Shown here: piece after piece, positions 1 to 64,000 of the stretch
Layout of the letters: each line of letters starts with the position of its first letter
How positions within the stretch are numbered: the first letter of the stretch is position 1
From: a virus
Strand: one strand, 5' to 3'
IMG/VR virus record: IMGVR_UViG_3300042914_002334
Coordinates: 62,001 to 126,000 of that record
Length of the DNA stretch: 64,000 nucleotides
Notes under the pieces: generated by a model
What the model was told of the DNA's origin: nothing
What the model saw: the letters and a program-made list of their open reading frames with translations, nothing else
Database searches by the model: none
Program-made: the position numbers and the translations under genes

Positions 1-308
1 TTTACTCCATCGTCAAATACTCCAGACTGATAAACCGTAAACGAAAAACTCCACATACTTTGATTGTCATAAATGTCTTTGTATTCTGACCCCCATTTCG
101 TGTCATTCGCTGATATCTTTTGTTTTTTAGAATCAGTAATATTTTCTGGCTGACTTCTCAAACTTATTATTTGTATAACTGTTTCGTAATTGACTTGTTG
201 ATTTCTTTGCTTGACATACTCTGCCGTGCTTTCCATAGTGTTTGGCTTTCTTCTGCCAATATTGGTTTTTGTTATGTCAAAAAGAGTGTAGCATCTTATT
301 TTAATCAT
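1..308 (-). CDS. Conserved T4-like phage protein, 3'-truncated by window edge
   Basis: The minus strand is open from an ATG at 306-308 to the window edge, giving 102 codons. The product starts MIKIRCYTLFDITKTNIGRR and later has a QRNQQVNYETVIQIISLRSQP segment. From memory this resembles a conserved protein of unknown function in cyanophage-type T4-like genomes. No SD sequence precedes the ATG. A late-promoter-like AGTAAATA ends only 4 bases upstream, so the mRNA may be leaderless. The upstream gene is closed off by a hairpin terminator at 328-358. Function is unknown and the C-terminus lies outside the window. Confidence 0.75.
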   Translation of the reverse strand, partial: MIKIRCYTLFDITKTNIGRRKPNTMESTAEYVKQRNQQVNYETVIQIISLRSQPENITDSKKQKISANDTKWGSEYKDIYDNQSMWSFSFTVYQSGVFDDGV

Positions 309-312
309 AGAG

Positions 313-320
313 TATTTACT
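313..320 (-). promoter_or_regulatory. Late promoter-like octamer, leaderless spacing
   Basis: AGTAAATA on the minus strand, 4 bases before the ATG at 308. It is a degenerate match to the T4 late promoter TATAAATA, so the transcript would start at or near the start codon. Confidence 0.4.
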
Positions 321-327
321 GGATAAT

Positions 328-358
328 AAAAAACCCAGGAATAAATCCTGGGTTTTTG
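328..358. terminator. Bidirectional hairpin terminator
   Basis: A 9-bp stem (332-340 with 346-354) with an ATAAA loop is flanked by A and T runs on both sides. It sits directly after the stop of the 376-765 gene, which reads leftward into it. Confidence 0.85.
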
Positions 359-375
359 TTTTCTTCAAACAGTAA

Positions 376-765
376 TTATGCTAAGCCGCCCAATGTGACT
401 GTTGCACCAGACAAGTCATATGTGTTGACTGTTCCAAGTGCGCGAACTGCTGTTTGCAATGCAGCGGCAGCATCGCCACCTGTTGGATACATAGCAACAC
501 GATATGTGCCATCGTTGTTGAACTGATACATATGTAGTGTGCTCATTTGTGTCATTACACGCAATACAGCCTCGACTGCGCCGCCAGGACCGAATTGTGA
601 CTGAACGCCAGTACCACCCAAATCGCCAACATAGAAGTCCAACTTTGGACCCTGTGGTTGAATTGGAATACCAGCGGAACCAGTTGTTGTTCCGTTTACA
701 TATGCGCCTACATCATATACGGCTACGCCACTTGCATCACCGTTAGTTCTTGTAAAACCTGCCAT
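376..765 (-). CDS. Gly/Ala-rich probable virion protein, unknown
   Basis: 129 aa with an excellent SD (TAAGGAGAT) before the ATG. The protein is rich in Gly, Ala and Thr, has no membrane segment, and I recognise no domain. It stands alone between a late-promoter octamer (GATAAATA, 809-816) and a strong terminator. Its GC content and codon choice resemble gp23 more than its AT-rich neighbours. A strong SD, a private late promoter and a private terminator suggest an abundant late product such as a decoration, tube or fibre component. That role is inference from context only. Confidence 0.75.
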   Translation of the reverse strand: MAGFTRTNGDASGVAVYDVGAYVNGTTTGSAGIPIQPQGPKLDFYVGDLGGTGVQSQFGPGGAVEAVLRVMTQMSTLHMYQFNNDGTYRVAMYPTGGDAAAALQTAVRALGTVNTYDLSGATVTLGGLA

Positions 766-808
766 TTTTAAATCTCCTTAATGTTGTGAGGTTAGTTTCC
801 TCTACAAT

Positions 809-816
809 TATTTATC
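809..816 (-). promoter_or_regulatory. Late promoter octamer for 376-765
   Basis: GATAAATA on the minus strand, about 43 bases upstream of the ATG. The leader contains a full SD. Confidence 0.6.
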
Positions 817-844
817 ACTTTGTCAAAAAAACAAGCAATTAGGA

Positions 845-1624
845 TTATATTTGGTGTTCTATTCCGTAATACTTATAGTATCCCGCGTTCAGATATTTGA
901 TAGTATCAATATCAGAAACTTGAAGTGGCTTAGTGGCGTCGGTAACATCAATCCACTTATCCTCAGTGAAGTTGAACTCGAATGTTCTATTTTGAGTTAT
1001 CAGTGTCGGTTTGTCTGGAATCGGTTTGCCTACTCCAGAACCAGTTGTTGGAATAATGCTTCCGTTGGTTGTCTTGTATGCATTCCAGGATGCCTCTGTT
1101 GGCTCAGAGTTAAGTGCCTTTGCAGATGGAGGGGCCGGCGCTGGCTCAGGACTAGTTGCTCGTTCTTCATTGTATATTGCCCAATATTGATTAGCCAACA
1201 TGTCAGATAATTGACGAGTTAGTCTTTTAGTTGTTCTGTATTGACTACCAAATCGTGTTATAACAGAGTCTAATTCAGTTTCTTGTTCTGGACTGAGTGT
1301 TGCAACTACATTTGCTTCCTTTTTTAGCATATTCAGAATAAATGATTTTACTGCAAACTCTACCGTTCCAGCAGTAAACGCTTCTTTAAGAATTTTTGCT
1401 TCTAATATTGACTCAAAGTGATGATAGTCGGTGAATTCTGTTAGATTTGGTTTTGATCTTAAATATCTATCCAACTCAGCGAAGAACTTGTCATAAAACA
1501 TTTTCTCTGCCATTTCAGAATCTCTTCTTTGAAATGCCAATCGTTGCTGCATGCCACCTAATACGCCGCTGCGTTTAATGGCATCAACAAAACTGCCTTC
1601 ATTGAGAAATTCTTTGCTCTTCAT
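845..1624 (-). CDS. Putative internal (capsid-targeted) protein, unknown
   Basis: 259 aa. The N-terminus MKSKEFLNEG matches the T4 internal-protein capsid-targeting pattern (M-K-x-x-x-F-[IL]-x-E, as in MKTYQEFIAE) and contains an LxE site for the gp21-type protease after E9. The first ~150 residues are helical and charged. A Pro/Ala-rich linker follows (~155-170), then a C-terminal region ending YKYYGIEHQI. The stop codon of the 1625-1867 gene abuts its start, so the two form an operon. Function after ejection is unknown. The capsid-targeting call is inference from the motif. Confidence 0.7.
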   Translation of the reverse strand: MKSKEFLNEGSFVDAIKRSGVLGGMQQRLAFQRRDSEMAEKMFYDKFFAELDRYLRSKPNLTEFTDYHHFESILEAKILKEAFTAGTVEFAVKSFILNMLKKEANVVATLSPEQETELDSVITRFGSQYRTTKRLTRQLSDMLANQYWAIYNEERATSPEPAPAPPSAKALNSEPTEASWNAYKTTNGSIIPTTGSGVGKPIPDKPTLITQNRTFEFNFTEDKWIDVTDATKPLQVSDIDTIKYLNAGYYKYYGIEHQI

Positions 1625-1867
1625 TTACTTCTCGTTTCGTTTTAGACTTCTTGTGAATTTTCCTTGATCGCGATTTTTTATAGCAATCAATAGTTTCTTT
1701 TCTAAGATGGCAGCCTGCTCCGAACCAAAGTTTCTTTCAATTACTTCCATTAAATGAATGGCACTTGAAATAACATTGATCGCACGATTTTCAATAATGT
1801 GCTTGGTGTCAACATTTCTGCTAATGGATTCTAATTCTTCCAGTAGACTGCGCGTTTTGTTCTTCAT
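1625..1867 (-). CDS. Small conserved T4-like protein
   Basis: 80 aa, helical and basic, beginning MKNKTRSLLEELESI and ending in a KFTRSLKRNEK tail. From memory, similar short proteins occur in cyanophage-type T4-like genomes without a known function. The start ATG lies only 6 bases after a GATAAATA late octamer and no SD is visible, so a leaderless late mRNA is likely. It precedes the internal-protein-like gene 845-1624 with no gap. Confidence 0.7.
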   Translation of the reverse strand: MKNKTRSLLEELESISRNVDTKHIIENRAINVISSAIHLMEVIERNFGSEQAAILEKKLLIAIKNRDQGKFTRSLKRNEK

Positions 1868-1873
1868 AATAAT

Positions 1874-1881
1874 ATTTATCG
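1874..1881 (-). promoter_or_regulatory. Late promoter octamer, leaderless spacing
   Basis: GATAAATA ends 6 bases before the ATG at 1867. If the T4 late start distance holds, +1 falls on or next to the A of the ATG. Confidence 0.55.
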
Positions 1882-1899
1882 ATTTCAGGCTAAATCAGA

Positions 1900-3324
1900 T
1901 TATTGCTTTTTTAGATTGTTCAACATTGCTTTTAATTTTGAACCCTGAGCACTGGCAACGACAGTCTTTTCTGATTCTGTCTGCGTTATTTCTCCTGTGT
2001 TTGAATCAACTTTTACGGTCGGACTTACTGTGCTACTTGCCTTTATCTTATTCAATAATGTGCTTGCACTATTACTTGTTGCAGTATAGCCAGTGCTGTC
2101 CCCATCATCAAAAATTCTAAGAGTTTCAACATTGAATGATAAGTCTACCTTTTGTCCAACACCACTACTACTACGAGTTTTCATTAGTTGTATCTGATAT
2201 TGTCCTCGTTCTCGCATGTGTCTACTTGTAAAAATACCAAACACATTATCTGCGGTGTTGATCTTACTGATACCGCCAGAAATATGACTATGATCGAATT
2301 CTATTTCTTCAACTGCACTACGATTCAACTGACTGGCAGTAACCAATAACACATTTAGTTCCTTGGCAAGATTTCGTATTTCTTCACTTACATATTTGTC
2401 TTTAATAAACAAGTCACTTGGACTTACTTTTGCACTAACTGGCATCAAAAGATCCAAATAATCAATACATACAAAGTCAATTTTAACTCCTGTTTCTATA
2501 CTAAGCGTCTTGATATAGGCTCTAATGTCATTCACATTGCTCTGAGCCGGCATATACTTGATGAAGAACTTGCCGGATTTTTTGGCAATCATCTTGACTT
2601 TTAGTTCAACATCATCGATGTTTTTGAACACCTCTTTAGTAGCGATGTCGGTGGTCATACTATCAATACGCCAAGCACATAATTCTTCGCTAAGTTCAAG
2701 CGTGATGTATACGCCGTTTAATCCAGCGGTTGCCCAATTCACGCTTAGATTTTGCATGAACAAACTTTTGCCGCTACCACTACCGCCAGCAAATATCTGT
2801 AGTTCGCCACGATTGAATCCACCGTATAACTTATTATCGATACACGGCCATCCAGTGCTGATTTGCCCGTTGTTATTTCTAATTTTGTTTAATCTACCTC
2901 GTGGATCACTAAAATAGTCAGTGCCCATATCTTTAGTCAGTGATATCTGAACTGCATCTTTGATTAGTTTTTCAACTGGATCATAATTTCCCTTTTCGAG
3001 CAAGTCTGCACTCTTTAGAATTGCTCGTTCTAATTCCTGTCTTCTGATGAATTTTTCAATCTCATCCAGAAACCAATCAACATCGCTTTGTCGTATGTCC
3101 TCAATTAATTCTAATTTTACTCCAGTAGTGGCCGAAATCTGATTGACATCGGGAACGCTAACATATTTCTCTGCGAATTCTTTGATAAATTTTACCGCAT
3201 CTCTCAGAGATTTGTCAAAGTTCTCGTGATTCAGAATATTACTGATTCTGGTATATAGTTGTGGCTCACTTATCATCATTCGCAAGAATAGCTCTTGCAT
3301 TTCTAAGTTGTATTCTGTATTCAT
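1900..3324 (-). CDS. 41: Replicative DNA helicase, T4 gp41-like (DnaB family)
   Basis: 474 aa, the usual size for gp41. The N-terminal ~130 residues form the helical domain. A RecA-like core follows with Walker A GSGSGKS at ~181-187, Walker B near VCIDYLDLLMP, and the DnaB-type TASQLNRSAVEE segment. The Ser/Thr-rich tail (~400-474) is probably flexible. The enzyme is the hexameric 5'-3' helicase of the lagging-strand primosome. Its ATG overlaps the end of the primase gene (3321-3324), so helicase and primase are translationally coupled, as fits their joint complex. Confidence 0.95.
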   Translation of the reverse strand: MNTEYNLEMQELFLRMMISEPQLYTRISNILNHENFDKSLRDAVKFIKEFAEKYVSVPDVNQISATTGVKLELIEDIRQSDVDWFLDEIEKFIRRQELERAILKSADLLEKGNYDPVEKLIKDAVQISLTKDMGTDYFSDPRGRLNKIRNNNGQISTGWPCIDNKLYGGFNRGELQIFAGGSGSGKSLFMQNLSVNWATAGLNGVYITLELSEELCAWRIDSMTTDIATKEVFKNIDDVELKVKMIAKKSGKFFIKYMPAQSNVNDIRAYIKTLSIETGVKIDFVCIDYLDLLMPVSAKVSPSDLFIKDKYVSEEIRNLAKELNVLLVTASQLNRSAVEEIEFDHSHISGGISKINTADNVFGIFTSRHMRERGQYQIQLMKTRSSSGVGQKVDLSFNVETLRIFDDGDSTGYTATSNSASTLLNKIKASSTVSPTVKVDSNTGEITQTESEKTVVASAQGSKLKAMLNNLKKQ

Positions 3325-4283
3325 TTAAATCTCTTTTTTGCCATTTCTACTTTTATTTTACTACTTGTAGCACAAGAAAATATGCTTAGCAAGGTTGATA
3401 GTTTACCGTATCTTTTTACCGCATCATTTACATCTTTAACGTCAGAATGCCATTCTGGTATGCTTACCTTATATCCTAATTCTAATGCTCGGTCGCATAT
3501 CGATAAGCCTGGTTTATCCTGATCAGGAACAACGATGATTGTTCTTCGTAATCTATTTAATAATTCAACTTGACCATCACTGATAGTACTTCCCATATAT
3601 GCACAACCATCTATGCTAAGTGCGTCAAATTGTCCCTCGACGAGAATACAAGTTGTCCATTCTTTTTTCTGTGCATCTATATTGAATATGTATCCGGGAG
3701 TTTGATCCGATAAGTATTTTGGTTTTCTTCCGTCAATGAATCTACAAGTATGCCCAACCATTTCTCTATCGTAGTAATATGGAATTATGATTCCAGGTCT
3801 ACTTGAATCCTCGTCAATATAAAAAGGATATTCTTTGTAATCAATCCCTCTTACTTCGCGTAGATATTTTATATGCTCAAGATGTTCTGGATCGCGCTCG
3901 TCTAATTTTACGCAAGTATCAGAAAGAGATTTTTTGGGAAAGTTTATTACTATTGCTTTCGACTGTTTAGATTTTAGCTCTATCAAACTGCCCTTACTCA
4001 AACTTTCAAGACTTAGTTTATTGATTTCTGATTCATCGACACCACACCAATGTAGCAACAATTTAGTGTGCTTTGTCAGTGACTTTCCGAGAGTAAATCC
4101 TGCCTTAAAGTGGCAATTAAAACAATTGTAAATCCAATTTCTCTCATCATCGAATACTATTCCTCCTCTTCCTCTTGTGTCGGCATTATGCCCACGATGC
4201 AGACAACACGGGGCGTTAAAACTATACCATCCGGATGGAGTTTTACGTTTTTTTCCAGGAATAATAGATAATATATCCAACAT
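3321..4283 (-). CDS. 61: DNA primase, T4 gp61-like
   Basis: 320 aa. The N-terminal zinc-binding module has CCLH (C26, C27, H29) with H32 nearby and CFNC (C54-C57). The TOPRIM core shows LVEGQFDAL (~214) and VVPDQDKPG with the conserved acidic residues. It makes RNA primers for lagging-strand synthesis with gp41, whose gene overlaps its 3' end. The ATG lies 7 bases after the -10 of a sigma70-type promoter and there is no SD, so the transcript would be leaderless or nearly so. Confidence 0.93.
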   Translation of the reverse strand: MLDILSIIPGKKRKTPSGWYSFNAPCCLHRGHNADTRGRGGIVFDDERNWIYNCFNCHFKAGFTLGKSLTKHTKLLLHWCGVDESEINKLSLESLSKGSLIELKSKQSKAIVINFPKKSLSDTCVKLDERDPEHLEHIKYLREVRGIDYKEYPFYIDEDSSRPGIIIPYYYDREMVGHTCRFIDGRKPKYLSDQTPGYIFNIDAQKKEWTTCILVEGQFDALSIDGCAYMGSTISDGQVELLNRLRRTIIVVPDQDKPGLSICDRALELGYKVSIPEWHSDVKDVNDAVKRYGKLSTLLSIFSCATSSKIKVEMAKKRFK

Positions 4284-4290
4284 AGATCAT

Positions 4291-4319
4291 AGTCTATAAC
4301 ATTACAAGACTAAAATCAA
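4291..4319 (-). promoter_or_regulatory. sigma70-type promoter of primase-helicase operon
   Basis: TTGATT (4314-4319), 17-bp spacer, TAGACT (4291-4296), minus strand. The -10 is 7 bases from the primase ATG. Confidence 0.7.
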
Positions 4320-4329
4320 TCTTTATCGT

Positions 4330-5127
4330 TTATCTTACTAAGATTTTGGTAAGATCACCAGATAATGATGAGCCTGTTCCAGAAGATGGGCCTGTTCCAG
4401 AATTTACTATCTTCAATCTGATAAACGGATGATATCCATCTATATTGAAGTAATGATTTCCGCTATCGTTTACATACACCGATTCTGTCCCAATATTATA
4501 TGTCTGAGAAAAATTGGATAGTGTGCTTCCCTGAAATTGTATAGTTCCAGTGAATTGATTTAGTTGCAGTTGAAAGGTATATAGATTTTGTTGCTTAGTG
4601 TAAAAACTACTGCTGTAATGTGTTATTGGTGTTCCAACTACTGGAACTGGATGCGATGGTATGGTCAGTAAATACGATCCAACAAACATCGGCAAAACAC
4701 TATTAACAATTCGTATAACTCCACGAGCGCCACAATTGGCGTCAACGAACACTGGATAGTCGAACTCATCTACTGGAATTTCCAAACTATAGTAGCATAA
4801 TTGAGTTTTTATTTTATCCATCTCCTCGGATGTCACTCTGAGTCCGGCAATTCCAGTTAGCGGAAATATCTCGACTAACGATTTCTGTAGCAGAATTTCT
4901 TTACCACTCGCATCAATGATTCTTGCTGTTATTTCTTTGTTAGAAATATTGACTGGTTTTTGTTCTTGATTCAAGAATGCAAACTCAATCAAGTTGTCGA
5001 TACCACGATTTAATGTTAGTTCTTTGGCGTACACTTTGTTATACCTTATTTTTCCTCGGGCAGCCACATCCAATAAAACCACATGCGTTCTTTGATTGTA
5101 TAAATATACTTGAGATTGGGCTGTCAC
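4330..5127 (-). CDS. Virion structural protein, BppU-like N-terminus
   Basis: 265 aa from a GTG start preceded by GAGAGGAC. The first ~150 residues follow a pattern I recall from conserved far-T4 virion proteins: an acronymic VYLYNQRTHVVLLD start, then NLIEFAFLNQEQKPVNISNKE and LTGIAGLRVT. These are reminiscent of the N-terminal domain of baseplate/fibre attachment proteins such as BppU. The C-terminal part is beta-rich, with a Gly/Ser-rich linker near 245-255. A late octamer (CATAAATA, 5145-5152) drives it. A peripheral baseplate or fibre-connector role is inferred. Confidence 0.7.
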   Translation of the reverse strand: MTAQSQVYLYNQRTHVVLLDVAARGKIRYNKVYAKELTLNRGIDNLIEFAFLNQEQKPVNISNKEITARIIDASGKEILLQKSLVEIFPLTGIAGLRVTSEEMDKIKTQLCYYSLEIPVDEFDYPVFVDANCGARGVIRIVNSVLPMFVGSYLLTIPSHPVPVVGTPITHYSSSFYTKQQNLYTFQLQLNQFTGTIQFQGSTLSNFSQTYNIGTESVYVNDSGNHYFNIDGYHPFIRLKIVNSGTGPSSGTGSSLSGDLTKILVR

Positions 5128-5144
5128 TTTGTTGTCCTCTCAAT

Positions 5145-5152
5145 TATTTATG
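5145..5152 (-). promoter_or_regulatory. Late promoter octamer for 4330-5127
   Basis: CATAAATA on the minus strand, 17 bases upstream of the GTG start. It overlaps the start codon of the oppositely oriented gene at 5150. Confidence 0.55.
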
Positions 5153-5530
5153 TCTAATGATTTTTTTCAAAAACTCACTGTTTCTCATCCATTCATAACT
5201 GTGTTGTCATACGCAGGACAAGAATACATAGGAGTGATTCAGAATCGTGATGATTTCATCACCACCTTCTATGATTACGGAACAATAGTAGATCAAAATC
5301 TAAAAAAGACCTTCTTATCACTCGGTGATCAATGGTGGTGGGAAAGCAACAGATTAATTCCCATAAACATTTTTTTGCGTGACGATTGGAGCGTTTTTAG
5401 ACCGTATCTCAGAACATTCAATAACAAAGGTCTTTCTATACTGCACGGGCCAGCAACTTGTATCAGTGAATTGGCAAAGAAAAGAGTAAAGCGTAAAAGT
5501 ATTACGCTGGTCAAAAGAATTAGCCACTAA
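5150..5530 (+). CDS. Conserved T4-like protein, unknown
   Basis: 126 aa from the ATG at 5150 (MSNDFFQKL). A TTG 21 bases upstream is in frame but unsupported. The middle has a striking GDQWWWESNRLIPINIFLRDDW segment (split here as GDQWWWESNR and IPINIFLRDDW), and the C-terminus is basic (AKKRVKRKSITLVKRISH). From memory it is a conserved hypothetical of cyanophage-type genomes. It is a lone plus-strand gene inside a minus-strand region and its last 11 bases overlap the end of 5520-6083. No function is assigned. Confidence 0.75.
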   Translation: MSNDFFQKLTVSHPFITVLSYAGQEYIGVIQNRDDFITTFYDYGTIVDQNLKKTFLSLGDQWWWESNRLIPINIFLRDDWSVFRPYLRTFNNKGLSILHGPATCISELAKKRVKRKSITLVKRISH

Positions 5531-6083
5531 GCAAATTCATATGCACTGCTACTAAGTGTGCATAACTTATGGCATGTGCCTTTTTGAAGAAATACCCATC
5601 GCCATCTTTTACCCATATCTTTTTTTCTAATTCATTCCACGGTATACCAATAAGATGTTTCTTTCCTGGTCTAATAACACTAAGAAACATAGCCATTTTA
5701 AGAATGCTATCTATCTCACCTGACATGCTCAATATAGTATCGTAGTGATTTCCAATGTGAATAATCTTTTCTACAAACTCACGATTCTTTAACAAAGACC
5801 AATCTGGTTCTTTCATCAGTTCTAACAAATGTGCTTCGCTGGTAACTTGCTTATAAACAAACACATTTAGTAAGTCAAACTTTATATATCCTCGGTTTTC
5901 TGCCTCTACATAATCAATGGCAGCAAGATCGGTCAGTGGATCATATGGAATGTCAGTCACATATATGCCAGTATTGTGCTTCTTAACCGTTTCATCTCTA
6001 ATAGAGGCAGTCACATAGTCTATGTGTTCAAGTATGAGATTTCGGTCGGCAAAGTCTATGTCAATATCAGAAGAAAATTTCAT
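5520..6083 (-). CDS. Mini DnaE-like protein (DNA polymerase III alpha motifs)
   Basis: 187 aa, far shorter than DnaE (~1100 aa). Two segments resemble bacterial replicative polymerase alpha subunits. One is the palm acidic motif DIDIDFADR (residues 6-14; compare DFDVDF in DnaE). The other is a C-terminal FFKKAHAISYA (165-175; compare FNKSHSAAYA). Between them lie KFDLLNVFVYK and RPGKKHLIG. I know of similar unnamed proteins in far-T4 phages. It overlaps the upstream zinc-finger gene by 4 bases and lies in the uvsW operon. Polymerase activity is doubtful at this size; a DnaE-derived binding or regulatory role is possible. Confidence 0.7.
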   Translation of the reverse strand: MKFSSDIDIDFADRNLILEHIDYVTASIRDETVKKHNTGIYVTDIPYDPLTDLAAIDYVEAENRGYIKFDLLNVFVYKQVTSEAHLLELMKEPDWSLLKNREFVEKIIHIGNHYDTILSMSGEIDSILKMAMFLSVIRPGKKHLIGIPWNELEKKIWVKDGDGYFFKKAHAISYAHLVAVHMNLLSG

Positions 6084-6781
6084 TTTAATACCTGTTTAAT
6101 AGTTTCGGAAACTTCATTGAACAATTGTCTGTCTCTTGCAAACTTCAAGTTCCATCTTTCTGGATTTATGTATTCCCATATTACTGATCGTTGATCTTCG
6201 TTTATAGTATCCAGAAAATTAAGTCCAGATTCAGACAAATACAGAATCCACGGACTTATCTGACCAGAACTTATCAAACTGCATAACTTATTCTTGCTGT
6301 AGTAAAGCAGTACATCAGACAACTTTAGATGTTCTTTTTCAGAAATGTCAAGCATAGTTTCAATGCTTCTTCTAACCGCATCAAATGGGTCTTCTGTTCT
6401 CAAGTATTGTATGAGATATTTGGTATACTGCTGATCGCGTGCCCAGTTGTCTATCGAGACGTTATTACTCAACAAGTGATTCAAATACTCAGTAGAGTTT
6501 ACGACCTTTACATTTACACAATACAATCCAAATTTTACGAATGCAGTATAGTATGCACTCGTCATGAAAGTTCTGTAATCCTTTTTTTTCTTTCCAGGCT
6601 GACATCTTGAATAGAAAGTAAGCCAGGCGTTAAATGCGATTCTATTCTGCGGCTTTTCTTTATCCTGCCAACGCAACTTTTGCTCACACACATGCTTTAT
6701 CAGTGTGCTTTCTCTAACAAAAGTTCGGTTGCAATGATCGCAGGTATTTAAGTCAGTTTTAGTATCCGTTTTCTGAATCAT
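6080..6781 (-). CDS. Zinc-finger protein, conserved in T4-like phages
   Basis: 233 aa from the ATG at 6781; an in-frame GTG at 6802 would add 7 residues. The N-terminus holds a C2H2-type finger (CDHC, then FVRESTLIKHVC). The remainder is helical, with conserved-looking SAYYTAFVKFGLYC and ISPWILY segments. The start overlaps the end of the gp62-like gene and the stop overlaps the start of the mini-DnaE gene, so expression is coupled. From memory, cyanophage-type genomes carry homologues of unknown function. A DNA-binding role in replication or transcription is inferred from the finger. Confidence 0.75.
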   Translation of the reverse strand: MIQKTDTKTDLNTCDHCNRTFVRESTLIKHVCEQKLRWQDKEKPQNRIAFNAWLTFYSRCQPGKKKKDYRTFMTSAYYTAFVKFGLYCVNVKVVNSTEYLNHLLSNNVSIDNWARDQQYTKYLIQYLRTEDPFDAVRRSIETMLDISEKEHLKLSDVLLYYSKNKLCSLISSGQISPWILYLSESGLNFLDTINEDQRSVIWEYINPERWNLKFARDRQLFNEVSETIKQVLK

Positions 6782-7346
6782 AGGTTTTAATTTCTTCTTC
6801 ACTAACTAACTTACTTAGCAATTCTATTTCATCAAATTTTAGATTTTTGTATATAGTACCGAGTTTATACTTTAGATTAAAATTGTCAGCAAGAGACTTT
6901 GCAGTTTCGTCTATAACATCGGCAGATTCATTCTTGCATATCTTCTTAAGATAATCGGCTATTTCCTTTTTCTTGGTTGGCTCACTCAGTGTGGTTATCT
7001 TATTACTCAGATGAGGAATCCATTGATGATATTGTTTACCCATGCCGGGACTTGCAGCACATAACATTTTCCACTGCAAGTCAGGATGACTCTGCACATG
7101 TTCATTGAACAAATGAGTATTAGCGCAGATATTGGTGCTCATCAAATAGTAGGAACTGATTTCAGACGATCCCTTTACCGCGCTTATCCAATGTGTCAAC
7201 ATAAATGGAACAAACTTTTTACGCTGTTCTTCACTAAGAGATTGAAAGTAGTCATAGTTCTTTCTGTCTATTTGCTCTATTGCCTGAAACAGATCAAAGT
7301 CTTGACGACTGAACTTTTCGTCTTCTGCTGTTGATTTCTTTGCCAT
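6759..7346 (-). CDS. Clamp-loader small subunit-like (gp62-like, tentative)
   Basis: 195 aa, helical. A central stretch FVPFMLTHWISAV ... LMSTNICANTHLFNEHVQ ... MGKQYHQWIPHL follows the layout of gp62: a Pro-Phe-Met start, an N-rich helix, then a short basic K-x-W segment. Length matches T4 gp62 (187 aa). gp62 joins four gp44 subunits to load the gp45 clamp; gp44 and gp45 are not in this window. The match is by pattern only and is not certain. Confidence 0.5.
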   Translation of the reverse strand: MAKKSTAEDEKFSRQDFDLFQAIEQIDRKNYDYFQSLSEEQRKKFVPFMLTHWISAVKGSSEISSYYLMSTNICANTHLFNEHVQSHPDLQWKMLCAASPGMGKQYHQWIPHLSNKITTLSEPTKKKEIADYLKKICKNESADVIDETAKSLADNFNLKYKLGTIYKNLKFDEIELLSKLVSEEEIKTYDSENGY

Positions 7347-7350
7347 AAGT

Positions 7351-7524
7351 TTACGGTGTATCGTTTTTATATTCTACCAATTTTACCTTTGCTTCCGGGA
7401 AGCATTGAAACAATTCGTTTTGTATTGCCTCGGTGACTTCATCACATCCTGATTTACCGTATAGTTCTTCCCAAAATTCATCGTAACCTTCGGTCACTAC
7501 TACTTCAAATTTGTATGTTTTCAT
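7351..7524 (-). CDS. Small acidic protein, 57 aa
   Basis: 57 aa from ATG at 7522-7524 to TAA at 7351-7353, with product MKTYKFEVVVTEGYDEFWEE and so on. It fills the gap between 7526-8029 and the gp62-like gene almost exactly, with 1 base before its start and 4 bases after its stop. That tight packing supports it as a real gene of the uvsW operon. The N-terminal beta-strand pattern (YKFEVVVTEG) suggests a small alpha/beta fold. No family is recognised. Confidence 0.75.
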   Translation of the reverse strand: MKTYKFEVVVTEGYDEFWEELYGKSGCDEVTEAIQNELFQCFPEAKVKLVEYKNDTP

Positions 7525-7525
7525 A

Positions 7526-8029
7526 TTAAAAAGCCTGACTATAATCTACAACTTCACAATTCTTGCTAACTTCTTTGACAAAGTAAATGCATCTTGGCTT
7601 TGAAGTTTCTTCAATTGGAACGCACAGAAATTGTCCATTTCTCAATCTCGGGGCATACCAAGTAACATCATGATACACATCCACTATCTCAATGTCTAAG
7701 AAATTGGGTCTAAAACTACTAAGTGGGTTAAACTCAAATACTTTAAAGCCACGATCATTGATGCTGGTTAGTGGGACTATTTCCAAATCTCCAAAGTCTG
7801 GTTCACCAATTAGTATTTGCCAGTCAAGTGGCATTTTTATTATCTGATCTGCCACTCTCAATACAAGAGCCGGACTATTAAAACTTTCCAAGAATATAAG
7901 TGGTATGTAATGATAGTCCACTGATTGTGGGTTGCTGTTGTCCATTATTGCAAATCTTAAATCGTCTACCTCTTCTGGTAAATTTTCCAGATTGTAAGAA
8001 CTGTTATCTTCTAATGTTAGTATTTTCAT
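7526..8029 (-). CDS. Conserved T4-like protein, unknown
   Basis: 167 aa, beta-rich and acidic, with the segments HYIPLIFLESFNSPALVLRV, PLDWQILIG and LTSINDRGF. From memory this is a conserved unknown next to uvsW in far-T4 phages. Its start overlaps the 3' end of uvsW by 4 bases (8026-8029), so it is translationally coupled to the helicase. A role in DNA metabolism is suggested only by position. Confidence 0.75.
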   Translation of the reverse strand: MKILTLEDNSSYNLENLPEEVDDLRFAIMDNSNPQSVDYHYIPLIFLESFNSPALVLRVADQIIKMPLDWQILIGEPDFGDLEIVPLTSINDRGFKVFEFNPLSSFRPNFLDIEIVDVYHDVTWYAPRLRNGQFLCVPIEETSKPRCIYFVKEVSKNCEVVDYSQAF

Positions 8030-9483
8030 TTATATTCCAATTTTTCAATAGTGTAAGGGTAATTTGCTTCTCTGTAGAACTCTTTTCTTTTTGTAAGATG
8101 TCGCTTAGCGAATCTACAACTGCTGGTTATATCCCAGATTTGAACGAAGTCTTTGTCTTCTGCTTTTCTAATGCCTCGCCCAATACTTTGTATAACTCTG
8201 ACAAAGCTCTTTCCGGGCTCCAAAAGAACCAGATTAAAAATACGAGGGATATTAATACCCACAGCGGCCACACCATAAGTCGCCACAATAATCTTGTCAT
8301 CACTAATCGCAACTTCATCATATTCTTCCTTACGCTCTTTTAGTTTTGTTTTTCCGCGAATGAACACGCTGTTTGGCAATCTTTTTACTAATTCTTCTCC
8401 AGCAGCAACTCTATCGACCAAAATCAAAGTATTTCCCGAGTCAACTATCTTTTCTATCAATGACGATATTACATTCAATCGTTTCTCGTCAGTTAGTAAA
8501 TGAGAAAGTTCGCTCTGATAATCTCTGAATTCTGCATTGTCTTGCATCTGCACAACGTTTACATGACACATAGACAGAACGCCAACATTTTGTAATTCGT
8601 TAGCACTGAGTTTGCCAATCACCGAACCTATACAAGTGAATAGTGCCTGACTGGCATATTTATCTTTCGGAATAGTTCCAGTCAAACCCCATCGAATTGG
8701 AATTTTGGACATTACTCCGCTTAATAGAGTTTTGAGTGCGTCGGCTTTTACAGAATGCGCCTCGTCTATCATTATACAGATAACACCATCAATGAATTCA
8801 TCAATCGTAATGTCAGTGTTGCCGTCTTTGGTATTCTTGAGCAAGTTGTTCAAACTTTGCCAAGTGCAAATTGTATGTTTGCGACCGTGCTCTTTTCTGT
8901 CTCCGAAATATACGCCAACATCTAAGCCAAGATTTATGTAATCTGCTTCGGTTTGAGTAACTAATGATTTGTTTGGGACAACAACTATCGTTCTGCCCGA
9001 ATTTTCACAGCAGTAACTTAATGCTGCTGTAATAATCGTTTTTCCACTGCCAGTAGCAATCTCTTGCATGCTCTGCGGATTGTTCAAAAACTTGTTGACT
9101 ATCTCAACTTGATAGTCTCTAAGAACTATAGGCTGTCCCGCAATTGGGTGTCCGGCTGGCCAAGTTTTATGACTGAATGAATTTTCGTTTATCTCGCTGA
9201 ATTCAAAAACGGTAGAGTAATCTCTGGTATCTTCAAGTTCAATGTCGTAATTGCACTCTTCTAAATACGGAAGAATTTCTTCCAGTAAGTTTATGTATGT
9301 GGATCCACCCAATTGAAAGTAGGACGCTTTGCCATCCCATCTTCCTAATCTCACGCTTGGTAAATATTTTGCTCCTGGTATTTCATAACTGAACTTTTTC
9401 ACAAGAGCACGACGAGCATCTAAATCCAATCCCTCTATTTTTGCATTTACTTCGTCGCGAATTATTATTTTACATTTTTTCAT
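8026..9483 (-). CDS. uvsW: UvsW-like SF2 DNA/RNA helicase
   Basis: 485 aa, as in T4 UvsW. The N-terminal double-stranded-DNA-binding module contains RLGRWDGKASYF. Helicase motifs follow: Q-like LRDYQ (~123), Walker A ATGSGKT (~144), DEAH (~240), GLTGT, and C-terminal VIQSIGRGIRK. It unwinds branched DNA and R-loops and switches origin-dependent to recombination-dependent replication. The ATG at 9481-9483 is chosen over the TTG at 9484-9486. Only 6 bases separate it from the -10 TATACT, so the early mRNA is probably leaderless. It heads the operon that runs to 5520. Confidence 0.93.
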   Translation of the reverse strand: MKKCKIIIRDEVNAKIEGLDLDARRALVKKFSYEIPGAKYLPSVRLGRWDGKASYFQLGGSTYINLLEEILPYLEECNYDIELEDTRDYSTVFEFSEINENSFSHKTWPAGHPIAGQPIVLRDYQVEIVNKFLNNPQSMQEIATGSGKTIITAALSYCCENSGRTIVVVPNKSLVTQTEADYINLGLDVGVYFGDRKEHGRKHTICTWQSLNNLLKNTKDGNTDITIDEFIDGVICIMIDEAHSVKADALKTLLSGVMSKIPIRWGLTGTIPKDKYASQALFTCIGSVIGKLSANELQNVGVLSMCHVNVVQMQDNAEFRDYQSELSHLLTDEKRLNVISSLIEKIVDSGNTLILVDRVAAGEELVKRLPNSVFIRGKTKLKERKEEYDEVAISDDKIIVATYGVAAVGINIPRIFNLVLLEPGKSFVRVIQSIGRGIRKAEDKDFVQIWDITSSCRFAKRHLTKRKEFYREANYPYTIEKLEYK

Positions 9484-9489
9484 CAAGAC

Positions 9490-9519
9490 AGTATATACAA
9501 TTCAATGCTGAATTGTCAA
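9490..9519 (-). promoter_or_regulatory. sigma70 promoter of uvsW operon
   Basis: TTGACA (9514-9519), 18-bp spacer, TATACT (9490-9495), minus strand. The -10 is 6 bases from the uvsW ATG. Confidence 0.8.
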
Positions 9520-9535
9520 ACATCTTATAGCCAAA

Positions 9536-9754
9536 TTATTTGGCACTGGACTTTTTTAAAATGACCCAATCATTGAATGGCGTTATTTGTTTGCCATTAT
9601 CAAGTAGCAATTTGCTACCTTCGACTGCGGTTACTGTTCGCGTCTCGCCAGTTTTTTTGCTTTTGATAACATCGCCGCGCATTATTCCGCGACCATATGG
9701 ATACTTGCTTTCGCTTCCACCATAACTCTCATTCAATAGTTCTGTTATCTTCAT
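9536..9754 (-). CDS. Small protein with capsid-targeting-like N-terminus and KOW/SH3-like body
   Basis: 72 aa. MKITELLNES at the N-terminus matches the T4 internal-protein targeting pattern and contains LxE for prohead-protease cleavage. The remaining ~60 residues (GDVIKSKKTGETRTVTAVEG, KLLLDNGKQITPF) look like a small SH3-like barrel. The ATG is 5 bases after a late octamer AATAAATA and has no SD, so a leaderless late transcript is likely. Packaging into the head is inference. Confidence 0.7.
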   Translation of the reverse strand: MKITELLNESYGGSESKYPYGRGIMRGDVIKSKKTGETRTVTAVEGSKLLLDNGKQITPFNDWVILKKSSAK

Positions 9755-9759
9755 GTAGT

Positions 9760-9767
9760 TATTTATT
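9760..9767 (-). promoter_or_regulatory. Late promoter octamer, leaderless spacing
   Basis: AATAAATA on the minus strand ends 5 bases before the ATG at 9754. Confidence 0.55.
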
Positions 9768-9775
9768 CAAAAAGC

Positions 9776-9802
9776 AAAAAGGACTCCGAAGAGTCCTTTT
9801 AT
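9776..9802. terminator. UUCG-loop terminator after the early block
   Basis: GGACTC / GAGTCC stem flanked by A and T runs. On the minus strand the loop is TTCG. It follows the stop of the AAA+ gene (9816) and ends the early block. Confidence 0.85.
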
Positions 9803-9815
9803 TGAGTGCAGTATT

Positions 9816-10865
9816 TCAGCCAGCTCGCATGCAAGTCTCACGAGCCAGACCCTTCCAGTCGGAAGCATCGATCCTGAACAGATCGGCAATCTTGAGACTC
9901 ATACGCAAAGAAATTTCGCGCATCTTGGTGCGATTATCCCACATAAAGTCCATAATCTGGTTCGCTTGATCAGCGTCAAAATCATAGTCAGCAAACAGAC
10001 CACCAACCGAATCCTTGCTGGCATCCGCGTGAACCTGCTTGATACGAAGCATCTTATCACGCTCGGTGTTGATGGTCAGGTCCAGATAGTGACAACGAGA
10101 TTGCAGTGCCTCCAAGTGTGCGGTAATTTTCTTGCTGCGACGATCATTAAAGTCCAGGTTAGTCACGAAGATGCACGAACCATTGAACTCGAAATCGGTC
10201 GGAATGCCTTCCTTACGCAGAAAAGAAGAGTCGCTGTTCCACCAAATCCGGCGACGCTTGCCAGAATCCAGTGCAGCCTTCAGAATGTTGAGTGCATCTG
10301 GGTCATCCCAAACATCGCAATCGTCAAAAACCAGCACATTCTTGCTATCGCTATACTTATACAGCAGAGCATACAGACCAATGGCAGTAATAGCACCCTT
10401 GACAATTTCGAAGCGAGTGCGCTTTCCGGCCAACTTATCGAATAGACTTGCCTTCTCCAGTTGAGTTTCGATACCAAAAGACTTGCCAACGCCAGGAGGG
10501 CCAGTAACAATCATGGCGCGACACTCACCGTTGATAGTGGCCTTGGTCATGGTGTCCAGAATGCCAAAGCGACGACGAATGCGATTCATGGCTTGCTCGT
10601 CCGTCTCGTTAGTCTCCTCGACCACAGAAGCGGGAACGAAAGCGGCAACACGGGCAGAAGAAGAAGAACTCACCAGAACCTCGACATCAGCCGGATTGGC
10701 AATTTCAATATAGACTTGTCGAGAATCGCCTGGCAGTTGACCCTCATTCTTGACTTGAACGCGACCAGAAGTAGATTCGAGCGGGCGAGCCAGCGTGAAG
10801 GTGAGATTTTCCACGGCATAGTTCATCTTACGATACACACCGCGCTTGACGAGAATCTTGGACAT
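9816..10865 (-). CDS. AAA+ ATPase
   Basis: 349 aa. The N-terminal ~90 residues lack a known domain and include a Ser/Ala linker. The AAA+ core has Walker A GPPGVGKS (122-129), Walker B VLVFDDCD (177-184), a sensor-1-like IFVTNLDF, and an arginine-rich ALQSRCHYLDL region. The helical lid is ~270-349. Such ATPases occur in diverse large phages without an assigned task; candidates are clamp-loader-like, helicase-loader-like or protein-remodelling. It is the last gene of the early block, with its own sigma70 promoter (10898-10926), and is GC-rich relative to the late genes. Confidence 0.88.
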   Translation of the reverse strand: MSKILVKRGVYRKMNYAVENLTFTLARPLESTSGRVQVKNEGQLPGDSRQVYIEIANPADVEVLVSSSSSARVAAFVPASVVEETNETDEQAMNRIRRRFGILDTMTKATINGECRAMIVTGPPGVGKSFGIETQLEKASLFDKLAGKRTRFEIVKGAITAIGLYALLYKYSDSKNVLVFDDCDVWDDPDALNILKAALDSGKRRRIWWNSDSSFLRKEGIPTDFEFNGSCIFVTNLDFNDRRSKKITAHLEALQSRCHYLDLTINTERDKMLRIKQVHADASKDSVGGLFADYDFDADQANQIMDFMWDNRTKMREISLRMSLKIADLFRIDASDWKGLARETCMRAG

Positions 10866-10897
10866 TTCGAGAACCTTTCTTAACTGTCGATAGATGT

Positions 10898-10926
10898 ATT
10901 ATATACAATAACCGATTTATTGTCAA
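10898..10926 (-). promoter_or_regulatory. Consensus sigma70 promoter
   Basis: TTGACA (10921-10926), 17 bp, TATAAT (10898-10903): a perfect match in both boxes. It drives the AAA+ gene, and its -35 starts 3 bases after the stop of 10930-11679. Confidence 0.92.
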
Positions 10927-10929
10927 ATT

Positions 10930-11679
10930 TCAGGAAATTTTTACCCGAGTCATCTTGGTAACTTGCTTATCAGCATGCGTTTTGACAGTGCCAGTGACAG
11001 AAATCTTGCGACCGATATCAATACTGAATTTCAGAGAAAAGAAAGCCACTTGATCCTCATCCGTGATTACCGTCACAAAGTAGCAGTTCCATTGCTGACT
11101 GAATACCACCTTGAGCACTTCACCAGTGAATGATACTTTGTCTCCGACAACACCAATATGATCGCCACGAGCGTCGGAAATGCGATCCTCTACAGATTGA
11201 CGCACTGTAGCACGTTCGTATCCTGCGGGAAGATACGCAATTGTACCCAGATCACGTTCGCTCACAGTCTCGCCGTTAGCAAGTGCAAGCGCCTTGGCAT
11301 CGAATTCATTCAACACCTTGCCACCAAGAATTTTGAACAACAGACCCTTGTAATGTGTGCGAATCTTCTCGCCCATTTCGCGGTCAAAGTCCGTAAGGGT
11401 AGATTGATCGGCAAGCATTTGGACCATCAGTTCACGGTTGCTTTGCTGCGGAACCATCTTACCTTCACTGTTAGTAGTGAAGGACCCTGCCTTGACATAC
11501 TCATTTCCAACTGCACAGAAAGCAGCAAACGCAACAGCAAACGCGGTGCTGGTATCGTGCATCACGGGCCGAGGGCGGGTATACCGTTGGCTGCGTGCCG
11601 GCTTATAGTCTTCATCTGCTTGACACAGAGTCTTGACTTGATAATCGGTCATACCAGAAACATCAACAAAACCAGCCAT
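10930..11679 (-). CDS. Early protein with C-terminal OB-fold-like domain
   Basis: 249 aa. The first ~150 residues are unrecognised and helical. The last ~80 (DKVSFTGEVLKVV, then YFVTVITDEDQVAFFSL, GRKISVTGTVKTH, KMTRVKIS) have the strand order and GTVK pattern of an OB-fold nucleic-acid-binding domain. It has its own promoter (11713-11741). Nucleic-acid binding is inferred from the fold pattern and the specific role is unknown. Confidence 0.72.
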   Translation of the reverse strand: MAGFVDVSGMTDYQVKTLCQADEDYKPARSQRYTRPRPVMHDTSTAFAVAFAAFCAVGNEYVKAGSFTTNSEGKMVPQQSNRELMVQMLADQSTLTDFDREMGEKIRTHYKGLLFKILGGKVLNEFDAKALALANGETVSERDLGTIAYLPAGYERATVRQSVEDRISDARGDHIGVVGDKVSFTGEVLKVVFSQQWNCYFVTVITDEDQVAFFSLKFSIDIGRKISVTGTVKTHADKQVTKMTRVKIS

Positions 11680-11712
11680 TTAATTTGCTCCGTTGTCTAA
11701 CTCAGTGAATAC

Positions 11713-11741
11713 AGTATATCAGTATTTAGATTTATTGTCAA
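11713..11741 (-). promoter_or_regulatory. sigma70 promoter with embedded stop codon
   Basis: TTGACA (11736-11741), 17 bp, TATACT (11713-11718). The TGA stop of 11738-12145 lies inside the -35 hexamer. Confidence 0.9.
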
Positions 11742-12145
11742 AGTCCTAACCCTTTGCAGCCAAAACTTCTCAACTCGGCCGCTGCCTGACTAAGCCTGTT
11801 ATGAGTAACTTCCAAAACAATTTCCTTGCCTCTTTCAACCAATTCATCATACATGTCCTTGGCTTCTTTCAAGCCAAGACCACGCCTATCAAAGACACGA
11901 ATTGCCTTTATGATAGAAATTTTATTTACGTGTGAGCCAAGATTAGTGATAACAATAGAAGAATCCATGCGACCAAGTAGCATGGCTTCAAATGTCCATC
12001 CCTTCAAATCGGGATCAACAGTGTCAGCCAACTGTTCCCACATTTCCATGGCACGGTCGCTGCCGTATACGTTTCCAAGAGCACGAAGAAACATCAAGCC
12101 GGAATCTGTCAGTTCTCTTTTTTGGTCACGCGAAATTTCAGTCAT
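11738..12145 (-). CDS. Protein with ribosomal L7/L12 C-terminal-like domain
   Basis: 135 aa. Residues ~73-130 read VNKISIIKAIRVF, then GLGLKEAKDMYDEL, and end in AAAELRSFGCK. This is the L7/L12 C-terminal domain pattern (IKxVR ... GLGLKEAKxxV ... ALxxAGA). The N-terminal ~70 residues differ from the L7/L12 dimerisation domain. It follows 12148-12642 by 2 bases and probably shares its promoter. The domain recruits translation factors in ribosomes; here it could modulate host translation or serve as a protein-binding module. The domain call is by eye and the role is inferred. Confidence 0.72.
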   Translation of the reverse strand: MTEISRDQKRELTDSGLMFLRALGNVYGSDRAMEMWEQLADTVDPDLKGWTFEAMLLGRMDSSIVITNLGSHVNKISIIKAIRVFDRRGLGLKEAKDMYDELVERGKEIVLEVTHNRLSQAAAELRSFGCKGLGL

Positions 12146-12147
12146 GA

Positions 12148-12642
12148 TTAGGATCCAGTAGACAATATCAAGGTGCGATAATCGTCATCTTCAACAGTAA
12201 AATTCTCAATGAAGATATGATGATTATCATCGCTGGTCTTGATGCATTCGTCTGCGGCGCGCCAGAGAGCGGCCCAAGTGTTGCCCTTAATTGAGGCTTG
12301 CACGGGCTTTGGACCCCAATGATGACGATAAACTACGCGATCTGCGTCACTGAAAGTATGCGGGCCATAAAGATTGTCAACCTCAAGCATAGACCATGCA
12401 GTGCTAAGACCCAATTCTTTCTTCACGGATTCATAGTGACTGTTCTTGCGATTGTATTCTCGCTCTTCCTGTTCGTAGACTCCATTCAGACCATCACGAA
12501 TCAGATTCTTAGCCTTTATCAAAAGTTGATACATTTCCGGATGAAGAACATTTTCCAAGCGGTCACATGCGTGGCGAAGATCGCACAGACCATTATGAAC
12601 TTTCTTGAATTCTTCAAGAGTGAGAGTGGGTGAGATATTCAT
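12148..12642 (-). CDS. Early protein of unknown function
   Basis: 164 aa. A helical, charged N-terminal half (TLEEFKKVHNGLCDLRHACD ...) precedes an alpha/beta C-terminal half (VVYRHHWGPKPVQASI, IFIENFTVEDDDYRTLIL). First gene of a two-gene unit with the L7/L12-like gene, behind the promoter at 12690-12718. It belongs to the GC-richer early block. No family is recognised. Confidence 0.72.
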   Translation of the reverse strand: MNISPTLTLEEFKKVHNGLCDLRHACDRLENVLHPEMYQLLIKAKNLIRDGLNGVYEQEEREYNRKNSHYESVKKELGLSTAWSMLEVDNLYGPHTFSDADRVVYRHHWGPKPVQASIKGNTWAALWRAADECIKTSDDNHHIFIENFTVEDDDYRTLILSTGS

Positions 12643-12689
12643 TTTATGTTTCGTTGTGAGAAGTATTCAAACCAATTCGTAGACAATAC

Positions 12690-12718
12690 AGTCTATCACG
12701 ATATCCATTTATTGTCAA
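12690..12718 (-). promoter_or_regulatory. sigma70 promoter with embedded stop codon
   Basis: TTGACA (12713-12718), 17 bp, TAGACT (12690-12695). The TGA stop of 12715-12936 is within the -35. Confidence 0.87.
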
Positions 12719-12936
12719 ATTCGCAACAATTGATCAAATTTAGCATTGGTGTTATCTTCCTGCTCTTGAATTTCGGCTAGGGCCTGCTTAAGTGTCTTTC
12801 CAGTAGTACCCACATACTGCACCCCATTTTTCCAGTGCGCGAACATACTCACGCCCTCGCGAAGACCGACGTAGTAGGCAGCTGATTGCCTGAGTTGTAG
12901 ATACTGATCCTGTTCGGGAGTAAAATTCTGAATCAT
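12715..12936 (-). CDS. Small early protein
   Basis: 73 aa beginning MIQNFTPEQDQYLQLRQSAA. The ATG at 12934-12936 is chosen because it follows the TAA of 12938-13366 by one base (TAATATG); a longer reading overlaps that gene out of frame. A short beta-hairpin-like segment (KNGVQYVGTTGKTLKQAL) follows. It shares the promoter of the upstream gene. Function unknown. Confidence 0.7.
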   Translation of the reverse strand: MIQNFTPEQDQYLQLRQSAAYYVGLREGVSMFAHWKNGVQYVGTTGKTLKQALAEIQEQEDNTNAKFDQLLRI

Positions 12937-12937
12937 A

Positions 12938-13366
12938 TTATGCAGCCTCACGAAAATAGTCATACGGCAGACCATTACGATAGCACAGATATTCCCAATC
13001 TTCGCCGCAATCGTCGGCGTCCATGATCCAACGGAGTGCAGTTTCACGATTCTTGGCACCAAGATTGATAGTTTCTTCGATGCGCTTCGAGAAGCGGACA
13101 ACGAATTTAGACTCTTCCTCACGACGAATCTGTTCGGCACTCTCGATAGCCTTGCTCAGGCTCTCCAGTTCTTGACGAAAATCTTCGGCTGTCCAATGAC
13201 CGACATCCTGACCGCGAGGACGAAAACCATACGCATCCTTGTATGCGTCCCACCACTCAGTGTGCAATTGCTCAACCAACGACAATTGGTCCCAAGAAGG
13301 GAACTCTTCGGTTTGGGCCGCCTGCGCTTGGGAGAGAGTGATCTGAAAAACAGTGATTTGCGTCAT
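12938..13366 (-). CDS. Early protein of unknown function
   Basis: 142 aa, acidic and mostly helical. It contains LVEQLHTEWWDAYKDAYGFR, FRQELESLSKAIES and an arginine/glutamate-rich helix, and ends CYRNGLPYDYFREAA. First gene of a pair with 12715-12936. The promoter lies at 13400-13428. No family is recognised. GC and codon use match the rest of the early block. Confidence 0.72.
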   Translation of the reverse strand: MTQITVFQITLSQAQAAQTEEFPSWDQLSLVEQLHTEWWDAYKDAYGFRPRGQDVGHWTAEDFRQELESLSKAIESAEQIRREEESKFVVRFSKRIEETINLGAKNRETALRWIMDADDCGEDWEYLCYRNGLPYDYFREAA

Positions 13367-13399
13367 GTCGTTTGCTCAGTTGTCTATCTCAATGAATAC

Positions 13400-13428
13400 A
13401 GTATATCAGAAATTGGATTTATTGTCAA
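13400..13428 (-). promoter_or_regulatory. sigma70 promoter
   Basis: TTGACA (13423-13428), 17 bp, TATACT (13400-13405), 7 bases after the TAA stop of 13436-13642. Confidence 0.9.
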
Positions 13429-13435
13429 ATTTCGG

Positions 13436-13642
13436 TTACTCAACACGCTGGCGACTGATATGTGCGTCCAAAAACGACATAGCACTCTCGCCAAACTGTT
13501 TGATACCAGCCTCGTAAGCATCGTCATAACGCTCATAGACACCGTAAACTGTGCCACGATAGACAAGAACATTGACCACGCCAGGCTGATCTTCGGGAAG
13601 ACCCAGTGCCCTACGCAATTCTTCTCGGGTTCTCTTTGCCAT
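13436..13642 (-). CDS. Small early protein
   Basis: 68 aa, basic at the start (MAKRTREELRRALGLPEDQP) with a beta segment (VNVLVYRGTVYGVYERYDDA) and a helical end. Single-gene unit behind the promoter at 13673-13701. Size, charge and early timing suit a host-modifying factor, but this is not supported by homology. Confidence 0.7.
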   Translation of the reverse strand: MAKRTREELRRALGLPEDQPGVVNVLVYRGTVYGVYERYDDAYEAGIKQFGESAMSFLDAHISRQRVE

Positions 13643-13672
13643 CAGTTGCTCCGTTGTCTCGACTATGAATAT

Positions 13673-13701
13673 AGTATATCAAGAAATGAATTTATCGTCA
13701 A
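13673..13701 (-). promoter_or_regulatory. sigma70 promoter with embedded stop codon
   Basis: TTGACG (13696-13701), 17 bp, TATACT (13673-13678). The TGA of the 54-aa gene is at 13698-13700, inside the -35. Confidence 0.85.
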
Positions 13702-13862
13702 ACTTGAGTCTCGATGTATTCATCTTCGATTTCTTCCATAGAATCGACCTCAGCATACACCCACTGAATAGGAATTTCCATCACTCGTGCGATAATCTGA
13801 GGCTCTTGATCACTTGCAAGACGATCTTGAATTTCAATAGAAATATCTGACATCTTAGACAT
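13698..13862 (-). CDS. Small acidic early protein, 54 aa
   Basis: 54 aa from ATG 13860-13862 to TGA 13698-13700, product MSKMSDISIEIQDRLASDQE and so on. Preceded by TAAGGATTAAACAAC, a usable SD. It lies 19 bases behind 13882-14157 with no promoter between, so the two are co-transcribed. Its stop sits in the next promoter's -35, as for four other genes of the block, which supports it as real. The tail is strongly acidic (SMEEIEDEYIE). Function unknown. Confidence 0.72.
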   Translation of the reverse strand: MSKMSDISIEIQDRLASDQEPQIIARVMEIPIQWVYAEVDSMEEIEDEYIETQV

Positions 13863-13881
13863 GTTGTTTAATCCTTAAAAA

Positions 13882-14157
13882 TTACACAGACTGAAGCATC
13901 GAAGCAGGCACCTTCCAGAGCCTGGACCCAACTTGAATCAACATGTTCTTACGATTGACTTTTTGCACCAGACCGATCATGGTCTGACCAGTGCGAGAAG
14001 AAGTAAACTTTACCTCCGTGCCAACAGAATAAGTGTTCTTATTCTGACAAGCCAATTGCGCTCGTGCAAAAGTCACAGCAGAGATAATAGAATTCAGTTG
14101 TTCGTTCGTGAAGTCGCCAAACATGATAGCAGAATTGATGTCCTTGATCGTGTTCAT
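13882..14157 (-). CDS. Early protein with SH3/KOW-like C-terminus
   Basis: 91 aa. The helical N-terminus has IMFGDFTNEQLNSIISAV. The C-terminal ~45 residues (YSVGTEVKFTSSRTGQTMIG, VQKVNRKNMLIQVGSRLWKV) look like a small SH3/KOW-type barrel, with the Val-Gly-x-x-Val-x-Phe start seen in similar short phage proteins. Promoter at 14191-14219. It might bind nucleic acid; the exact role is unknown. Confidence 0.75.
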   Translation of the reverse strand: MNTIKDINSAIMFGDFTNEQLNSIISAVTFARAQLACQNKNTYSVGTEVKFTSSRTGQTMIGLVQKVNRKNMLIQVGSRLWKVPASMLQSV

Positions 14158-14190
14158 TTAGAATCTCCAGTTGTCTAACTCAATGAATAC

Positions 14191-14219
14191 AGTATATCAA
14201 AAATTGGATTATTTGTCAA
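14191..14219 (-). promoter_or_regulatory. sigma70 promoter with embedded stop codon
   Basis: TTGACA (14214-14219), 17 bp, TATACT (14191-14196). The TGA of 14216-14668 is inside the -35. Confidence 0.9.
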
Positions 14220-14668
14220 ATTTGGGGTTGAAGACGAGCCTTGATTTCCATGAAAAACTGATGATACTTTGCCATGCGGGCAATGTCCTTTTCGCTAACA
14301 CCCTTTAGACGCCGAATGTCGGTATTGTGTCGAAGATCAGCCATCTTGACGCGCATGGCATCCTCATTGGCAAATACACCATTCTTGTATTCTTCATAAG
14401 TCTGACCTGGCAGTTTGGTCAGAGAACGAATGCCATTGATAACTCGGTCGCTGATTCCAGCGTCACGCAAGTCCTTGTAGGTCGTAGAGGTATCTTCGAT
14501 AACATCGTGACCCAGTGCAATGCACATAAGTTCTTCGTCATCGGTCTTGAGATAGTGCATTACCTTTAGCGGATGCAGAATGTAGGGATTGCCCCCTCGA
14601 TCAAACTGGCCAGCGTGAGCGTTGGTAACAATAACCAACATTCTGTCAAGCATTTCGCCCTTTTTCAT
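14216..14668 (-). CDS. HD-domain small alarmone hydrolase-like protein (SpoT/MESH1 type)
   Basis: 150 aa from the ATG at 14666-14668; a GTG two codons upstream is possible. It has the compact RelA/SpoT hydrolase pattern: AHAGQFDRGGNPYILHP (~17-33), ALGHDVIEDT with HD (54-55) and ED (58-59), and VKMADLRHN (~107-115). Such enzymes remove the 3'-pyrophosphate of (p)ppGpp using a metal held by the His/Asp residues. No synthetase domain is present. Its early promoter suggests it lowers the host stringent response during takeover. Activity is inferred from motifs. Confidence 0.82.
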   Translation of the reverse strand: MKKGEMLDRMLVIVTNAHAGQFDRGGNPYILHPLKVMHYLKTDDEELMCIALGHDVIEDTSTTYKDLRDAGISDRVINGIRSLTKLPGQTYEEYKNGVFANEDAMRVKMADLRHNTDIRRLKGVSEKDIARMAKYHQFFMEIKARLQPQI

Positions 14669-14693
14669 AATCACCCTTTCTATCTATAGAGAT

Positions 14694-14722
14694 ATTATAG
14701 AGCAATGCTGTTTAATAGTCAA
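14694..14722 (-). promoter_or_regulatory. sigma70 promoter overlapping upstream coding end
   Basis: TTGACT (14717-14722), 17 bp, TATAAT (14694-14699). The -35 overlaps the last codons of 14712-14966. Confidence 0.88.
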
Positions 14723-14966
14723 TGTCTTCACAACCCAAGCGACGATTGAGAATCTTGCTATCCTCTTCATCACGGCTCTTGACGCGCAGACTGATACTTT
14801 CACCGTAGCACACGTAGCGATTGTCCTGAATGTAGCAGAATCCTGCGCCTATGATTTTGCTACGAGAGAAAAGCGCTCGGGCAACATCGGCGTGACTGGG
14901 GCCAACTTCGCTGAATATCACAGGAATTTGATCATCATTGATGATATACTTTGCCTTATAGATCAT
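14712..14966 (-). CDS. Small conserved phage protein
   Basis: 84 aa. The segments IIGAGFCYIQDNRYVCYGES and RDEEDSKILNRRLG resemble a small protein I have seen in unrelated proteobacterial phages: a beta-rich half, then a short helix ending in LG. Own promoter at 14991-15019. Function unknown. Confidence 0.72.
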   Translation of the reverse strand: MIYKAKYIINDDQIPVIFSEVGPSHADVARALFSRSKIIGAGFCYIQDNRYVCYGESISLRVKSRDEEDSKILNRRLGCEDIDY

Positions 14967-14990
14967 TTTGCTTTCCTTATCGTATAAGTT

Positions 14991-15019
14991 ATTATGACAG
15001 AAATAACAATTTCTGTCAA
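14991..15019 (-). promoter_or_regulatory. sigma70 promoter
   Basis: TTGACA (15014-15019), 17 bp, CATAAT (14991-14996). One base separates the -35 from the TGA stop of 15021-15281. The spacer contains an inverted repeat (ACAGAAAT / ATTTCTGT) that could be an operator. Confidence 0.87.
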
Positions 15020-15020
15020 A

Positions 15021-15281
15021 TCAGAGTTGATTCAGTTCCAGTTGCAATTCAGAAAAGTTCTTAAAAACTTGTGATCCAGTGCGACTGGACCGCAGAATTA
15101 GAAAGTTTCGATTGTAAATCTCGACCGTGGCGTCAAGAGTTCGAGCACGGCCAAAAGTGATACTCAAAAACTTGACGCCCTTTTTGTTGATATGACTACC
15201 TGTAAGAATTCCGTATGGGGCCGTAAAGTTCTGAGACTTGGCCCACGCTTCTATGGAAGAAAGAATTTCTTGACTGTTCAT
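15021..15281 (-). CDS. Small early protein
   Basis: 86 aa starting MNSQEILSSIEAWAKSQ. The ATG at 15279-15281 follows the TGA of the 37-aa gene by one base (TGACATG), so the longer reading upstream is rejected. The body is beta-rich (GVKFLSITFGRARTLDATVE, FLILRSSRTG). Second gene of a pair. Function unknown. Confidence 0.7.
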   Translation of the reverse strand: MNSQEILSSIEAWAKSQNFTAPYGILTGSHINKKGVKFLSITFGRARTLDATVEIYNRNFLILRSSRTGSQVFKNFSELQLELNQL

Positions 15282-15282
15282 G

Positions 15283-15396
15283 TCAGCCGAACTCCGAATA
15301 GATTTCCATGTCAGTTTCGTATCGCTCGACAAATGCAAAAATTGCATCGTCGTCTTGCGACTCTTGAACTTGAGTTTCGATGTTGTCAGAATTCAT
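15283..15396 (-). CDS. Very small acidic early protein, 37 aa
   Basis: 37 aa from ATG 15394-15396 (SD GGAGACGG) to TGA 15283-15285. The product starts MNSDNIETQVQESQDDDAIF and is very acidic. It is the first reading frame behind the promoter at 15420-15448 and is coupled to 15021-15281 by a TGACATG junction. It may be a true product or a leader peptide that couples translation of its neighbour. Confidence 0.65.
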   Translation of the reverse strand: MNSDNIETQVQESQDDDAIFAFVERYETDMEIYSEFG

Positions 15397-15419
15397 TTCC
15401 GTCTCCAACTAATAAAGAG

Positions 15420-15448
15420 AGTTTATCAAAACTCTTATTTATTGTCAA
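15420..15448 (-). promoter_or_regulatory. sigma70 promoter with embedded stop codon
   Basis: TTGACA (15443-15448), 17 bp, TAAACT (15420-15425). The TGA of 15445-15900 is inside the -35. Confidence 0.87.
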
Positions 15449-15900
15449 ACAGAAAAATCCTCCATCCCAGAAACCTTTAGACGAACCAGATGCCCTAACA
15501 TAAAGTTTTTTGACTCTAAACCTTTCATCACTGCAAGATATCTGTTTCTAAGTAATGCGACCTCGTTGCAAAGCATTTCAGTATCGATTACTTCCTTTTC
15601 TCCTTCGACATATCTATCAACATCACGACTTGATAAAGCTCGTTGATAATTCTCCAGATATTTTTTAAAGTAAGAACTTTTGACTTTCTTTAGTTCTAAA
15701 TTAAGAAAATTCAAAACCGCTTCTACGGTTTGAAGTTGACTAAACCTCAAGTCAGTTATTCCTGGAAGTGCGGCAATATTTTTTTCTATGTTTCCTTTGA
15801 TGCTTACTTCCTGCTGAGCCGCCACTAACTCATTATCGTAATAAGAAAGAAAATCTGGCAATAATGCCAGATTTTGAGTGACATTGTGATACCAACTCAT
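15445..15900 (-). CDS. Conserved T4-like helical protein downstream of uvsX
   Basis: 151 aa, almost entirely helical, starting MSWYHNVTQNLALLPDFLSY. A KKYLENYQRALSSRDVDRYV segment is followed by ALLRNRYLAVMKGLESKNF. I recall conserved homologues near uvsX in far-T4 phages. Size and position would suit a recombination mediator like UvsY (137 aa), but no direct UvsY match is visible. It is the last gene of the uvsX unit, 7 bases after 15908-16171. Confidence 0.72.
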   Translation of the reverse strand: MSWYHNVTQNLALLPDFLSYYDNELVAAQQEVSIKGNIEKNIAALPGITDLRFSQLQTVEAVLNFLNLELKKVKSSYFKKYLENYQRALSSRDVDRYVEGEKEVIDTEMLCNEVALLRNRYLAVMKGLESKNFMLGHLVRLKVSGMEDFSV

Positions 15901-15907
15901 TTAGATA

Positions 15908-16171
15908 TCATTCATCGTAATCTGATTCATAGTCAATATGATACGAATCATCGTCGTCAATTTCTTCCGAAGTATCTTCGACATAGAATTTAATGGCATC
16001 CAATACCTCGGCGTCACCATCAAATTCTTGTCTAATGTCATCTAAAGAATAATCATTATCCATAAGAATGATAACAAGATTGTCTGCGAGTTGCGCCTTA
16101 TCTTCTGGAAGAACATACTCGCTCATTAGATTCCATACATCCGCAATTGCGGTTAAGGTTGATTTACTCAT
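15908..16171 (-). CDS. Small acidic conserved protein of the uvsX unit
   Basis: 87 aa. The N-terminal helices (SKSTLTAIADVWNLMSEYVL) resemble a conserved small protein in cyanophage-type T4-like genomes. The C-terminus is extremely acidic (EEIDDDDSYHIDYESDYDE) and could mimic DNA or contact ssDNA-binding proteins. It overlaps the end of uvsX by 8 bases, so the two are co-expressed. Function unknown. Confidence 0.72.
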   Translation of the reverse strand: MSKSTLTAIADVWNLMSEYVLPEDKAQLADNLVIILMDNDYSLDDIRQEFDGDAEVLDAIKFYVEDTSEEIDDDDSYHIDYESDYDE

Positions 16172-17222
16172 CTGCTGTTTCCTCCATAGTTTCTGTAGTA
16201 GTCACTTTAGTTCCAAATTCACTCATTACCAAATCCATAATTCCATTCTCGTTTCTGTTCCACTCTTTTCTGAAATACTTATGAATTTCTCCATTGTTAT
16301 CAGTATAAGTGTAGCGATTGCCTTCTTTCTTGATCAATTGTCTCTTTTCAATTAGATCAAAAAATCCGCTGTAAGGATTCATTCCAGTTTCGTATGGAAT
16401 CTGAATCTGAATATCTTCGAACGGCTTAGCGTATCTGGTCTTCATAATTTTGCATCCAGCACGAATGCCCAATACATCAGTTACCTTGTTGCCGTCTTCG
16501 TCTTCCTTTAGTTTCAATTTCTTCATTGCAACTAAAATAGAACTGGCATATACGAAGCCTTGTCCGCCACTTACTACTGGGTCGGGATTATATGGGTCTT
16601 GAGATGCATAACTATGATTGGTGGCAACTAATCCAACATTATGATTACCAAACATATTGACGCAATTGGTAACCAGTGCCTTGAGAGCCTTTGCCTTTCG
16701 TCCCATATCTCCTTTAAGATCGCCTGCCTCAAACTGATTGAGTTCAGTAGGCGACATCAGCATGCCCAGCGAGTCAACAACGAACAGGACTTTGAAGCGA
16801 CTCTCTGCGGGCAATTCCTTATAGTCACTCATGAACTTTGAAATAGTTTTAGCTACATCGTCGATCATGGACATGTTAAGTTTTAGAATTTTGTCTTCAC
16901 TTGTGTCAACTCCTAACGCTTTGAGCCAGCTTTCGTCAAGCGCATTTTCGGAATCAATTAGAATAACAAAAATTCCTTGCGCTTGCGCGTTACGAACTAA
17001 ATTGCCACTACATATGTAGGACTTGCCGCTGCCGCTTTCTCCAGCAAACACAGTCACCTTACCCAGTGGCACACCCTTATTGAAGTCACCACTAATAAGA
17101 TAGTTGAGTGAGTAGTTGCCCGTGCTGACCCAATCAGTCGGGTCCGAGAAGCCAATGGACAGCCCATCAATTGACTTTGTTATTTCTTTACGGAACTTGG
17201 ATAGATCAAATGGTTTCGTCAT
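16164..17222 (-). CDS. uvsX: UvsX-like RecA-family recombinase
   Basis: 352 aa. RecA-fold core with Walker A GESGSGKS (~61-68), Walker B VLFVVDSLG, and an ATNHSYASQDPY region that includes loop-2-like GGQGFVYASS. The C-terminal tail is acidic. It catalyses strand exchange for recombination-dependent replication and repair, assisted by gp32 and a mediator. SD is AGGAAAT, 7 bases before the ATG. A homing-endonuclease fossil lies immediately upstream. Confidence 0.95.
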   Translation of the reverse strand: MTKPFDLSKFRKEITKSIDGLSIGFSDPTDWVSTGNYSLNYLISGDFNKGVPLGKVTVFAGESGSGKSYICSGNLVRNAQAQGIFVILIDSENALDESWLKALGVDTSEDKILKLNMSMIDDVAKTISKFMSDYKELPAESRFKVLFVVDSLGMLMSPTELNQFEAGDLKGDMGRKAKALKALVTNCVNMFGNHNVGLVATNHSYASQDPYNPDPVVSGGQGFVYASSILVAMKKLKLKEDEDGNKVTDVLGIRAGCKIMKTRYAKPFEDIQIQIPYETGMNPYSGFFDLIEKRQLIKKEGNRYTYTDNNGEIHKYFRKEWNRNENGIMDLVMSEFGTKVTTTETMEETADE

Positions 17223-17224
17223 AA

Positions 17225-17365
17225 TTATTTCCTAAAATAGCAATCTTGATATTTTTCATCTGTTGAATTTAATCTTTTTCTAATTGTTGGTTCACTGATA
17301 TTCATCGCTCGGGCAGCCTACATGATACCGTCAAAATCACCAAGTATGTAGGATCGAAGGGTTTT
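17225..17365 (-). pseudogene. Homing-endonuclease DNA-binding module fossil (IENR1/NUMOD-like)
   Basis: One minus-strand frame reads LGDFDGIM, an in-frame TAG, then AARAMNISEPTIRKRLNSTD and KYQDCYF before TAA at 17225-17227. The AARAxxISxPTIRKRL pattern is the helix-turn-helix repeat at the C-terminus of GIY-YIG and HNH phage homing endonucleases. No nuclease domain is present upstream, so this is the eroded tail of a lost element beside uvsX. Identification is by eye. Confidence 0.6.
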
Positions 17366-17372
17366 GTCATGT

Positions 17373-17612
17373 TTATTTTCCGTTTACTGCTTGCTTGTTA
17401 TTATACAAGCCAAAGAGTTGTTTGTCTAACAATTCCGGGCAACGATCTGCAAGTCTTTCAAATTCGTATTCCGAAGGATAGTGACGCAATACTCCTCGTG
17501 CTCGTTGTCTAACGATTCCAGGAACTCTTGGTGTTTTACCTGGGTCGCACAATTCTTCTAATAGTTTCTTGCCTTGTTTCAAGGCAAGAAACCTCTCGTC
17601 TGGTAGAGTCAT
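17373..17612 (-). CDS. BPSL0761-family-like small protein
   Basis: 79 aa. MTLPDERFLALKQGKKLLEE, then PGIVRQRARGVLRHYPSEYE matches my memory of the BPSL0761 family: a T-x-P-x-ER start, a leucine-rich helix, then VRxRARxxLRHYPS. That family is found in proteobacterial chromosomes, prophages and plasmids. SD AGGAGAAAA precedes the ATG. It sits between gp32 and the homing-endonuclease fossil. It may have come from a proteobacterial source; function unknown. Confidence 0.75.
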   Translation of the reverse strand: MTLPDERFLALKQGKKLLEELCDPGKTPRVPGIVRQRARGVLRHYPSEYEFERLADRCPELLDKQLFGLYNNKQAVNGK

Positions 17613-17633
17613 GTTTTTCTCCTAAAATAGATA

Positions 17634-17655
17634 GTAGAGGCATTTCTGCCTCTAC
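17634..17655. terminator. Intercistronic hairpin after gp32
   Basis: 9-bp perfect stem (17634-17642 with 17647-17655) with a GAAA tetraloop on the minus strand, just after the gp32 stop. No long T run follows, so it may be a partial terminator or a 3'-end stabiliser. Confidence 0.6.
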
Positions 17656-17662
17656 TTGTTCA

Positions 17663-18742
17663 TCACGCTGGTTTGTTTTGGCGAGAACGAATCATTGCAA
17701 GTAGGTCTTGCGTCTTGCTGCCTGAAGCAGGCTGCGATGTCGATGCAGAAACTTGACTGACTCGCATAGTTTCATACTCAGTAGTGTCCCAAGGCGGAGA
17801 ATCGTCCTCGACAGTTGATGCAGCCTTTTGAACTGTCTGAGTTGGGTTAGAAACCGGAACACTTACTTTCTTTACAGACTCATAAGAACCTTCTTCGCCC
17901 ACTACATCATCAGAAGATGATCCACCGGTTTGAAGTCCCCATGGCTTGTAGTATGCTGCCCACTTATCTGGGTCATACATGCGTCCGTCAACACTTGCCT
18001 CAAATAGGTCCTTGATGATCTTCAATTCGCTTTCGCTTGGTTCCTTTGGAAGGAAATCACGAAGATTGTAAAGACCGTGCAATTCAATCGCGGCGCGTTC
18101 CGCCTCTGTTAGTGCAGTAGGGCCCTTCATAAATGCCCAATCACTGGTAGACCAGTCGGCATAGCCACCTGGGTTCTTAGTGCGAATGACCTTAAAATCA
18201 AGACCTTGATTGAAGTCGCTTGGCATGACATTAAAGTCGGGGTCTAGCAAACTCTTCTTGATGTTCTTGAAGATTTGAGGAGTTACGATGAAGCGGCGAA
18301 TTGGATTCTCTGGGGTTTCGTCATCTTGAAGACCATTCTGACGAACGAAACCTTGAAGAATATAACTACGCTTCTTCCAATACTTGTTTGCAGTTTCTTC
18401 CAAGGACTTATCCTTATACCAAGTGCGAACTTCTGCAAGAAGTGGGCACTTTTTGGATTCTCCATACATTTCGATGCATGGAACTTGAACCACAACTTCC
18501 TTGTTTTCGTTTTGACCCTTGATGCCAGCGAATGGCAATTTGATCATTTGTCGTTCTGTCCAGAAGTAAACATTTTCTGAGTCTGCATCTGGAAGAAAAC
18601 GAAGCAAAGAACTCGATCCGTCTGTTAGGTTCCAGTGCGGAAAGATGGACTTGTCTCCACCGATTTTCTTAGATTGTTGTTGATTTTGTTGTGAACGATT
18701 TTCTTGTGCCTGTAGTTTGGCACGCAATGCGGCTAATGACAT
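17663..18742 (-). CDS. 32: gp32-like single-stranded DNA-binding protein
   Basis: 359 aa from the ATG at 18740-18742 (MSLAALRAKLQAQ, SD AAGGAGAT); the reading frame extends upstream but without initiation signals. The N-terminal basic/Gln segment serves cooperativity. The OB core starts near FPHWNLTDGSSSLLRFLPD and contains a CIEMYGESKKCP segment in the zinc-binding region. The C-terminus is long, with a flexible acidic linker (PPWDTTEYE). It coats ssDNA in replication and recombination. GC-richer than its neighbours, suiting high expression. The ~80-base leader carries a hairpin and both early and late promoters. Confidence 0.93.
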   Translation of the reverse strand: MSLAALRAKLQAQENRSQQNQQQSKKIGGDKSIFPHWNLTDGSSSLLRFLPDADSENVYFWTERQMIKLPFAGIKGQNENKEVVVQVPCIEMYGESKKCPLLAEVRTWYKDKSLEETANKYWKKRSYILQGFVRQNGLQDDETPENPIRRFIVTPQIFKNIKKSLLDPDFNVMPSDFNQGLDFKVIRTKNPGGYADWSTSDWAFMKGPTALTEAERAAIELHGLYNLRDFLPKEPSESELKIIKDLFEASVDGRMYDPDKWAAYYKPWGLQTGGSSSDDVVGEEGSYESVKKVSVPVSNPTQTVQKAASTVEDDSPPWDTTEYETMRVSQVSASTSQPASGSKTQDLLAMIRSRQNKPA

Positions 18743-18792
18743 TTTTAATCTCCTTCTAAATTGTAAAAAGTGTATTATAAACCAAGATATAA

Positions 18793-18822
18793 AGTGTAGT
18801 TGTCGGAGACAACACGACTTAT
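18793..18822 (-). promoter_or_regulatory. gp32 leader hairpin, candidate autoregulatory operator
   Basis: On the minus strand, GTTGTC-TCC-GACAAC forms a hairpin, with an outer GTG/CAC pairing possible. It is followed by ~40 AU-rich unstructured bases up to the SD. T4 gene 32 mRNA has a 5' pseudoknot plus an unstructured AU-rich operator bound by gp32; this layout is similar. Confidence 0.45.
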
Positions 18823-18828
18823 GATTCA

Positions 18829-18856
18829 AGTATAAGATACTTTCGTCATCTGTCAA
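18829..18856 (-). promoter_or_regulatory. sigma70 promoter of gp32
   Basis: TTGACA (18851-18856), 16 bp, TATACT (18829-18834). Confidence 0.82.
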
Positions 18857-18859
18857 TAG

Positions 18860-18867
18860 TATTTATC
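18860..18867 (-). promoter_or_regulatory. Late promoter octamer of gp32
   Basis: GATAAATA just upstream of the early -35, giving gp32 both early and late transcription. Confidence 0.55.
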
Positions 18868-18902
18868 ACTAATTTGGTAAAGTAGATAAAAATGTTCAAA
18901 AA

Positions 18903-20909
18903 TTATGTTTTGTGTCCCATCCACTTTTTTAATTTCTTAAGTTGGATGTCGTATTCCTCAGAGTCATCTGGCTCTGAAGTTTGTTGGTTGGCCTGACTTA
19001 ATGGACTAAGGCTTCCGCCCCCAAAGTAATCTGGATTATCTGCCTCGTTTAGTCCTCCAAGAACTCGATTCAAAATTGCTTTAATCTTTTTTGGTGCCTT
19101 GGCCAATGGATACAAGTCGCTGATAATATCTGTTCTGATGTCATCGTCAGCCGATGTATACATATTTCGTATTTTGCTGGCGCTATCAATAACTTGTCCT
19201 GCAATCTCAAAATCGATTTTTGGAACAATATAAATGTATCCGTGTTTGCTCATTGATTGATCGGAGTCATCTGAATATTGCTGAAAGTAGGAAGGACTTC
19301 CATCCTTTTTTGGAGCAAAATTAAATCTATCGCTGTCCTTTTCACTGACTGCAAATACCAATATAGTATTTTCTGGATCGTAGTTACTTGTAATCTCGTT
19401 TGCCTTATATGGACTCTTTACTTGCACAAATCGGTCTTTTGGAACACCGCTTTGATTGGCAAGAAATTTTTTATCATCAAAACCAAATGGTCGTTCAGTT
19501 TTAGTGTCAGTGGCCGCCACGAACACTTCTCCACTTGGAAATTTATGTGCTAGATGATCAAATACACTTGCGTGTCCTAAGTGAAATGGATGAAATCCAC
19601 CTGGGTAAATGACTAAAACTTTCTTATCGTCAATATTTTCTTTAAGAGTCGGTTGCGCTGATTGTGGTCGTTGTTTGGCTAATCTTGCTTGTGCGTTTTG
19701 TCTGCTAAAACCAAGACGATCTACTATTTTTATTCCGCCACTTACGAATCCTTCTTGACTAGCAGTCATTTCACCATCAGACGTAGTAGATCGTAAATAG
19801 CCCTGTAATGGACTTTGTTGTGCCGCTTTTTCTAGCGATGGAATCAAACTCATTTTGTATCTATAAACTTTTATCCAATTATCCCATATTTTGCTAATAA
19901 TGCTGCGATTTTTTTCGTAGTAGTCAATTAAGGCTTCATATTTTCTACGTGATATTGGAAGCTTTGGTTTTGCCAATTCCGAATCCAATCTCAATTTGTA
20001 AGCAGTATCAAATCCAGAATCTAGTGTTTTTAGATCAAGTTTCCCAACATTGATTAATCCATTTACGTAAGTAGTAAATCTGTTGGCAAAATTAGTAGCA
20101 GATTCGGGCGCGCCTGTAATAAACTTTTTAATCGCTGAGTCATCCGATATAGTTGATTCTGCGACAGATTTTAGTTGTTGATTTACGTTTATAGTTGGAG
20201 TCACTGGCATACGAACAGGCAACAGTGCTACGTTTCCACGACGACGTAATTTTCCTAATCCTGATAGCCAAGTGATATTACTTTCTGTGGTTGCCGCATT
20301 TGGTGGCAAGTATCTATGTATAGCTATTCCAGCAATTTTATCACGTAAATATTCTCCAAGATCGCTATCAACCGGAACACGATACATTAGTCCTTCTGGG
20401 TTAGCTTGAAACTGATAAACCCGATTTGAATTTATATTTTGTACGGTCAGTGGCTTGCTAGGATAGAATATTAAGTCTCCCATATACCAACCAGTATTAC
20501 CACTATAAGAGGCTTCCAATGATTTCCAAAGTGATGCGACTGTTCTAGACAAATCTGTTCTTGCCTTTTCTCCACGAGCCGCTTCTCGTTGTGCGAATTC
20601 TTCTGGGCTATAAACGGCACGATTTTCGCGATTGGAGCTATTAAACATATGCTTGTCTAGTATAGCAAATCTTCCATCTGACCCACTACCGAATACTAGT
20701 GCTGGCCATCCATCTATTTTTATAGTTACCGCTTGTGGACGCTCTATAGTCGCATTTAGTCCAGCTATTGCTTGAGATAGCGGAGTATATACTTGACCTT
20801 TCCCAGCTTCTAGTCCGCCCCAGATCACCATGTCTTCTGGGTGATCCATATGTCCAGCGGCCTCTAATAGAAGCGTTTTATTTTCTAATATAAGTTCTCT
20901 GGACAACAT
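18903..20909 (-). CDS. Fusion of KxDG nucleotidyltransferase-like and HxGH adenylyltransferase-like domains; probable internal protein
   Basis: 668 aa. The N-terminus MLSRELILEN has an LxE protease site and resembles capsid-targeting peptides. Domain 1 (~25-250) has TIKIDGWPALVFG with K64-x-D-G, the motif-I signature of ligase/capping nucleotidyltransferases, and resembles the DUF6267-type phage proteins I recall. The middle (~250-420) is helical. Domain 2 (~428-600) is a Rossmann nucleotidylyltransferase with GGFHPFHLGH (HxGH at 443-446) and an ISSTxxR-like SASKIRNMY. The C-terminal ~60 residues are a flexible tail. It could adenylylate NMN, phosphopantetheine or RNA ends. Substrate unknown. 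Confidence 0.75.
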   Translation of the reverse strand: MLSRELILENKTLLLEAAGHMDHPEDMVIWGGLEAGKGQVYTPLSQAIAGLNATIERPQAVTIKIDGWPALVFGSGSDGRFAILDKHMFNSSNRENRAVYSPEEFAQREAARGEKARTDLSRTVASLWKSLEASYSGNTGWYMGDLIFYPSKPLTVQNINSNRVYQFQANPEGLMYRVPVDSDLGEYLRDKIAGIAIHRYLPPNAATTESNITWLSGLGKLRRRGNVALLPVRMPVTPTINVNQQLKSVAESTISDDSAIKKFITGAPESATNFANRFTTYVNGLINVGKLDLKTLDSGFDTAYKLRLDSELAKPKLPISRRKYEALIDYYEKNRSIISKIWDNWIKVYRYKMSLIPSLEKAAQQSPLQGYLRSTTSDGEMTASQEGFVSGGIKIVDRLGFSRQNAQARLAKQRPQSAQPTLKENIDDKKVLVIYPGGFHPFHLGHASVFDHLAHKFPSGEVFVAATDTKTERPFGFDDKKFLANQSGVPKDRFVQVKSPYKANEITSNYDPENTILVFAVSEKDSDRFNFAPKKDGSPSYFQQYSDDSDQSMSKHGYIYIVPKIDFEIAGQVIDSASKIRNMYTSADDDIRTDIISDLYPLAKAPKKIKAILNRVLGGLNEADNPDYFGGGSLSPLSQANQQTSEPDDSEEYDIQLKKLKKWMGHKT

Positions 20910-20910
20910 A

Positions 20911-22638
20911 TTATTTAATCCACTTTGCTACCTGTTCTCCAACAATCGTGTCTACCATTTTATCAATTGATTCTCTAAAAAGATCGATAGGGGGTAGTGT
21001 CGATGGCTCATCCGGTTCTAAATGCAACTTTCGAAATTCACGATTAGGTGCGCCACGAGTGTTTAATGGTTCTGGGTTTTTATCACCTTTAGATTTGTCC
21101 AAAAATGCTAAAGTGTTAAGAAGTCTATTTAATTCTAATATTGTGTGTTTAAGAATTATTTTAGAAAACGATCTGTCAGTAGTCAACTCATTTAAACTTT
21201 TAACGCTGTGATTCGACGATAATCGAACTAATAAATGCAACATAATCGCCTCGGTCGTGTCTGCCAACCGAGTATATTTTTTATCACTTTTTATTTTAAC
21301 TAAATCATTTTCCAAGAATCGTAGCACATTAGTGAACAGACGTATAATTGCATCTGCATGCTTATTTTCGTCTTCGTCCGTAGAATCAAGAAGAGAGTTT
21401 AGAGTTAGTACACTCTTGATGTATCGTTCTACAGAGGCTCTGGGAAGCCCAGTTGTGCTCCAAATTTCGTATGGATCAGCCATCTCATTTAACTGATATT
21501 TTTTGTTTTCTTTAAGTTCACTCATTTCTGGCTCTTTTTCAGTTTGAATTTTGCCTGCACCAAATCGTTTTAAGATATTGCGTGCTTTATACTCTGCATC
21601 TTGTTCTTGATCGGGAGTAAAACTAGGCTTAACGTATGGTTCATCTTTTTTTGTTTTCATAGACGAAATTATTGAGATTTTGTCGTTCAGCGCATCAAGT
21701 TTATTGGAAACTGTATCAAAATTTACAGTGGTCGAGTTGACGAAATCGGGAAATTCTTCGTCAGTTACACTCAGAATTTTTGGCAAATCTTTGTTTAAAA
21801 AGTTTTTAATCAAAGTGCTTGCTTGTTTACTTCTCTTACCAACCGCTTTGCGATATTTTTGTGTTCTGTCAGAAGATATTGCCTGTTTAACTTTATCTTC
21901 TATTTCTTTTCCTATTTCTTTTTCTCGTTGCTCTAACTCTTGTTGTTTCTTTTCTATCTGAGCAATTTTTCCACTCACATCTGCTTTTTGTGTTTCTATG
22001 TCTTTTTGCTGTGATGTTACTTTTGCAGCAACATCGCCGAGTTGTTTTAACTTTTCTTTTTCTAATGATTGTTCACCAGACATTGTTTTAATCTGACTTA
22101 CGAGATTAGTAAACTCTTGTGGGTTTATTTTTTCGATATTTTTCTTAGCGTATTCCAAATCTTGCTTTAATTGATTATATTGCTCATCGTTCATTCCTGG
22201 CTTATTTTTTAACTCTTCTACCTGAGCCAGTGCTTTTTCTACCTCTGTTGCATTTACTTTTCTTTGCTCAACGTCAGTTGATATTTTTCCACTTAGAGTT
22301 TTTAATCTGTTTATTTCAGCGTCAGATTGCTCTCCTGATTGAGCAACCGTTTCTAACTCTTGCTGCATTTTTGTTAGATTAGAGGTTAGTTTCGCGTTTT
22401 CTCTTCGCTGAGCGTTTATAACGGCGTTTTGCTCTAAATCTCTCGTGTCAAACTGCTTTAACTTATCGTCCAGATATAATCCAAGAGCCTGATCTTTTGT
22501 TAGTTCTGGATATGATCTTGTGGCCTGATAAACGATATCACGATCACGAGAAATAGACTTTTCTATTCCAGTTTTTGGATTTACAGCAGCCTCGTATATG
22601 TCATTTGCCCAACTTTCAAAATCTCTAAGTTGTTTCAT
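20911..22638 (-). CDS. Long coiled-coil protein, possible internal protein
   Basis: 575 aa. The N-terminus MKQLRDFESWANDIYEAAVN has an IxE cleavage-like site. Residues ~60-260 form a long coiled coil (NAQRRENAKLTSNLTKMQQE, EKKQQELEQREKEIGKEIED). The C-terminal half is helical, with ATGLPRASVERYIKSVLTL and a Pro-rich end. It starts one base after the gene above ends and belongs to a run of genes with targeting-like N-termini between gp17 and gp32. An ejected or core-associated role is inferred. Confidence 0.7.
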   Translation of the reverse strand: MKQLRDFESWANDIYEAAVNPKTGIEKSISRDRDIVYQATRSYPELTKDQALGLYLDDKLKQFDTRDLEQNAVINAQRRENAKLTSNLTKMQQELETVAQSGEQSDAEINRLKTLSGKISTDVEQRKVNATEVEKALAQVEELKNKPGMNDEQYNQLKQDLEYAKKNIEKINPQEFTNLVSQIKTMSGEQSLEKEKLKQLGDVAAKVTSQQKDIETQKADVSGKIAQIEKKQQELEQREKEIGKEIEDKVKQAISSDRTQKYRKAVGKRSKQASTLIKNFLNKDLPKILSVTDEEFPDFVNSTTVNFDTVSNKLDALNDKISIISSMKTKKDEPYVKPSFTPDQEQDAEYKARNILKRFGAGKIQTEKEPEMSELKENKKYQLNEMADPYEIWSTTGLPRASVERYIKSVLTLNSLLDSTDEDENKHADAIIRLFTNVLRFLENDLVKIKSDKKYTRLADTTEAIMLHLLVRLSSNHSVKSLNELTTDRSFSKIILKHTILELNRLLNTLAFLDKSKGDKNPEPLNTRGAPNREFRKLHLEPDEPSTLPPIDLFRESIDKMVDTIVGEQVAKWIK

Positions 22639-22639
22639 T

Positions 22640-24064
22640 TTACGCTCCGAATTTTAACCCGCTCAATTTTCTAATTCTTGCCAATTCGTCTTCTTTCAAA
22701 TCTAAAGGAGGAGCAATTCCCATCTTAGAAGATGCTGGTTCCTGACCAGATTTTGAGCCCATTGATTGCGACTTCTGTGGTGATTGTTTCATTGGACTTG
22801 GCTCTGGGACAGGATTAGATGGCTCAGGCTCATTTTTCACTTCATCTTCTGGCTCAGAGAAATTTTCCTTTTCTTGCAATCTGTCAAGCACATTCTTGAA
22901 TTCCGAACGATCATGATGCTCTTCAATCCATCCGATAATAATAGGCTTAGAATCCAAATCTGGGTTTCCAGAAGCCTTTCTTAATCTATCAAACAACTCA
23001 TCGTCATCAATATATTGTTTGATTTGTTCTATTGAATTAATTCCATCTGGTCCCACTGGCAATTCTTCACTCGAAGATAAAAGTTCCACTAATTCTTCTA
23101 CTTGTGCATCATTTGACAAATCTTCTTCTAATGATGCGTCTTCTGTAATTGCAGTTGGCTTAAGACGACTAAGAACGGAGAACGCTGATTCTATTCTTGG
23201 GTCCAACTTTTGTTGAGTAAACATCTCAGTGAAATTAGTTATCTCATTCGACTCTTCCATTAGAGTTGGAGTCCAATTTTCAAAATAATTTCTGAATCCG
23301 CGACTGCTGCGAAGTTTTTTCATTGTTTCTCTCAGTCGAATGTATTCACTTGCCGCTTCGTGAATCATCATATTCACGCTTTCATTGAATTGTCCGTTGC
23401 GGGTTGCTCTAATAAATCCGCCTAATTTTTTAATGTCTTCACACATTTGCGCGATGTGTTTACCACGCTCGTCGTATGGGTTGCCACCTTCTGCGATCAA
23501 TCTTGCAAAAGCATATCCTTCACTTGGTTTCTTAGTTGGTAAAACAAATCTTTCACCAAACTGATTTTCAACAAATATTTGATCCACATGTCTAAATCGT
23601 TGATCGGTTTCTTCCATTTGTTTATTGTGTTTAATAACCATCTTTACTGATTCGGGGGTAGAGTCGCTATAACTTTTTGTTTTTGTTCCAAAGTATCCTT
23701 CATTGATACCCTTTCTATACTCTCTTCTCTCCATCCAGTCATTAAAATTATCAAGTGCGTCTAACTTGAACGATAGTGCCTTTCTGGTTGCCCAATTACT
23801 CATGTCTTCAACAAAATCTGTCCATTGAGGAGTGACCTCTTTGATAGCGTTCTTGCTAAAGAATATAATCAATTCTTTGACATCATTGATTGCCGCAATA
23901 AAGGTTCCGTGTTTTACTTTTTTAGTCTTGAATGTGAATTTAAAAGCAGTAGCGTTTTCTGCATTCACTGAAGATTTCAAGTCTTTGATTCCAATTGGAT
24001 CAAAGTTCTTTATTTGTAGCTCATTTTTGAGTTCAACGTTTAGTGAGTCAATCGTCTTAGGCAT
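22640..24064 (-). CDS. Conserved T4-like protein, probable virion-associated
   Basis: 474 aa. The N-terminal ~150 residues form an alpha/beta domain (TAFKFTFKTKKVKHGTFIAA). A helical middle (~150-290) follows. The low-complexity Pro/Glu/Ser region (~390-450) leads to a C-terminal ARIRKLSGLKFGA, a 'xRIRxLSGL' end common in far-T4 virion proteins. No capsid-targeting N-terminus is visible. A GATAAATA late octamer is 20 bases upstream. It heads the unit continuing to 18903. Function unknown. Confidence 0.7.
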   Translation of the reverse strand: MPKTIDSLNVELKNELQIKNFDPIGIKDLKSSVNAENATAFKFTFKTKKVKHGTFIAAINDVKELIIFFSKNAIKEVTPQWTDFVEDMSNWATRKALSFKLDALDNFNDWMERREYRKGINEGYFGTKTKSYSDSTPESVKMVIKHNKQMEETDQRFRHVDQIFVENQFGERFVLPTKKPSEGYAFARLIAEGGNPYDERGKHIAQMCEDIKKLGGFIRATRNGQFNESVNMMIHEAASEYIRLRETMKKLRSSRGFRNYFENWTPTLMEESNEITNFTEMFTQQKLDPRIESAFSVLSRLKPTAITEDASLEEDLSNDAQVEELVELLSSSEELPVGPDGINSIEQIKQYIDDDELFDRLRKASGNPDLDSKPIIIGWIEEHHDRSEFKNVLDRLQEKENFSEPEDEVKNEPEPSNPVPEPSPMKQSPQKSQSMGSKSGQEPASSKMGIAPPLDLKEDELARIRKLSGLKFGA

Positions 24065-24084
24065 TTTTTAGTCCGTTTATATTA

Positions 24085-24092
24085 TATTTATC
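24085..24092 (-). promoter_or_regulatory. Late promoter octamer for 22640-24064
   Basis: GATAAATA, 20 bases upstream of the ATG. Confidence 0.55.
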
Positions 24093-24114
24093 TATGTTTG
24101 TTTAGCAAACACGA

Positions 24115-24843
24115 TTACGATGGTCCCATACGACCATCAAACAACGCTCTGACATCGCCTACGGTAAAATATCCGCGCTTTTTGATTTCTGGGCGTTCTC
24201 TAAAAACAGGATTTTGATCCCAAACACTACCGCGATTTAACTTATCAGCAGAAATGCTCTTAAACAACGGAATATTATATTGATTTTTTGCTCCAAGAAC
24301 GAAACTGTCTGGTTTGTTATGAGTTATCACCGCTGGCATAAATGTTGACAGATAGATGTCGCTTGCTTTTGATCCAGGTGGTAGTTTTTTAACTTTGTAG
24401 TATTTTAAAACCCAATCGAGTTGTTCAACCGCAGACATTTTTCTTAATGCTTCTGTTGTTGTTCCAAGATATTGAGCCGTTTTTGGCATAAACTGAATCA
24501 GTCCAGTTGCGCCAATTGCGTTTGTTTTACTTGGATCAAAAGTTCCTTTTGTTTCAAACCATATTACTTTAAACAAGTCTTGCGGATTTACTTGTAATGC
24601 GTTAGCGACTTGCTTTAATTTTGCTTGAAATTTTTCACTACGAGCATGTTCTTGCTCTGGATAATTTTTTTGAAGTCGTTCTACTTCTTGCGCGGTGCTG
24701 TATTTCGAGGGGTCTGATTGTTGATTTTGATAATGTTTATATGCAAGACCACCTATGCCCATACCAGCAGCAATTGCCGCGGCAGTAGCATTTTGTTTCC
24801 ATCCTTCATCTACTTTAGATTCTACTATTTCTTTAACATGCAT
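24115..24843 (-). CDS. Lytic transglycosylase (SLT-like) with capsid-targeting-like N-terminus
   Basis: 242 aa. The N-terminus MHVKEIVESKVDEGW contains IxE and fits the internal-protein pattern. A short Gly/Ala-rich segment (TAAAIAAGMGIGGLAYKHYQ) could be a membrane-active helix. Residues ~85-200 form the SLT domain: catalytic Glu in IWFETKGTF, then NAIGATGLIQFMPKTAQYLG. It cleaves the glycan strand of peptidoglycan. A packaged, ejected enzyme would open the cell wall during DNA entry. The ATG is 4 bases after CATAAATA with no SD, so the mRNA is probably leaderless. Confidence 0.82.
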   Translation of the reverse strand: MHVKEIVESKVDEGWKQNATAAAIAAGMGIGGLAYKHYQNQQSDPSKYSTAQEVERLQKNYPEQEHARSEKFQAKLKQVANALQVNPQDLFKVIWFETKGTFDPSKTNAIGATGLIQFMPKTAQYLGTTTEALRKMSAVEQLDWVLKYYKVKKLPPGSKASDIYLSTFMPAVITHNKPDSFVLGAKNQYNIPLFKSISADKLNRGSVWDQNPVFRERPEIKKRGYFTVGDVRALFDGRMGPS

Positions 24844-24847
24844 CTAT

Positions 24848-24855
24848 TATTTATG
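24848..24855 (-). promoter_or_regulatory. Late promoter octamer, leaderless spacing
   Basis: CATAAATA ends 4 bases before the ATG at 24843. It overlaps the last codons and stop of gp17. Confidence 0.5.
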
Positions 24856-26410
24856 ATATAACCATAATAAACGGCATCGGTTCAATCTCTTCGCTATGAT
24901 CTCTAATATGTGCATCAAGATCAACATTATAATTTTGCAAATGTTGCAGCATTCTAACTATTAGAACCAGTGCCATTACAAGATCGTCTGTTTCTCCAAG
25001 TTTGGCGGCATAACTACCCCCACTACTAACAAATGTTTTTAACTCACTTATCAATGGTTTACTTGATACTTTTAATTTTTTGCTTTCTATTAGATTTTTT
25101 AATTTGCTACAGGCACTTAGTTTAGATTTGTTTGTGGTATTAAAACCTCTACGATATCGTCTTGCTGATCCAACATTTTTTGGTTCGCTCAACATAGTCC
25201 CTGGTATGTTTTCTTCTCCATACTCGGCTAATGATATGAGTGCTGCTTCTCCAATAGTATTGTTTTCTAAACTATAATATAAATCATTTGGTTGTTTTGT
25301 ATGCTCAACGATTTCTTTATTGATCGTCGCAAGCAGTTTAATTTGTTCTGGAATAGGCGTTCTATTGTGGGTCCACTCAGCAACTTGCTCAGTGGTATCT
25401 GCTTCAAACACTTGTATGGCTGCTGGATCGCCTCCTGTTCCCAAACTCGGGTCTAATGATACTACATATATGTGATTTTTGGACGGCTTCTTAAACCAAC
25501 GAACTTGTCCCGTTTTATAAATTGGTTCTTTAGATTCTAAATTAGATAAGACTATACTATCTATTAAAGTTTCCTCGTCTATCAAGAATTCACAATTGTG
25601 TTCTCGACGAAATCGTTCATCGCCTATCTTACTGCGTTCTTCTTCTGCCCACTTTTCATCACGATCTGGGTGCTGATTCCATAATGCCATATATGGACTG
25701 AATCCATTTTTGCCTAAATTAGTTGGATTACCGTACGCGTCAACTTTTTTGTTGGCTTCTTTCCATATCTGAGCAAATTGATCCTCGTCGCTATTTGGGG
25801 TGCTGGTAATAATACACTTACCGCCTGTTGCTAACGTAGGAGATATAGAAGTCCAGAATTCTTTTGCAATAGTTGGTCTTACGAATGCGAACTCGTCAAG
25901 ATACAGCAGTGACAATGACATGCCTCGTCCAGTTTTTTCGGTAGTGGCACGAGCAACAATACGACTTTTGTTCTCAAAGTCGATATTTCCCTGATTGTAA
26001 CTTTCTACGCCTGGCTTTAACCACATCGGGCACATTTCATATCCGTATCTAATACGCTGCATGATTTCTTGAGCACCGCTATATTGGTGTGCTGCTATCA
26101 ATATGGTCTTGTCATAGTTAAACATAGCAAACCACAACAAGTATCCTGCGGCGCTGGTGGTTTTTCCTAACTGACGCCCGAGTAACGATACAGAGAATCG
26201 ATTTTCGTGATAATTTTTAATTAGATCGACTTGATAATCATACGGATCGTATAATACTTGTCCCCGGGTTGGGTGTTGAATGTAGAAGTAATTTCTCATC
26301 CAATATTCGTATCCAGTAACTGGATCCGCACATTTCAGAACTTCTACTATTTGATCTGGCGTAAGACTTATTACTGCGCCTTTAGAACGAATAAAATTAT
26401 TATCGCTCAT
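24851..26410 (-). CDS. 17: Terminase large subunit, T4 gp17-like
   Basis: 519 aa from the ATG at 26408-26410 (MSDNNFIRSKGA), which overlaps the upstream gene's stop (ATGA). The ATPase domain has a Walker A-like LLGRQLGKTTSA and Walker B LLYLDEFAFV. The nuclease domain begins near VVSLDPSLGTGGDPAAI with its catalytic Asp and ends with ETDDLVMALV. It translocates DNA into the prohead at the gp20 portal and cuts concatemers. The frame extends 17 codons upstream, but the overlap favours the chosen start. Confidence 0.94.
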   Translation of the reverse strand: MSDNNFIRSKGAVISLTPDQIVEVLKCADPVTGYEYWMRNYFYIQHPTRGQVLYDPYDYQVDLIKNYHENRFSVSLLGRQLGKTTSAAGYLLWFAMFNYDKTILIAAHQYSGAQEIMQRIRYGYEMCPMWLKPGVESYNQGNIDFENKSRIVARATTEKTGRGMSLSLLYLDEFAFVRPTIAKEFWTSISPTLATGGKCIITSTPNSDEDQFAQIWKEANKKVDAYGNPTNLGKNGFSPYMALWNQHPDRDEKWAEEERSKIGDERFRREHNCEFLIDEETLIDSIVLSNLESKEPIYKTGQVRWFKKPSKNHIYVVSLDPSLGTGGDPAAIQVFEADTTEQVAEWTHNRTPIPEQIKLLATINKEIVEHTKQPNDLYYSLENNTIGEAALISLAEYGEENIPGTMLSEPKNVGSARRYRRGFNTTNKSKLSACSKLKNLIESKKLKVSSKPLISELKTFVSSGGSYAAKLGETDDLVMALVLIVRMLQHLQNYNVDLDAHIRDHSEEIEPMPFIMVIS

Positions 26411-26604
26411 ATTGGCTTTTCCCCAGTAAGATATGGCTTTGAAAACCACAAACGAAACCATTCATCAGTTCCGGGTCTGATGTTATTCTCTCTCATTAGT
26501 CGTGCCTTTTCTGCGGCAGTAATACTGATGTTGCTACCTTCAGTGGGATTGCTATGTTTAGTTGTTATTCCAGCAATTACGCGCCATCTGTCTAATTCAT
26601 CCAT
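26407..26604 (-). CDS. Small protein coupled to terminase; possible small-terminase counterpart
   Basis: 65 aa. The start is MDELDRWRVIAGITTKHSNP and the end is EWFRLWFSKPYLTGEKPI. The C-terminal pattern (I-x-PGTxEWFxLWFSxPYLTGEKP) recurs, from memory, in far-T4 phages next to gp17. It is much shorter than T4 gp16 (164 aa). Its stop overlaps the gp17 start (ATGA). The ATG is 4 bases after AATAAATA, with no SD. It may be a reduced gp16 or a terminase partner. Confidence 0.7.
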   Translation of the reverse strand: MDELDRWRVIAGITTKHSNPTEGSNISITAAEKARLMRENNIRPGTDEWFRLWFSKPYLTGEKPI

Positions 26605-26608
26605 ATTG

Positions 26609-26616
26609 TATTTATT
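26609..26616 (-). promoter_or_regulatory. Late promoter octamer, leaderless spacing
   Basis: AATAAATA ends 4 bases before the ATG at 26604. Confidence 0.5.
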
Positions 26617-26634
26617 GACAATATAACAAATTAC

Positions 26635-27015
26635 TTAAAAACCCTTAAATGGTTTTACTGGACTGACATTTTTGACATGCTTTGGCTCTACACTTTTCTT
26701 ACTACTTGTTTCTATTTTCTTAGTAAGACCCATTGTCTTCATTGCCGCGTCTATGTATCCTTCTAATTCTATGCCGTATCCAATTACAATTTCATTTTCG
26801 CCCCATTGTGATTCAGCAGAAATAGAAGAAACTCCATCTTTCTTTCTTTGCTCTTCTCCACGATGACCGGCGACTAACACTCCAAATCTGTATTGACGAT
26901 ATGCATCTTGATTTTTTAATTCTGGAATTGCATACGAATGAGGAAGCGTATCGTAAATATCTGGGTGCGCTTTCTGCTCGTGCTTAGATTCATTGATAAA
27001 TTCTCTGGCTCTCAT
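26635..27015 (-). CDS. Putative internal protein with capsid-targeting N-terminus
   Basis: 126 aa. MRAREFINES is the clearest capsid-targeting-like sequence in the window (compare MKTYQEFIAE of T4 internal proteins), with an IxE site after which the prohead protease would cut. A mature domain (~20-100) has YRQYRFGVLVAGHRGEEQRK and NEIVIGYGIELEGYIDAAMK. A Lys-rich tail (~100-126) suits DNA packing. From memory, similar proteins are widespread in marine T4-like phages. Function after ejection unknown. Confidence 0.75.
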   Translation of the reverse strand: MRAREFINESKHEQKAHPDIYDTLPHSYAIPELKNQDAYRQYRFGVLVAGHRGEEQRKKDGVSSISAESQWGENEIVIGYGIELEGYIDAAMKTMGLTKKIETSSKKSVEPKHVKNVSPVKPFKGF

Positions 27016-27022
27016 AAGAATC

Positions 27023-27277
27023 TTAGTTTAGGTCTTGCCATATTTGATCAATCCCATTAAATCCACGAAATTTTCCAGTAAGTGGGTTGTAATATATTCG
27101 ACCTGGCTCAGGATTTACCGGATCAACATCTGATTGCGGTACGATGAAACTTGGCGGTGCTTCACTTAGTGTGTATAACTCAGTAAAATTGCTGTTGATT
27201 TTTTGAAACGCCACTCTGAGAGGATCGCCCTGTCTGTCGTTTGCCTGAGTCCCAACATTGATATTTTGCTGTGCCAT
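27023..27277 (-). CDS. Small virion/fibre-type protein
   Basis: 84 aa. The N-terminal GTQANDRQGDPLRVAFQKIN, then SNFTELY, is a repeat-like module found at the head of many T4-like tail-fibre and neck proteins (GD-x-[LI]-R-x-AF-x-K-x-N-x-NF-x-E-x-Y). The C-terminus has GRIYYNPLTGKFRGFNG. A late octamer GATAAATA is 19 bases upstream. A structural role is inferred. Confidence 0.75.
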   Translation of the reverse strand: MAQQNINVGTQANDRQGDPLRVAFQKINSNFTELYTLSEAPPSFIVPQSDVDPVNPEPGRIYYNPLTGKFRGFNGIDQIWQDLN

Positions 27278-27296
27278 AAATTATCCAATACATACT

Positions 27297-27304
27297 ATTT
27301 ATCA
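27297..27304 (-). promoter_or_regulatory. Late promoter octamer for 27023-27277
   Basis: GATAAATA, 19 bases upstream of the ATG at 27277. Confidence 0.55.
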
Positions 27305-27310
27305 CGTACA

Positions 27311-27347
27311 TAAAAAATAGGTTATCATATTTCTACGATAACCTATT
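27311..27347 (-). terminator. Hairpin terminator with unexplained upstream transcript
   Basis: Perfect 11-bp stem (27316-27326 with 27337-27347) followed on the minus strand by TTTTTT. No minus-strand gene lies directly upstream; the nearest is gp23, already terminated at 28945. Gene 27461 is on the opposite strand. Confidence 0.7.
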
Positions 27348-27377
27348 AGTCTTCCCATCCCGATTGTGAAGTATAAG

Positions 27378-27385
27378 TATTTATA
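27378..27385 (-). promoter_or_regulatory. Perfect TATAAATA octamer
   Basis: The only exact T4 late consensus I found in the window, on the minus strand about 30 bases before the terminator hairpin. It is also one arm of a small inverted repeat (AAGTATAA / TTATACTT), so it may be structural instead. Confidence 0.4.
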
Positions 27386-27460
27386 CTTTTTGACCAAAAT
27401 AGTTGATTTAACATCACGCATTGTGTATCCTGATATATATTATAGAAAGCGAATACGTCC

Positions 27461-28918
27461 ATGCGTGATCAAATACTTGAAATTATTAATACTCATCCAA
27501 AACACTATAGTTTATTGATTAAGAAAAACACAGCGTTACACAATTGGATAAAAGATAACTCGCAGATTGAGTGCGATCATTTTCCAACTATGATTTACAG
27601 TGCTGTATACGGAGTTAATCCAATATGTAGTAATAATAATCTAAAAAAGCTAACAAGATGGTCAACAGGGCTTGTTAACTGCGGAGCGGCAAATGTCTGT
27701 GCGTGTACTAAATCTGATATCTCTAAAAATGTAAGCGCAACTAAACAAAATTACAGTGAGCATCGCAAAACAGAAATAGAAGACAAAAGAAAAAGCACAA
27801 TGCTTCTCAATTACGGGGTTGAATATAACAGTCAGCGTGAATCGGTAAAGACAATATTAAAAACATCAAAATTAAAAGAACATCAATTTAACACGTTGAT
27901 TGACCGTGATTGGTTAGAGCGTGAGTATGTAGTAAATAAACGTACTGCCGTTGATATTTCTAATGAAATAGGCTGTCACGATAGTGCGGTTAGACGATAT
28001 GTAGCTCTACACGGATTTGATATTAGAAAATATAGTCAACGAAGTACATATGAATCAATGATTTGCCGTTGGCTAGACAATAACAATATACAGTATGAGA
28101 TTTGTAATAGAACTATTCTGAATGGAGCAGAAATAGACATTTACATACCAGCACACAAGTTAGCTATTGAAGTTAACGGTCTTTTATATCACAGCTATAA
28201 TCCAAATTCGTTTCATATTCTAAGACAAAAAAATAAAAAGGAAGAGCGAACAAGACACCTTAATAAAACTTTGTTAGCAAATGAAAAATCTGTTCATCTA
28301 TTACATCTAAATGATAATCAAATAAAAAATAAATGGGATGTTGTAACCAACATACTATCAAGTAAATTAAAACTACAGAATAAAATATGGGCCAGACAAT
28401 GCGAAATTGTAGAAGTTAATTCTGCTGAGCAACGAGAATTTTTTAATCGTGTTCATATTCAAGGATGGGTAGCATCAAAAAAAGCATACGGGTTATATTA
28501 TAACAGCAGATTAGTTCAATGTATTAGCGTTGGAAATAATCGGTATCGTTCCAATGAGTTAGAGATTTTAAGATTCGCCAGTGAAATGAATACTACTGTA
28601 GTTGGCGGATTGAGTAGATTACTAAAACATATTCAATCAATATTCTCAGATATCACTATAACAACTTACTGTGATAGAGATATCAGTAACGGTAACGGGT
28701 ATATCAGTGCTGGATTTAAAATTATTGAGTATACTAAACCTGGATATTTTTGGACTGATGGCACAGATATTATTAGTAGATACAAAACGCAAAAAACTCA
28801 ATTAAGTAAATGGTTGTCGCAATACAACTCTAATGAGAGTGAAAGTGTAAATATGTTTCGTGCTGGGTATCTGAGATATTGGAATACTGGTAATGTAGTA
28901 TTACGCTATGAGAAATAA
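27461..28918 (+). CDS. Free-standing homing endonuclease (EDxHD/Vsr-like)
   Basis: 485 aa. The N-terminal ~130 residues include a Cys-rich stretch (NCGAANVCACTKSD) and helical DNA-contact repeats. Residues ~150-185 look like a helix-turn-helix (NKRTAVDISNEIGCHDSAVR). A PD-(D/E)xK/Vsr-like nuclease core follows: TYESMICRWLDNNNIQYE, AEIDIYIP, LAIEVNGLLYHS. The C-terminal ~200 residues are probably a second binding domain. It is oriented against its neighbours, between gp23 and the packaging unit, with its own terminator. This is the typical arrangement of a mobile intergenic homing gene. Confidence 0.85.
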   Translation: MRDQILEIINTHPKHYSLLIKKNTALHNWIKDNSQIECDHFPTMIYSAVYGVNPICSNNNLKKLTRWSTGLVNCGAANVCACTKSDISKNVSATKQNYSEHRKTEIEDKRKSTMLLNYGVEYNSQRESVKTILKTSKLKEHQFNTLIDRDWLEREYVVNKRTAVDISNEIGCHDSAVRRYVALHGFDIRKYSQRSTYESMICRWLDNNNIQYEICNRTILNGAEIDIYIPAHKLAIEVNGLLYHSYNPNSFHILRQKNKKEERTRHLNKTLLANEKSVHLLHLNDNQIKNKWDVVTNILSSKLKLQNKIWARQCEIVEVNSAEQREFFNRVHIQGWVASKKAYGLYYNSRLVQCISVGNNRYRSNELEILRFASEMNTTVVGGLSRLLKHIQSIFSDITITTYCDRDISNGNGYISAGFKIIEYTKPGYFWTDGTDIISRYKTQKTQLSKWLSQYNSNESESVNMFRAGYLRYWNTGNVVLRYEK

Positions 28919-28945
28919 AAAGGGAACCGAAGTTCCCTTTTTTGT
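28917..28945. terminator. Bidirectional terminator between homing endonuclease and gp23
   Basis: AGGGAAC-CGAA-GTTCCCT stem with flanking A and T runs. It serves both convergent genes, with a TTCG loop on the minus strand. Confidence 0.88.
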
Positions 28946-28963
28946 TTGAACATAATTCCAATA

Positions 28964-30160
28964 TTATTGAAAAGTGACATTTTGGATTGCGATTTCACCA
29001 ACGTAGTCAGCGGCGTTACCGAAACTACTTGCGGTGTTGGTAAGCTCCACGTAACCATAACGAGTCATGAAGGACACGACTGGTTCGAATGTTGCTGGAT
29101 CCAGAACAACACCACTACTCATCAATGGAATGTATGGGCAGTAGAATGCTGCGGCATCAGTTTCTGAAGAACCCTTGTAACCAACCAATACTGGTGTGGT
29201 GTCGCCAGCGTAGCTGTCAACAAACACGCGCATTGCGTTGTTTAGTGTTCCAACCAACTTGGTGTTGGTAGGTGCTTCGAAAGTTCCTTCTGTTGTGCGA
29301 GCAAATGCACTTGTGGTAGCACTTTGCAGAACAGTTAGAGCCTGACTACTTACAACTGCCCAGTTACCAGCACCACGACGAGTGCGCTGAGCAATCAAGT
29401 TAGCAACACGATTGATTAGAACTGCCAATGCGGCGTGCTCATCACCAACGAATGTAGCGGTTCCACTTACTGTTGCTTGGTTGTAAGTGAATTCTGTAGC
29501 AGCAAGACTGCGTAGTGACAAGAGAATTTCTTGATCAATTTCAGCAGTAATTTCTTGTGCCAAAGCGGCCATGATTTCAGCCTCAACATCGATACCGTGT
29601 TGTGACTGGGCATCTTGAGCGGCTTCAAATGTCCAACGAGCTTGCAATTTGCGGCTCTTGGCTTCTACGGCTTGACGTAGAATTTGGACGCTGATCTGCT
29701 TACCACCATTGCCTTCAAGAGAGGCAGTATCAGCAGCAGTGTATGCACTTGTAGATGCAGCACCACTTGCAGTGCGTGAGTAAGCCTGAGCAATCTTGAA
29801 TGGGCTCAATGCTTCTTCGCCAGCAACAACGCTTGTTCCAGCGGCGCTGTTGTCGGTTAGACTGTTGGCATAACGAACACGCAGAGTGTGAATTTGTCCA
29901 ACTGGTCCTGTCATTGGCTGAACGCCTACCAATTCGTTAGCAATAACGGTTGGCATAACACGACGGATAACTGGAAGAATAACACGATTTAGAGTTGCGA
30001 TGTTACCTGCAACGGTTGTTCCAGCAGAACTTTCTGCCAGTAACTGCTTGCGAGTGTTTTCGAAAATAACACCCATCATTGAACGACGAGTTCCTTGGAG
30101 ACCTTCCAGGAGGGCTTCCTTTGTTTCGCCCCAACGGCTCTCTAGTAATACTTTTGACAT
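28964..30160 (-). CDS. 23: Major capsid protein, T4 gp23-like
   Basis: 398 aa with a strong SD (AAGGAGAT). The N-terminal propeptide (MSKVLLESRWGETKEAL ...) ends at KQLLAE, followed by SSAGTTVAG. LLAE is a prohead-protease site, predicting cleavage after ~E42. HK97-fold features follow: RVILPVIRRVMPTVIANELV and QPMTGPVGQIHTLR. GC-richer and codon-biased compared with neighbours, as expected for the most abundant virion protein. It is downstream of gp22 in the head operon and ends at a terminator. Confidence 0.96.
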   Translation of the reverse strand: MSKVLLESRWGETKEALLEGLQGTRRSMMGVIFENTRKQLLAESSAGTTVAGNIATLNRVILPVIRRVMPTVIANELVGVQPMTGPVGQIHTLRVRYANSLTDNSAAGTSVVAGEEALSPFKIAQAYSRTASGAASTSAYTAADTASLEGNGGKQISVQILRQAVEAKSRKLQARWTFEAAQDAQSQHGIDVEAEIMAALAQEITAEIDQEILLSLRSLAATEFTYNQATVSGTATFVGDEHAALAVLINRVANLIAQRTRRGAGNWAVVSSQALTVLQSATTSAFARTTEGTFEAPTNTKLVGTLNNAMRVFVDSYAGDTTPVLVGYKGSSETDAAAFYCPYIPLMSSGVVLDPATFEPVVSFMTRYGYVELTNTASSFGNAADYVGEIAIQNVTFQ

Positions 30161-30188
30161 TTTTTTAATCTCCTTGTTTAATGTCTAA

Positions 30189-31295
30189 TTAAAGCCCTGC
30201 CAGACGCTTGAAAGCGATCAGATTTTCTTGGTCTTCACTCTCAACTTGATGTTTTTTGGCAGTTTTATCACCAGTCACAACGCTTTCAGCAATAATTTTC
30301 TTCTTTTCAGAAGGCGCATTCTTGCTTGTTCCGTTGTTTAATACTGCTGGTAGATACTTATCGAAAGCGACTTTTAGCTTTGGTGTTTGCACGCTTTCTA
30401 GTAAATTACGCATTACTTCAGATTTTTCTTCGTTCAAAGTTCCTAACAATTCTGTCATCATCTTTTCACGAAGATTGGATTCTTTAATAACACGCACTTC
30501 ACGCTCTTTTGATTCAATCAATTTTTTAGATGATTGAATTTGTTTAACAGATTCTGAAATTAGTTTGTCTTTCTTTGCAAGGTCTGCTTGTAATTTTTTT
30601 ACTTCTGCGTTCTCATTTAAATGAGTCACGCTAAATTCAGCAGCAAATGCTTCGAATAATTTTCGTCCAAACGCGTTTTCTCGTGCGGACTTAATGTCTT
30701 CTGTCAACTGACTAATTTCACCCTTTAACTGCTTGGTTACTCCTGCATTTATCTTCTTGGCAGATTCTGCGATGAATTTTTGCTTGAGTGTTTCTAATTG
30801 CTGTTTAGCTTCTGCAACTAATTTAACTTTAGCCTCAACTACCGCTCTCTTATCCTGCTCGAATTCTTTGATTTCACGAGACAATGCCTTTACGACAAAT
30901 TGTTCCAGTTTTTGGCGATTTTCCATTTGTGTTTTGCGATCACCACGCAATTCACTTATTTCTTCTGCCAATTTTGAAACCATAAAATCATTGAACTTTT
31001 TAGCAGATTCGAGCATCTTTGACTGGACTCTAACTCTGTCCTCGTTCAATGATTTACGCTCTTCACGAAACTCGTGAATTTCTGCTTGTAGTCCAGATGT
31101 AACCATCTTGTCAAGGGCTTCAACCATGATGTTTTTGTCATGTTCATACTTATTAGCGTATTCGACTCTGAGTTCTGCTGCGATTTCTTGTTTTGCCTCA
31201 TTTAATTTGGCTTCCCAAGCTTCATTGATCATCTTAGCAGTGTCGTCGGCTATAACGCCACTTTCAAGTAATGTTTTAATGAATTCGGTCTTCAT
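30189..31295 (-). CDS. 22: Prohead core scaffold, T4 gp22-like
   Basis: 368 aa, almost wholly charged helix and coiled coil (LQAEIHEFREERKSLNEDRV, EQFVVKALSREIKEFEQDKR). LLES near residue 10 is a possible protease site. The C-terminus ends LIAFKRLAGL. It forms the internal scaffold for gp23 assembly and is degraded by gp21 during maturation. It lies between gp21 and gp23, as in T4. SD AAAGGGGAC precedes the ATG. Confidence 0.92.
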   Translation of the reverse strand: MKTEFIKTLLESGVIADDTAKMINEAWEAKLNEAKQEIAAELRVEYANKYEHDKNIMVEALDKMVTSGLQAEIHEFREERKSLNEDRVRVQSKMLESAKKFNDFMVSKLAEEISELRGDRKTQMENRQKLEQFVVKALSREIKEFEQDKRAVVEAKVKLVAEAKQQLETLKQKFIAESAKKINAGVTKQLKGEISQLTEDIKSARENAFGRKLFEAFAAEFSVTHLNENAEVKKLQADLAKKDKLISESVKQIQSSKKLIESKEREVRVIKESNLREKMMTELLGTLNEEKSEVMRNLLESVQTPKLKVAFDKYLPAVLNNGTSKNAPSEKKKIIAESVVTGDKTAKKHQVESEDQENLIAFKRLAGL

Positions 31296-31416
31296 TAAAT
31301 GTCCCCTTTATAGTTTATTCCGTATGTCTCCGGAACAACGAGATGCGTCATTTCAACAACTAATTTGTCAAACAACATGCTTGTTGCAGCACTACAAAAA
31401 ACTATACTTGCAGTGC

Positions 31417-32058
31417 TCATTTGATCTTTAATTCCTTGATTAGTTTAATGACTGATTCTTGTAAATATTTTTGAATCTTTGCATCTTTATTGAGTTCGGC
31501 TTCTTTTAGATTTTGAAATATTTTATGACCGTGCTTCATTCCCATTAGACCTTCATATATGGCTTTAGGATAAGCATTCGGAGCACTTGGTTGAGCAACT
31601 ACATCAACAGTAACGATTTCAAAATCACTTACTTTTCCCGAAGAGTCATCAACATTACCACTTCCACGACTACTTACCCCCAATTTAACTCCGCTTTCTA
31701 ACATCGTGCTAACGATTTGTCCCATTGGAGTTGGAAGAATTTTTAGTTTGCCGTATCCGTTTGGACCATCCATCCACATATTACTAATCATGTGACTAAC
31801 ACGATCTAAATTGATTTTTAGATCGTCTGGATGATCAACTTCTCCAAGAACGCTGTGTCCTTCAGATATTTGTCTGTTTAAATCTTCAACGGCTCGTTCT
31901 ATTTCAGACACGGGGTAAACGCGCTCATTTGCGTTTTTAACCCCGCCCTGAATGAAGATGCCCTTCATGTAGAGCGCCTTCTGTTCGCCTTCCTTGACAT
32001 TTTCTACGATCATGCTTGCACGATCAAATGTCAAGTTTTCTCTCAGATATAAAGCCAT
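31417..32058 (-). CDS. 21: Prohead maturation protease, T4 gp21-like
   Basis: 213 aa. It has the herpes-type serine protease layout: GEVDHPDD (His76) and LGVSSRGSG (Ser129/130), with a later IVTVDVVAQPSAP segment. The N-terminus has an LxE (LREN) for self-processing. It cleaves gp23, the core and internal proteins at (L/I)xE sites. The order gp20, small core proteins, gp21, gp22, gp23 matches T4. Confidence 0.94.
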   Translation of the reverse strand: MALYLRENLTFDRASMIVENVKEGEQKALYMKGIFIQGGVKNANERVYPVSEIERAVEDLNRQISEGHSVLGEVDHPDDLKINLDRVSHMISNMWMDGPNGYGKLKILPTPMGQIVSTMLESGVKLGVSSRGSGNVDDSSGKVSDFEIVTVDVVAQPSAPNAYPKAIYEGLMGMKHGHKIFQNLKEAELNKDAKIQKYLQESVIKLIKELKIK

Positions 32059-32071
32059 TTACACTGAATCC

Positions 32072-32980
32072 TTAAACTTTGCGTTTCTTACTTAGTTTGC
32101 TTTCTGGAACTGGACTCTTTGCCTTAACAGTTTCGCTTTTTGGCTTAGGTGCAGATTCTCCGTGACCCCCAGCAACTTTCTTTGCTCCATTAGGGGTGTT
32201 TCCAAATTTTCCAGCGTGTGGAAGATTTCCTGCACTACTGGTGTGATATGGAGAACTTGGTCCTTTTGGTCCTGTCGGAACTGTTTCAGATGCTCCGCCA
32301 ATCTTTGTTGGCTTAACAACGCTGCCTACTGGTCCTTTTGCTCCAGCATTTGCTGCTACTGGACTTGTTGCCTTTATAGCCTCATGCTTTGGCTGTGGTG
32401 CTTTTTGAAGTTGAACGCTTTCCATTACTTCTTCTTCTTCGTCTCCCATGCCTTCTTCATCGCCCATGTCTTCTTCATCGCCCATGTCTTCTTCATTGCC
32501 CATGTCCATGTCTTCTTCACCACTCATGCCTTCTTCTCCGTGCATTAGAGATTCAAACTCGGCCATGAGTTCGTCCAATTTGTCTTCTAAGTTCATGATG
32601 TCTGACTTAGAGGCAGGCTCTTCATCACCCATGCCTTCTTCGTCTCCCATGTCCATGTCTTCTTCGTCTCCCATGTCCATGTCATCGCTCATGTCCATGT
32701 CTTCTTCGTCTCCCATGTCCATGTCTTCTTCGTCTCCCATGTCCATGCCTTCTTCGTCTCCCATGTCCATGTCTTCATCGTTTTCTTCCATCATGTCATC
32801 TGAGCCTTCGCTTTCATGTGATATTTCATCTGAAAGTGACTCGACACTATCTCTATCCATTAGACTTTCATAGATTGCTCGACTTTGCTCAACGACAATC
32901 TCATGAAATAATTGTTCTGCTTTTTCTTGATTCTCACTTAAGATAAGATCAATAAGTTTTTCGTACTTTGCTGTAGACAT
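32072..32980 (-). CDS. Prohead core protein, gp67/gp68-like, with acidic repeats
   Basis: 302 aa. The N-terminal ~45 residues (KYEKLIDLILSENQEKAEQL) resemble T4 gp67 (LIEAIKSNDLVAARKLF). Residues ~65-185 are tandem acidic repeats of the type EDMDMGDEE, interrupted by a short coiled-coil-like insert (SDIMNLEDKLDELMAEFESL). The last ~110 residues are basic, rich in Pro, Gly and Lys. This acidic-then-basic layout suits a prohead core protein that is later cut. T4 gp67 is only 80 aa, so this is a strongly expanded relative. Confidence 0.8.
   Translation of the reverse strand: MSTAKYEKLIDLILSENQEKAEQLFHEIVVEQSRAIYESLMDRDSVESLSDEISHESEGSDDMMEENDEDMDMGDEEGMDMGDEEDMDMGDEEDMDMSDDMDMGDEEDMDMGDEEGMGDEEPASKSDIMNLEDKLDELMAEFESLMHGEEGMSGEEDMDMGNEEDMGDEEDMGDEEGMGDEEEEVMESVQLQKAPQPKHEAIKATSPVAANAGAKGPVGSVVKPTKIGGASETVPTGPKGPSSPYHTSSAGNLPHAGKFGNTPNGAKKVAGGHGESAPKPKSETVKAKSPVPESKLSKKRKV
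32440..32790 (-). repeat. Tandem acidic-coding repeats inside core protein gene
   Basis: Degenerate repeats of about 15-24 bases encode M-G-D-E-E-D/G-M-D blocks, about a dozen copies in two clusters. Likely prone to slippage and copy-number change. Confidence 0.85.
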
Positions 32981-33016
32981 TTCTTCTCCTTTAAGTAAAA
33001 TGGCTTTACATAAAAC

Positions 33017-33024
33017 TATTTACA
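33017..33024 (-). promoter_or_regulatory. Late promoter-like octamer for core protein gene
   Basis: TGTAAATA, 36 bases upstream of the ATG at 32980. The leader contains AAAGGAGAAG. Confidence 0.4.
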
Positions 33025-33033
33025 CCATAAACA

Positions 33034-33064
33034 AAAAAACAGCGCAAAATGTGCTGTTTTTTTA
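33034..33064. terminator. Bidirectional hairpin terminator
   Basis: AAAACAGC / GCTGTTTT stem with flanking A and T runs, between 33099-33317 and the core protein gene. Confidence 0.8.
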
Positions 33065-33098
33065 CATTTTCTATACTTTTTGATGATAGCAAAAGTAT

Positions 33099-33317
33099 TT
33101 AGAGTGCGGATTGTGCTGGGGGTGCATATTGCTGTCTTATCTTTTTTAGATTCTTTGCCTTTTCATATGCTTGAACTTCGTTCATTCTACGAATTTTGTT
33201 TATGGCAGCCAGAGTGAGTTTTGTTTTTCGCGTTTCTCCCCAACGAGGCTGACTATTATCATTTTCAACATCTTGAAAATTGGTTGGGACTCGATCATAA
33301 AATTCTAATAAAAGCAT
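33099..33317 (-). CDS. Small conserved head-cluster protein
   Basis: 72 aa. MLLLEFYDRVPTNFQDVEND is followed by RKTKLTLAAINKIRRMNEVQ and a C-terminal QQYAPPAQ. I recall similar proteins between portal and protease in cyanophage-type genomes, with the motif LTLxxINKxRxxN. The LLE near the start could be a protease site. The ATG is 5 bases after GATAAATA, with no SD. Possibly a reduced gp67/68-type core protein; function unproven. Confidence 0.72.
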   Translation of the reverse strand: MLLLEFYDRVPTNFQDVENDNSQPRWGETRKTKLTLAAINKIRRMNEVQAYEKAKNLKKIRQQYAPPAQSAL

Positions 33318-33322
33318 AAATC

Positions 33323-33330
33323 TATTTATC
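33323..33330 (-). promoter_or_regulatory. Late promoter octamer, leaderless spacing
   Basis: GATAAATA ends 5 bases before the ATG at 33317 and abuts the gp20 stop region. Confidence 0.55.
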
Positions 33331-33331
33331 C

Positions 33332-35095
33332 TTATGCTGTTGGGACTGGCTCTGGAGGAATTGCCGGGCCCGAGCCTCCAACTCCACCTGGACCACCAAT
33401 TTCTTGTCCTGGAACTTGAGTCTCTCCTTCTTCCGGCATATCTTCGACAGTTTCCAAATCACTCTCTATATCGCTGGTGCTTAGACCTATACTTCTAAGA
33501 TCAGTGCCCTTAGATGTTTTTTCTTCATCTTCTGGTTTGCTTCTTTCTTCTGCCCATAGTTTTTCGTTCTTCTTGATTTCTTCCTGAGATAGTCCAAGAA
33601 ATCTTTCCATTGCAAATCTGACGCTAATATATGGCAGTTGAGCAACTGAATTAAAGACATTTACTCTAACTTGATCAATTTCACTTTGTCTGTATGCAGC
33701 AAAGTTTTGTGGAGGATTAAATGTTAAATCAAAAAGTCCGCTATCTATGTTAAAGCCACGCCAACGCAAGAATAACTTAAACTCTTCGTTTAATTTTCTT
33801 GCCATATAACTTTGCAATCTTTCGCAGTATTGATTAAATCTATATTCTTGAATTAGTGCAGTTCCTACTTTGCCGTCAACTAAAGGTCTTTCGCTATCTT
33901 CTGGCCCAGTTGGCAAATAACTACTTGGAACTCTGAGTCCACGAGCAAGACGATTGTTAAAGTATTTAAGATCGTCTATTTCTCCGAGATTTTGTCCACC
34001 AGGAAGTGTAGTGACGTCACTTCCACGACCATCTGCCGTTACTGGGAAGAAATAATCTTCATTTATAGATAATGGATTATATGTTGCATCCAGCATACTT
34101 TGACCACCATTTATTGATGGTATTCTTCTTTGATGTATTTCGTCTTTAATTCGGTTTACAAATGCCATAGCAAGATGACTTGGCATATTTCCAACATCTA
34201 TCTTAAATATTCTTCGTTCTGGTGCTCTTTGAACTCGATAAATCAATATGGCATCTTCTAACAGTTCTTTTTGCTTGTAAACTTTGAAGATGTTTTCAAG
34301 TATGCTTTGTCCAAATGGCCAATAACGGTCAAGACCTTCAGTCAATGACATGTGAACCACATGTTTAGCGTCTATGGCACTTTCATTTATACCCAAACTA
34401 AATCTGCTGCCAGTAGTTCCATATGGTTCATTCGGCACCGTATAACTATAAGGAGCACTATAACCAGCAGTAGGAGGTTGTGCCTGAAAGTCAGTAGTTG
34501 TCTTTTCTGCTACGCTTAAATTTTGTAAATTTGGATTTATGTCTTTGATAATATATTGTTCAGGTTCTTTTCCTTCGCTTTCATTGACAATGACTTTTAC
34601 TACTTTGGTCATATCAACCCAATACAACTTAAAGTTTTCTGGATCGCGAACAAATACCTGATCGCCGTATTTTACGGTGTTTCTAAATATCTTGAAGATT
34701 CTGGTGTTCATTTCATTTAGATTACACCATTGTTGTAGTTGCTTTTTAATCAACTCTACTTCGGTTGTAGTAGGCTCATCATTGAATTGAATTTCAAACG
34801 GAGTATTGTTTTGTTCATTTTTTTGAGTGCTAAACTCTGACAGAATATCCAAACAAGCATTTATTTCTGGATCCACATCCATCATTTCATACTGATTGTA
34901 TCTTTCAATTCTATTTGGATGTCCTGTATATACTTCTGCTAATCTACTTTGATAATTTCTAAACGCAAATTCATTGGTCCAATTTCCAGTTGGTGTTTGA
35001 TTCATCCCTGCGTTCCAGGAATTAGAATTGCTGTTGCTTCCGCTTATTGGACTAAGCGCGCCGTGTTGATTGGTAAATTTGCGTTTGTATGACAT
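33332..35095 (-). CDS. 20: Portal vertex protein, T4 gp20-like
   Basis: 587 aa. Typical gp20 segments: RLAEVYTGHPNRIERYNQYE, DPEINACLDILSEFSTQ, RVQRAPERRIFKIDVGNMPS and a later YLPTGPEDSERPLVDGKVG. The C-terminal ~60 residues are acidic, then Gly/Pro-rich. It forms the dodecameric DNA channel bound by gp17. A GATAAATA late octamer is 18 bases upstream. It follows the tape-measure gene with a 24-base gap. Confidence 0.94.
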   Translation of the reverse strand: MSYKRKFTNQHGALSPISGSNSNSNSWNAGMNQTPTGNWTNEFAFRNYQSRLAEVYTGHPNRIERYNQYEMMDVDPEINACLDILSEFSTQKNEQNNTPFEIQFNDEPTTTEVELIKKQLQQWCNLNEMNTRIFKIFRNTVKYGDQVFVRDPENFKLYWVDMTKVVKVIVNESEGKEPEQYIIKDINPNLQNLSVAEKTTTDFQAQPPTAGYSAPYSYTVPNEPYGTTGSRFSLGINESAIDAKHVVHMSLTEGLDRYWPFGQSILENIFKVYKQKELLEDAILIYRVQRAPERRIFKIDVGNMPSHLAMAFVNRIKDEIHQRRIPSINGGQSMLDATYNPLSINEDYFFPVTADGRGSDVTTLPGGQNLGEIDDLKYFNNRLARGLRVPSSYLPTGPEDSERPLVDGKVGTALIQEYRFNQYCERLQSYMARKLNEEFKLFLRWRGFNIDSGLFDLTFNPPQNFAAYRQSEIDQVRVNVFNSVAQLPYISVRFAMERFLGLSQEEIKKNEKLWAEERSKPEDEEKTSKGTDLRSIGLSTSDIESDLETVEDMPEEGETQVPGQEIGGPGGVGGSGPAIPPEPVPTA

Positions 35096-35113
35096 TAGAA
35101 TAATACTCTCTTA

Positions 35114-35121
35114 TATTTATC
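35114..35121 (-). promoter_or_regulatory. Late promoter octamer for gp20
   Basis: GATAAATA, 18 bases upstream of the ATG at 35095. Confidence 0.55.
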
Positions 35122-37540
35122 ATGACATACTGTGAGTAAGTAGTTTTCCTTGTATGTTTCTACTTGATGTTAGAGTGTCTTGTATCGCTCTGAAGTTTTC
35201 ATTGTTGGATTTCATTTGTTCGATGAGTATTTCCAAATTTGAATTTGTTTCTTCCTGAGAATTTTTTAATTGAGACATGCTGTTCTTTATTGTTTCAGAA
35301 AGATTTGATATCTCAAAGTCAGTTAGCATTCCAGGCCCATTAAATGCTTGCCCTTTTATTTCAACTGGTATAGTTTTGCCGTCTGGTAGTGGGACTACAG
35401 CCTCTGGACCTGCTTCTCCTGCTATAGAAATTCCTCGTGTGATACCGCCTTTGGCCATCAACTCAGCATGAAAGTGATCTCCTGTTCCGTGTTTTTGTGT
35501 GTGATATCCTTCTACTACTTTTGCAAAACCAAGGTCTTTTAATACCTTTGTTATCGCAATTGCTTCTTCTTTTGTTGGTTTTGGATCAATTGTAAAATCA
35601 ACGGCTTTTCCTTGTCCATGTGCTTTTCCTTTTCGATCTTTATACAGATCGTTAAAAGCAGTTATAGTTGTTCCAGGATACATTTTGACAAATTGTTTCA
35701 TTTTGTCAACGACTTCCTGACTTACATCCCCTCCAGCAACCGACTCGTCGCTTTTAATTTTTAATCCCTCAAATCGTTTGTCACTTGCAGTCAATTTAGC
35801 GCCCGATGCAGATGGGCCCGCTGATGCTGCTTCTGTATCTTTTCTTCGTTCTGCTTCTCGTTTTTTGAATTCAACTTCTACTCTTTTTTTTGCTTCTGCA
35901 ACTTCTCTTTCTTTATCTTTTAATTTTTGTTGCTGGCGAGAAATTCTTGAGTCTGACTGAACTGTGGTTGTCTGTTCTTCTGGGCTGGCGGGAGTAACTT
36001 GTTGAGAAGATTCTTTTATTAAACTATTTAATGTTTTTCGTTCTTCTGTTTCTTCCTTCATTGCTTTTCTTAAATCTTGTCTTGCTTTTACATCTGCCGG
36101 CAAATCTTTTCCTACCCAATCATAAATTTTACTAATAGTAGCGTCTACGGCAGTAGCCATTCCTTCGATTGCCCAAGTGGCACCCTCACTACTAACCATT
36201 AGTTTATCAAGATTTGCCGCGGCATTGTATAATTTTTGTTTTGCATTAGCCAACTCCGCATTTTGTCCTTCTGTGGCTTTAAGATTTTTTTCTCTTTCTT
36301 TTATAATTTTTTCTGCTTGTTGCGGAGTTAGTTCTCCACGATTTACCATATTTCTTAATTGAGCATACTCCTTGGTGTATATGGATGCATCACCAACGTG
36401 CTTGGCGAGTTGTGTTATATTTGGAATAGTCTGCTTGGCTGCTTGTTGAATTAAATTAAATCCATCGGTTGCTTTTAACGTTCCCGATCTTATTTTTTCA
36501 ACTATTTCTACGCCCATTCCACCAGTTTGCATAACAAATTGTCTGGCTGCTTCAGTTCCCACACTTCCACTCATCATGTCGCGAAGTCCCTGTGCAATCG
36601 AGTCAGCACCTGTTGATTTTAGTACTACGTTTAAATCATTTGCCGCATCTTGAACATCTTTTGGCAAATCAGCAAGGGCAGCAGCAAATCTGGTTTCACT
36701 CATTGCCTGATCGCGAATAGATTGAATGTCTTTTTTCTGCAATCCAGTTAGTTTGCTTAGAGTATCTAATTCTTTAATATATGCTTCGGTCCCCTCTTTT
36801 AAATCTTTAGTATTTTTATTTCCAATCAAGCCCCATTTTTGCTGTTGACTTAAGTATGTGAGTTGATAATCATTAAAATCACTTACAGAAATACCAAGTT
36901 TCTGAAAGTTTTCTCTCATGTCTCTACTTTCAATTGATATATCTTCAAATCTTTGTCGACCGCTTACTGCACTTCCGCCAAATGCCGCAAGTTCTTTACT
37001 AAATTTCGTAAGTATTTTAGTGCTATCACTAAAATTCATTCCAGTTCTGTCAACGGTGTCAGTTAAATCTTCAAACTTCTCAAGCACTCCAGATGAAGCA
37101 AGTTGTTCAAAATTTCCATATGCTTTTTCAAAACTCTTTAGTAACTCTTGAGCGATAGTTCCTGCTACTTCTACGCCTGCTTTTGCTATATTTCCAAATA
37201 TAGGAACAACGGAAGATATTGCTCCAGCAAGTCCAGATAACCCTTTTGTTGCTACTGATACTAAGCCACTAAGTGCAGTAAATGATCCGGCGGCGCCCTG
37301 TATTTGATTTGAAAGAGACATGACCGTGTTTGCATATTGCACGGTCGCTTGTTGCATTTTGTTGAGATTTTCTTTTCTCTTTTTTAGTTCCTGTTCAGAA
37401 AACCCAGCACTTTCTCTCAGTGAGTCGGTTGCCATTCCCCCAGATCGACGAATCGCAGTTCCAAATTGATTTATAGCACTCGATGCACTTATTATGTTTT
37501 CGATTGCTTCTTGAATTGATTCGGGTGAATTTGTAGCCAT
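35120..37540 (-). CDS. Tail tape-measure protein with embedded M15-type peptidase
   Basis: 806 aa. The N-terminal ~450 residues are helical with a hydrophobic Gly/Ala stretch (~60-130). The ~480-590 region is charged coiled coil. Residues ~600-695 look like a D,D- or L,D-peptidase of the M15 type: HGQGKAVDF (H641, D648) and DHFHAE (H689/H691) as zinc ligands. Then comes IAGEAGPEAVVPLPDGKTIP, the GEAGPEAVxPL end motif of many tape-measure proteins. It sets tail length and could digest the wall on entry. The divergent gp26/gp51-like genes next door fit the role of chaperones for this protein. T4's own gp29 lacks such a peptidase. Confidence 0.85.
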   Translation of the reverse strand: MATNSPESIQEAIENIISASSAINQFGTAIRRSGGMATDSLRESAGFSEQELKKRKENLNKMQQATVQYANTVMSLSNQIQGAAGSFTALSGLVSVATKGLSGLAGAISSVVPIFGNIAKAGVEVAGTIAQELLKSFEKAYGNFEQLASSGVLEKFEDLTDTVDRTGMNFSDSTKILTKFSKELAAFGGSAVSGRQRFEDISIESRDMRENFQKLGISVSDFNDYQLTYLSQQQKWGLIGNKNTKDLKEGTEAYIKELDTLSKLTGLQKKDIQSIRDQAMSETRFAAALADLPKDVQDAANDLNVVLKSTGADSIAQGLRDMMSGSVGTEAARQFVMQTGGMGVEIVEKIRSGTLKATDGFNLIQQAAKQTIPNITQLAKHVGDASIYTKEYAQLRNMVNRGELTPQQAEKIIKEREKNLKATEGQNAELANAKQKLYNAAANLDKLMVSSEGATWAIEGMATAVDATISKIYDWVGKDLPADVKARQDLRKAMKEETEERKTLNSLIKESSQQVTPASPEEQTTTVQSDSRISRQQQKLKDKEREVAEAKKRVEVEFKKREAERRKDTEAASAGPSASGAKLTASDKRFEGLKIKSDESVAGGDVSQEVVDKMKQFVKMYPGTTITAFNDLYKDRKGKAHGQGKAVDFTIDPKPTKEEAIAITKVLKDLGFAKVVEGYHTQKHGTGDHFHAELMAKGGITRGISIAGEAGPEAVVPLPDGKTIPVEIKGQAFNGPGMLTDFEISNLSETIKNSMSQLKNSQEETNSNLEILIEQMKSNNENFRAIQDTLTSSRNIQGKLLTHSMS

Positions 37541-37551
37541 ATTTTATGGAA

Positions 37552-37559
37552 TGTAAATA
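37552..37559 (+). promoter_or_regulatory. Late promoter-like octamer for gp26
   Basis: TGTAAATA on the plus strand, 35 bases upstream of the ATG at 37595. Confidence 0.4.
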
Positions 37560-37568
37560 GTTATATGC

Positions 37569-37576
37569 TATTTATC
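37569..37576 (-). promoter_or_regulatory. Late promoter octamer for tape-measure gene
   Basis: GATAAATA on the minus strand, 28 bases upstream of the ATG at 37540. Confidence 0.55.
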
Positions 37577-37594
37577 TAACCAAAAAGGACAAAA

Positions 37595-38419
37595 ATGAGC
37601 AACAATCCATTAAAACAATATTTTCGTCGCCCTGCTATTTACATCAAATTGCCAAGTGAAGGCAAGTATTACGACAAGTCTGTAGTAGAAACAACAGAAA
37701 TGGGCGATATTCCAATTTACCCAATGACTGTACTGGATGAAATAACAAGCAAAACTCCAGACGCCGTTTTCAACGGTCAAGCAGTAGTAGACATCATACA
37801 TAGTTGTGTTCCAAACATAAAGAATGCGTGGGAAATAAATGTAATAGACTTAGATGCAATTCTTGTTGCAATCAAAATTGCAAGTGCCGGAGAAAAAATG
37901 GGTGTCTCCACGGTTTGTCCACAATGCTCAACTGAAGCAGAATATGATATCGATCTCATACAAGTATTAAGTAATCAAAAGAATGTTGATTATAGTGTTC
38001 CATTAAAGATTCGAGAGTTAGAAATAAAATTTAAGCCTCTCACATATTTGGAAACAAACAAAAACAATCTTGCTCAATTTGAATTGCAAAAAGCATTACG
38101 CGATCTTGACGGATACGAAGATTCCGAAGAAAAACAAAAGATAATAAACAAAACAATGCTAAGTCTAAACAAAAAAGTTGCTGAAATTGTCGCTGCAACT
38201 ATCGAATTCATTAAAACTCCAGAATGTGTAGTATATGAAAAAGAATATATTGCAGAATTTTTAGAAGAATGTGACAAGATGACTAATAGTGCAATCAGAG
38301 ACAGAAGCGTTGATCTAAAGAGTCAAAGTCAATTGAAGCCGCTTCATCTTAAATGTCAAAATTGTTCTACTGAATATTCACAACAACTAACTCTAAATAT
38401 AACCGATTTTTTCGATTAA
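37595..38419 (+). CDS. 26: Baseplate hub/tape-measure chaperone, T4 gp26-like
   Basis: 274 aa, SD AAAAAGGAC. The N-terminal YFRRPAIYIKLPSEGKYYDK and IPIYPMTVLDEITSKTPDAV match the T4 gp26 family. Two CxxC pairs (C108/C111 and C254/C257) probably form a zinc ribbon. It ends ITDFFD. The last codons contain T TTT TTC followed after 5 bases by a 9-bp stem, predicting a -1 frameshift into the gp51-like frame. It diverges from the tape-measure gene. Confidence 0.88.
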   Translation: MSNNPLKQYFRRPAIYIKLPSEGKYYDKSVVETTEMGDIPIYPMTVLDEITSKTPDAVFNGQAVVDIIHSCVPNIKNAWEINVIDLDAILVAIKIASAGEKMGVSTVCPQCSTEAEYDIDLIQVLSNQKNVDYSVPLKIRELEIKFKPLTYLETNKNNLAQFELQKALRDLDGYEDSEEKQKIINKTMLSLNKKVAEIVAATIEFIKTPECVVYEKEYIAEFLEECDKMTNSAIRDRSVDLKSQSQLKPLHLKCQNCSTEYSQQLTLNITDFFD

Positions 38420-38457
38420 AGCTTCTTAAACTCGATCACGCAGAGATGAAGAAGCTT
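38405..38457 (+). other. Predicted -1 programmed ribosomal frameshift site
   Basis: Slippery heptamer T TTT TTC at 38407-38413, read in frame as GAT TTT TTC GAT TAA. After a 5-base spacer, AAGCTTCTT (38419-38427) pairs perfectly with AAGAAGCTT (38449-38457) across a 21-base loop. A -1 shift continues FFRLKLLKLDHAEMKKLG into the gp51-like frame and gives a product of about 349 aa. Confidence 0.8.
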
Positions 38458-38643
38458 GGTGATGACATGTGGCGTGAAGCACTTAATATCAGATCAGTTG
38501 CAATGAAAATGGCTTGGTATAGCCGTGGTAGCATGCAGTATGTCGATGTGCTCAATTTAAGCACTGACGAATTTAATCTGTTCAATAAACTAATAGATTC
38601 CAATTTGGAAACAACTAAGAAATCAAAACTGCCGTTCTTCTAA
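38446..38643 (+). CDS. 51: gp51-like hub assembly extension (frameshift partner of gp26)
   Basis: 65 aa if started at the ATG at 38446, product MKKLGDDMWREALNIRSVAM and so on, ending KSKLPFF. There is no good SD (only GCAGAG upstream). The frame is open back through 38407, where it meets the slippery site at the gp26 stop. Expression as a gp26-gp51 fusion is therefore likelier than free initiation. The cassette resembles the lambda G/GT tail chaperones. gp51 and gp26 are both needed for T4 hub assembly. Much shorter than T4 gp51 (249 aa). Confidence 0.75.
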   Translation: MKKLGDDMWREALNIRSVAMKMAWYSRGSMQYVDVLNLSTDEFNLFNKLIDSNLETTKKSKLPFF

Positions 38644-38665
38644 AAACGAGAGCCCATGGCCTCGT

Positions 38666-38700
38666 TTGCCAGATGCCTCTTTGAGGCATCTGGCAATTTT
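38666..38700 (+). terminator. Strong rho-independent terminator
   Basis: 14-bp stem (38666-38679 with 38683-38696), TTT loop, then TTTT. It ends the gp26/gp51 unit. A smaller AAACGAG/CTCGTTT hairpin overlaps its left side. Confidence 0.92.
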
Positions 38701-38805
38701 ACTTCTTCATTCGTGTAATACATACAGAGAATTTAAAGTAGATATATGTGCGCAATATCTATGTTTATTAGTCATATGCATGCACTTATATGTGTGAGAT
38801 AAAAG

Positions 38806-38813
38806 TATAAATG
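38806..38813 (+). promoter_or_regulatory. Late-promoter-like TATAAATG before structured region
   Basis: One mismatch from TATAAATA, on the plus strand about 10 bases before the first hairpin of the structured-RNA candidate. Confidence 0.35.
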
Positions 38814-38819
38814 TAAAAC

Positions 38820-39330
38820 TCTGAATTGCTCAGTTGAGCGAAGCGACAGCGGAGTGACTGAGCAATTCTGGCGGAAGAGCGCAGCGAAACCGCCACTAAG
38901 ACAGCATTATTGACTGTAGTTATAACGGATAAAACTCGCTCAGTTGGAAGAAGAGACTTCATCATCCTCCCCCTTGTTCTTTGAAGACGGCTATTTTTCA
39001 CCGTGGGAAGAACGTTCGTCGAACCACCAAAACCCTTTAATTTTTTGCCCGTTGATCTGTCAGGCGCAGTTAGAGTCTGGCCTAAGGACGGGAGCATCGG
39101 TTCCGAATCTATTGAGTAAATCCATACTCCATTCGGTGCTCCCCACTAGTTTACCCACTGTGATCTTAGTATTGTCCGATCTTCAACAGTGCTTCTCCGT
39201 AAGCAGTAGAGGCTGTACTTACAACGTTTCTAGTTATTTTATACAGGTCTGTTGTTTGACCTGTGCTAATCTACCTTTTTCGTAGACCCATTGATCACTG
39301 TAAATATCTTACAGTGAAAGTTTCTTTTCT
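38820..39330. ncRNA. Candidate large structured non-coding RNA
   Basis: About 500 bases without a convincing gene but packed with perfect or nested stems. These are 38823-38834/38857-38868 (12 bp), 38869-38874/38890-38895, 38976-38981/39008-39013 enclosing 38987-38990/39001-39004, and 39090-39096/39137-39143 enclosing 39103-39108/39131-39136 enclosing 39114-39118/39125-39129. Further stems are 39156-39161/39186-39191, 39199-39206/39213-39222, 39243-39249/39258-39264 and 39296-39303/39309-39316. Strand is uncertain. Plus is favoured by TATAAATG upstream and a T-rich tract after the last hairpin. Minus is favoured by hairpin 38823-38868 followed by AGAGTTTT. I see no tmRNA, RNase P, group I/II intron or tRNA signature. 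Confidence 0.55.
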
Positions 39331-39512
39331 ATCAATAAAACTGTTCCATCCTTTTTTATAACTCTAAGAATTGATGGTTTATTCTCATCAATCTTTTTTG
39401 ATTTTAGTTTTAACTTACTGTTATTTTTTCTTGCAGCATCAGCAGCGGCAGAACGCTTTTTTAATTTTTTCGCTTTGTTCCAGCGAATTATGTCTCTTCG
39501 GTCGCAATGCAT
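39309..39512 (-). CDS. Small very basic protein next to structured region
   Basis: 67 aa. The N-terminal half is rich in Lys/Arg/Ala (NKAKKLKKRSAAADAARKNN), the C-terminal half has SILRVIKKDGTVLLIEKKLS. No domain is recognised. Its charge suits nucleic-acid binding. Its TAA lies inside the last hairpin (39296-39316) of the structured-RNA candidate. It could bind that RNA or act as a ribosomal-like factor; both are guesses. Confidence 0.6.
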   Translation of the reverse strand: MHCDRRDIIRWNKAKKLKKRSAAADAARKNNSKLKLKSKKIDENKPSILRVIKKDGTVLLIEKKLSL

Positions 39513-39585
39513 GATCTGTCTTGTGTTGTTTATAATAGTTATGGGCGTTTTTCTAAAATAAATGTAGACTTTGGTTTAGTATAGA

Positions 39586-40128
39586 CTACGAAATATGATT
39601 TGTTTCTAATAATATTTGTCTGTTTGAAAAGTTTTTGAGTTGAGTAGTGTTGAGATTGAAAAATATATCGAATGAGTAGATAAGCCATGCACCCCAATTT
39701 TTGCTGTGATAGCACAGAACATTGGCACTATTACTATTCCAATTTTCTTTTTCTTGAACTGCAACAAACTTTCCACGACGATTAAACTTTATAAAAAGTA
39801 TGTTCAAGTCGTTGGAGTCTGCTGCGGTCATTAGTTGTGCTATCCAATCTTCAAGTTGTTTAGACTCAACGAACAATTGGTGAAAAGCAAAATCAGCGTA
39901 GAACTTTGCTTCGCAATTAAAATTAGGGAAACTTTCTCCAGGAACAATATCCCCTTTGAAACTTCTAACTTGATTCTCATGCAGAACCTGACGACGAGCA
40001 CTGTTTATTCCGCCAGTATACGCTCCACTTCCTGGCGATCTAATAAAAGATTCTCCATAAAGATCACTCAGATATTTTGCAATTTCTCGTTCGAACCCGC
40101 TTCCCTTAATCTTACTCGCTGATGGCAT
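39586..40128 (-). CDS. Hjc-like PD-(D/E)xK nuclease, possible Holliday junction resolvase
   Basis: 180 aa. It has the archaeal-Hjc/phage-resolvase layout: KIKGSGFEREIAKYLSDLYG with Glu in FERE, IRSPGSGAYTGG, GDIVP with the metal-binding Asp, and NCEAKFYADF with the ExK pair. C-terminal to this are FIKFNRRGKFVAVQ and a helical end. T4 uses the unrelated endonuclease VII (gp49). Position just downstream of gp46/gp47 supports a recombination role. Substrate specificity is inferred. Confidence 0.75.
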   Translation of the reverse strand: MPSASKIKGSGFEREIAKYLSDLYGESFIRSPGSGAYTGGINSARRQVLHENQVRSFKGDIVPGESFPNFNCEAKFYADFAFHQLFVESKQLEDWIAQLMTAADSNDLNILFIKFNRRGKFVAVQEKENWNSNSANVLCYHSKNWGAWLIYSFDIFFNLNTTQLKNFSNRQILLETNHIS

Positions 40129-40163
40129 GATATTACTTATCTCGACTTTTCAGTCTCAAAAAA

Positions 40164-42242
40164 TTATTCCACATCAACTGCACCAGAGAACGAAGTGAAT
40201 CCGCTTTCTTTAATTACTTTTAACACCGAAGATACTCTGTTGATTAGTTCATCGCGATGACTTACTAACCATATTGATTTAGAACGGCGACGAGTCATAT
40301 CTTTCAGTAGCGCCAAACTATTTTCTACGCCGATGGAGTCCATTCCATTATCAATCAACTCGTCAATAAACAACAAATTAGAATTATGATATAGATTTTC
40401 ATATACATCGCGAAACGCGAAACTAAGTCCCAGAATCAATCGATTACGCTCCCCTCTGCTAAGATTATCAAAATCCAAATCTCGTCCTAGTTCAGTAATT
40501 TCAACGCTTAGATCATTTTGAAACACCACACTGTGTGGCAAACCTATTTTGTCCAAGTAGTGAGTCAATCGTGAGTTAAGATACGAAAGATTTTGCTCAA
40601 TGATTTTTTTGCGAACAAACGACTTCTTGTTAGTTAGTAAGTCAAGCAAGTAATCTTGATGTTGAAGAACACTAATCAGATTGTTCATATCAGTGTAATC
40701 AACCGTCTGAATAGCATTCGTTTGCATTTCAACTATCTGCTCTGCATACGGGTCTTCTTCTGCATGCTTTCGTTCAATTTGTTCCAATAAAGAAGATACT
40801 CGCCCGCTGTGTTTGATCGCTTCTTCTTCGGTATCATAATGAGTTTTTGGCATTTCGCCTATGTTTGTAATAGTATTTTCTGCTAATTGATCTTCATAAG
40901 GATCAGACTCTGCTTTTTTGGATGCTATCTTTGCACGAATAGATTCAATCTCACTACTATGTCTAATTGCTTCTGTTTCTGTTTTATAGTGAGTGGTTGG
41001 TTTTTCTGGAACAATAATTTCATTAGATACAATGTCCGTCCAATTTTTGAGAGTTCGGTTGTATTCTTTCTCTGAATGCTTCAATTCTTTTCGTTTTTGC
41101 TTCAAGACTATATTATGATTTTTGTCATGAAACTCTTGCCCGCAAGCATAACAACGATGCTCAGTTAGTTCATAAATCTCTTTTGTTAGTTGCTCTGTAT
41201 TTTTAACGAACAACAGATTTTCATCATGGGCTTGCTTTTTGGATTTTTCCCACATCTGACGATCTTTGATCGCGTTGTTGTATAGAATCAAATCTCTATG
41301 CGATTTTAGTTCAGCGTCAATGTCTATCTCGGAAAGAGATACAAGAGAACGCTCCAATTCACTGATTTCTTCTGAAATCTTTTGACGCCATGCAGTTCTT
41401 CTTGCAAGAAGAGAATTGTATCGATTTAATTTTTCTAAATTGGAAACATAAACGGTCAGGTCTTTATGTGCTTTTAGTTCTGAGTCAATATCTATTTTAC
41501 TCAACTCGTCATATTCGACCACCAAAGCCGCCAAATCTTCGTTTCTTTTAGCCGTCCATAATTTTTGACGCTTTTTTAGACTTTCGATTTGTTCTGTAAT
41601 TTTTTGATTTGCAGTTTGGATTCCGTTTATCTTAAATTCTTCTTTTTGAATCAACTCTTTTGTTGTCTTATTAAGATTCTTTATTGCCTCTGCCTTTTCA
41701 CTCAGCAAAGTAATTCCAAGCAATTGCTCGATAATAGGTCGCTGTTCACCAACTCGCATACTTAGAAACGGAGTAGTATAACTGTTCAGACCTACTATGT
41801 GAGGGAATAGATCACCAGACATAGACAATATACGCTCAATCGACGCTTGAGTTTCTTTGTTTTCTCCCTGGGCGTCATTATCAGAATTAGACTGTTCTTT
41901 ATCATTTACAAAGAACTTTAAGATGTTGGGCTTTCTACCTCGTATGATCTTATAATTGACATCGTTTACCGAGAATTCTATGGTTGCTACCATATTCTTG
42001 GAATTAGTTCGATTTATAAGGTTGTCTTTTTTGATCTGATTTATGGGACTTCCAAATAGAGCATAACTTAGTCCCTGCAAGATAGCCGTCTTTCCAACAC
42101 CGTTTCGAGCACCATCTCCGCCCATATCCATGTTCTCACCCAGAATTAGAGTAAGATTTTTGTTTTCAAAGTCTATACTCTGAGTGACATTTCCAATGCT
42201 TAAAAAGTTTTTTAGCGTTAAATTTTTGAATATTATGGTCAT
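40164..42242 (-). CDS. 46: Recombination endonuclease subunit gp46 (Rad50/SbcC-like)
   Basis: 692 aa. The N-terminal ATPase half has Walker A in GARNGVGKTAIL. Two long coiled coils (~180-480) flank the zinc hook CYACGQ (~366). The C-terminal half has the ABC signature LSRGERNRLILGLS and Walker B/D-loop LLFIDELIDNGMD. With gp47 it resects DNA ends to make ssDNA for UvsX. Its ATG overlaps the gp47 stop by 4 bases. Confidence 0.94.
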   Translation of the reverse strand: MTIIFKNLTLKNFLSIGNVTQSIDFENKNLTLILGENMDMGGDGARNGVGKTAILQGLSYALFGSPINQIKKDNLINRTNSKNMVATIEFSVNDVNYKIIRGRKPNILKFFVNDKEQSNSDNDAQGENKETQASIERILSMSGDLFPHIVGLNSYTTPFLSMRVGEQRPIIEQLLGITLLSEKAEAIKNLNKTTKELIQKEEFKINGIQTANQKITEQIESLKKRQKLWTAKRNEDLAALVVEYDELSKIDIDSELKAHKDLTVYVSNLEKLNRYNSLLARRTAWRQKISEEISELERSLVSLSEIDIDAELKSHRDLILYNNAIKDRQMWEKSKKQAHDENLLFVKNTEQLTKEIYELTEHRCYACGQEFHDKNHNIVLKQKRKELKHSEKEYNRTLKNWTDIVSNEIIVPEKPTTHYKTETEAIRHSSEIESIRAKIASKKAESDPYEDQLAENTITNIGEMPKTHYDTEEEAIKHSGRVSSLLEQIERKHAEEDPYAEQIVEMQTNAIQTVDYTDMNNLISVLQHQDYLLDLLTNKKSFVRKKIIEQNLSYLNSRLTHYLDKIGLPHSVVFQNDLSVEITELGRDLDFDNLSRGERNRLILGLSFAFRDVYENLYHNSNLLFIDELIDNGMDSIGVENSLALLKDMTRRRSKSIWLVSHRDELINRVSSVLKVIKESGFTSFSGAVDVE

Positions 42243-43252
42243 AGATTTTGGTAGATATCCAATAAAAGTTTCTTGTCAAACTGTCCATCAGACAATTGTT
42301 GTATTTGTTCTTGTATGATACTATCAACCGACTCAAATTTCATGTTTGTGTAGTCCGTATTGTCTTGTTCAATATCAAGTTTTGTTGGAATCAAGTGCAT
42401 CTCTCTTAAATGATATTTTGGAAGAAGTTGCTCTCGTATAAAGTTGCTTTCTTCATACGATACGTCGATGTCCAAATTGATTCGAACGTGCATATCTCGT
42501 TGCAACAATGATTCGTCGCTAAGTATTTCACTTAACTTATACACTCTGAATCTTGGTTGATCGGGCCAACTTAAGAATTCTGACTCGCCATTCCAATCCA
42601 AAATCATCATTCCACGATCATCATCGTTTACATCGGAGTAATTATGAGGGAATGCGTTACCGATATAGGTAATATTTTTTCTAACTTGTCTTTTGTGAAA
42701 ATGCCCACTGAATACATGCTCAAAAGAACTCATGTGTTCTGCTTGCAGTTCTCCGTGATCTGGCATTTCTACTAACGAATTCATATAAAAATGTGGAAGT
42801 TCAAAATGTCCAAATAAGTATTTTCCGGACATGTTTTTGAGTTTTTTCCAATCATCTTCGACCAACCACGGAGCGATGATTACCTCTCCAGATTGAAAAA
42901 AATCATCTACAATTTTAACGTTTGATAAATGTTTTGCCCACTCAACGCTGTGAATATCACGTTTGTCTCTATAGTAGAGATCGTGATTTCCAGCAATAAA
43001 AAACACTTGATCAAACGACTCGTTTAGTCGCTCAAGTGCTCGTAATCCAAATTGAAGAGTTTGTATGTTGATGCTTGCTCTATGATGATTCCAATCACCT
43101 AAAAAGAAGCATACATCGCATCCCTTTTTCTTTGCAGTTTCAATAAACCAATTTACAAAATTGGTGCAATCGATATTGTGTTGTAAACTGTTACTCTTAA
43201 GTCCCCAATGAACATCTGTGAAAACTGCTGCTTTGTTAAATAATTTACTCAT
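42239..43252 (-). CDS. 47: Recombination endonuclease subunit gp47 (Mre11/SbcD-like)
   Basis: 337 aa from the ATG at 43250-43252 (MSKLFNKAAVFTDVHWG). The calcineurin-like phosphoesterase motifs are FTDVHWG, FLGDWNHHR, AGNHDLYY and FSGHFHKRQ, which supply the two-metal site. The reading frame extends 12 codons upstream, but the -10 (TATTAT, 43259-43264) lies there, so the ATG chosen would sit at about +1. It is the nuclease partner of gp46. Confidence 0.93.
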   Translation of the reverse strand: MSKLFNKAAVFTDVHWGLKSNSLQHNIDCTNFVNWFIETAKKKGCDVCFFLGDWNHHRASINIQTLQFGLRALERLNESFDQVFFIAGNHDLYYRDKRDIHSVEWAKHLSNVKIVDDFFQSGEVIIAPWLVEDDWKKLKNMSGKYLFGHFELPHFYMNSLVEMPDHGELQAEHMSSFEHVFSGHFHKRQVRKNITYIGNAFPHNYSDVNDDDRGMMILDWNGESEFLSWPDQPRFRVYKLSEILSDESLLQRDMHVRINLDIDVSYEESNFIREQLLPKYHLREMHLIPTKLDIEQDNTDYTNMKFESVDSIIQEQIQQLSDGQFDKKLLLDIYQNL

Positions 43253-43258
43253 CACGAC

Positions 43259-43288
43259 ATAATAGCAAAAACCTTGACGATAAATCAA
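43259..43288 (-). promoter_or_regulatory. sigma70-type promoter of gp47-gp46
   Basis: TTGATT (43283-43288), 18 bp, TATTAT (43259-43264). The -10 is 6 bases from the gp47 ATG. Confidence 0.6.
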
Positions 43289-43313
43289 GGCTTATGGTCA
43301 GGTAGTATTTCGA

Positions 43314-44192
43314 TTATTCTTCATAACTTCCCCCGTCGCTGTGTTGTCTGCTCCAGCTAGGATTCAATCCATTCATCTCTAAGATGTCATCTCTGATATT
43401 TTGGTTTCTTTTTTCTGAATTAAGAACTCTTCTAAAACTGTTGTTTATGGCAGCAGTGTAGTATGCAAATGGATTCTGACTTTTGGATTCGTTGAATCGT
43501 AATCCAACGTATGTCAACTGAAGTATTGCGCTACCTCGCATTTCATCAACATAGGTGTATCCTCTCCAGTTAAAACGCATGGCGTATTTCTCGCACAGCA
43601 TCAAATACATTTTGGCCAATTTGTTTGTTATGTGACCGTGATCTTTGGAAAATGTTCCAGAATTTAGATCGCCTGTCCAATGACTTTTTCCGACGCATAT
43701 TACATTGTCGTTGTCATCGTATTTGAAATGTTGGAATGGAGGAAAATTTACTCTGATATGAACCATGTCGTTCATACCCATTTCTTTTGCTAACTCTTGA
43801 TCCTCAAGATCGTCAAATGTTGGTTCAACCGTTTCTTCAAAGTCAAAAATTTCCTTGACACTTTTTACTTTGATTTCTTTTCTTGGTTGCTTTGGAGCCA
43901 CTGGAATGTGATCCCATGTCATGACTCGAAAAATTAAATCAGTTTTTTTGATGTTACTTGGATCTATTTTTTCTTTGTCTGTTTTTGCTTCTATTGCTTT
44001 TAGAACAGTTTCTGGCCTGCTCAAATATTCTAAGTTTCGCTCCAATGAACTGTTATCTTCTATGTCGATTATGAAGTCATACTTGTCATAGTCTTGAATG
44101 GAAAATGTGCAGTAAGTATTTTTGCTTAGATGAATCTCTTTTAGAATATCTTTGTTGTTTAGATAATTTACGGGTTTCTTTTGTATACTCAT
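43314..44192 (-). CDS. 55: Late-promoter sigma factor, T4 gp55-like
   Basis: 292 aa, longer than T4 gp55 (185 aa). The conserved sigma-like core lies in the C-terminal part: KLAKMYLMLCEKYAMRFNWR, YTYVDEMRGSAILQLTYVGL and NPFAYYTAAINNSFRRVLNS. The N-terminal ~130 residues (charged, with VMTWDHIPVAPKQP) are an extension. gp55 directs host RNA polymerase to TATAAATA-type promoters, which agrees with the recurring NATAAATA octamers here. It has a sigma70 promoter and an upstream late octamer. Confidence 0.92.
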   Translation of the reverse strand: MSIQKKPVNYLNNKDILKEIHLSKNTYCTFSIQDYDKYDFIIDIEDNSSLERNLEYLSRPETVLKAIEAKTDKEKIDPSNIKKTDLIFRVMTWDHIPVAPKQPRKEIKVKSVKEIFDFEETVEPTFDDLEDQELAKEMGMNDMVHIRVNFPPFQHFKYDDNDNVICVGKSHWTGDLNSGTFSKDHGHITNKLAKMYLMLCEKYAMRFNWRGYTYVDEMRGSAILQLTYVGLRFNESKSQNPFAYYTAAINNSFRRVLNSEKRNQNIRDDILEMNGLNPSWSRQHSDGGSYEE

Positions 44193-44215
44193 TATTAAAA
44201 GTTGTTAGTGTCACT

Positions 44216-44243
44216 ATTGTAGCAAAAAAACAACGCTTGTCAA
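44216..44243 (-). promoter_or_regulatory. sigma70 promoter of gp55
   Basis: TTGACA (44238-44243), 16 bp, TACAAT (44216-44221). Confidence 0.8.
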
Positions 44244-44268
44244 TAGCAGATATGAAATAGTGGCATAT

Positions 44269-44276
44269 TATTTATC
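44269..44276 (-). promoter_or_regulatory. Late octamer directed toward gp55
   Basis: GATAAATA on the minus strand, upstream of the gp55 sigma70 promoter. It would add late transcription of the late sigma gene. Confidence 0.45.
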
Positions 44277-44277
44277 G

Positions 44278-44285
44278 CATAAATA
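44278..44285 (+). promoter_or_regulatory. Late promoter octamer of baseplate cluster
   Basis: CATAAATA on the plus strand, 18 bases upstream of the ATG at 44304. It lies one base from the divergent minus-strand octamer. Confidence 0.6.
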
Positions 44286-44303
44286 ATTAGATGGGGCTTT
44301 AAT

Positions 44304-45698
44304 ATGAGCAATAATGCTGAAATAATTCAACAATGGAAAGATGCTGAGGCAATAGCCAGAACAAATGCTAACTCTTCGAGACAGCAAATCAATATTCTTG
44401 GAAATCAGGTAGATGCTCTTGAACGAAACAAGACCACATTGATACAGCAAAAAAAGCAACTACAAATATCTAATTTAAGTACAGAGTCGGTTGATCAGCA
44501 AATATCAGAACTTGATAAAAAAATTGAACCTATATACACTCAATTAGAACTTGTAGAAGAGCAAGAAAGACAATATCAGGCAGAAGCAAATAATGCTAAG
44601 AATCAATACACTCTTGCAGAACGCGCTCCAGACGGCACAGTAAACACGACTGCCCCAGCAGAAGAATCGCTAACTGATGACACTCAGAGTCTTGAAATTC
44701 AAGGTGAAAAATTAAAAACCCCAGAAGTTCTTCCTGTGGACGATTCGGCAGACAATTTTGTTCCCGACGAGCCGGCACCCACAGAAACAATATATGAACA
44801 ACCTCCTACACCAGAGATGGAACCCATATATGAACAACCTCCTACTCCAGAGATGGAACCCATATATGAACAACCTCCTACACCTGAACCAAATCAAATA
44901 ATACCAGTAACTGCTGGCCGTCCAAAAGAAACAGATTTGCGATTCAGAATCAGCATTGCAGAAACTGCAAATTATTTTTATAGAATCGCAGAACAAGGAG
45001 ATATCTTATACCCACTAAAAGCAACTAACGGAGTCATATTTCCATATACTCCACAAATAAATGTCACATACACTGCAAATTATGATTCTTTTGATCTAAC
45101 TCATGTGAATTATAAACCGCACACTTACAGAAACAGCAGCGTAGAAAATGTCACGATTACTGGAATTTTTACCGCACAGGACTCTACTGAGGCTCAATAT
45201 GTGCTGGCAGTGATGCATTTTTTTAAGAGCGCCACAAAAATGTTTTACGGGCAAGATTCTAATCCAAAAGCCGGAACTCCTCCGCCGCTTTGTTTCTTGC
45301 ACGGGTTCGGTCAATACGCATTTAATAATCATCCGGTAGTGATTAGTAGTTTTACGCTTAACTACCCAGATGATGTAAATTACATATCAACCGAAATAAA
45401 CGGTCTTCAAACCGAATTGCCGCAATACAATAAGCCGGTAATAGATACTTCTTCGAGACTTGATAGATTGCTTAAGTCCGGACTGAAACCAAGTGGGTTG
45501 CCAAATTCAACAAGATCGGCCTCACCAACAGGTGTAGTCAAAGCAGTTCAAACATATGTCCCGAGTAAGATTCAAATATCTATAACGGCAACGCCAATGA
45601 TATCGAGAAATGCAATGAGTAATAATTTTAGTTTGAAAAACTATGCTACTGGAGCGTTATTAAACAGCAGACAAACTAAAAAACCAGGAGTTTGGTAA
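44304..45698 (+). CDS. Baseplate-tail tube junction protein, gp48/gp54-like
   Basis: 464 aa. The N-terminal ~100 residues are coiled coil (NQVDALERNKTTLIQQKKQL). A Pro-rich linker (~160-200) carries three repeats of EQPPTPEMEPIY. The C-terminal ~250 residues follow the gp48-type pattern: GDILYPLKATNGVIFPYTPQ, NYKPHTYRNSSVENVTITG, TEAQYVLAVMHFFKSATKMF. This domain caps the baseplate and starts tube polymerisation. T4 gp48 is 364 aa, so the N-terminal extension is extra. It heads the late baseplate operon. Confidence 0.82.
   Translation: MSNNAEIIQQWKDAEAIARTNANSSRQQINILGNQVDALERNKTTLIQQKKQLQISNLSTESVDQQISELDKKIEPIYTQLELVEEQERQYQAEANNAKNQYTLAERAPDGTVNTTAPAEESLTDDTQSLEIQGEKLKTPEVLPVDDSADNFVPDEPAPTETIYEQPPTPEMEPIYEQPPTPEMEPIYEQPPTPEPNQIIPVTAGRPKETDLRFRISIAETANYFYRIAEQGDILYPLKATNGVIFPYTPQINVTYTANYDSFDLTHVNYKPHTYRNSSVENVTITGIFTAQDSTEAQYVLAVMHFFKSATKMFYGQDSNPKAGTPPPLCFLHGFGQYAFNNHPVVISSFTLNYPDDVNYISTEINGLQTELPQYNKPVIDTSSRLDRLLKSGLKPSGLPNSTRSASPTGVVKAVQTYVPSKIQISITATPMISRNAMSNNFSLKNYATGALLNSRQTKKPGVW
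44789..44890 (+). repeat. Three 36-bp tandem repeats in gp48-like gene
   Basis: Nearly identical 36-bp units encode a 12-residue Pro-rich repeat. Synonymous differences are few, so the repeat is young or maintained by slippage. Confidence 0.88.
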
Positions 45699-45997
45699 TG
45701 TCATACAACGCGAATAGTCCCTATTACACCACGCAAATTGTCAATGGACAATTTTTAGATATCATGTCTAATCGTCCTATATACGGTGACGCAAATGATG
45801 TTTACTGGTCAATTACCCCGACCTATCACTTAAGACCAGATTTATTAGCATATGATTTGTATAAAGACAGCAAATTATGGTGGGTATTCTCTCAGAGAAA
45901 TCCTAACACATTAAAAGACCCACTTTTTGATTTTATAAGTGGAACAAAAATATACATACCAAAACAAGACGCAATCAATCAATCACTTGGATTATAA
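45698..45997 (+). CDS. 53: Baseplate wedge protein, gp53-like
   Basis: 99 aa from the ATG at 45698, which overlaps the upstream stop (TAATG). The segments YWSITPTYHLRPDLLAYDLY, LWWVFSQRNPNTLKDPLFDF and GTKIYIP have the gp53 pattern, including a LysM-like end. T4 gp53 is 196 aa, so this is a shortened version. It ends directly before the next ATG. Confidence 0.85.
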   Translation: MSYNANSPYYTTQIVNGQFLDIMSNRPIYGDANDVYWSITPTYHLRPDLLAYDLYKDSKLWWVFSQRNPNTLKDPLFDFISGTKIYIPKQDAINQSLGL

Positions 45998-48469
45998 ATG
46001 GAAGTCAAAGACGATAAAAAAGCAAATACATCTGCATCTACATCAGCAGACGAATATGTATCTACTGCATTACGCAGAAGAAATCCATTATCAAATTACA
46101 GTAGTTATGCATATAACATAACTATGTATGCGGCAACTCCAGAAGCAATTAGTAGATTCGTTGACAGTCAAAAATTCAACAGAAACGATGATGGGTTCTA
46201 CATAATTGCACAAAGTGGAGGTATAAGAAGCACTGAACCGAGATTTATTACTAACACTGGCAAATTAGGACCAGGAGAAGGATTAGATTTTTACATAGAC
46301 GATCTAAACTTTGAAATTTTATTGCCTGGAGGAGACGCTACGCCGAGTGTTGGCGCCGAGATGCAGTTCAAAATTATTGAACCATATGGATTTACATTTT
46401 TTACTAAGTGGGCAACGGCTATAAATGCACTCAATCAAAGCAGTGCAATACTAACAAAGAATCCAAAACCAAATTTGTTTCAGCAACATTATGTTATTGG
46501 AATAAGATTTTATGGATACGACGAAGCCGGAAACATATTGACGGGCAAAGAGTTCAGTGCGTTAGAACGAGGCCAAACAACAGATAATGAAACTGCACTG
46601 ACTGATGATTATGCATCGTTTGAGAGATTTTTCCCAATCTTAGTGTCAAAAGCAACTTACAAATTGGACGGCAGAACTGTAGTTTACAACATAGAAGCGT
46701 TGGCAATGCCACTTCAAGCGGGATTCTCTATTAAAAGAGGGCAACTTTCAAAACCTACAACAATCGTAGCAGAAACAGTTGGAGAGGCTCTTCAAAACGA
46801 AAACAAATCAAGCACTATCAGAAGTTTGATGGAAATTCTTAATGATCAGCAAGAGGAAGAAAAAAAAGCAAACTTAAGAACAGAAGTAAACAAATACTCA
46901 ATTGAATGGAATCCTACTGAGAATATAAAAAATCAAAAAATAAACTCTGATTCAGACAACACGACTCGCGCTACTACTACCGCAAGTGTTCCAACTACTA
47001 CGCAGGGAACTGTTAAAACAGAAACCAAATCACAAACTATACCTCCTGGTAAACAACTTATACCGTTGCCCGCTGGCATATCAATATTAACAGCGATAGA
47101 TAATATCATTAGCAAAAGTGAATATATTTCAAAGGCACTAACTGCAAAAAATACCGAAAATATAGAAACTGAAACAGGAGAAAATCCCGCGGTTACTGAA
47201 TTGAAGTGGTTTACAATAAATCCAGTAGTAAAACCTCGTGCATATGATTTTAAGTTAAATGATTGGGCATATGATATTACATATCAGATACAAGAATACA
47301 AGATACCGTATCTTAGATTTCTTTATAAAGCCAAAACAAGCAGATATTATGGCGCTCACAAAGTCTATGATTTTTTTCTAACTGGTAAAAATACAGAAGT
47401 CATAAGTTATGAACAAAGTTATGACAGTCAGTTTTACATAATTTCTGCTATGTCTGCTGGAGCAAATGTAGATTCGAGTAATGTTGGAGTTCCAATAAAA
47501 CCAATGCCAACAAGTGGGGCTGACCCGACACTCGGTAAACAATTCAAGGGTAGTGAAATAAACAATAACTTTAAAGCAAATGTAGCAAGTGTCGCAGATC
47601 AAGCAATAGCCAATATAAAAATAATCGGCGATCCCGATTATCTGATGCAAAACATTACTGCTTCTCCAAAATTTGTAAGTCAGAACTTCAAAAAGATGTA
47701 TGGATCAGACGGCTATAGTATCAATCCATATGGAGGACAAATATTTATTGAAATAAGATTTAGTCTGGCAGAAGACTACAAAGACGACGGTTTGATGGAT
47801 GTGAACAATCAAATTAAATTCTATAGCACTTTTACCGCTGAGCAAAGCAAAATTAAAGGTGTAGTTTATAGACTGCTAAAAGTAAAAAATACATTTAGTC
47901 GTGGACAATTTACTCAAACATTAGAGGGAATATTAGTTCAAGAAAATCAATTGAGTGGATTAAAAAGTAGTAATGCCAGTCCAGCCGAACAACAAAGAGA
48001 AAACAAACCGTCTACACAGCCGAACACTCAGACACAAAGACCAACTGGTGCTCAAGTTGGAAGAATAGCAGCAGGACCAACAAAAGAACAACTAAGCACA
48101 CTATATAGTCCAAGAACACAAAACAAAAAGTATGGCCCTAATTCTACCGCTTCTGAATTACAAACCAGTCCAGTGTATATTGAAGAAGCTAAAAAATTCA
48201 CAGGCACCGAGTTAAGTGCAAGAAGAGCACTTGCGGTTGCCGAAGCCGCATATGGAAATACAAAATCAGTTCAGACTCTTGTGGGAACGGTTAGCGATGA
48301 TGATAGCAATGCTTCTGCAATTCGTCGCGTGTATGATGAATCATCGTCAGAGATAGAAAGATTAAAATCAAGATCAACCGATTCTGCTATAGAACGATTA
48401 GAAAAACAAAAACGATTGAGAGTAGACGATGTTGATCCAAAGACTTTGCTACCAAGAAATAGAGGATAA
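45998..48469 (+). CDS. Large baseplate hub-type protein
   Basis: 823 aa. Beta-rich N-terminal ~230 residues (NYSSYAYNITMYAATPEAIS, GLDFYIDDLNFEILL, GAEMQFKIIEPYGFTFFTKW). The Thr/Gln-rich linker (~310-350) precedes a second beta-rich part (~390-640) with FTINPVVKPRAYDFKLNDWA and YLRFLYKAKTSRYYGAHKVY. The tail is Gln/Ala/Arg-rich. Its place between gp53 and gp5 suggests the gp27 position of the hub, but size and sequence are not clearly gp27. Conserved in far-T4 phages from memory. Confidence 0.75.
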   Translation: MEVKDDKKANTSASTSADEYVSTALRRRNPLSNYSSYAYNITMYAATPEAISRFVDSQKFNRNDDGFYIIAQSGGIRSTEPRFITNTGKLGPGEGLDFYIDDLNFEILLPGGDATPSVGAEMQFKIIEPYGFTFFTKWATAINALNQSSAILTKNPKPNLFQQHYVIGIRFYGYDEAGNILTGKEFSALERGQTTDNETALTDDYASFERFFPILVSKATYKLDGRTVVYNIEALAMPLQAGFSIKRGQLSKPTTIVAETVGEALQNENKSSTIRSLMEILNDQQEEEKKANLRTEVNKYSIEWNPTENIKNQKINSDSDNTTRATTTASVPTTTQGTVKTETKSQTIPPGKQLIPLPAGISILTAIDNIISKSEYISKALTAKNTENIETETGENPAVTELKWFTINPVVKPRAYDFKLNDWAYDITYQIQEYKIPYLRFLYKAKTSRYYGAHKVYDFFLTGKNTEVISYEQSYDSQFYIISAMSAGANVDSSNVGVPIKPMPTSGADPTLGKQFKGSEINNNFKANVASVADQAIANIKIIGDPDYLMQNITASPKFVSQNFKKMYGSDGYSINPYGGQIFIEIRFSLAEDYKDDGLMDVNNQIKFYSTFTAEQSKIKGVVYRLLKVKNTFSRGQFTQTLEGILVQENQLSGLKSSNASPAEQQRENKPSTQPNTQTQRPTGAQVGRIAAGPTKEQLSTLYSPRTQNKKYGPNSTASELQTSPVYIEEAKKFTGTELSARRALAVAEAAYGNTKSVQTLVGTVSDDDSNASAIRRVYDESSSEIERLKSRSTDSAIERLEKQKRLRVDDVDPKTLLPRNRG

Positions 48470-48474
48470 AAAAT

Positions 48475-51246
48475 ATGGCGTTAGATATCACTAAAAAGAA
48501 AGGTGCCCCAAAAGAATTTAGAGATGATCGTGACGGCGCAGTATTGATACCGCACCCAGTAATAGGCATAGTAAAAAACAACATCGATCCAAGTAAAAAT
48601 GGAAAAATAGATGTCTATATAGAAAACTACGGGGGTATTGATCCCGACAATGATAAAAACTGGATAAAGGGACTTAGATATATGAGTCCATATTTTGGAA
48701 GCAGCACTCCGGGAACAGATAAAACCGCAGATAAAAAAAATAAACAATCTTCAAAAGTAAAAGATTTTGTTAGTAGTGTTCATAGTTATGGTATGTGGGC
48801 AGGACCTCCAGACATAGGAACAGCAGTAATATGTATCTTTATCAATGGAAGACCAGATATGGGATTTTATATTGGCGCTGTAATGCCAGTAGGAAGTCAC
48901 GGAATGGTTCCTGCTATTGGAGCAACAAATAATGTAGTTCCTAATGACGGAGAAGCAAGCAAATATGGCGGTGCAAAACGATTGCCGACTACTGAATCAG
49001 ACATTGATGATCCAAAAGTCAGAAGTAGTGCAACAATTACACAAGAGCCAAAATCGGTCCATAGCTATCAGTCTGCAATATATGATAGTCAGGGATTGAT
49101 TAGAGATAGCATCAGAGGACCTATAGGAAGTAGTAGCACAAGACAAACCAATGGTAAGTTAGTTGGCATGAGCACTTCTGGAAGAGCAATTTTTGCAGGT
49201 GGTTACAACGATAAAACTATAGAAGATGCTATAAAAACTGGAGACGATTCCAAATTACAAAAAATTGGGTATCTCGGTGGACATAGCATTGTAATGGACG
49301 ACGGAGATTTACCGGGACAGGATCAACTAATAAGATTTAGAACTGGGGGCGGACATCAAATACTAATGAGTGATAGCGGTCAGTCGATATTTGTAATACA
49401 CGGAAATGGGCATAGTTGGGTAGAATTAGGAAAAGAGGGAACCGTTGATATTTACGCCGCCAATAGTTTTAATGTAAGAACGGTTGGAGATATAAACTTT
49501 CACGCCGATAGAGACATTAATCTACACGCTGGAAGAAATCTAACAATGCACGGAAAATCTGTTAGGCTTGACAGCGATGAAGGAATAGATTTGTATTCTG
49601 CAAAAGACTTTAGTATTCAAAGTTTTGGAAACTACAATATTACGGTATCTGGAACTTTGAGTATGAACAGCGAGGGAGTTAGCAACTATTCGGCTGGTGG
49701 AAATCTTTATGTGACTGGAAAACCAATATATCTAAACACCGGATCAGGCCCAGCCTCTGCCTCAGTGACAAAAGTTCCATTCTTTCAGCACAAGGAAACG
49801 GTTTATAGTGAAAAAGTGGGTTGGATTCAACCAGGTCCAAATCCTATAGTAAGTGTGACTTCAAGATGTCCGACACATCATCCTTGGGACGGAGCAAACA
49901 AGGGAGTCGATGTATCTATAAAGCAATCTGCAAGTTCTTCAGTTACGCCTCCGTCAGAGGCGGTGAATACTGCAAATGCAGCGTCGCCTTCAGTTCCAGA
50001 AACACCCACATCAGAAGCGGCCGTAGCAACCGTGGCGCCACAATCATCTATAAGTGTAGGAGAAAATGCAGTATTAGATGGATCAAGCGTGAAAGCAATG
50101 ATATCTCAGCAGGCCGCAAGTAACGCAACAAAAACAGATGAAGAAAAAGTAGCATCTGGAATAGTTCCCGGAGTTGGAGGAACGACCGTCAACCAATTAG
50201 AAGGAATAGTAACTAAACCAGGAACAGCAAAGTTTATACAAGACAAAATGGCAGCAGGCTTAAGTTTTACTGAGGCAGCAGGTAACACACTAATGACTGG
50301 TGCAGACGGCGCAAAGACTGCGGCGCAATTTATAAATAATGCTCCTGCACAAATTACAACTATGGCTAAATCATTTGATTCTGCTGCAAAAGAATTGGTA
50401 TCAAAAGGTGCTTTGGCTGGGTCAAAGATAACAGATGCAATAACACAGCCTGCTGGTATTATTATGGCAACTGCACAAAAGGGATTTGCTGCGGTATCCA
50501 ATGTATTAAAAGCGCCCGCCACCATGATTAGTGGAGCAATACAGGGAGTTGCTAATTCTGCGAAATCAATGATGGACACAATATCAGGCGGAAATTTTGC
50601 TGCTGGATTATCTAAACTTACTGGCGGAGTTACCGCAGCAGCAAGTGGAGTTGCTGGCATTATCGGAGGAGGACTATCTGGTATTGCATCTGGAGCCGCT
50701 GGAGCAATTACTGCTGCGGTTGGAGGAGCACTTGGAGGATTATTCGGAGGAAAATCAAAACCTGCGTTAGGAGTAGATGCATTGGTCTCTCAATTACAAT
50801 CTATATCAAAGCAAGCATTTGGAGTGGTAGAAAATAGTTTTGCAAAACTTAAAGGCGGACAACCCAATAATCTTGGAGGAAGCGTTGCTAAAAGTTTAAC
50901 CAACTCCGCAAAACAAAACGAATTAGAAGCATTGAGCAATGCAAATAAAGAACGACTTATTGCGGAAGAAAATCTCAGAGAGATGAAAAAATTATCCAGA
51001 ACAGGTAATTCTATCAGCGTCGATCAACTAAAAGATGCAGAAAATCTGGCCGCGTCTGCAATGCAAAAAGAACTACAGACAGCAAGTTCGGTGTTGTTGG
51101 ATACATCAACTGAAGTTAAATCCGGTATAGATGCTATAGCGGGAGGAGCAGACGCATTTGCTGCTCAAGTAAATAACTCGGCCATCAACTCAATAAATAC
51201 TATAAAATCTGCCGTAAATTCCATAACATCTAACACTAACACTTGA
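48475..51246 (+). CDS. 5: Baseplate central spike, gp5-like, without a visible lysozyme domain
   Basis: 923 aa. The N-terminal OB-fold contains GIVKNNIDPSKNGKIDVYIE, YGMWAGPPDIGTAVICIFIN and GRPDMGFYIGAV, as in gp5/VgrG. A long repetitive beta-helix follows (~310-420): VDIYAANSFNVRTVGDINFH, NLHAGRNLTMHGKSVRLDSD. T4 gp5 has a lysozyme domain between these parts, but no such motif is seen. The C-terminal ~450 residues are Ala/Gly/Ser-rich with helical, amphipathic stretches, an unusual extension. It forms the trimeric membrane-piercing spike. Confidence 0.85.
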   Translation: MALDITKKKGAPKEFRDDRDGAVLIPHPVIGIVKNNIDPSKNGKIDVYIENYGGIDPDNDKNWIKGLRYMSPYFGSSTPGTDKTADKKNKQSSKVKDFVSSVHSYGMWAGPPDIGTAVICIFINGRPDMGFYIGAVMPVGSHGMVPAIGATNNVVPNDGEASKYGGAKRLPTTESDIDDPKVRSSATITQEPKSVHSYQSAIYDSQGLIRDSIRGPIGSSSTRQTNGKLVGMSTSGRAIFAGGYNDKTIEDAIKTGDDSKLQKIGYLGGHSIVMDDGDLPGQDQLIRFRTGGGHQILMSDSGQSIFVIHGNGHSWVELGKEGTVDIYAANSFNVRTVGDINFHADRDINLHAGRNLTMHGKSVRLDSDEGIDLYSAKDFSIQSFGNYNITVSGTLSMNSEGVSNYSAGGNLYVTGKPIYLNTGSGPASASVTKVPFFQHKETVYSEKVGWIQPGPNPIVSVTSRCPTHHPWDGANKGVDVSIKQSASSSVTPPSEAVNTANAASPSVPETPTSEAAVATVAPQSSISVGENAVLDGSSVKAMISQQAASNATKTDEEKVASGIVPGVGGTTVNQLEGIVTKPGTAKFIQDKMAAGLSFTEAAGNTLMTGADGAKTAAQFINNAPAQITTMAKSFDSAAKELVSKGALAGSKITDAITQPAGIIMATAQKGFAAVSNVLKAPATMISGAIQGVANSAKSMMDTISGGNFAAGLSKLTGGVTAAASGVAGIIGGGLSGIASGAAGAITAAVGGALGGLFGGKSKPALGVDALVSQLQSISKQAFGVVENSFAKLKGGQPNNLGGSVAKSLTNSAKQNELEALSNANKERLIAEENLREMKKLSRTGNSISVDQLKDAENLAASAMQKELQTASSVLLDTSTEVKSGIDAIAGGADAFAAQVNNSAINSINTIKSAVNSITSNTNT

Positions 51247-51247
51247 T

Positions 51248-51832
51248 ATGAATAAATTAAGCAAATTAAATGATCTAAAAAAACTATCTGGTAATATTGT
51301 TGGAAATTTTCAGAACCAGTTAGGTGGTTTAGAACGATCTATCAATAGTGAGATTGCCGGTAAATTAACTGGTGAAATTACCAAGTTGTCTGGGTCACTC
51401 AACTCTGCAATCGGTGGATTATCTGGAGTTGCGTCATCTACTCTTGCTAAAGTTCAAAGTTTGCTCAGTAGTGTTGGTAGCATGGGTGGACAAATCAAAG
51501 CACCAGTTATGGCATCTGGAACTATAGACACAAGTGCTATCACCGCCGGAATTGCTAAACTATTAGGCGACTCAAGAATTCCAGCGCCTAATTTTACAGA
51601 AACTGCATATCAGACTAGATCAAATCAATATATTGAAGCACAATCTTCTGCATTAGAAAAAGTCAAAGACGTAGATACCGATATAGAAATACTTAATCTA
51701 AAAATAGCATCATTAAAAATTGATTCAGCCGACTATCAGGAAAAATTAAATCAATATCAAACAGAAATGTATGCTTTAAACAAGCAACTGGTGTCAGCGC
51801 AACAAAACTACGAAAGAATATTGACTGGATAA
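51248..51832 (+). CDS. Baseplate cluster protein, coiled-coil C-terminus
   Basis: 194 aa. The N-terminal ~110 residues are Gly/Ser/Leu-rich (IAGKLTGEITKLSGSLNSAI), resembling the tail of the preceding gp5-like protein. The C-terminal ~65 residues form a coiled coil (EILNLKIASLKIDSADYQEK). It starts one base after the gp5-like stop. It could be an accessory or chaperone of the spike. No family is recognised. Confidence 0.68.
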   Translation: MNKLSKLNDLKKLSGNIVGNFQNQLGGLERSINSEIAGKLTGEITKLSGSLNSAIGGLSGVASSTLAKVQSLLSSVGSMGGQIKAPVMASGTIDTSAITAGIAKLLGDSRIPAPNFTETAYQTRSNQYIEAQSSALEKVKDVDTDIEILNLKIASLKIDSADYQEKLNQYQTEMYALNKQLVSAQQNYERILTG

Positions 51833-51835
51833 TAT

Positions 51836-52288
51836 ATGGCTATATTTTATGGGTTTAACACAACCAATTTGCAAAAATCTGGTATACCAAATAACGATTA
51901 TATAGATGCTAATCAATCATCTATAAAACAGGCCGTTAGAAAACCAAACAAGTTTCGTTTAACTGACGAGCAATTAGTAATTCAAGACTTGATAAATGCA
52001 CTAAGCATCAAAGTCGGTGATAAAGTCGGACAACCAGAATACGGAACCACTCTATGGGAGTATATATTTGATCCCAACACCAGTGATGTCGTTAGTTCAA
52101 TAGAAAATGAAATTCGCAGAGTTATAAACAACGAGCCAAGAATCGCTCTTAACGAGTTAAACATCTATACATATGAGAATGGGCTACTCGTAGAAATTCA
52201 AGCAACAGTTCATAACATAGACAACTACTTGAACTTTGGATTATTGATAGACAAGACAACTGGAACCGTGCAGTATATGGCTGCATAA
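51836..52288 (+). CDS. 25: Baseplate wedge protein, gp25-like
   Basis: 150 aa, close to T4 gp25 (132 aa). The conserved core is present: LVIQDLINALSIKVGDKVGQ, EYGTTLWEYIFDP, IENEIRRVINNEPRI with the EPR triplet, and ATVHNIDNYLNFGLLI. gp25 is the sheath initiator shared by all contractile injection systems. Its stop codon overlaps the CATAAATA late octamer used by gp6. Confidence 0.93.
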   Translation: MAIFYGFNTTNLQKSGIPNNDYIDANQSSIKQAVRKPNKFRLTDEQLVIQDLINALSIKVGDKVGQPEYGTTLWEYIFDPNTSDVVSSIENEIRRVINNEPRIALNELNIYTYENGLLVEIQATVHNIDNYLNFGLLIDKTTGTVQYMAA

Positions 52289-52291
52289 ATA
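52284..52291 (+). promoter_or_regulatory. Late promoter octamer for gp6
   Basis: CATAAATA contains the TAA stop of gp25 and is 20 bases upstream of the gp6 ATG. Confidence 0.55.
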
Positions 52292-52311
52292 TTAGTATAT
52301 AGGATAAAAAC

Positions 52312-55300
52312 ATGGCAACCAGCAGCAGACAAAGTGCTCTATTTGGAATTCAGGATTGGAAAAGATTCTATCAAACATATCGTGAGACTGACTTTCAAAG
52401 TTATGATTATGAAACTTTGCGTAAAAGTTTCATAGACTATCTTACTACATACTACCCAGAAACTTTTAACGATTACATAGAAAGTAGTGAGTATGTTGCT
52501 TTACTGGACGTCATTGCATACATGGGACAGGCTCTTTCATTTCGCGGAGACCTGAATGCAAGAGAAAACTTTATAGACACTGCTGAGAGAAGAGACAGCG
52601 TTGTTAAATTGGCCAACTTAGTTGGCTACACTCCAAAAAGAAATATTGCCGGTCAGGGTCTATTAAAGTTGACTGCAATTAGCACTACCGAAAACATACT
52701 TGATTTGAACGGCAATAACATAGGAAATACTGTTGTGTTGTGGAATGACAGTGCTAATAAGTATTGGCAAGATCAATTCAATTTAATTCTCAACGCAAGT
52801 CTGACTAATAGTCAGAGAATAGGTCGTTCGGGAAATAGTAGCGTCATCAACGGAATAAAAAGCTACGAGTATACAATCAATATTGATCCAACTGAGTTGT
52901 CAGTTTTACCATTTAGTGCTCAAGTAGATGGCACATCTATGAATTTTGAATTAGTAAGTGTAAGTAGTGCTAATAGCGAAAATTATTATGAGTTGCCTCC
53001 CGGAAACAATGGTCAATTTGTTATGCTGCATCGCAATGACAAACTTGGCTACGGTAGCATCAATACTGGTTTCTTTTTTTACTTTAAACAGGGAACAATT
53101 CAAACTGCCGATTTTAGATTTTTGGAAAGTCTTGAAAATAATTTACAGCCGATAGACATTTTAGGCGTAAACAACGACGATACTTGGTTATACGAATTGG
53201 ATTCCGACGGAAATTCACAAACACAATGGACAAAAGTTGACAACATTTACGGAAACTATAGTTCACAAAGTGGCGGAACAAGAAAAGTTTTTGCAGTATC
53301 GAGTAGATTTAACGATCAGGTAAATTATGTTTTTGGCGATGGGACTTTTGGAGAAATTCCAGTCGGATCATTTAGAGCATATGTTCGTGAAAGTAATGCA
53401 AGAACATATACCATATATCCAAGTGAAATGCAGGGTATAGTTGTCAACTTAAATTATATCAGCAGAACAAACAAAGTCGAAACATTGACACTAACTCTGT
53501 CATTGCAAACAACTTGCAGCACTGCATTAGAACGCGAGTCTATTACCAATATTAAAGATCGTGCTCCAGCAAGATACTATACTCAAAATCGTATGGTCAA
53601 TGGAGAAGATTACAGCAATTTTCCATACACCAAATATAACAACATACTAAAAAGTATTGCTCTAAATCGCAGTAGCATAGGAATAACAAGAAACTTGGAT
53701 TTGCTTGATCCTACTGCAAAATACAGCAGCGTAAACGTTTTCTCGGACGACGGCGCACTTTACACTGATAACATAGATCGCGTAATTACATTTAATAATA
53801 CGAGCGTAAATTTGGCGTTAGAGTTCATAAGTTCAACTCTGAGTGTATCATTGAGTTCCAGAGAATCAATTCAATATTATTTTAGATATTACCCAAGATA
53901 CTCTCCCGACTTGTCGGTTACTGGAATTCGATGGAAAACACTAACAGTTTCTAATAACAAAGTTTCTGGATATTTTTATGTAGTAAACGGCGGAATAGAA
54001 ATACCAATAAATGTTGGTACAGGATCAAGTGGCAACTCAAGATATATAGTTCCAGGCACTCACATAAAATTCTCTGCACCAGCAGGAAAAGTTTTCGACG
54101 ATAACAATAGATTGATAAACGCAACATCAACCAATACAAAAAACTACATATGGGTTGGGGTTTCGGAGGTTATAGGAGATGGATATAATTTTGGAGAAGG
54201 GGCACTTAGCGATGGCAGCGGCCCAGTAAAACTATATGGGTATGTTCCGAGCGGCACCTTAGTAGCAAGCACTAATTCCATAATTCCAGCGTTTGATAAT
54301 GCTCTTGATTCTGTAGTGGTCAACGAAGTGGTTGAATACATAAAACAGGGCGTCAGTTTCTGTTTATTATTTGACAACAGTGTAAATCAATCAAGTAGTA
54401 GATGGTCTGTAAGCACGAAACTTACATCGAACTGGTTTGTCAAGTTCGTCTTTAACAGTCTAAATTCTGAATACACAGTGAACATTCGTAATACTAACTA
54501 CTATTTCGGAAGTGTGAACAATGTTAGATATGTATTTGATAAAAACAAAAAGATTTTTGATTACAAGAGCGGACAAATTCTGTCTGATTTTGTGAATGTG
54601 TTTAGAACTAATAGTAAACCAGATTATAGTTCAACATTAAGTATGGACAATGTATTGAACATAACGGATCAAGTAATGACAAGTGATGGTTACCCAGACG
54701 ATTACCAGGTAAAGGTAAGTAGTATTGGGTTAAACAACATATCGTATGACCCTGATTTTTACAATGCAATTGCCGGAGAAAATTCGGGATATGTGTTTTT
54801 CAAAAAAATAACAGACGCCGATTCTTTAGTCAGAAATGTTTTATTGGATAGCGGCGTGGTAGTATCCAATTACAACACGATTCAGGAAATTAGAGAGCAT
54901 GTAAACGAATACTCAACAGGAACGGTATTTCATTATATAGACGGTAATCAGCAATCCGTGTTTTATCAATCACAAAAAAATACAACGGTCACCCAAACTG
55001 TCACTGATTTAGTAAATGTGTCTGAATACTATTCGCAAAAATCTGGTCGTTCAAGATTGAACTTCCAATATAGACATAATAGCGACAATACTACAAGAAT
55101 AGATATGGCTACAACAAACATTATCGACTTGTATCTTGTGACACAAAGTTATTATACTCAGTATCAAAATTGGTTGATAGATTCTACTGATACTGTAGTA
55201 GAACCAAGTAAACCAACAATACAAGAATTGCAATTATCATACTCTGAACTGAACAATTTCAAAATGATAAGTGACTCTGTAATTCTGAATAGTGTGACAT

Positions 55301-55668
55301 TCAAGCCGCTATTTGGTAAAAAAGCAAGCAATGAATTACGAGGAAAGATAAAAGTAATTAAAAATCCATCAGTCACTGTCAGCGATAGTCAAATTCGAAG
55401 CAGTGTGTTAAACGCATTGAACACATACTTTACACTGGATAAGTGGGATTTTGGAGATACCTTCTATTTCAGTGAACTTAGTTCATATCTACATTACCAA
55501 CTCAGTGGACTTATAAGTTCAGTAGTATTGGTTCCGGATAATTCAGATCAAAAATTCGGAGACTTGTATGAAATTAGAAGTGCTCCAAATGAAATCTTCG
55601 TAAACGGAGCCACAGCAACTGATATAGTAGTTATATCCAATTTGAACTCTCAAACGCTGAAACAATAG
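52312..55668 (+). CDS. 6: Baseplate wedge protein, gp6-like
   Basis: 1118 aa, larger than T4 gp6 (660 aa). The N-terminus is characteristic: DYETLRKSFIDYLTTYYPET, FNDYIESSEYVALLDVIAYM, GQALSFRGDLNARENFIDTA. Later parts contain RFNDQVNYVFGDGTFGEIPV and a C-terminal domain near FKPLFGKKASNELRGKIKV. It forms the wedge dimers that tie the baseplate together. It directly follows gp25, as in T4-like baseplate clusters. Confidence 0.93.
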   Translation: MATSSRQSALFGIQDWKRFYQTYRETDFQSYDYETLRKSFIDYLTTYYPETFNDYIESSEYVALLDVIAYMGQALSFRGDLNARENFIDTAERRDSVVKLANLVGYTPKRNIAGQGLLKLTAISTTENILDLNGNNIGNTVVLWNDSANKYWQDQFNLILNASLTNSQRIGRSGNSSVINGIKSYEYTINIDPTELSVLPFSAQVDGTSMNFELVSVSSANSENYYELPPGNNGQFVMLHRNDKLGYGSINTGFFFYFKQGTIQTADFRFLESLENNLQPIDILGVNNDDTWLYELDSDGNSQTQWTKVDNIYGNYSSQSGGTRKVFAVSSRFNDQVNYVFGDGTFGEIPVGSFRAYVRESNARTYTIYPSEMQGIVVNLNYISRTNKVETLTLTLSLQTTCSTALERESITNIKDRAPARYYTQNRMVNGEDYSNFPYTKYNNILKSIALNRSSIGITRNLDLLDPTAKYSSVNVFSDDGALYTDNIDRVITFNNTSVNLALEFISSTLSVSLSSRESIQYYFRYYPRYSPDLSVTGIRWKTLTVSNNKVSGYFYVVNGGIEIPINVGTGSSGNSRYIVPGTHIKFSAPAGKVFDDNNRLINATSTNTKNYIWVGVSEVIGDGYNFGEGALSDGSGPVKLYGYVPSGTLVASTNSIIPAFDNALDSVVVNEVVEYIKQGVSFCLLFDNSVNQSSSRWSVSTKLTSNWFVKFVFNSLNSEYTVNIRNTNYYFGSVNNVRYVFDKNKKIFDYKSGQILSDFVNVFRTNSKPDYSSTLSMDNVLNITDQVMTSDGYPDDYQVKVSSIGLNNISYDPDFYNAIAGENSGYVFFKKITDADSLVRNVLLDSGVVVSNYNTIQEIREHVNEYSTGTVFHYIDGNQQSVFYQSQKNTTVTQTVTDLVNVSEYYSQKSGRSRLNFQYRHNSDNTTRIDMATTNIIDLYLVTQSYYTQYQNWLIDSTDTVVEPSKPTIQELQLSYSELNNFKMISDSVILNSVTFKPLFGKKASNELRGKIKVIKNPSVTVSDSQIRSSVLNALNTYFTLDKWDFGDTFYFSELSSYLHYQLSGLISSVVLVPDNSDQKFGDLYEIRSAPNEIFVNGATATDIVVISNLNSQTLKQ

Positions 55669-55706
55669 TAAATATGATACTATTTAATTGTGATAAGTAA
55701 TAGTAT

Positions 55707-58700
55707 ATGAACACTAAAATAAGAACTGTTGATTTTTTACCCGAAATTTTTAGAACTGACAGCAACTCTCAGTTTCTATCCGCGACACTTGATGTTCTTG
55801 TAAATCAGTCTGATCTTGCAAGAGTTCAAGGCTACATAGGAACCGACTACGGATACGGAATAAAATCGTCCGACAAGTATGTTGTAGAGCCTACAAAAAG
55901 TAGAACTGATTATCAGTTAGACCCAAGTGTAATATTTTTGAAAAAAGACACGCAATCTGCTATCGACTTCATCAATTATCCAAGTATGCTCAGAGCATTG
56001 GATAATAAAGGTGCAAAAGTAGACAACGCAAATCGCTTGTTCAGTAATGAATTTTATAGTTGGGACCCATTTATTGACTATGACAAAATAGTCAATTATT
56101 CTCAATACTATTGGTTGCCGTTTGGTCCAGACTCGATTCCAATAGTAAACAGAACACTAATAGCGGGAACATACAATCTCAGAAGTATAGACTCGGCGTT
56201 TCAATTTACTATAAGACCAGATGAAAATCCAAGTCTTGGTCTTGTCAGAGGAAACACATACACTTTTGTGTTGGAAAGCGATGATCCAGAAGAAAAATTC
56301 TACATACAGGGTGTTCCAGGATTGTCTGCGTTTCAGGGAACAACTGATACTCGTCTTTTGTATATAGATGAAATTTCATATGAAACTTTGCCGAATGGTA
56401 AAAAAAGTGTAACCTTTACGGTTCCGAGTAGTGACATTCAGAATGACTACATTGTATCTGGTAACTTGACTGTTGATTTAGTTTCTACTCTGACAGTTGC
56501 AGATATTGACGGAAGAAATGTAAGCGAAATTTATTCAATAGACGAAATAACCGATATAAATGAAAAAACTTTATTGTTTTATAATGGCGATAATGAAGAT
56601 TCTTTCTACACGATAAATGTGAACAATGGAGTGATATCTTTAACAAAAGATTTGACTTCGATTCCGTTAAACACAAAAATAACGATAAACAGCGGCGTTG
56701 AATTTGCAGGACAACAGTTTTTCAGAAATTCTGACGAACAGATAACTCAAGTTCCTTATCTATATTCAATACAAGATGTTCTGTATTATCAGAGTAGTAA
56801 GAATTCAAAAAGATTCGGATCACTACACATATATGATTCAAATGTTACCACTGAAATAAACATAGATGATATTCTTGACAAGAAAACCTATGTCAGTCCA
56901 AATGGAATTAAATTCACAAATGGACTAAAAGTAAAATTTGACGATTCGGTAATTCCAAATTCATATGCAAATAAGGAATACTATGTCGAGGGAGTCGGCG
57001 ATGCTATTAAATTGTTGCCGACACTAAAATTTAGAGTAACCGAATTAAGCAGTGAGATTATTTATAACTTGTGGGACGATATTCCATGGGATATGAATAA
57101 CTGGGATTCTGATTTGTATGAGTCGATAAAGCCAGATTACATCACCATCAATAGACACAGTAGAGATTATAACGCTTGGACAAGAAGTAACCGCTGGTTT
57201 CATCAATCAGTGATTGATACTACGATCAATGCATTGGGTTATCTATCGGCAAGAAAAAATAATGTAATGACAAGAGCACTTCGCCCGATAATTGAGTTTC
57301 GTGGAAATTTACAATTACTAAACGGCGGAAAATATAGTCTTGGCTTCATCACGTATATTGATACTACAATCACAAGCGTTGAACAATTTGTTATCGACAA
57401 CACTAAGATGATTGACGGATTTCAGTTGTTAGCGGGAGATAGAGTAGTCTTTGCAAATGCAACAAATCGTGACAACAGAAAAAATGTTTATGTAGTCAGT
57501 TATAACTCTGATTCAGATGACAGACAGATATTCTTGAATCCAGATGCATCGTATCAAGTTACTGAAGAGACTGAAATACATGTAAAATACGGTAATAATG
57601 CTAAGAGAGGAACAACCTGGCGTTGGATTGAATCAACAGAACAGTGGGTTCAATTACAAAGAAAGATAACAGTCAATCAGCCTCCATTATTTGACATTGT
57701 CAATGACAATGACATTAGTTTTGCAAACACGAATCATTATCCAAATACTAATTTTGCTGGAACAAAATTATTCAGTTATACTCCAGGAGTTGGGGCGGCA
57801 GATCAAGTTCTTGGCTTTCCATTAGCATACAGTAGTTTGAACAACATTGCCGACATCAATTTTACTGTAAATTATAATGGTGATGTTTTTTCTTTTACGA
57901 ATCAAGACCAAGCAATCACGCTGAATATAAATTCAGGCTATGTTAAACACAATTTATTGGATGGAACATTTGAATTATTGACTGGATGGGTTTCTGCCGC
58001 AGGAGATAGTTATCAAAAGCAAGTATTTAAATTTGAAATGAATGCGGGAGACTCAATGATGAAAATCAATCTCTCTCCAATACAAAACACTGTTTGGGAA
58101 CCATTTCAGATTTACATAGAGGATCGACTACTTGATAGTTTTGAATATACTTACACGGTGACAAATAATGTCACTACTGTAGTATTAGTGGAACCACTAA
58201 GAACAAGCGGCGTGGTTACTGTAGCAATCTATTCTAACAGCACAGACCCTAACTCATACTACATAATACCAACCAATCTTTCAAGTAATCCATTTAACGA
58301 TAATATCGTGAATATTGATCTTGGAGATATAAGAAATCAATACAAAACCATATACTCTAATACTCCTGGTATTTCTGGAGTACCATATGGAATAAACAAT
58401 ATACACGATCTTGGAAAAATAAATCAGTATGGAACTTCTATAGTTCAGAACAGTGCCAGTTTGGTTCTTCCTGGAATATTCTTACGAAAGCCAGATATCA
58501 ATTTCTTTGACGCGCTGCAATTCAACAGCGATGAATACTACAATTACAAGACCTTGTTGGTTGAAATTGCCAATAAAAACGATTATAGTATTGAACAAAC
58601 TCCACAGCAAATATTGGACAACATAATTTATGAAATAACAACTATAAAAAATAAATCCAATACATTTTTCTGGACCGATATGCTGTATTCTGGCAGCCCG

Positions 58701-61700
58701 TATGTAACAAATACATACAAATTCAACACTGCGCCAGAAGATAATGTCTTGCAGTTGAGTAAAATGTATGACTTTACAAGTGCTAACTATAGCGGACTCG
58801 GAGTATATCTTACAAGAACGGCATCTGGTAGTAAGACTACAAGACAATTGATAAGAGATATAGATTATGTGATTAGTGATACTGATCCCGCTATAAGAAT
58901 TCTTGTCAACATATTGGCTGGCGATAGTATTACGATTTACGAATACAATCAGACATATGGAAGTTATTGCCCGAGCACACCTACAAAATTAGGTCTATAC
59001 CCAGCGTATGTTCCAACTATATATCACGATGAGATTGCAGGCCCAAATGTGTATTACATTGTTGGTCATGATGGCAGTTACAATAAATTATACGGAACAT
59101 ACGAAAACAACAAACTGAATGACTTTAGAGATATAGCACTATTGGAATTTGAGACACGAATATACAATAACTTGAAGATAAACAGCGACAGTCCACTCAC
59201 TGCTGATGATGTGTTCCCTGGACAATTTAGAAAGACTGAATATGCATATGAAGAAATTAATGATATGCATGCTACTAACTTTTTGAATTGGGTTGGAAGT
59301 AGCAGAGTTGATTTTAAGAAGCAATATTATCGCGTAAATAATCGATTCAGTTACAACTATAATCAATCATCTAACAAGTTGTCTGGCGGCTCAATCAAGC
59401 AAGGAAACTGGAGAGGCATTTATCGTTGGTTGTATGATACAGATAGACCGCATACGCATCCTTGGGAATTATTAGGACTGACTATTAAACCGCAATGGTG
59501 GGACAGTAGATATGGTCCAGCGCCATACACAAGCGACAACTCATATATGTGGAAAGAAATCGCAGATGGCTATGTATGGAATAACGGACAGCCATATGTT
59601 GATTCTAAGAAAGTACGATCTAAATTGCTAAGCATACTTCCAGTAGATAGTTCTGGAAAATTAGTAAGTCCGTTTGTGACTATAGTTGGTAACTACAATC
59701 AACTTACATTTAACAATAATTGGAATGTAGGCGACTGCGGCCCAGCAGAATCGGCATACTTGCATAGCAGTTCTTGGCCATTTGATTTGATGAAGATTCT
59801 TGCTCTTACTAAACCAGCAAAGTTCTTTAACTTAATGGTTGATAGAGACAGATATGTTTATGATGATAACTTCAAACAGTATTTGTATGATAAAAAGTAT
59901 CATCTTGATTGTCGCAAATTAGAGTTGTACGGTAATGGTCAAGCAAAGCATAGTTATATCAATTGGGTAATAGACTATGTAAATGTTAAAGGATTGATAG
60001 GTCACGATGTTGTCACTGATTACATTAGAAATATCGATGTCAGACTGACATACAATCTTGGCGGATTCAGTTCTAAAGAATATCTAAAGTTCTACATAGA
60101 AAGAGCCACGCCAAATAGTAAAAATACAAGTTTCTTAATACCAGATGAAAGTTATACGGTTCTATTGTATGACAACATACCAGAAGAAACGATTCAGTAT
60201 AGTTCGGTTATATTTCAGAAAGTAAAAGACGGATGGACCGTTTGGGGTAACAATCAATCCAAGAACTATTTTACTACTTTGATTCCAAGAGAAATGGGCC
60301 AATATAGTAATATTGAATTTGATAACAGAGTTATCAGAGTATCAAAGAGTTGGTATGACAAGACGCAAATCGTGACATATGGAACAGTTTTCTACAGCAT
60401 ACAGGCGGTTGCAGATTTTATAAACAACTACGGTCAATATTTAACAAAGCAGGGTGTAGTATTTGACACACAATACAACAATGTTGAATTGAATTGGGAA
60501 CTGATGATTCGCGAATTTATGGCCTGGGCATATCAAGATTGGGAAGTAGGCAGCACAATAGCACTGAATCCTAATTCAAGAAAGTTCACCATAAATCGTG
60601 AGGGAGTCATTGTTCAGCCAATGACCGTCAATAATAACAATTATATTCTGAATCAGAATCTAATTCCTATACAAAATGAAAACTCAACAATTTATAGAAA
60701 TGAAAAAGAGTTCACGGTAAGAGTCACTAACGCTGGAGATACCATTGGCTTTACAAGTCTGCAACTTAATAGCGTAGAGCATGCAGTTGTTTTTGACAAT
60801 GTTTCTATATTTAACGATGTTATTTACAACTTAAAAACTGAGTTGCGTCAACCTCGCCTACTACTAAAAGGATACAAAACTAATAATTGGTCTGGATATT
60901 TAGATGCTCGTGGATTTATACTGAACGAAAATAATGTTAAACAATGGGAGCCAGGAGTTAAGTATCCAAAAGGACAAATAGTATTAAATAAAAATCTATA
61001 CTGGTCCGCCACCAAGCTCATAGAACCACAGCAGACTTTTAATTCTATTGAATGGAAACAAATAGACTACGAACGAGTAAAAACAGGATTACTTAGAAAT
61101 CCAAGCACTGATGCATACGAAAGCACACTATATTACGATAGCAATCGTTCTAATCTAAAGTTAGACGAGAATCTATTGGCATTTAGTTTGATTGGATACA
61201 GACCTCGTGATTATTTGTCATCAGCCGACTTGAGCGACATAACACAAATAAATGTGTTCAAGAACATTGTTACCGAAAAGGGAACACTACAAGTTGCCAA
61301 TGCATTCAAGAATGTCAAGTTTGATCAAGGAAGTATCGACTACACAATCAGAGAAAACTGGGCCATCAATACGGGAACTTTTGGAAACATACTAAGTAGC
61401 AACTTCGTGGAGTTCAAGTTAGATCAGAATGCTCTAAATGGAAATCCAACTTTAATCGGATTTAGCGACAATGTCGCGATAGATGACGCTCATCAAACCG
61501 TAAAAATAACAGATATTATCAACTACGAGCGTCCTCCAGTAAGCAGTAATTTCTTGCCACAACTTGACACTTCTGATCCTACATTGGAATATTTGCCGAG
61601 CGCAGGCTATGTAGATATGCGTGATGCTGATTACGCAGTTTATGAGTTTGACAATCTGAATGAAGATAGAACCATAATTGACAATGTGAAGGTCGGAGAC

Positions 61701-64000
61701 ACTATATGGATTGCAAAATACAAACACACATGGCAGATTTATACCGTGGTAGGACTGCAATCACAATGTGTAGAAGTAACCAATAACAAAAATGGAACTA
61801 TAATCGCGTCGTTCAATGAACCTCATGGATTGACAGTCAATCAGCATTTCACTATTGGAGATTTTAATAATTCTGTTGATGGGTTCTATACTGTAAAAGA
61901 AATTAAATCAAACAACTCGGTGATTGCTTATGGATCGTTAGACAGTTCAATAGTAAAATTGTCTGGTCTTGGTATCTCAACTAAGTTAGTTTCTTTAAGA
62001 CATTCTCAGCCGTCCGACGTCATAAACACTAACATACAGTATAGTGAATTTAGAACCAAGAACGCATGGGTGGATAACGATAAGGATAATCATTGGGCTG
62101 TATATTCTTCAAGTCCAGTATTTGTTGAAAAATCTTTAACTGGATATGTTGCTCCTAATACCATAGTATCGACTGTAGAATACAATGATCAACTCGGAGT
62201 AATTTATGCCGCTCCAGCAGAGAATAAAGTTTTTTACTACAAAAACGATGTAGTAAAAAACATAACTATATCAAGCGAGTTGGATATTCAATTTGGAAAA
62301 ATATTAGCAGTTGCTTCTGACAAATTGTTTGTTGGTTCGTTAAACAAGATTTATTACTACAAGTTAAATACCAGCACAAACGAGTTAGAAGCAATACAAA
62401 TATTGAATACTCAAGCAATAGATTTAGCGGCAAGCGTCGATGGAATCTGGCTATATGTTGCAAAGAGTTCAAGAATGATAGATGTATATCACTTGAATAG
62501 AAATACAAACTCGTATGTAAAAGTTGATTCTGTTCAATGTCCAAATGACATTACCAGCGTCGTCACCAGTGTTGACGGATCAAAAGTGTTATGCGCTTCA
62601 AGCACTGCTACCATATCTAACATTGACAATGTTGGACAAGTTTTTGTGTTTAACAGAATTCGCGAAAGATATGTTGCTGACGGGGTGTCGCGAGAATTTA
62701 ATACGCACTATTTTGTCCCTTCAAACACTGCTGATGTATATGATAACGGAGTTTTGATTTCAAGTAACAACGTGATCGTAAATGAATCGACGATTACGCT
62801 GAGAAATATTCCCAACGCTGGAAAAAATATAACGGTTGAATACGGAAAATTAGTTCTGTCTCAGACAATCAATAGTCCGACTATTGGAATAGGGGCAAGA
62901 TTTGGACAGACTATAGATGTAAATCGTTACGGCGCAACATTCATAGTTGGAAGTCCTTATGAAATTATCAGAAAAAACACCAACAACAACAGTTCTATAA
63001 CAGAAGGTGCAGTCTATGTCTATACAAATAGTGGACAACGATATGCACATATAAAACTTATTAATCCAGTCGTGGGCGAAAACGGCGTTATATTTATAAA
63101 TGGATACAAAGTTCTTTTCCCTGAATCTGGAACCAACAATCTAAATGTAATATCGCAACTAATAAACAACAGCACACCAACAAACGTTGTGGCTACTGTA
63201 GTTGACAACACAATTGAAATTGGTTTGCGAGAATCAACAGATTCTGTTCCATATAACAACATAGATTTAGTTGGTGATCTTACCGTGCTAACGTCGTTAA
63301 ATTACGCGCCGTACAGCAACACGCAAAAAATTACATCGCCAAATTCAGATCAAAGTAGTCGTTTTGGTTTCTCGATATCAATGAACGAGCGTGATAGCAT
63401 AGTAATTGGAGCGCCAACTGCCTCAATGATAGACTATACTACTTTTGATGTCACTAAAAACTGTCAGAATGACAACACTACATTTGACAATGACATCACA
63501 ACATTTATTGACATTACGCTTAGAACTGGTATGGCATACGCTTATGAGTATCTGCCGGCGCATAACGAATCGATAGAAAATCCAGGACAATACGCATTTG
63601 GTCAGTATATCAAACCAACGATTGGACACTCAGGTTACAGCACGAAATCCAATTTTGCAATTGTTGTTAAACACGGCAACAATACTATTGTATCAGGCTC
63701 TCAAAATTGGATAAATTCACGGGGTTCTGTATTCTTGTTTAATAGTTCAACAGAATCTGCTGATCCTTGTCATGTTATAAAGTCAACGACTTGGTATGTA
63801 AACAAGAAGCCAATAAACTCGGTGGATATCAACAAGATAAACAATATCAGTATATACAGCACCTCGGAGTCTAATTTTGTTGAGTATTTGGATTATATTG
63901 ACCCACTACGCGGCAAACTTTTCGGTGCTCTATCTACCAATATTGACATAGTTAGCGAACAAGACCCAGCGGGATACGATTCTGTAAGTTTGGCATGGAG
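55707..64000 (+). CDS. Giant baseplate wedge protein, gp7-like, 3'-truncated by window edge
   Basis: Open from the ATG at 55707 to the window end: at least 2764 codons in one frame. The N-terminus MNTKIRTVDFLPEIFRTDSN, QFLSATLDVLVNQSDLARVQ and WDPFIDYDKIVNYSQYYWLP fits the far-T4 gp7-position proteins. The middle has many beta-rich segments, and propeller-like stretches around 62140-62640. The last visible residues, EQDPAGYDSVSLAW, resemble a segment I associate with gp7-type wedge initiators. T4 gp7 is 1032 aa, so this protein is over 2.5 times larger. It lies just downstream of gp6. Confidence 0.85.
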   Translation, partial: MNTKIRTVDFLPEIFRTDSNSQFLSATLDVLVNQSDLARVQGYIGTDYGYGIKSSDKYVVEPTKSRTDYQLDPSVIFLKKDTQSAIDFINYPSMLRALDNKGAKVDNANRLFSNEFYSWDPFIDYDKIVNYSQYYWLPFGPDSIPIVNRTLIAGTYNLRSIDSAFQFTIRPDENPSLGLVRGNTYTFVLESDDPEEKFYIQGVPGLSAFQGTTDTRLLYIDEISYETLPNGKKSVTFTVPSSDIQNDYIVSGNLTVDLVSTLTVADIDGRNVSEIYSIDEITDINEKTLLFYNGDNEDSFYTINVNNGVISLTKDLTSIPLNTKITINSGVEFAGQQFFRNSDEQITQVPYLYSIQDVLYYQSSKNSKRFGSLHIYDSNVTTEINIDDILDKKTYVSPNGIKFTNGLKVKFDDSVIPNSYANKEYYVEGVGDAIKLLPTLKFRVTELSSEIIYNLWDDIPWDMNNWDSDLYESIKPDYITINRHSRDYNAWTRSNRWFHQSVIDTTINALGYLSARKNNVMTRALRPIIEFRGNLQLLNGGKYSLGFITYIDTTITSVEQFVIDNTKMIDGFQLLAGDRVVFANATNRDNRKNVYVVSYNSDSDDRQIFLNPDASYQVTEETEIHVKYGNNAKRGTTWRWIESTEQWVQLQRKITVNQPPLFDIVNDNDISFANTNHYPNTNFAGTKLFSYTPGVGAADQVLGFPLAYSSLNNIADINFTVNYNGDVFSFTNQDQAITLNINSGYVKHNLLDGTFELLTGWVSAAGDSYQKQVFKFEMNAGDSMMKINLSPIQNTVWEPFQIYIEDRLLDSFEYTYTVTNNVTTVVLVEPLRTSGVVTVAIYSNSTDPNSYYIIPTNLSSNPFNDNIVNIDLGDIRNQYKTIYSNTPGISGVPYGINNIHDLGKINQYGTSIVQNSASLVLPGIFLRKPDINFFDALQFNSDEYYNYKTLLVEIANKNDYSIEQTPQQILDNIIYEITTIKNKSNTFFWTDMLYSGSPYVTNTYKFNTAPEDNVLQLSKMYDFTSANYSGLGVYLTRTASGSKTTRQLIRDIDYVISDTDPAIRILVNILAGDSITIYEYNQTYGSYCPSTPTKLGLYPAYVPTIYHDEIAGPNVYYIVGHDGSYNKLYGTYENNKLNDFRDIALLEFETRIYNNLKINSDSPLTADDVFPGQFRKTEYAYEEINDMHATNFLNWVGSSRVDFKKQYYRVNNRFSYNYNQSSNKLSGGSIKQGNWRGIYRWLYDTDRPHTHPWELLGLTIKPQWWDSRYGPAPYTSDNSYMWKEIADGYVWNNGQPYVDSKKVRSKLLSILPVDSSGKLVSPFVTIVGNYNQLTFNNNWNVGDCGPAESAYLHSSSWPFDLMKILALTKPAKFFNLMVDRDRYVYDDNFKQYLYDKKYHLDCRKLELYGNGQAKHSYINWVIDYVNVKGLIGHDVVTDYIRNIDVRLTYNLGGFSSKEYLKFYIERATPNSKNTSFLIPDESYTVLLYDNIPEETIQYSSVIFQKVKDGWTVWGNNQSKNYFTTLIPREMGQYSNIEFDNRVIRVSKSWYDKTQIVTYGTVFYSIQAVADFINNYGQYLTKQGVVFDTQYNNVELNWELMIREFMAWAYQDWEVGSTIALNPNSRKFTINREGVIVQPMTVNNNNYILNQNLIPIQNENSTIYRNEKEFTVRVTNAGDTIGFTSLQLNSVEHAVVFDNVSIFNDVIYNLKTELRQPRLLLKGYKTNNWSGYLDARGFILNENNVKQWEPGVKYPKGQIVLNKNLYWSATKLIEPQQTFNSIEWKQIDYERVKTGLLRNPSTDAYESTLYYDSNRSNLKLDENLLAFSLIGYRPRDYLSSADLSDITQINVFKNIVTEKGTLQVANAFKNVKFDQGSIDYTIRENWAINTGTFGNILSSNFVEFKLDQNALNGNPTLIGFSDNVAIDDAHQTVKITDIINYERPPVSSNFLPQLDTSDPTLEYLPSAGYVDMRDADYAVYEFDNLNEDRTIIDNVKVGDTIWIAKYKHTWQIYTVVGLQSQCVEVTNNKNGTIIASFNEPHGLTVNQHFTIGDFNNSVDGFYTVKEIKSNNSVIAYGSLDSSIVKLSGLGISTKLVSLRHSQPSDVINTNIQYSEFRTKNAWVDNDKDNHWAVYSSSPVFVEKSLTGYVAPNTIVSTVEYNDQLGVIYAAPAENKVFYYKNDVVKNITISSELDIQFGKILAVASDKLFVGSLNKIYYYKLNTSTNELEAIQILNTQAIDLAASVDGIWLYVAKSSRMIDVYHLNRNTNSYVKVDSVQCPNDITSVVTSVDGSKVLCASSTATISNIDNVGQVFVFNRIRERYVADGVSREFNTHYFVPSNTADVYDNGVLISSNNVIVNESTITLRNIPNAGKNITVEYGKLVLSQTINSPTIGIGARFGQTIDVNRYGATFIVGSPYEIIRKNTNNNSSITEGAVYVYTNSGQRYAHIKLINPVVGENGVIFINGYKVLFPESGTNNLNVISQLINNSTPTNVVATVVDNTIEIGLRESTDSVPYNNIDLVGDLTVLTSLNYAPYSNTQKITSPNSDQSSRFGFSISMNERDSIVIGAPTASMIDYTTFDVTKNCQNDNTTFDNDITTFIDITLRTGMAYAYEYLPAHNESIENPGQYAFGQYIKPTIGHSGYSTKSNFAIVVKHGNNTIVSGSQNWINSRGSVFLFNSSTESADPCHVIKSTTWYVNKKPINSVDINKINNISIYSTSESNFVEYLDYIDPLRGKLFGALSTNIDIVSEQDPAGYDSVSLAW

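Follow-up and report, generated by a model that had tools for sequence, protein, structure and literature searches.

Phages lambda and P2 carry slippery sites in their tail assembly chaperone genes, G_GGA_AAG in lambda G/GT and T_TTT_TTG in P2 E/E'. What they share with the locus described here is organisation rather than demonstrated sequence homology. In other phages the same logic takes different forms. G-T frameshifting has been reported as conserved among long-tailed phages 'except T4' (Atkins et al. 2016, PMC5009743), and a listing in PMC3004832 gives T4 gp26 and gp51 as chaperones of hub assembly. The two-gene tail chaperonin of phage 0305phi8-36 (PMC2147016), from an unrelated lineage and with no frameshift found, is an earlier precedent in which a short and a long paralogue stand in for frameshifting, like T4 gp26/gp51. 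The chaperones of Vandenendeviridae and Andersonviridae use a -1 frameshift at GTTTTT (PMC12846349); they share with our locus a poly-T slip and a -1 extension that usually goes unannotated, but the motif differs, and the likeness drawn here is one of logic. In addition, Sullivan et al. (2010, PMC3037559) noted that gp51 of cyanophages and marine vibriophages is short by the first ~200 residues, and that gp51 is missing in Aeh1.

In the passages of later papers that cite it, the study of Vladimirov, Gautam & Davidson (2022, Virology 566:9-15) is credited with the short and long chaperone genes of T4 and with slippery sites of poly-T type in its relatives, the T4-like phages. In PMC10885494 it is the reference for T4-like phages in which a longer fusion gene accompanies a short one. 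We read these citing passages as referring to gp26/gp51, which is supported by the paralogy described below; on this reading, the short and long isoforms are shared with the present locus. The initial annotation of our sequence knew of no documented frameshift in gp26/gp51 of T4-like phages, a statement superseded by the credit given in these later papers. With the principle in print for T4-like phages since 2022, our finding is a well-supported further case of a known strategy, to which a covarying stem and the extension to far-T4 and jumbo phages are possible additions.

The window analysed here is a stretch of 64,000 nucleotides, bases 62001-126000 of a 141,002-base IMG/VR virus record. Unlike T4 with its two genes, this phage belongs to an uncultured far-T4 lineage and has the frameshift form of the pair (Table 1). 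The gp26-like ORF ends GAT TTT TTC GAT TAA, placing T_TTT_TTC in X_XXY_YYZ phase, and the -1 frame is free of stops from 38374 to 38643. Fusion across the slip is predicted to give a product of 349 aa with the same N-terminus as the 274-aa short form, which is the lambda G/GT logic that the initial annotation had proposed. Direct reading also bore out its placement of the heptamer, its 9-bp perfect stem after five bases, and its open -1 frame leading to a product of ~349 aa. Compared with lambda G/GT and P2 E/E', the locus differs in having a divergent presumed tape measure gene and a stable stem.

Table 1. Features of the gp26/gp51 locus, in window coordinates.
Feature	Position	Strand	Evidence
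gp26-like gene, putative short chaperone isoform, zero frame, 274 aa	37595..38419	+	PF12322, phrog_150, AlphaFold2
T_TTT_TTC slippery heptamer	38407..38413	+	Read directly; kept in relatives and named phages
5-nt spacer, heptamer to stem	38414..38418	+	Read directly
Zero-frame stop TAA, one sense codon past the heptamer	38417..38419	+	Read directly
Stem 5' arm, 9 bp, AAGCTTCTT	38419..38427	+	Folding and chance tests
Stem 3' arm, 9 bp, AAGAAGCTT	38449..38457	+	Folding and chance tests; equivalent stem covaries in a related clade
-1 frame extension FFRLKLL...LPFF, gp51-like C-terminal segment of the putative long isoform, 76 aa post-slip	38407..38643	+	Conservation, third-position bias, hhalign, helical prediction
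Intrinsic-terminator-like hairpin just past the -1 frame stop, closing the gp26/gp51 unit	38666..38696	+	Sequence
Probable tape measure protein, large ORF of 806 aa, divergent	35120..37540	-	Position as in relatives; conserved divergent ORF

Taken by itself, the locus is suggestive of a real signal. T_TTT_TTC occurs in phase just once among the 43 ORFs of the window (16,094 codons), but heptamers of the general X_XXY_YYZ type are common (78 in phase in the same ORFs), making a heptamer weak evidence on its own, and we rejected counting as evidence. When positions in the window are picked at random, 0.6% are followed by a stem of 9 or more Watson-Crick pairs, and 0.06% have one at a distance of exactly 5 nt; a search of Rfam returned no match for the stem. 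The stem region was more stable than synonymous-codon shuffles (z -2.75, p about 0.005), whereas dinucleotide shuffles gave only z -1.59 (17/200), and we therefore turned to comparative tests.

Six scans of viral contigs, together with isolate records, yielded 221 loci with an intact junction; at three more, the sequence stops short of the stop codon and the junction is unreadable. All 221 loci keep the heptamer, as T_TTT_TTC in 219 and T_TTT_TTT in 2, and all have an open -1 extension, 57-77 codons long. This conservation is decisive, and the signal lies well beyond chance. Substitutions in the -1 frame are biased to third positions (5301/2861/8824), and the -1 ORF is under protein-level selection. 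The junction alignment across far-T4 relatives that the initial annotation had called for also supports the stem, which was assessed on the 73 non-redundant junctions left after dropping those at least 90% identical. In 60 of these representatives the downstream RNA beats synonymous-codon shuffles (z<-1.64; mean z -3.14). The alignment of one 35-sequence clade contains a 13-bp stem with 91.9% of its cells paired, compared with 36-55% when slid, and shows compensatory changes, 22 cells being altered on both sides, compared with a shuffled mean of 5.8. At 5 nt, the stem of the window lies within the distance of about 5-9 nt looked for in a frameshift stimulator. The stem is not universal, however, since the RaK2/GAP32 clade and HTVC008M have a weak one or none by the folding null. 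Members of the GAP32/RaK2 group (L022, L024, L229-L234) keep the heptamer without a strong downstream stem in the folding test, so that stimulation of the frameshift must differ or be weaker there.

The gp26-like identity proposed at the outset was confirmed by profile searches, in which the body of the gene matched PF12322 (4.9e-16, above the curated cut-off) and phrog_150 (2.6e-17); the 141-kb record has no second PF12322 copy. T4 gp26 and gp51 both match PF12322 (8.8e-64 and 3.9e-52) and are thus paralogues. In alignment, the frameshift fusion finds its contiguous counterpart in T4 gp51, gp26 ends just past the slip position, and the residues at the slip (FFR..L) align with VFKLL of T4 gp51. 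The C-terminal region of T4 gp51 matches phrog_634, the family of cyanophage 'gp51' ORFs, which elsewhere are the -1-frame ORF. Because the -1 segment of the window itself has no match in Pfam, PHROG or Rfam, its link to gp51 had to rest on profile comparison: with hhalign, the far-T4 and jumbo phage segments match, over 34 columns, the C-termini of gp51 from T4, from cyanophages and from others (prob 90.9, E 1.1e-6), and the segment family matches T4 gp51 alone weakly, at the expected place (221-247; prob 3.3, E 0.013). The gp51-like assignment is thus supported by profile comparison at the level of the family.

AlphaFold2 predicted the gp26-like body with a mean pLDDT of 90.5 and a pTM of 0.85, and an all-helical -1 C-terminal segment with a mean pLDDT of 89.1. 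The structural relatives of the body are predicted gp26/hub-assembly proteins. No solved structure matched the body model at E<=0.001, and hence no solved tail chaperone such as HK97 gp13; likewise, its sequence profile found no credible relative in the PDB, and the C-terminal segment matched nothing among viral structure models at E<=0.001.

The signal is present in nearly all tested distant relatives that have the gene pair in two frames. T_TTT_TTC is carried by S-PM2, P-SSM2, KVP40, Aeh1 and phiW-14, and by the jumbo phages Phosso, Atu_ph07, GAP32, CBB, RaK2, PA5oct and XaC1, while HTVC008M, Cr30, phiM12 and pf16 carry T_TTT_TTT. Most records either annotate the -1 segment on its own, under the name 'gp51' or as hypothetical, or omit it. 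T4, RB43 and CP81 have a contiguous gp51-type gene in addition to a gp26-type gene, without the two-frame form. The check set by the initial annotation, on relatives that lack the heptamer yet keep gp51 with a strong SD of its own, came out in favour of frameshifting: phages with the gene in two frames have the heptamer, the exceptions seen being Salmonella phage Vi01 and Rhodothermus phage RM378. In Vi01 (L249), a gp51-like C-terminal ORF lies in the -1 frame without a canonical heptamer (GAA ATT TTC ATT TAA). In RM378 (L046, around 2160-2389), which fell outside the 221-locus search result and was read separately, the gp26-like gene contains TTT TTT T and the C-terminal segment lies in +1; this suggests transcriptional slippage, or a frameshift of +1 (or -2), in place of -1. 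Campylobacter phage CP81 (L256) has two neighbouring gp26-family ORFs (235 and 224 aa). One of them bears a gp51-like C-terminus, and the two may stem from a duplication independent of the one in T4.

Together, these data argue strongly that the gp26-like gene and the -1 segment are one gene, which very probably encodes a two-isoform, lambda G/GT-like tail assembly chaperone made by -1 frameshifting. At the level of sequence, the slippery site, the stem, the open and selected -1 frame, conservation, homology and paralogy establish the coding arrangement and its selection, while slippage and how often it happens, the function as a chaperone and the partners bound are inferred from lambda G/GT and T4. 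Most ribosomes would stop at the zero-frame TAA and release the short form; a minority would slip back one base on T_TTT_TTC, aided by the hairpin downstream, to make the long form, which would end in an additional helical segment of gp51 type. If the analogy with lambda G/GT holds, the tape measure protein would be coated by the short form, and the tail of the long form would help to load tube or hub subunits. In T4 and RB43, the same pair of proteins comes from two paralogous genes, gp26 being the short and gp51 the long one.

The -1 segment could instead be translated as a separate short protein, gp51, initiated inside the overlap or beyond it, either at a start of its own or by re-initiation coupled to termination of gp26. 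It is so annotated in the GenBank records of S-PM2, P-SSM2, KVP40 and HTVC008M, the window offers an ATG at 38446, and Vi01, with no heptamer, might work in this way. The -1 starts of the window, though, have no Shine-Dalgarno-like sequence before them, in agreement with the initial annotation, which had seen no good one for this segment, and such a sequence precedes any -1-frame start within the first 35 codons in only 5 of the 73 representatives; with no consistent ribosome-binding site, we rejected the separate-start model. The FFR..L block, conserved at the slip and continuous with T4 gp51, moreover lies upstream of the usable starts, and an independently started gp51 would leave the invariant heptamer and the stem unexplained. 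We consider it very unlikely.

A fusion frame could also arise in the messenger, by transcriptional rather than ribosomal slippage on the T run, and this too has some appeal given T runs of 6-8 and the case of RM378, in which a T run is followed by a C-terminus in the +1 frame. Six T's closed by a C are, however, short for polymerase slippage, and the fixed phase of the heptamer and a stem 5-6 nt downstream with compensatory changes are as for ribosomal -1 frameshifting, which makes a transcriptional origin highly improbable. As for a pseudogene, a sequencing error or a chance overlap, we found nothing in favour, and repetition of the arrangement in 221 loci and many isolate genomes reduces the probability of any of them to almost nil.

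Frameshifting in gp26-gp51 offers an explanation for earlier observations on gp51, which would appear shortened in cyanophages and marine vibriophages, and missing in Aeh1, because the frameshift splits the gene. A broader scenario, which as a whole we put forward tentatively, is that a frameshifted gp26-gp51 was ancestral in T4-like phages and in jumbo phages of the RaK2/GAP32/Atu_ph07 type. The 'short' or 'missing gp51' annotations in cyanophages, KVP40, Aeh1 and jumbo phages would then be mis-split single genes, the two-gene forms of T4/RB43 and of Campylobacter phages would be separate duplications that made the frameshift unnecessary, and the hairpin would tune the isoform ratio by lineage. 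Frameshifting by -1 at this locus would extend to uncultured far-T4 and jumbo phages the strategy of two chaperone isoforms familiar from lambda, provide an annotation rule for many genomes (join at T_TTT_TT[C/T]), and offer a testable natural comparison of frameshift and gene duplication as ways of setting the chaperone ratio.

The genes around the pair are of T4 type and include portal gp20, a prohead protease and major capsid gp23, as well as an SMC/Rad50-like ATPase and a metallophosphoesterase of the gp46/gp47 type and a PDDEXK nuclease. The 806-aa ORF sits between the portal gene and gp26, as in GAP32, CBB, RaK2 and PA5oct, and a divergent ORF of variable length is conserved at this place in relatives. 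It has no Pfam match, and its position and the annotation of relatives make it a probable tape measure protein. Of the proposal that the gene pair adjoins the tape-measure gene, adjacency thus stands and the identity of the neighbour is probable on these grounds, the gene being divergent, unlike in lambda. Near its C-terminus, HGQGKAVDFTI...HFHAEL resembles an M15-type peptidase domain by eye. In HTVC008M, the co-oriented order is tail tube, gp26, gp51 and an annotated putative tape measure gene, and KVP40 has tail tube, gp26, gp51 and a large ORF, also co-oriented; both match the order V-G/GT-H of lambda. In S-PM2 and P-SSM2, the pair is co-oriented upstream of a large ORF.

Further downstream in the window, positions 38810-38905 contain two strong non-coding hairpins (z -3.82), without a match in Rfam, whose loops contain GAGCGAAGCGA and GAGCGCAGCGA. 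In L001, the nearest relative, one such loop recurs near 5373, where the 10-bp stem of the hairpin is a different one.

Follow-up and report, generated by a model that had tools for sequence, protein, structure and literature searches.

The locus described here raises the question of what, if not a protein, is encoded in a gene-free stretch between convergent phage genes. It lies in a window of 64,000 nucleotides, which is the whole stretch of DNA that was analysed, taken from a 141-kb virus record with T4-type genes; among named phages its portal has relatives at less than 60% identity, of which jumbo phages (e.g. Phosso, Atu_ph07 and PA5oct-type) come closest. On the plus strand, a T4-type baseplate hub gene (gp26-like, 37595-38419; PF12322 4.9e-16, phrog_150), used as flanking marker, is followed by a 65-aa ORF (38446-38643) that homologous loci identify as a conserved border of the slot. 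The operon of these two genes terminates early, at 38696, by its own 14-bp intrinsic terminator (38666-38696, plus strand; 14 pairs and a TTTTACTTCT tail in the terminator scan). The other border, on the minus strand, is a PDDEXK nuclease gene (RusA-like, 39586-40128; PF24608 1.7e-26, phrog_244), and upstream of it on that strand are the gp46/gp47 (SbcC/SbcD-like) recombination nuclease genes (40164-43288; phrog_77, phrog_100). This sub-lineage also has a 67-aa ORF (39309-39512, minus strand) that separates the nuclease gene from the RNA described below, with 55% identity in L009 and missing from compact relatives; a terminator-like hairpin on the plus strand (39295-39317) overlaps its end. 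From 38644 to 39308 no gene was found, only chance ORFs, in agreement with the preliminary description, which had proposed a large structured RNA in a gene-free array of inverted repeats at 38700-39330. The repeats were likewise located, among them a 12-bp hairpin (38823-38868), a two-tier helix (38976-39013) and a three-tier helix (39090-39143).

Both strands of this stretch fold well, because the inverted repeats are symmetric. The minus strand reaches -167.0 kcal/mol (z = -4.64) and the plus strand -148.4 kcal/mol (z = -2.67), none of 100 dinucleotide shuffles being as good in either case. Such single-sequence z-scores are not decisive alone, since the window contains several more 200-base pieces that score equally low (those at 28801, 9601, 30401, 44401, 44801 and 18401 give z of about -4 to -5 for at least one strand), and it is the comparative evidence that decides the case for a structured RNA. 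The good folding of both strands would also suit an element acting as DNA through its inverted repeats, such as a replication origin or a recombination or packaging site, and its neighbours are indeed recombination nucleases and portal/baseplate genes. We regard such an element as very unlikely, given that the paired positions tolerate G-U and not A-C, and that loops are conserved while stems change.

Relatives were reached through the neighbouring proteins, whose matches pointed to viral contigs sharing this gene order. Alignment of the noncoding region gave 82% identity in L009 and weaker similarity in L003, L004 and L005; a motif search added L029, L031, L032 and then two near-identical contig groups (L034/L042 and L039/L048 types), and a profile search over the protein-fetched loci added L059 and L081. 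Together with the window, these 11 other viral sequences make up 12 different members of what we call family A, all in the same slot, where the RNA shares its strand with PDDEXK, gp46 and gp47 and faces the hub gene and the 65-aa ORF. A covariance model was built from eight aligned compact members with a hand-drawn structure, the window being kept out of the training set. It recovered all four untrained members (window, L009, L029 and L003) in the same slot with E-values from 7e-11 to 5e-7, and no further family A match in more than 1 megabase of related phage DNA. The window belongs to the family both by its match (39234-39042, minus strand, 50.8 bits, E = 7e-11) and by its position between PDDEXK and the 65-aa ORF.

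In the 12-member alignment, which rests on 11 distinct core sequences and leans towards the hand-drawn structure because it was fitted to it, 95.8% of the base-pair cells in the core are paired. Compensatory changes occur in 17 of 26 core pairs (9.0 ± 1.8 when shuffled), and the covariation score is 0.510, against 0.205 for shuffled alignments and at most 0.113 with partners slid. The comparison of homologues establishes a core in which seven or more helices covary and unpaired loops are conserved. The covariation check proposed in the preliminary description therefore left its structured RNA standing. A conserved protein frame, named there beforehand as the finding that would count against an RNA, was not seen: even the longest ORFs in these slots of the homologues are short, and they differ in frame and strand. 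Taken with the lack of an Rfam match described below, these results strongly support a large structured phage RNA.

Among the paired positions of family A, G-U cells outnumber A-C cells by 21 to 4, and therefore the minus strand is the RNA strand. The preliminary description had instead seen a late-promoter-like sequence ahead of it on the plus strand, an orientation that found no support. Such a late transcript would run from TATAAATG (38806), a late-promoter-like site with one mismatch, to the terminator-like hairpin at 39295-39317. We consider it extremely improbable: the site is not kept in L009, the plus-strand fold is weaker and the G-U/A-C asymmetry favours the minus strand. With a minus-strand RNA, TATAAATG (38806-38813) falls inside the T-rich tail that belongs to the 3' hairpin and is not the promoter of this RNA. 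No convincing promoter candidate was recognised on the RNA strand. Copies of a repeat (GTTCGAAC..GAGATAAAG.GGTCGATCTAC) stand immediately before the RNA in L003, L004, L005 and L029; as a genome-wide promoter motif the repeat was rejected in L005, whose record holds just these two copies.

The family A RNA, comprising the core and two 3' hairpins, extends over 38806-39264 (minus strand) and measures about 450 nt, its 5' end being at 39264 or further upstream. All its parts are given here on the minus strand. Helix P1 (39243-39264, ACAGGTC-AAACAACA-GACCTGT) was recognised by family A comparison; its stem is variable, and its loop CAAACAA is kept in 11 of the 12 members. P2 (39199-39222) covaries, with GTAAGT/GCTTAC in the window, GTGAGT/GCTCAC in L009 and CAGACA/TGTCTG in L042. 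Covariation also supports P3 (CACTGT/ACAGTG) and P4, which lie at 39156-39191 with the conserved loop GGACAATACTAA. P4 is paired in 100% of cells and has compensatory changes at three of four pairs, reading GATC/GATC in the window, GAGU/GCUC in L032, GCGC/GCGC in L048 and GUGG/CCAC in L031, while the conserved loop ends in CAAUACUAA. The three-tier nested hairpin, apparent from the sequence (39090-39143; GGGAGCA/TGCTCCC, CCGAAT/ATTCGG and GAGTA/TACTC), is replaced in the compact relatives by P6, a short hairpin capped by GGAA. P7 (39047-39065, GCCTG/CGGGC, loop ACAGATCAA) is paired in 97.6% of cells with compensatory changes at all four pairs. With this helix, whose arms at 39047-39051 and 39061-39065 are backed by the homologues, competes the CCCGT/ACGGG pairing proposed earlier as an enclosure at 39047-39091, which we have therefore dropped.

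Family A comparison further defined P8 (39005-39037), with the most conserved motif of all, GGTGGTTCGACGAACGTTCT, and P9 (38987-39004, ACGG/CCGT, conserved loop TGAAAAATAG), whose stem varies in sequence among members around GAAAAAUA while pairing is maintained. It also revealed a conserved G-run, GGGGGAGGA (38965-38973), which in the compact relatives can pair with a UCCC-type segment 5' of P6, a candidate pseudoknot. Two 3' hairpins with UCGCUNCGCUC-type loops close the element, the first at 38869-38895 (TCGCTGCGCTC loop) and the second, of 12 bp and visible in the window sequence as well as in the family, at 38823-38868 (TCGCTTCGCTC loop); this loop motif occurs just twice in the 141-kb record, both times in this element. 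In most members a T-rich tail follows the last hairpin (38806-38822 in the window), and the two probably form a terminator, which the terminator scan omits because the loop exceeds the length that it allows.

Does this RNA belong to a known class? At the gathering threshold, Rfam 15 gave no match for the window stretch or its relatives, and relaxed thresholds (E<=10 for the window; E<=5 for L031, L005 and L009) gave matches at chance level only. A Glutamine-II candidate at 39047-39094 (E 0.63) was rejected, because it is on the opposite strand and its score is well short of the gathering cutoff. Nucleotide searches against named phages found nothing for family A and only chance matches for the family B described below; the exact motifs of both families were absent from bacterial genomes, and no description of either RNA was found in the literature. 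As judged by these searches, family A is previously undescribed and absent from Rfam 15; family B, too, is missing from Rfam.

Few large ornate RNAs are known, and what they do is poorly understood. GOLLD often lies beside tRNA islands, increases in expression during phage lysis and forms a homo-oligomeric nanocage, while ROOL is an ordered nanocage built by kissing loops. The preliminary description had likened the present element to GOLLD, and the likeness stands in kind, both being large structured phage RNAs; it does not extend to membership, as neither the gathering nor the relaxed thresholds gave a match to the GOLLD model in the window or its relatives, the 64-kb window has no tRNA, and family A is shorter (about 450 nt, many GOLLD RNAs exceeding 800) and bound to a fixed baseplate-hub/recombination slot. 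GOLLD has been described as a large noncoding RNA found in phages and prophages, highly structured and made up of one conserved and one variable part, and ROOL as a large ornate phage RNA with pseudoknots; both form RNA-only cages, and the function of each is unknown (PMC12286853). The ROOL model matched neither the window nor its relatives, and family A differs from ROOL in being shorter than a 659-nt example, in having other neighbours and in lacking tRNAs nearby. OLE is another large ornate RNA class (PMC12286853, PMC12054373); it is found mostly in Bacillota extremophiles and anaerobes, not in phages, and no Rfam match to it appeared here. A ribozyme or intron of a known class (group I/II, RNase P, tmRNA), or else a GOLLD or ROOL member too divergent for Rfam, would account for a large and partly pseudoknotted RNA in a phage, where GOLLD and ROOL are themselves large RNAs (PMC12286853). 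We find this highly improbable, since the Rfam matches do not rise above chance even when relaxed, no group I/II intron core was matched, the element sits between genes and splits no host gene, and there are no tRNAs.

The address of the RNA proved more constant than the RNA itself. Among 132 loci with convergent PDDEXK and 65-aa ORF, the gap measures 411-1216 nt and is filled in nearly all by family A or by an unrelated RNA, family B, which occupies the slot in most related phages. By profile search 45 loci carry A and 85 carry B, contigs fetched more than once with overlap being counted each time, and even at E = 10 neither profile matched a locus of the other family. Family B is present in over 100 contigs (among them L087:4360-4679, minus strand, L093 and L174; the motif scan gave at least 120 stretches) with a near-invariant neighbourhood. 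When contigs were chosen solely by family B sequence, then among the matches listed that have enough flank PDDEXK immediately precedes the RNA in 96 of 98 and the 65-aa ORF immediately follows it in 103 of 105; the exceptions among these are two with wider spacing and two without a detectable PDDEXK neighbour. In 37 dereplicated members, 97.8% of cells are paired, 38 of 64 pairs have compensatory changes, the covariation score is 0.432 (0.152 shuffled) and G-U cells number 97 against 3 A-C cells. One pair of a pseudoknot helix covaries as U-A 29, A-U 4, C-G 2 and G-C 1.

Families A and B thus share slot, strand, size class, a complex covarying fold and related phage hosts, whereas their cores differ, that of B having a covarying pseudoknot. 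Neither blastn, profile HMMs nor covariance models detected homology between them, and the window matched neither the family B profile nor the B model R2. Both contain a TGGAGTAAG string and a similar UCCC/GGGA pseudoknot, a candidate one in A, which prove nothing on homology.

Other slots appear to hold further kinds. L051 and L053 carry family A's 3' hairpins joined to a different 5' core, suggesting an exchange of the 5' core; the two cores look alike and probably represent a third RNA kind, C, an impression from two sequences. Motifs seen in them are GGGGC..TGAC..TAGCCCTC, GGAATAAAC and GTGATAAACA. L119 and L024, which share GATTGGGCTCTG and GGGGTACCGG motifs and 65.7% identity over 140 nt, are a probable fourth structured kind, D, again an impression from two sequences. 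Since ornate RNAs of other kinds (B, probably also C and D) stand here in related phages, it appears that the role of the slot stays RNA-based through replacement or rewriting of the RNA that fills it.

In this sense, we consider it likely that the minus strand from 39264 to 38806 gives a noncoding, trans-acting RNA of about 450 nt, GOLLD/ROOL-like in kind, in a slot that keeps an RNA-based role; its strand, covarying core and fixed genome slot are established by comparison. It would be co-transcribed with gp47, gp46 and PDDEXK or processed out of their transcript, would end at the 3' hairpin with the T-rich tail, and may fold by itself and, during infection, act in trans through this fold, whether as scaffold, decoy or RNA-only assembly. 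The main alternative is a cis-acting 3' UTR, a structured tail of the gp47-gp46-PDDEXK mRNA controlling its stability, processing or termination. In nearly all contigs the RNA is directly downstream on the same strand, and its association with recombination genes is fixed; moreover, family B starts some tens of bases past the PDDEXK stop codon, leaving little room for a promoter of its own, so that a separate transcript is not assured and a 3' UTR element fits as well. Nevertheless, with its many helices and conserved loops, and in B a pseudoknot as well, the RNA is far more elaborate than a 3' end needs, and it is intact despite genes inserted after PDDEXK in several lineages. On account of this complexity and these insertions, an RNA gene acting in trans is favoured over a UTR only, which we judge unlikely though deserving some weight. 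The small ORFs that intervene between PDDEXK and the RNA (the 67-aa ORF in the window and L009, others in L029 and L051, and small ORFs again in L053) speak for a trans-acting rather than a PDDEXK-specific RNA.

The history of the slot can be read against a tree of the hub protein, in which the family A phages, together with L051 and L053, make up a single well-supported cluster nested among the family B phages (SH-aLRT 99, quick method). This nesting indicates that the slot is orthologous and that the RNA was replaced or rewritten: family B is probably the older content, and family A would be either a replacement or B rewritten beyond recognition. More tentatively, and with somewhat less than even confidence, we propose that a T4-like, often jumbo phage lineage keeps a slot for a large trans-acting RNA that has been repeatedly replaced or rewritten, each time as an ornate fold unrelated to the others (A and B, probably C and D too), which may reflect RNA gene turnover comparable to that of an arms-race protein, or several independent inventions of one RNA-only machine. 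With our study, environmental phages yield two more RNA families that covariation supports, both at a fixed genome address and one of them in more than 100 contigs. This shared address offers a comparative handle, as phages of known relationship have different RNAs in one place; if the slot RNAs can substitute for each other, a common role becomes testable, and if they form cages, they would tell how general RNA-only assemblies are. A cultivated jumbo phage, Pseudomonas phage PA5oct, adds a minor observation: in its record PDDEXK is reversed in orientation relative to the slot and neither the A nor the B model matches L211:4500-5000, a stretch between hub and PDDEXK that has no annotated genes and folds with a z of about -9.
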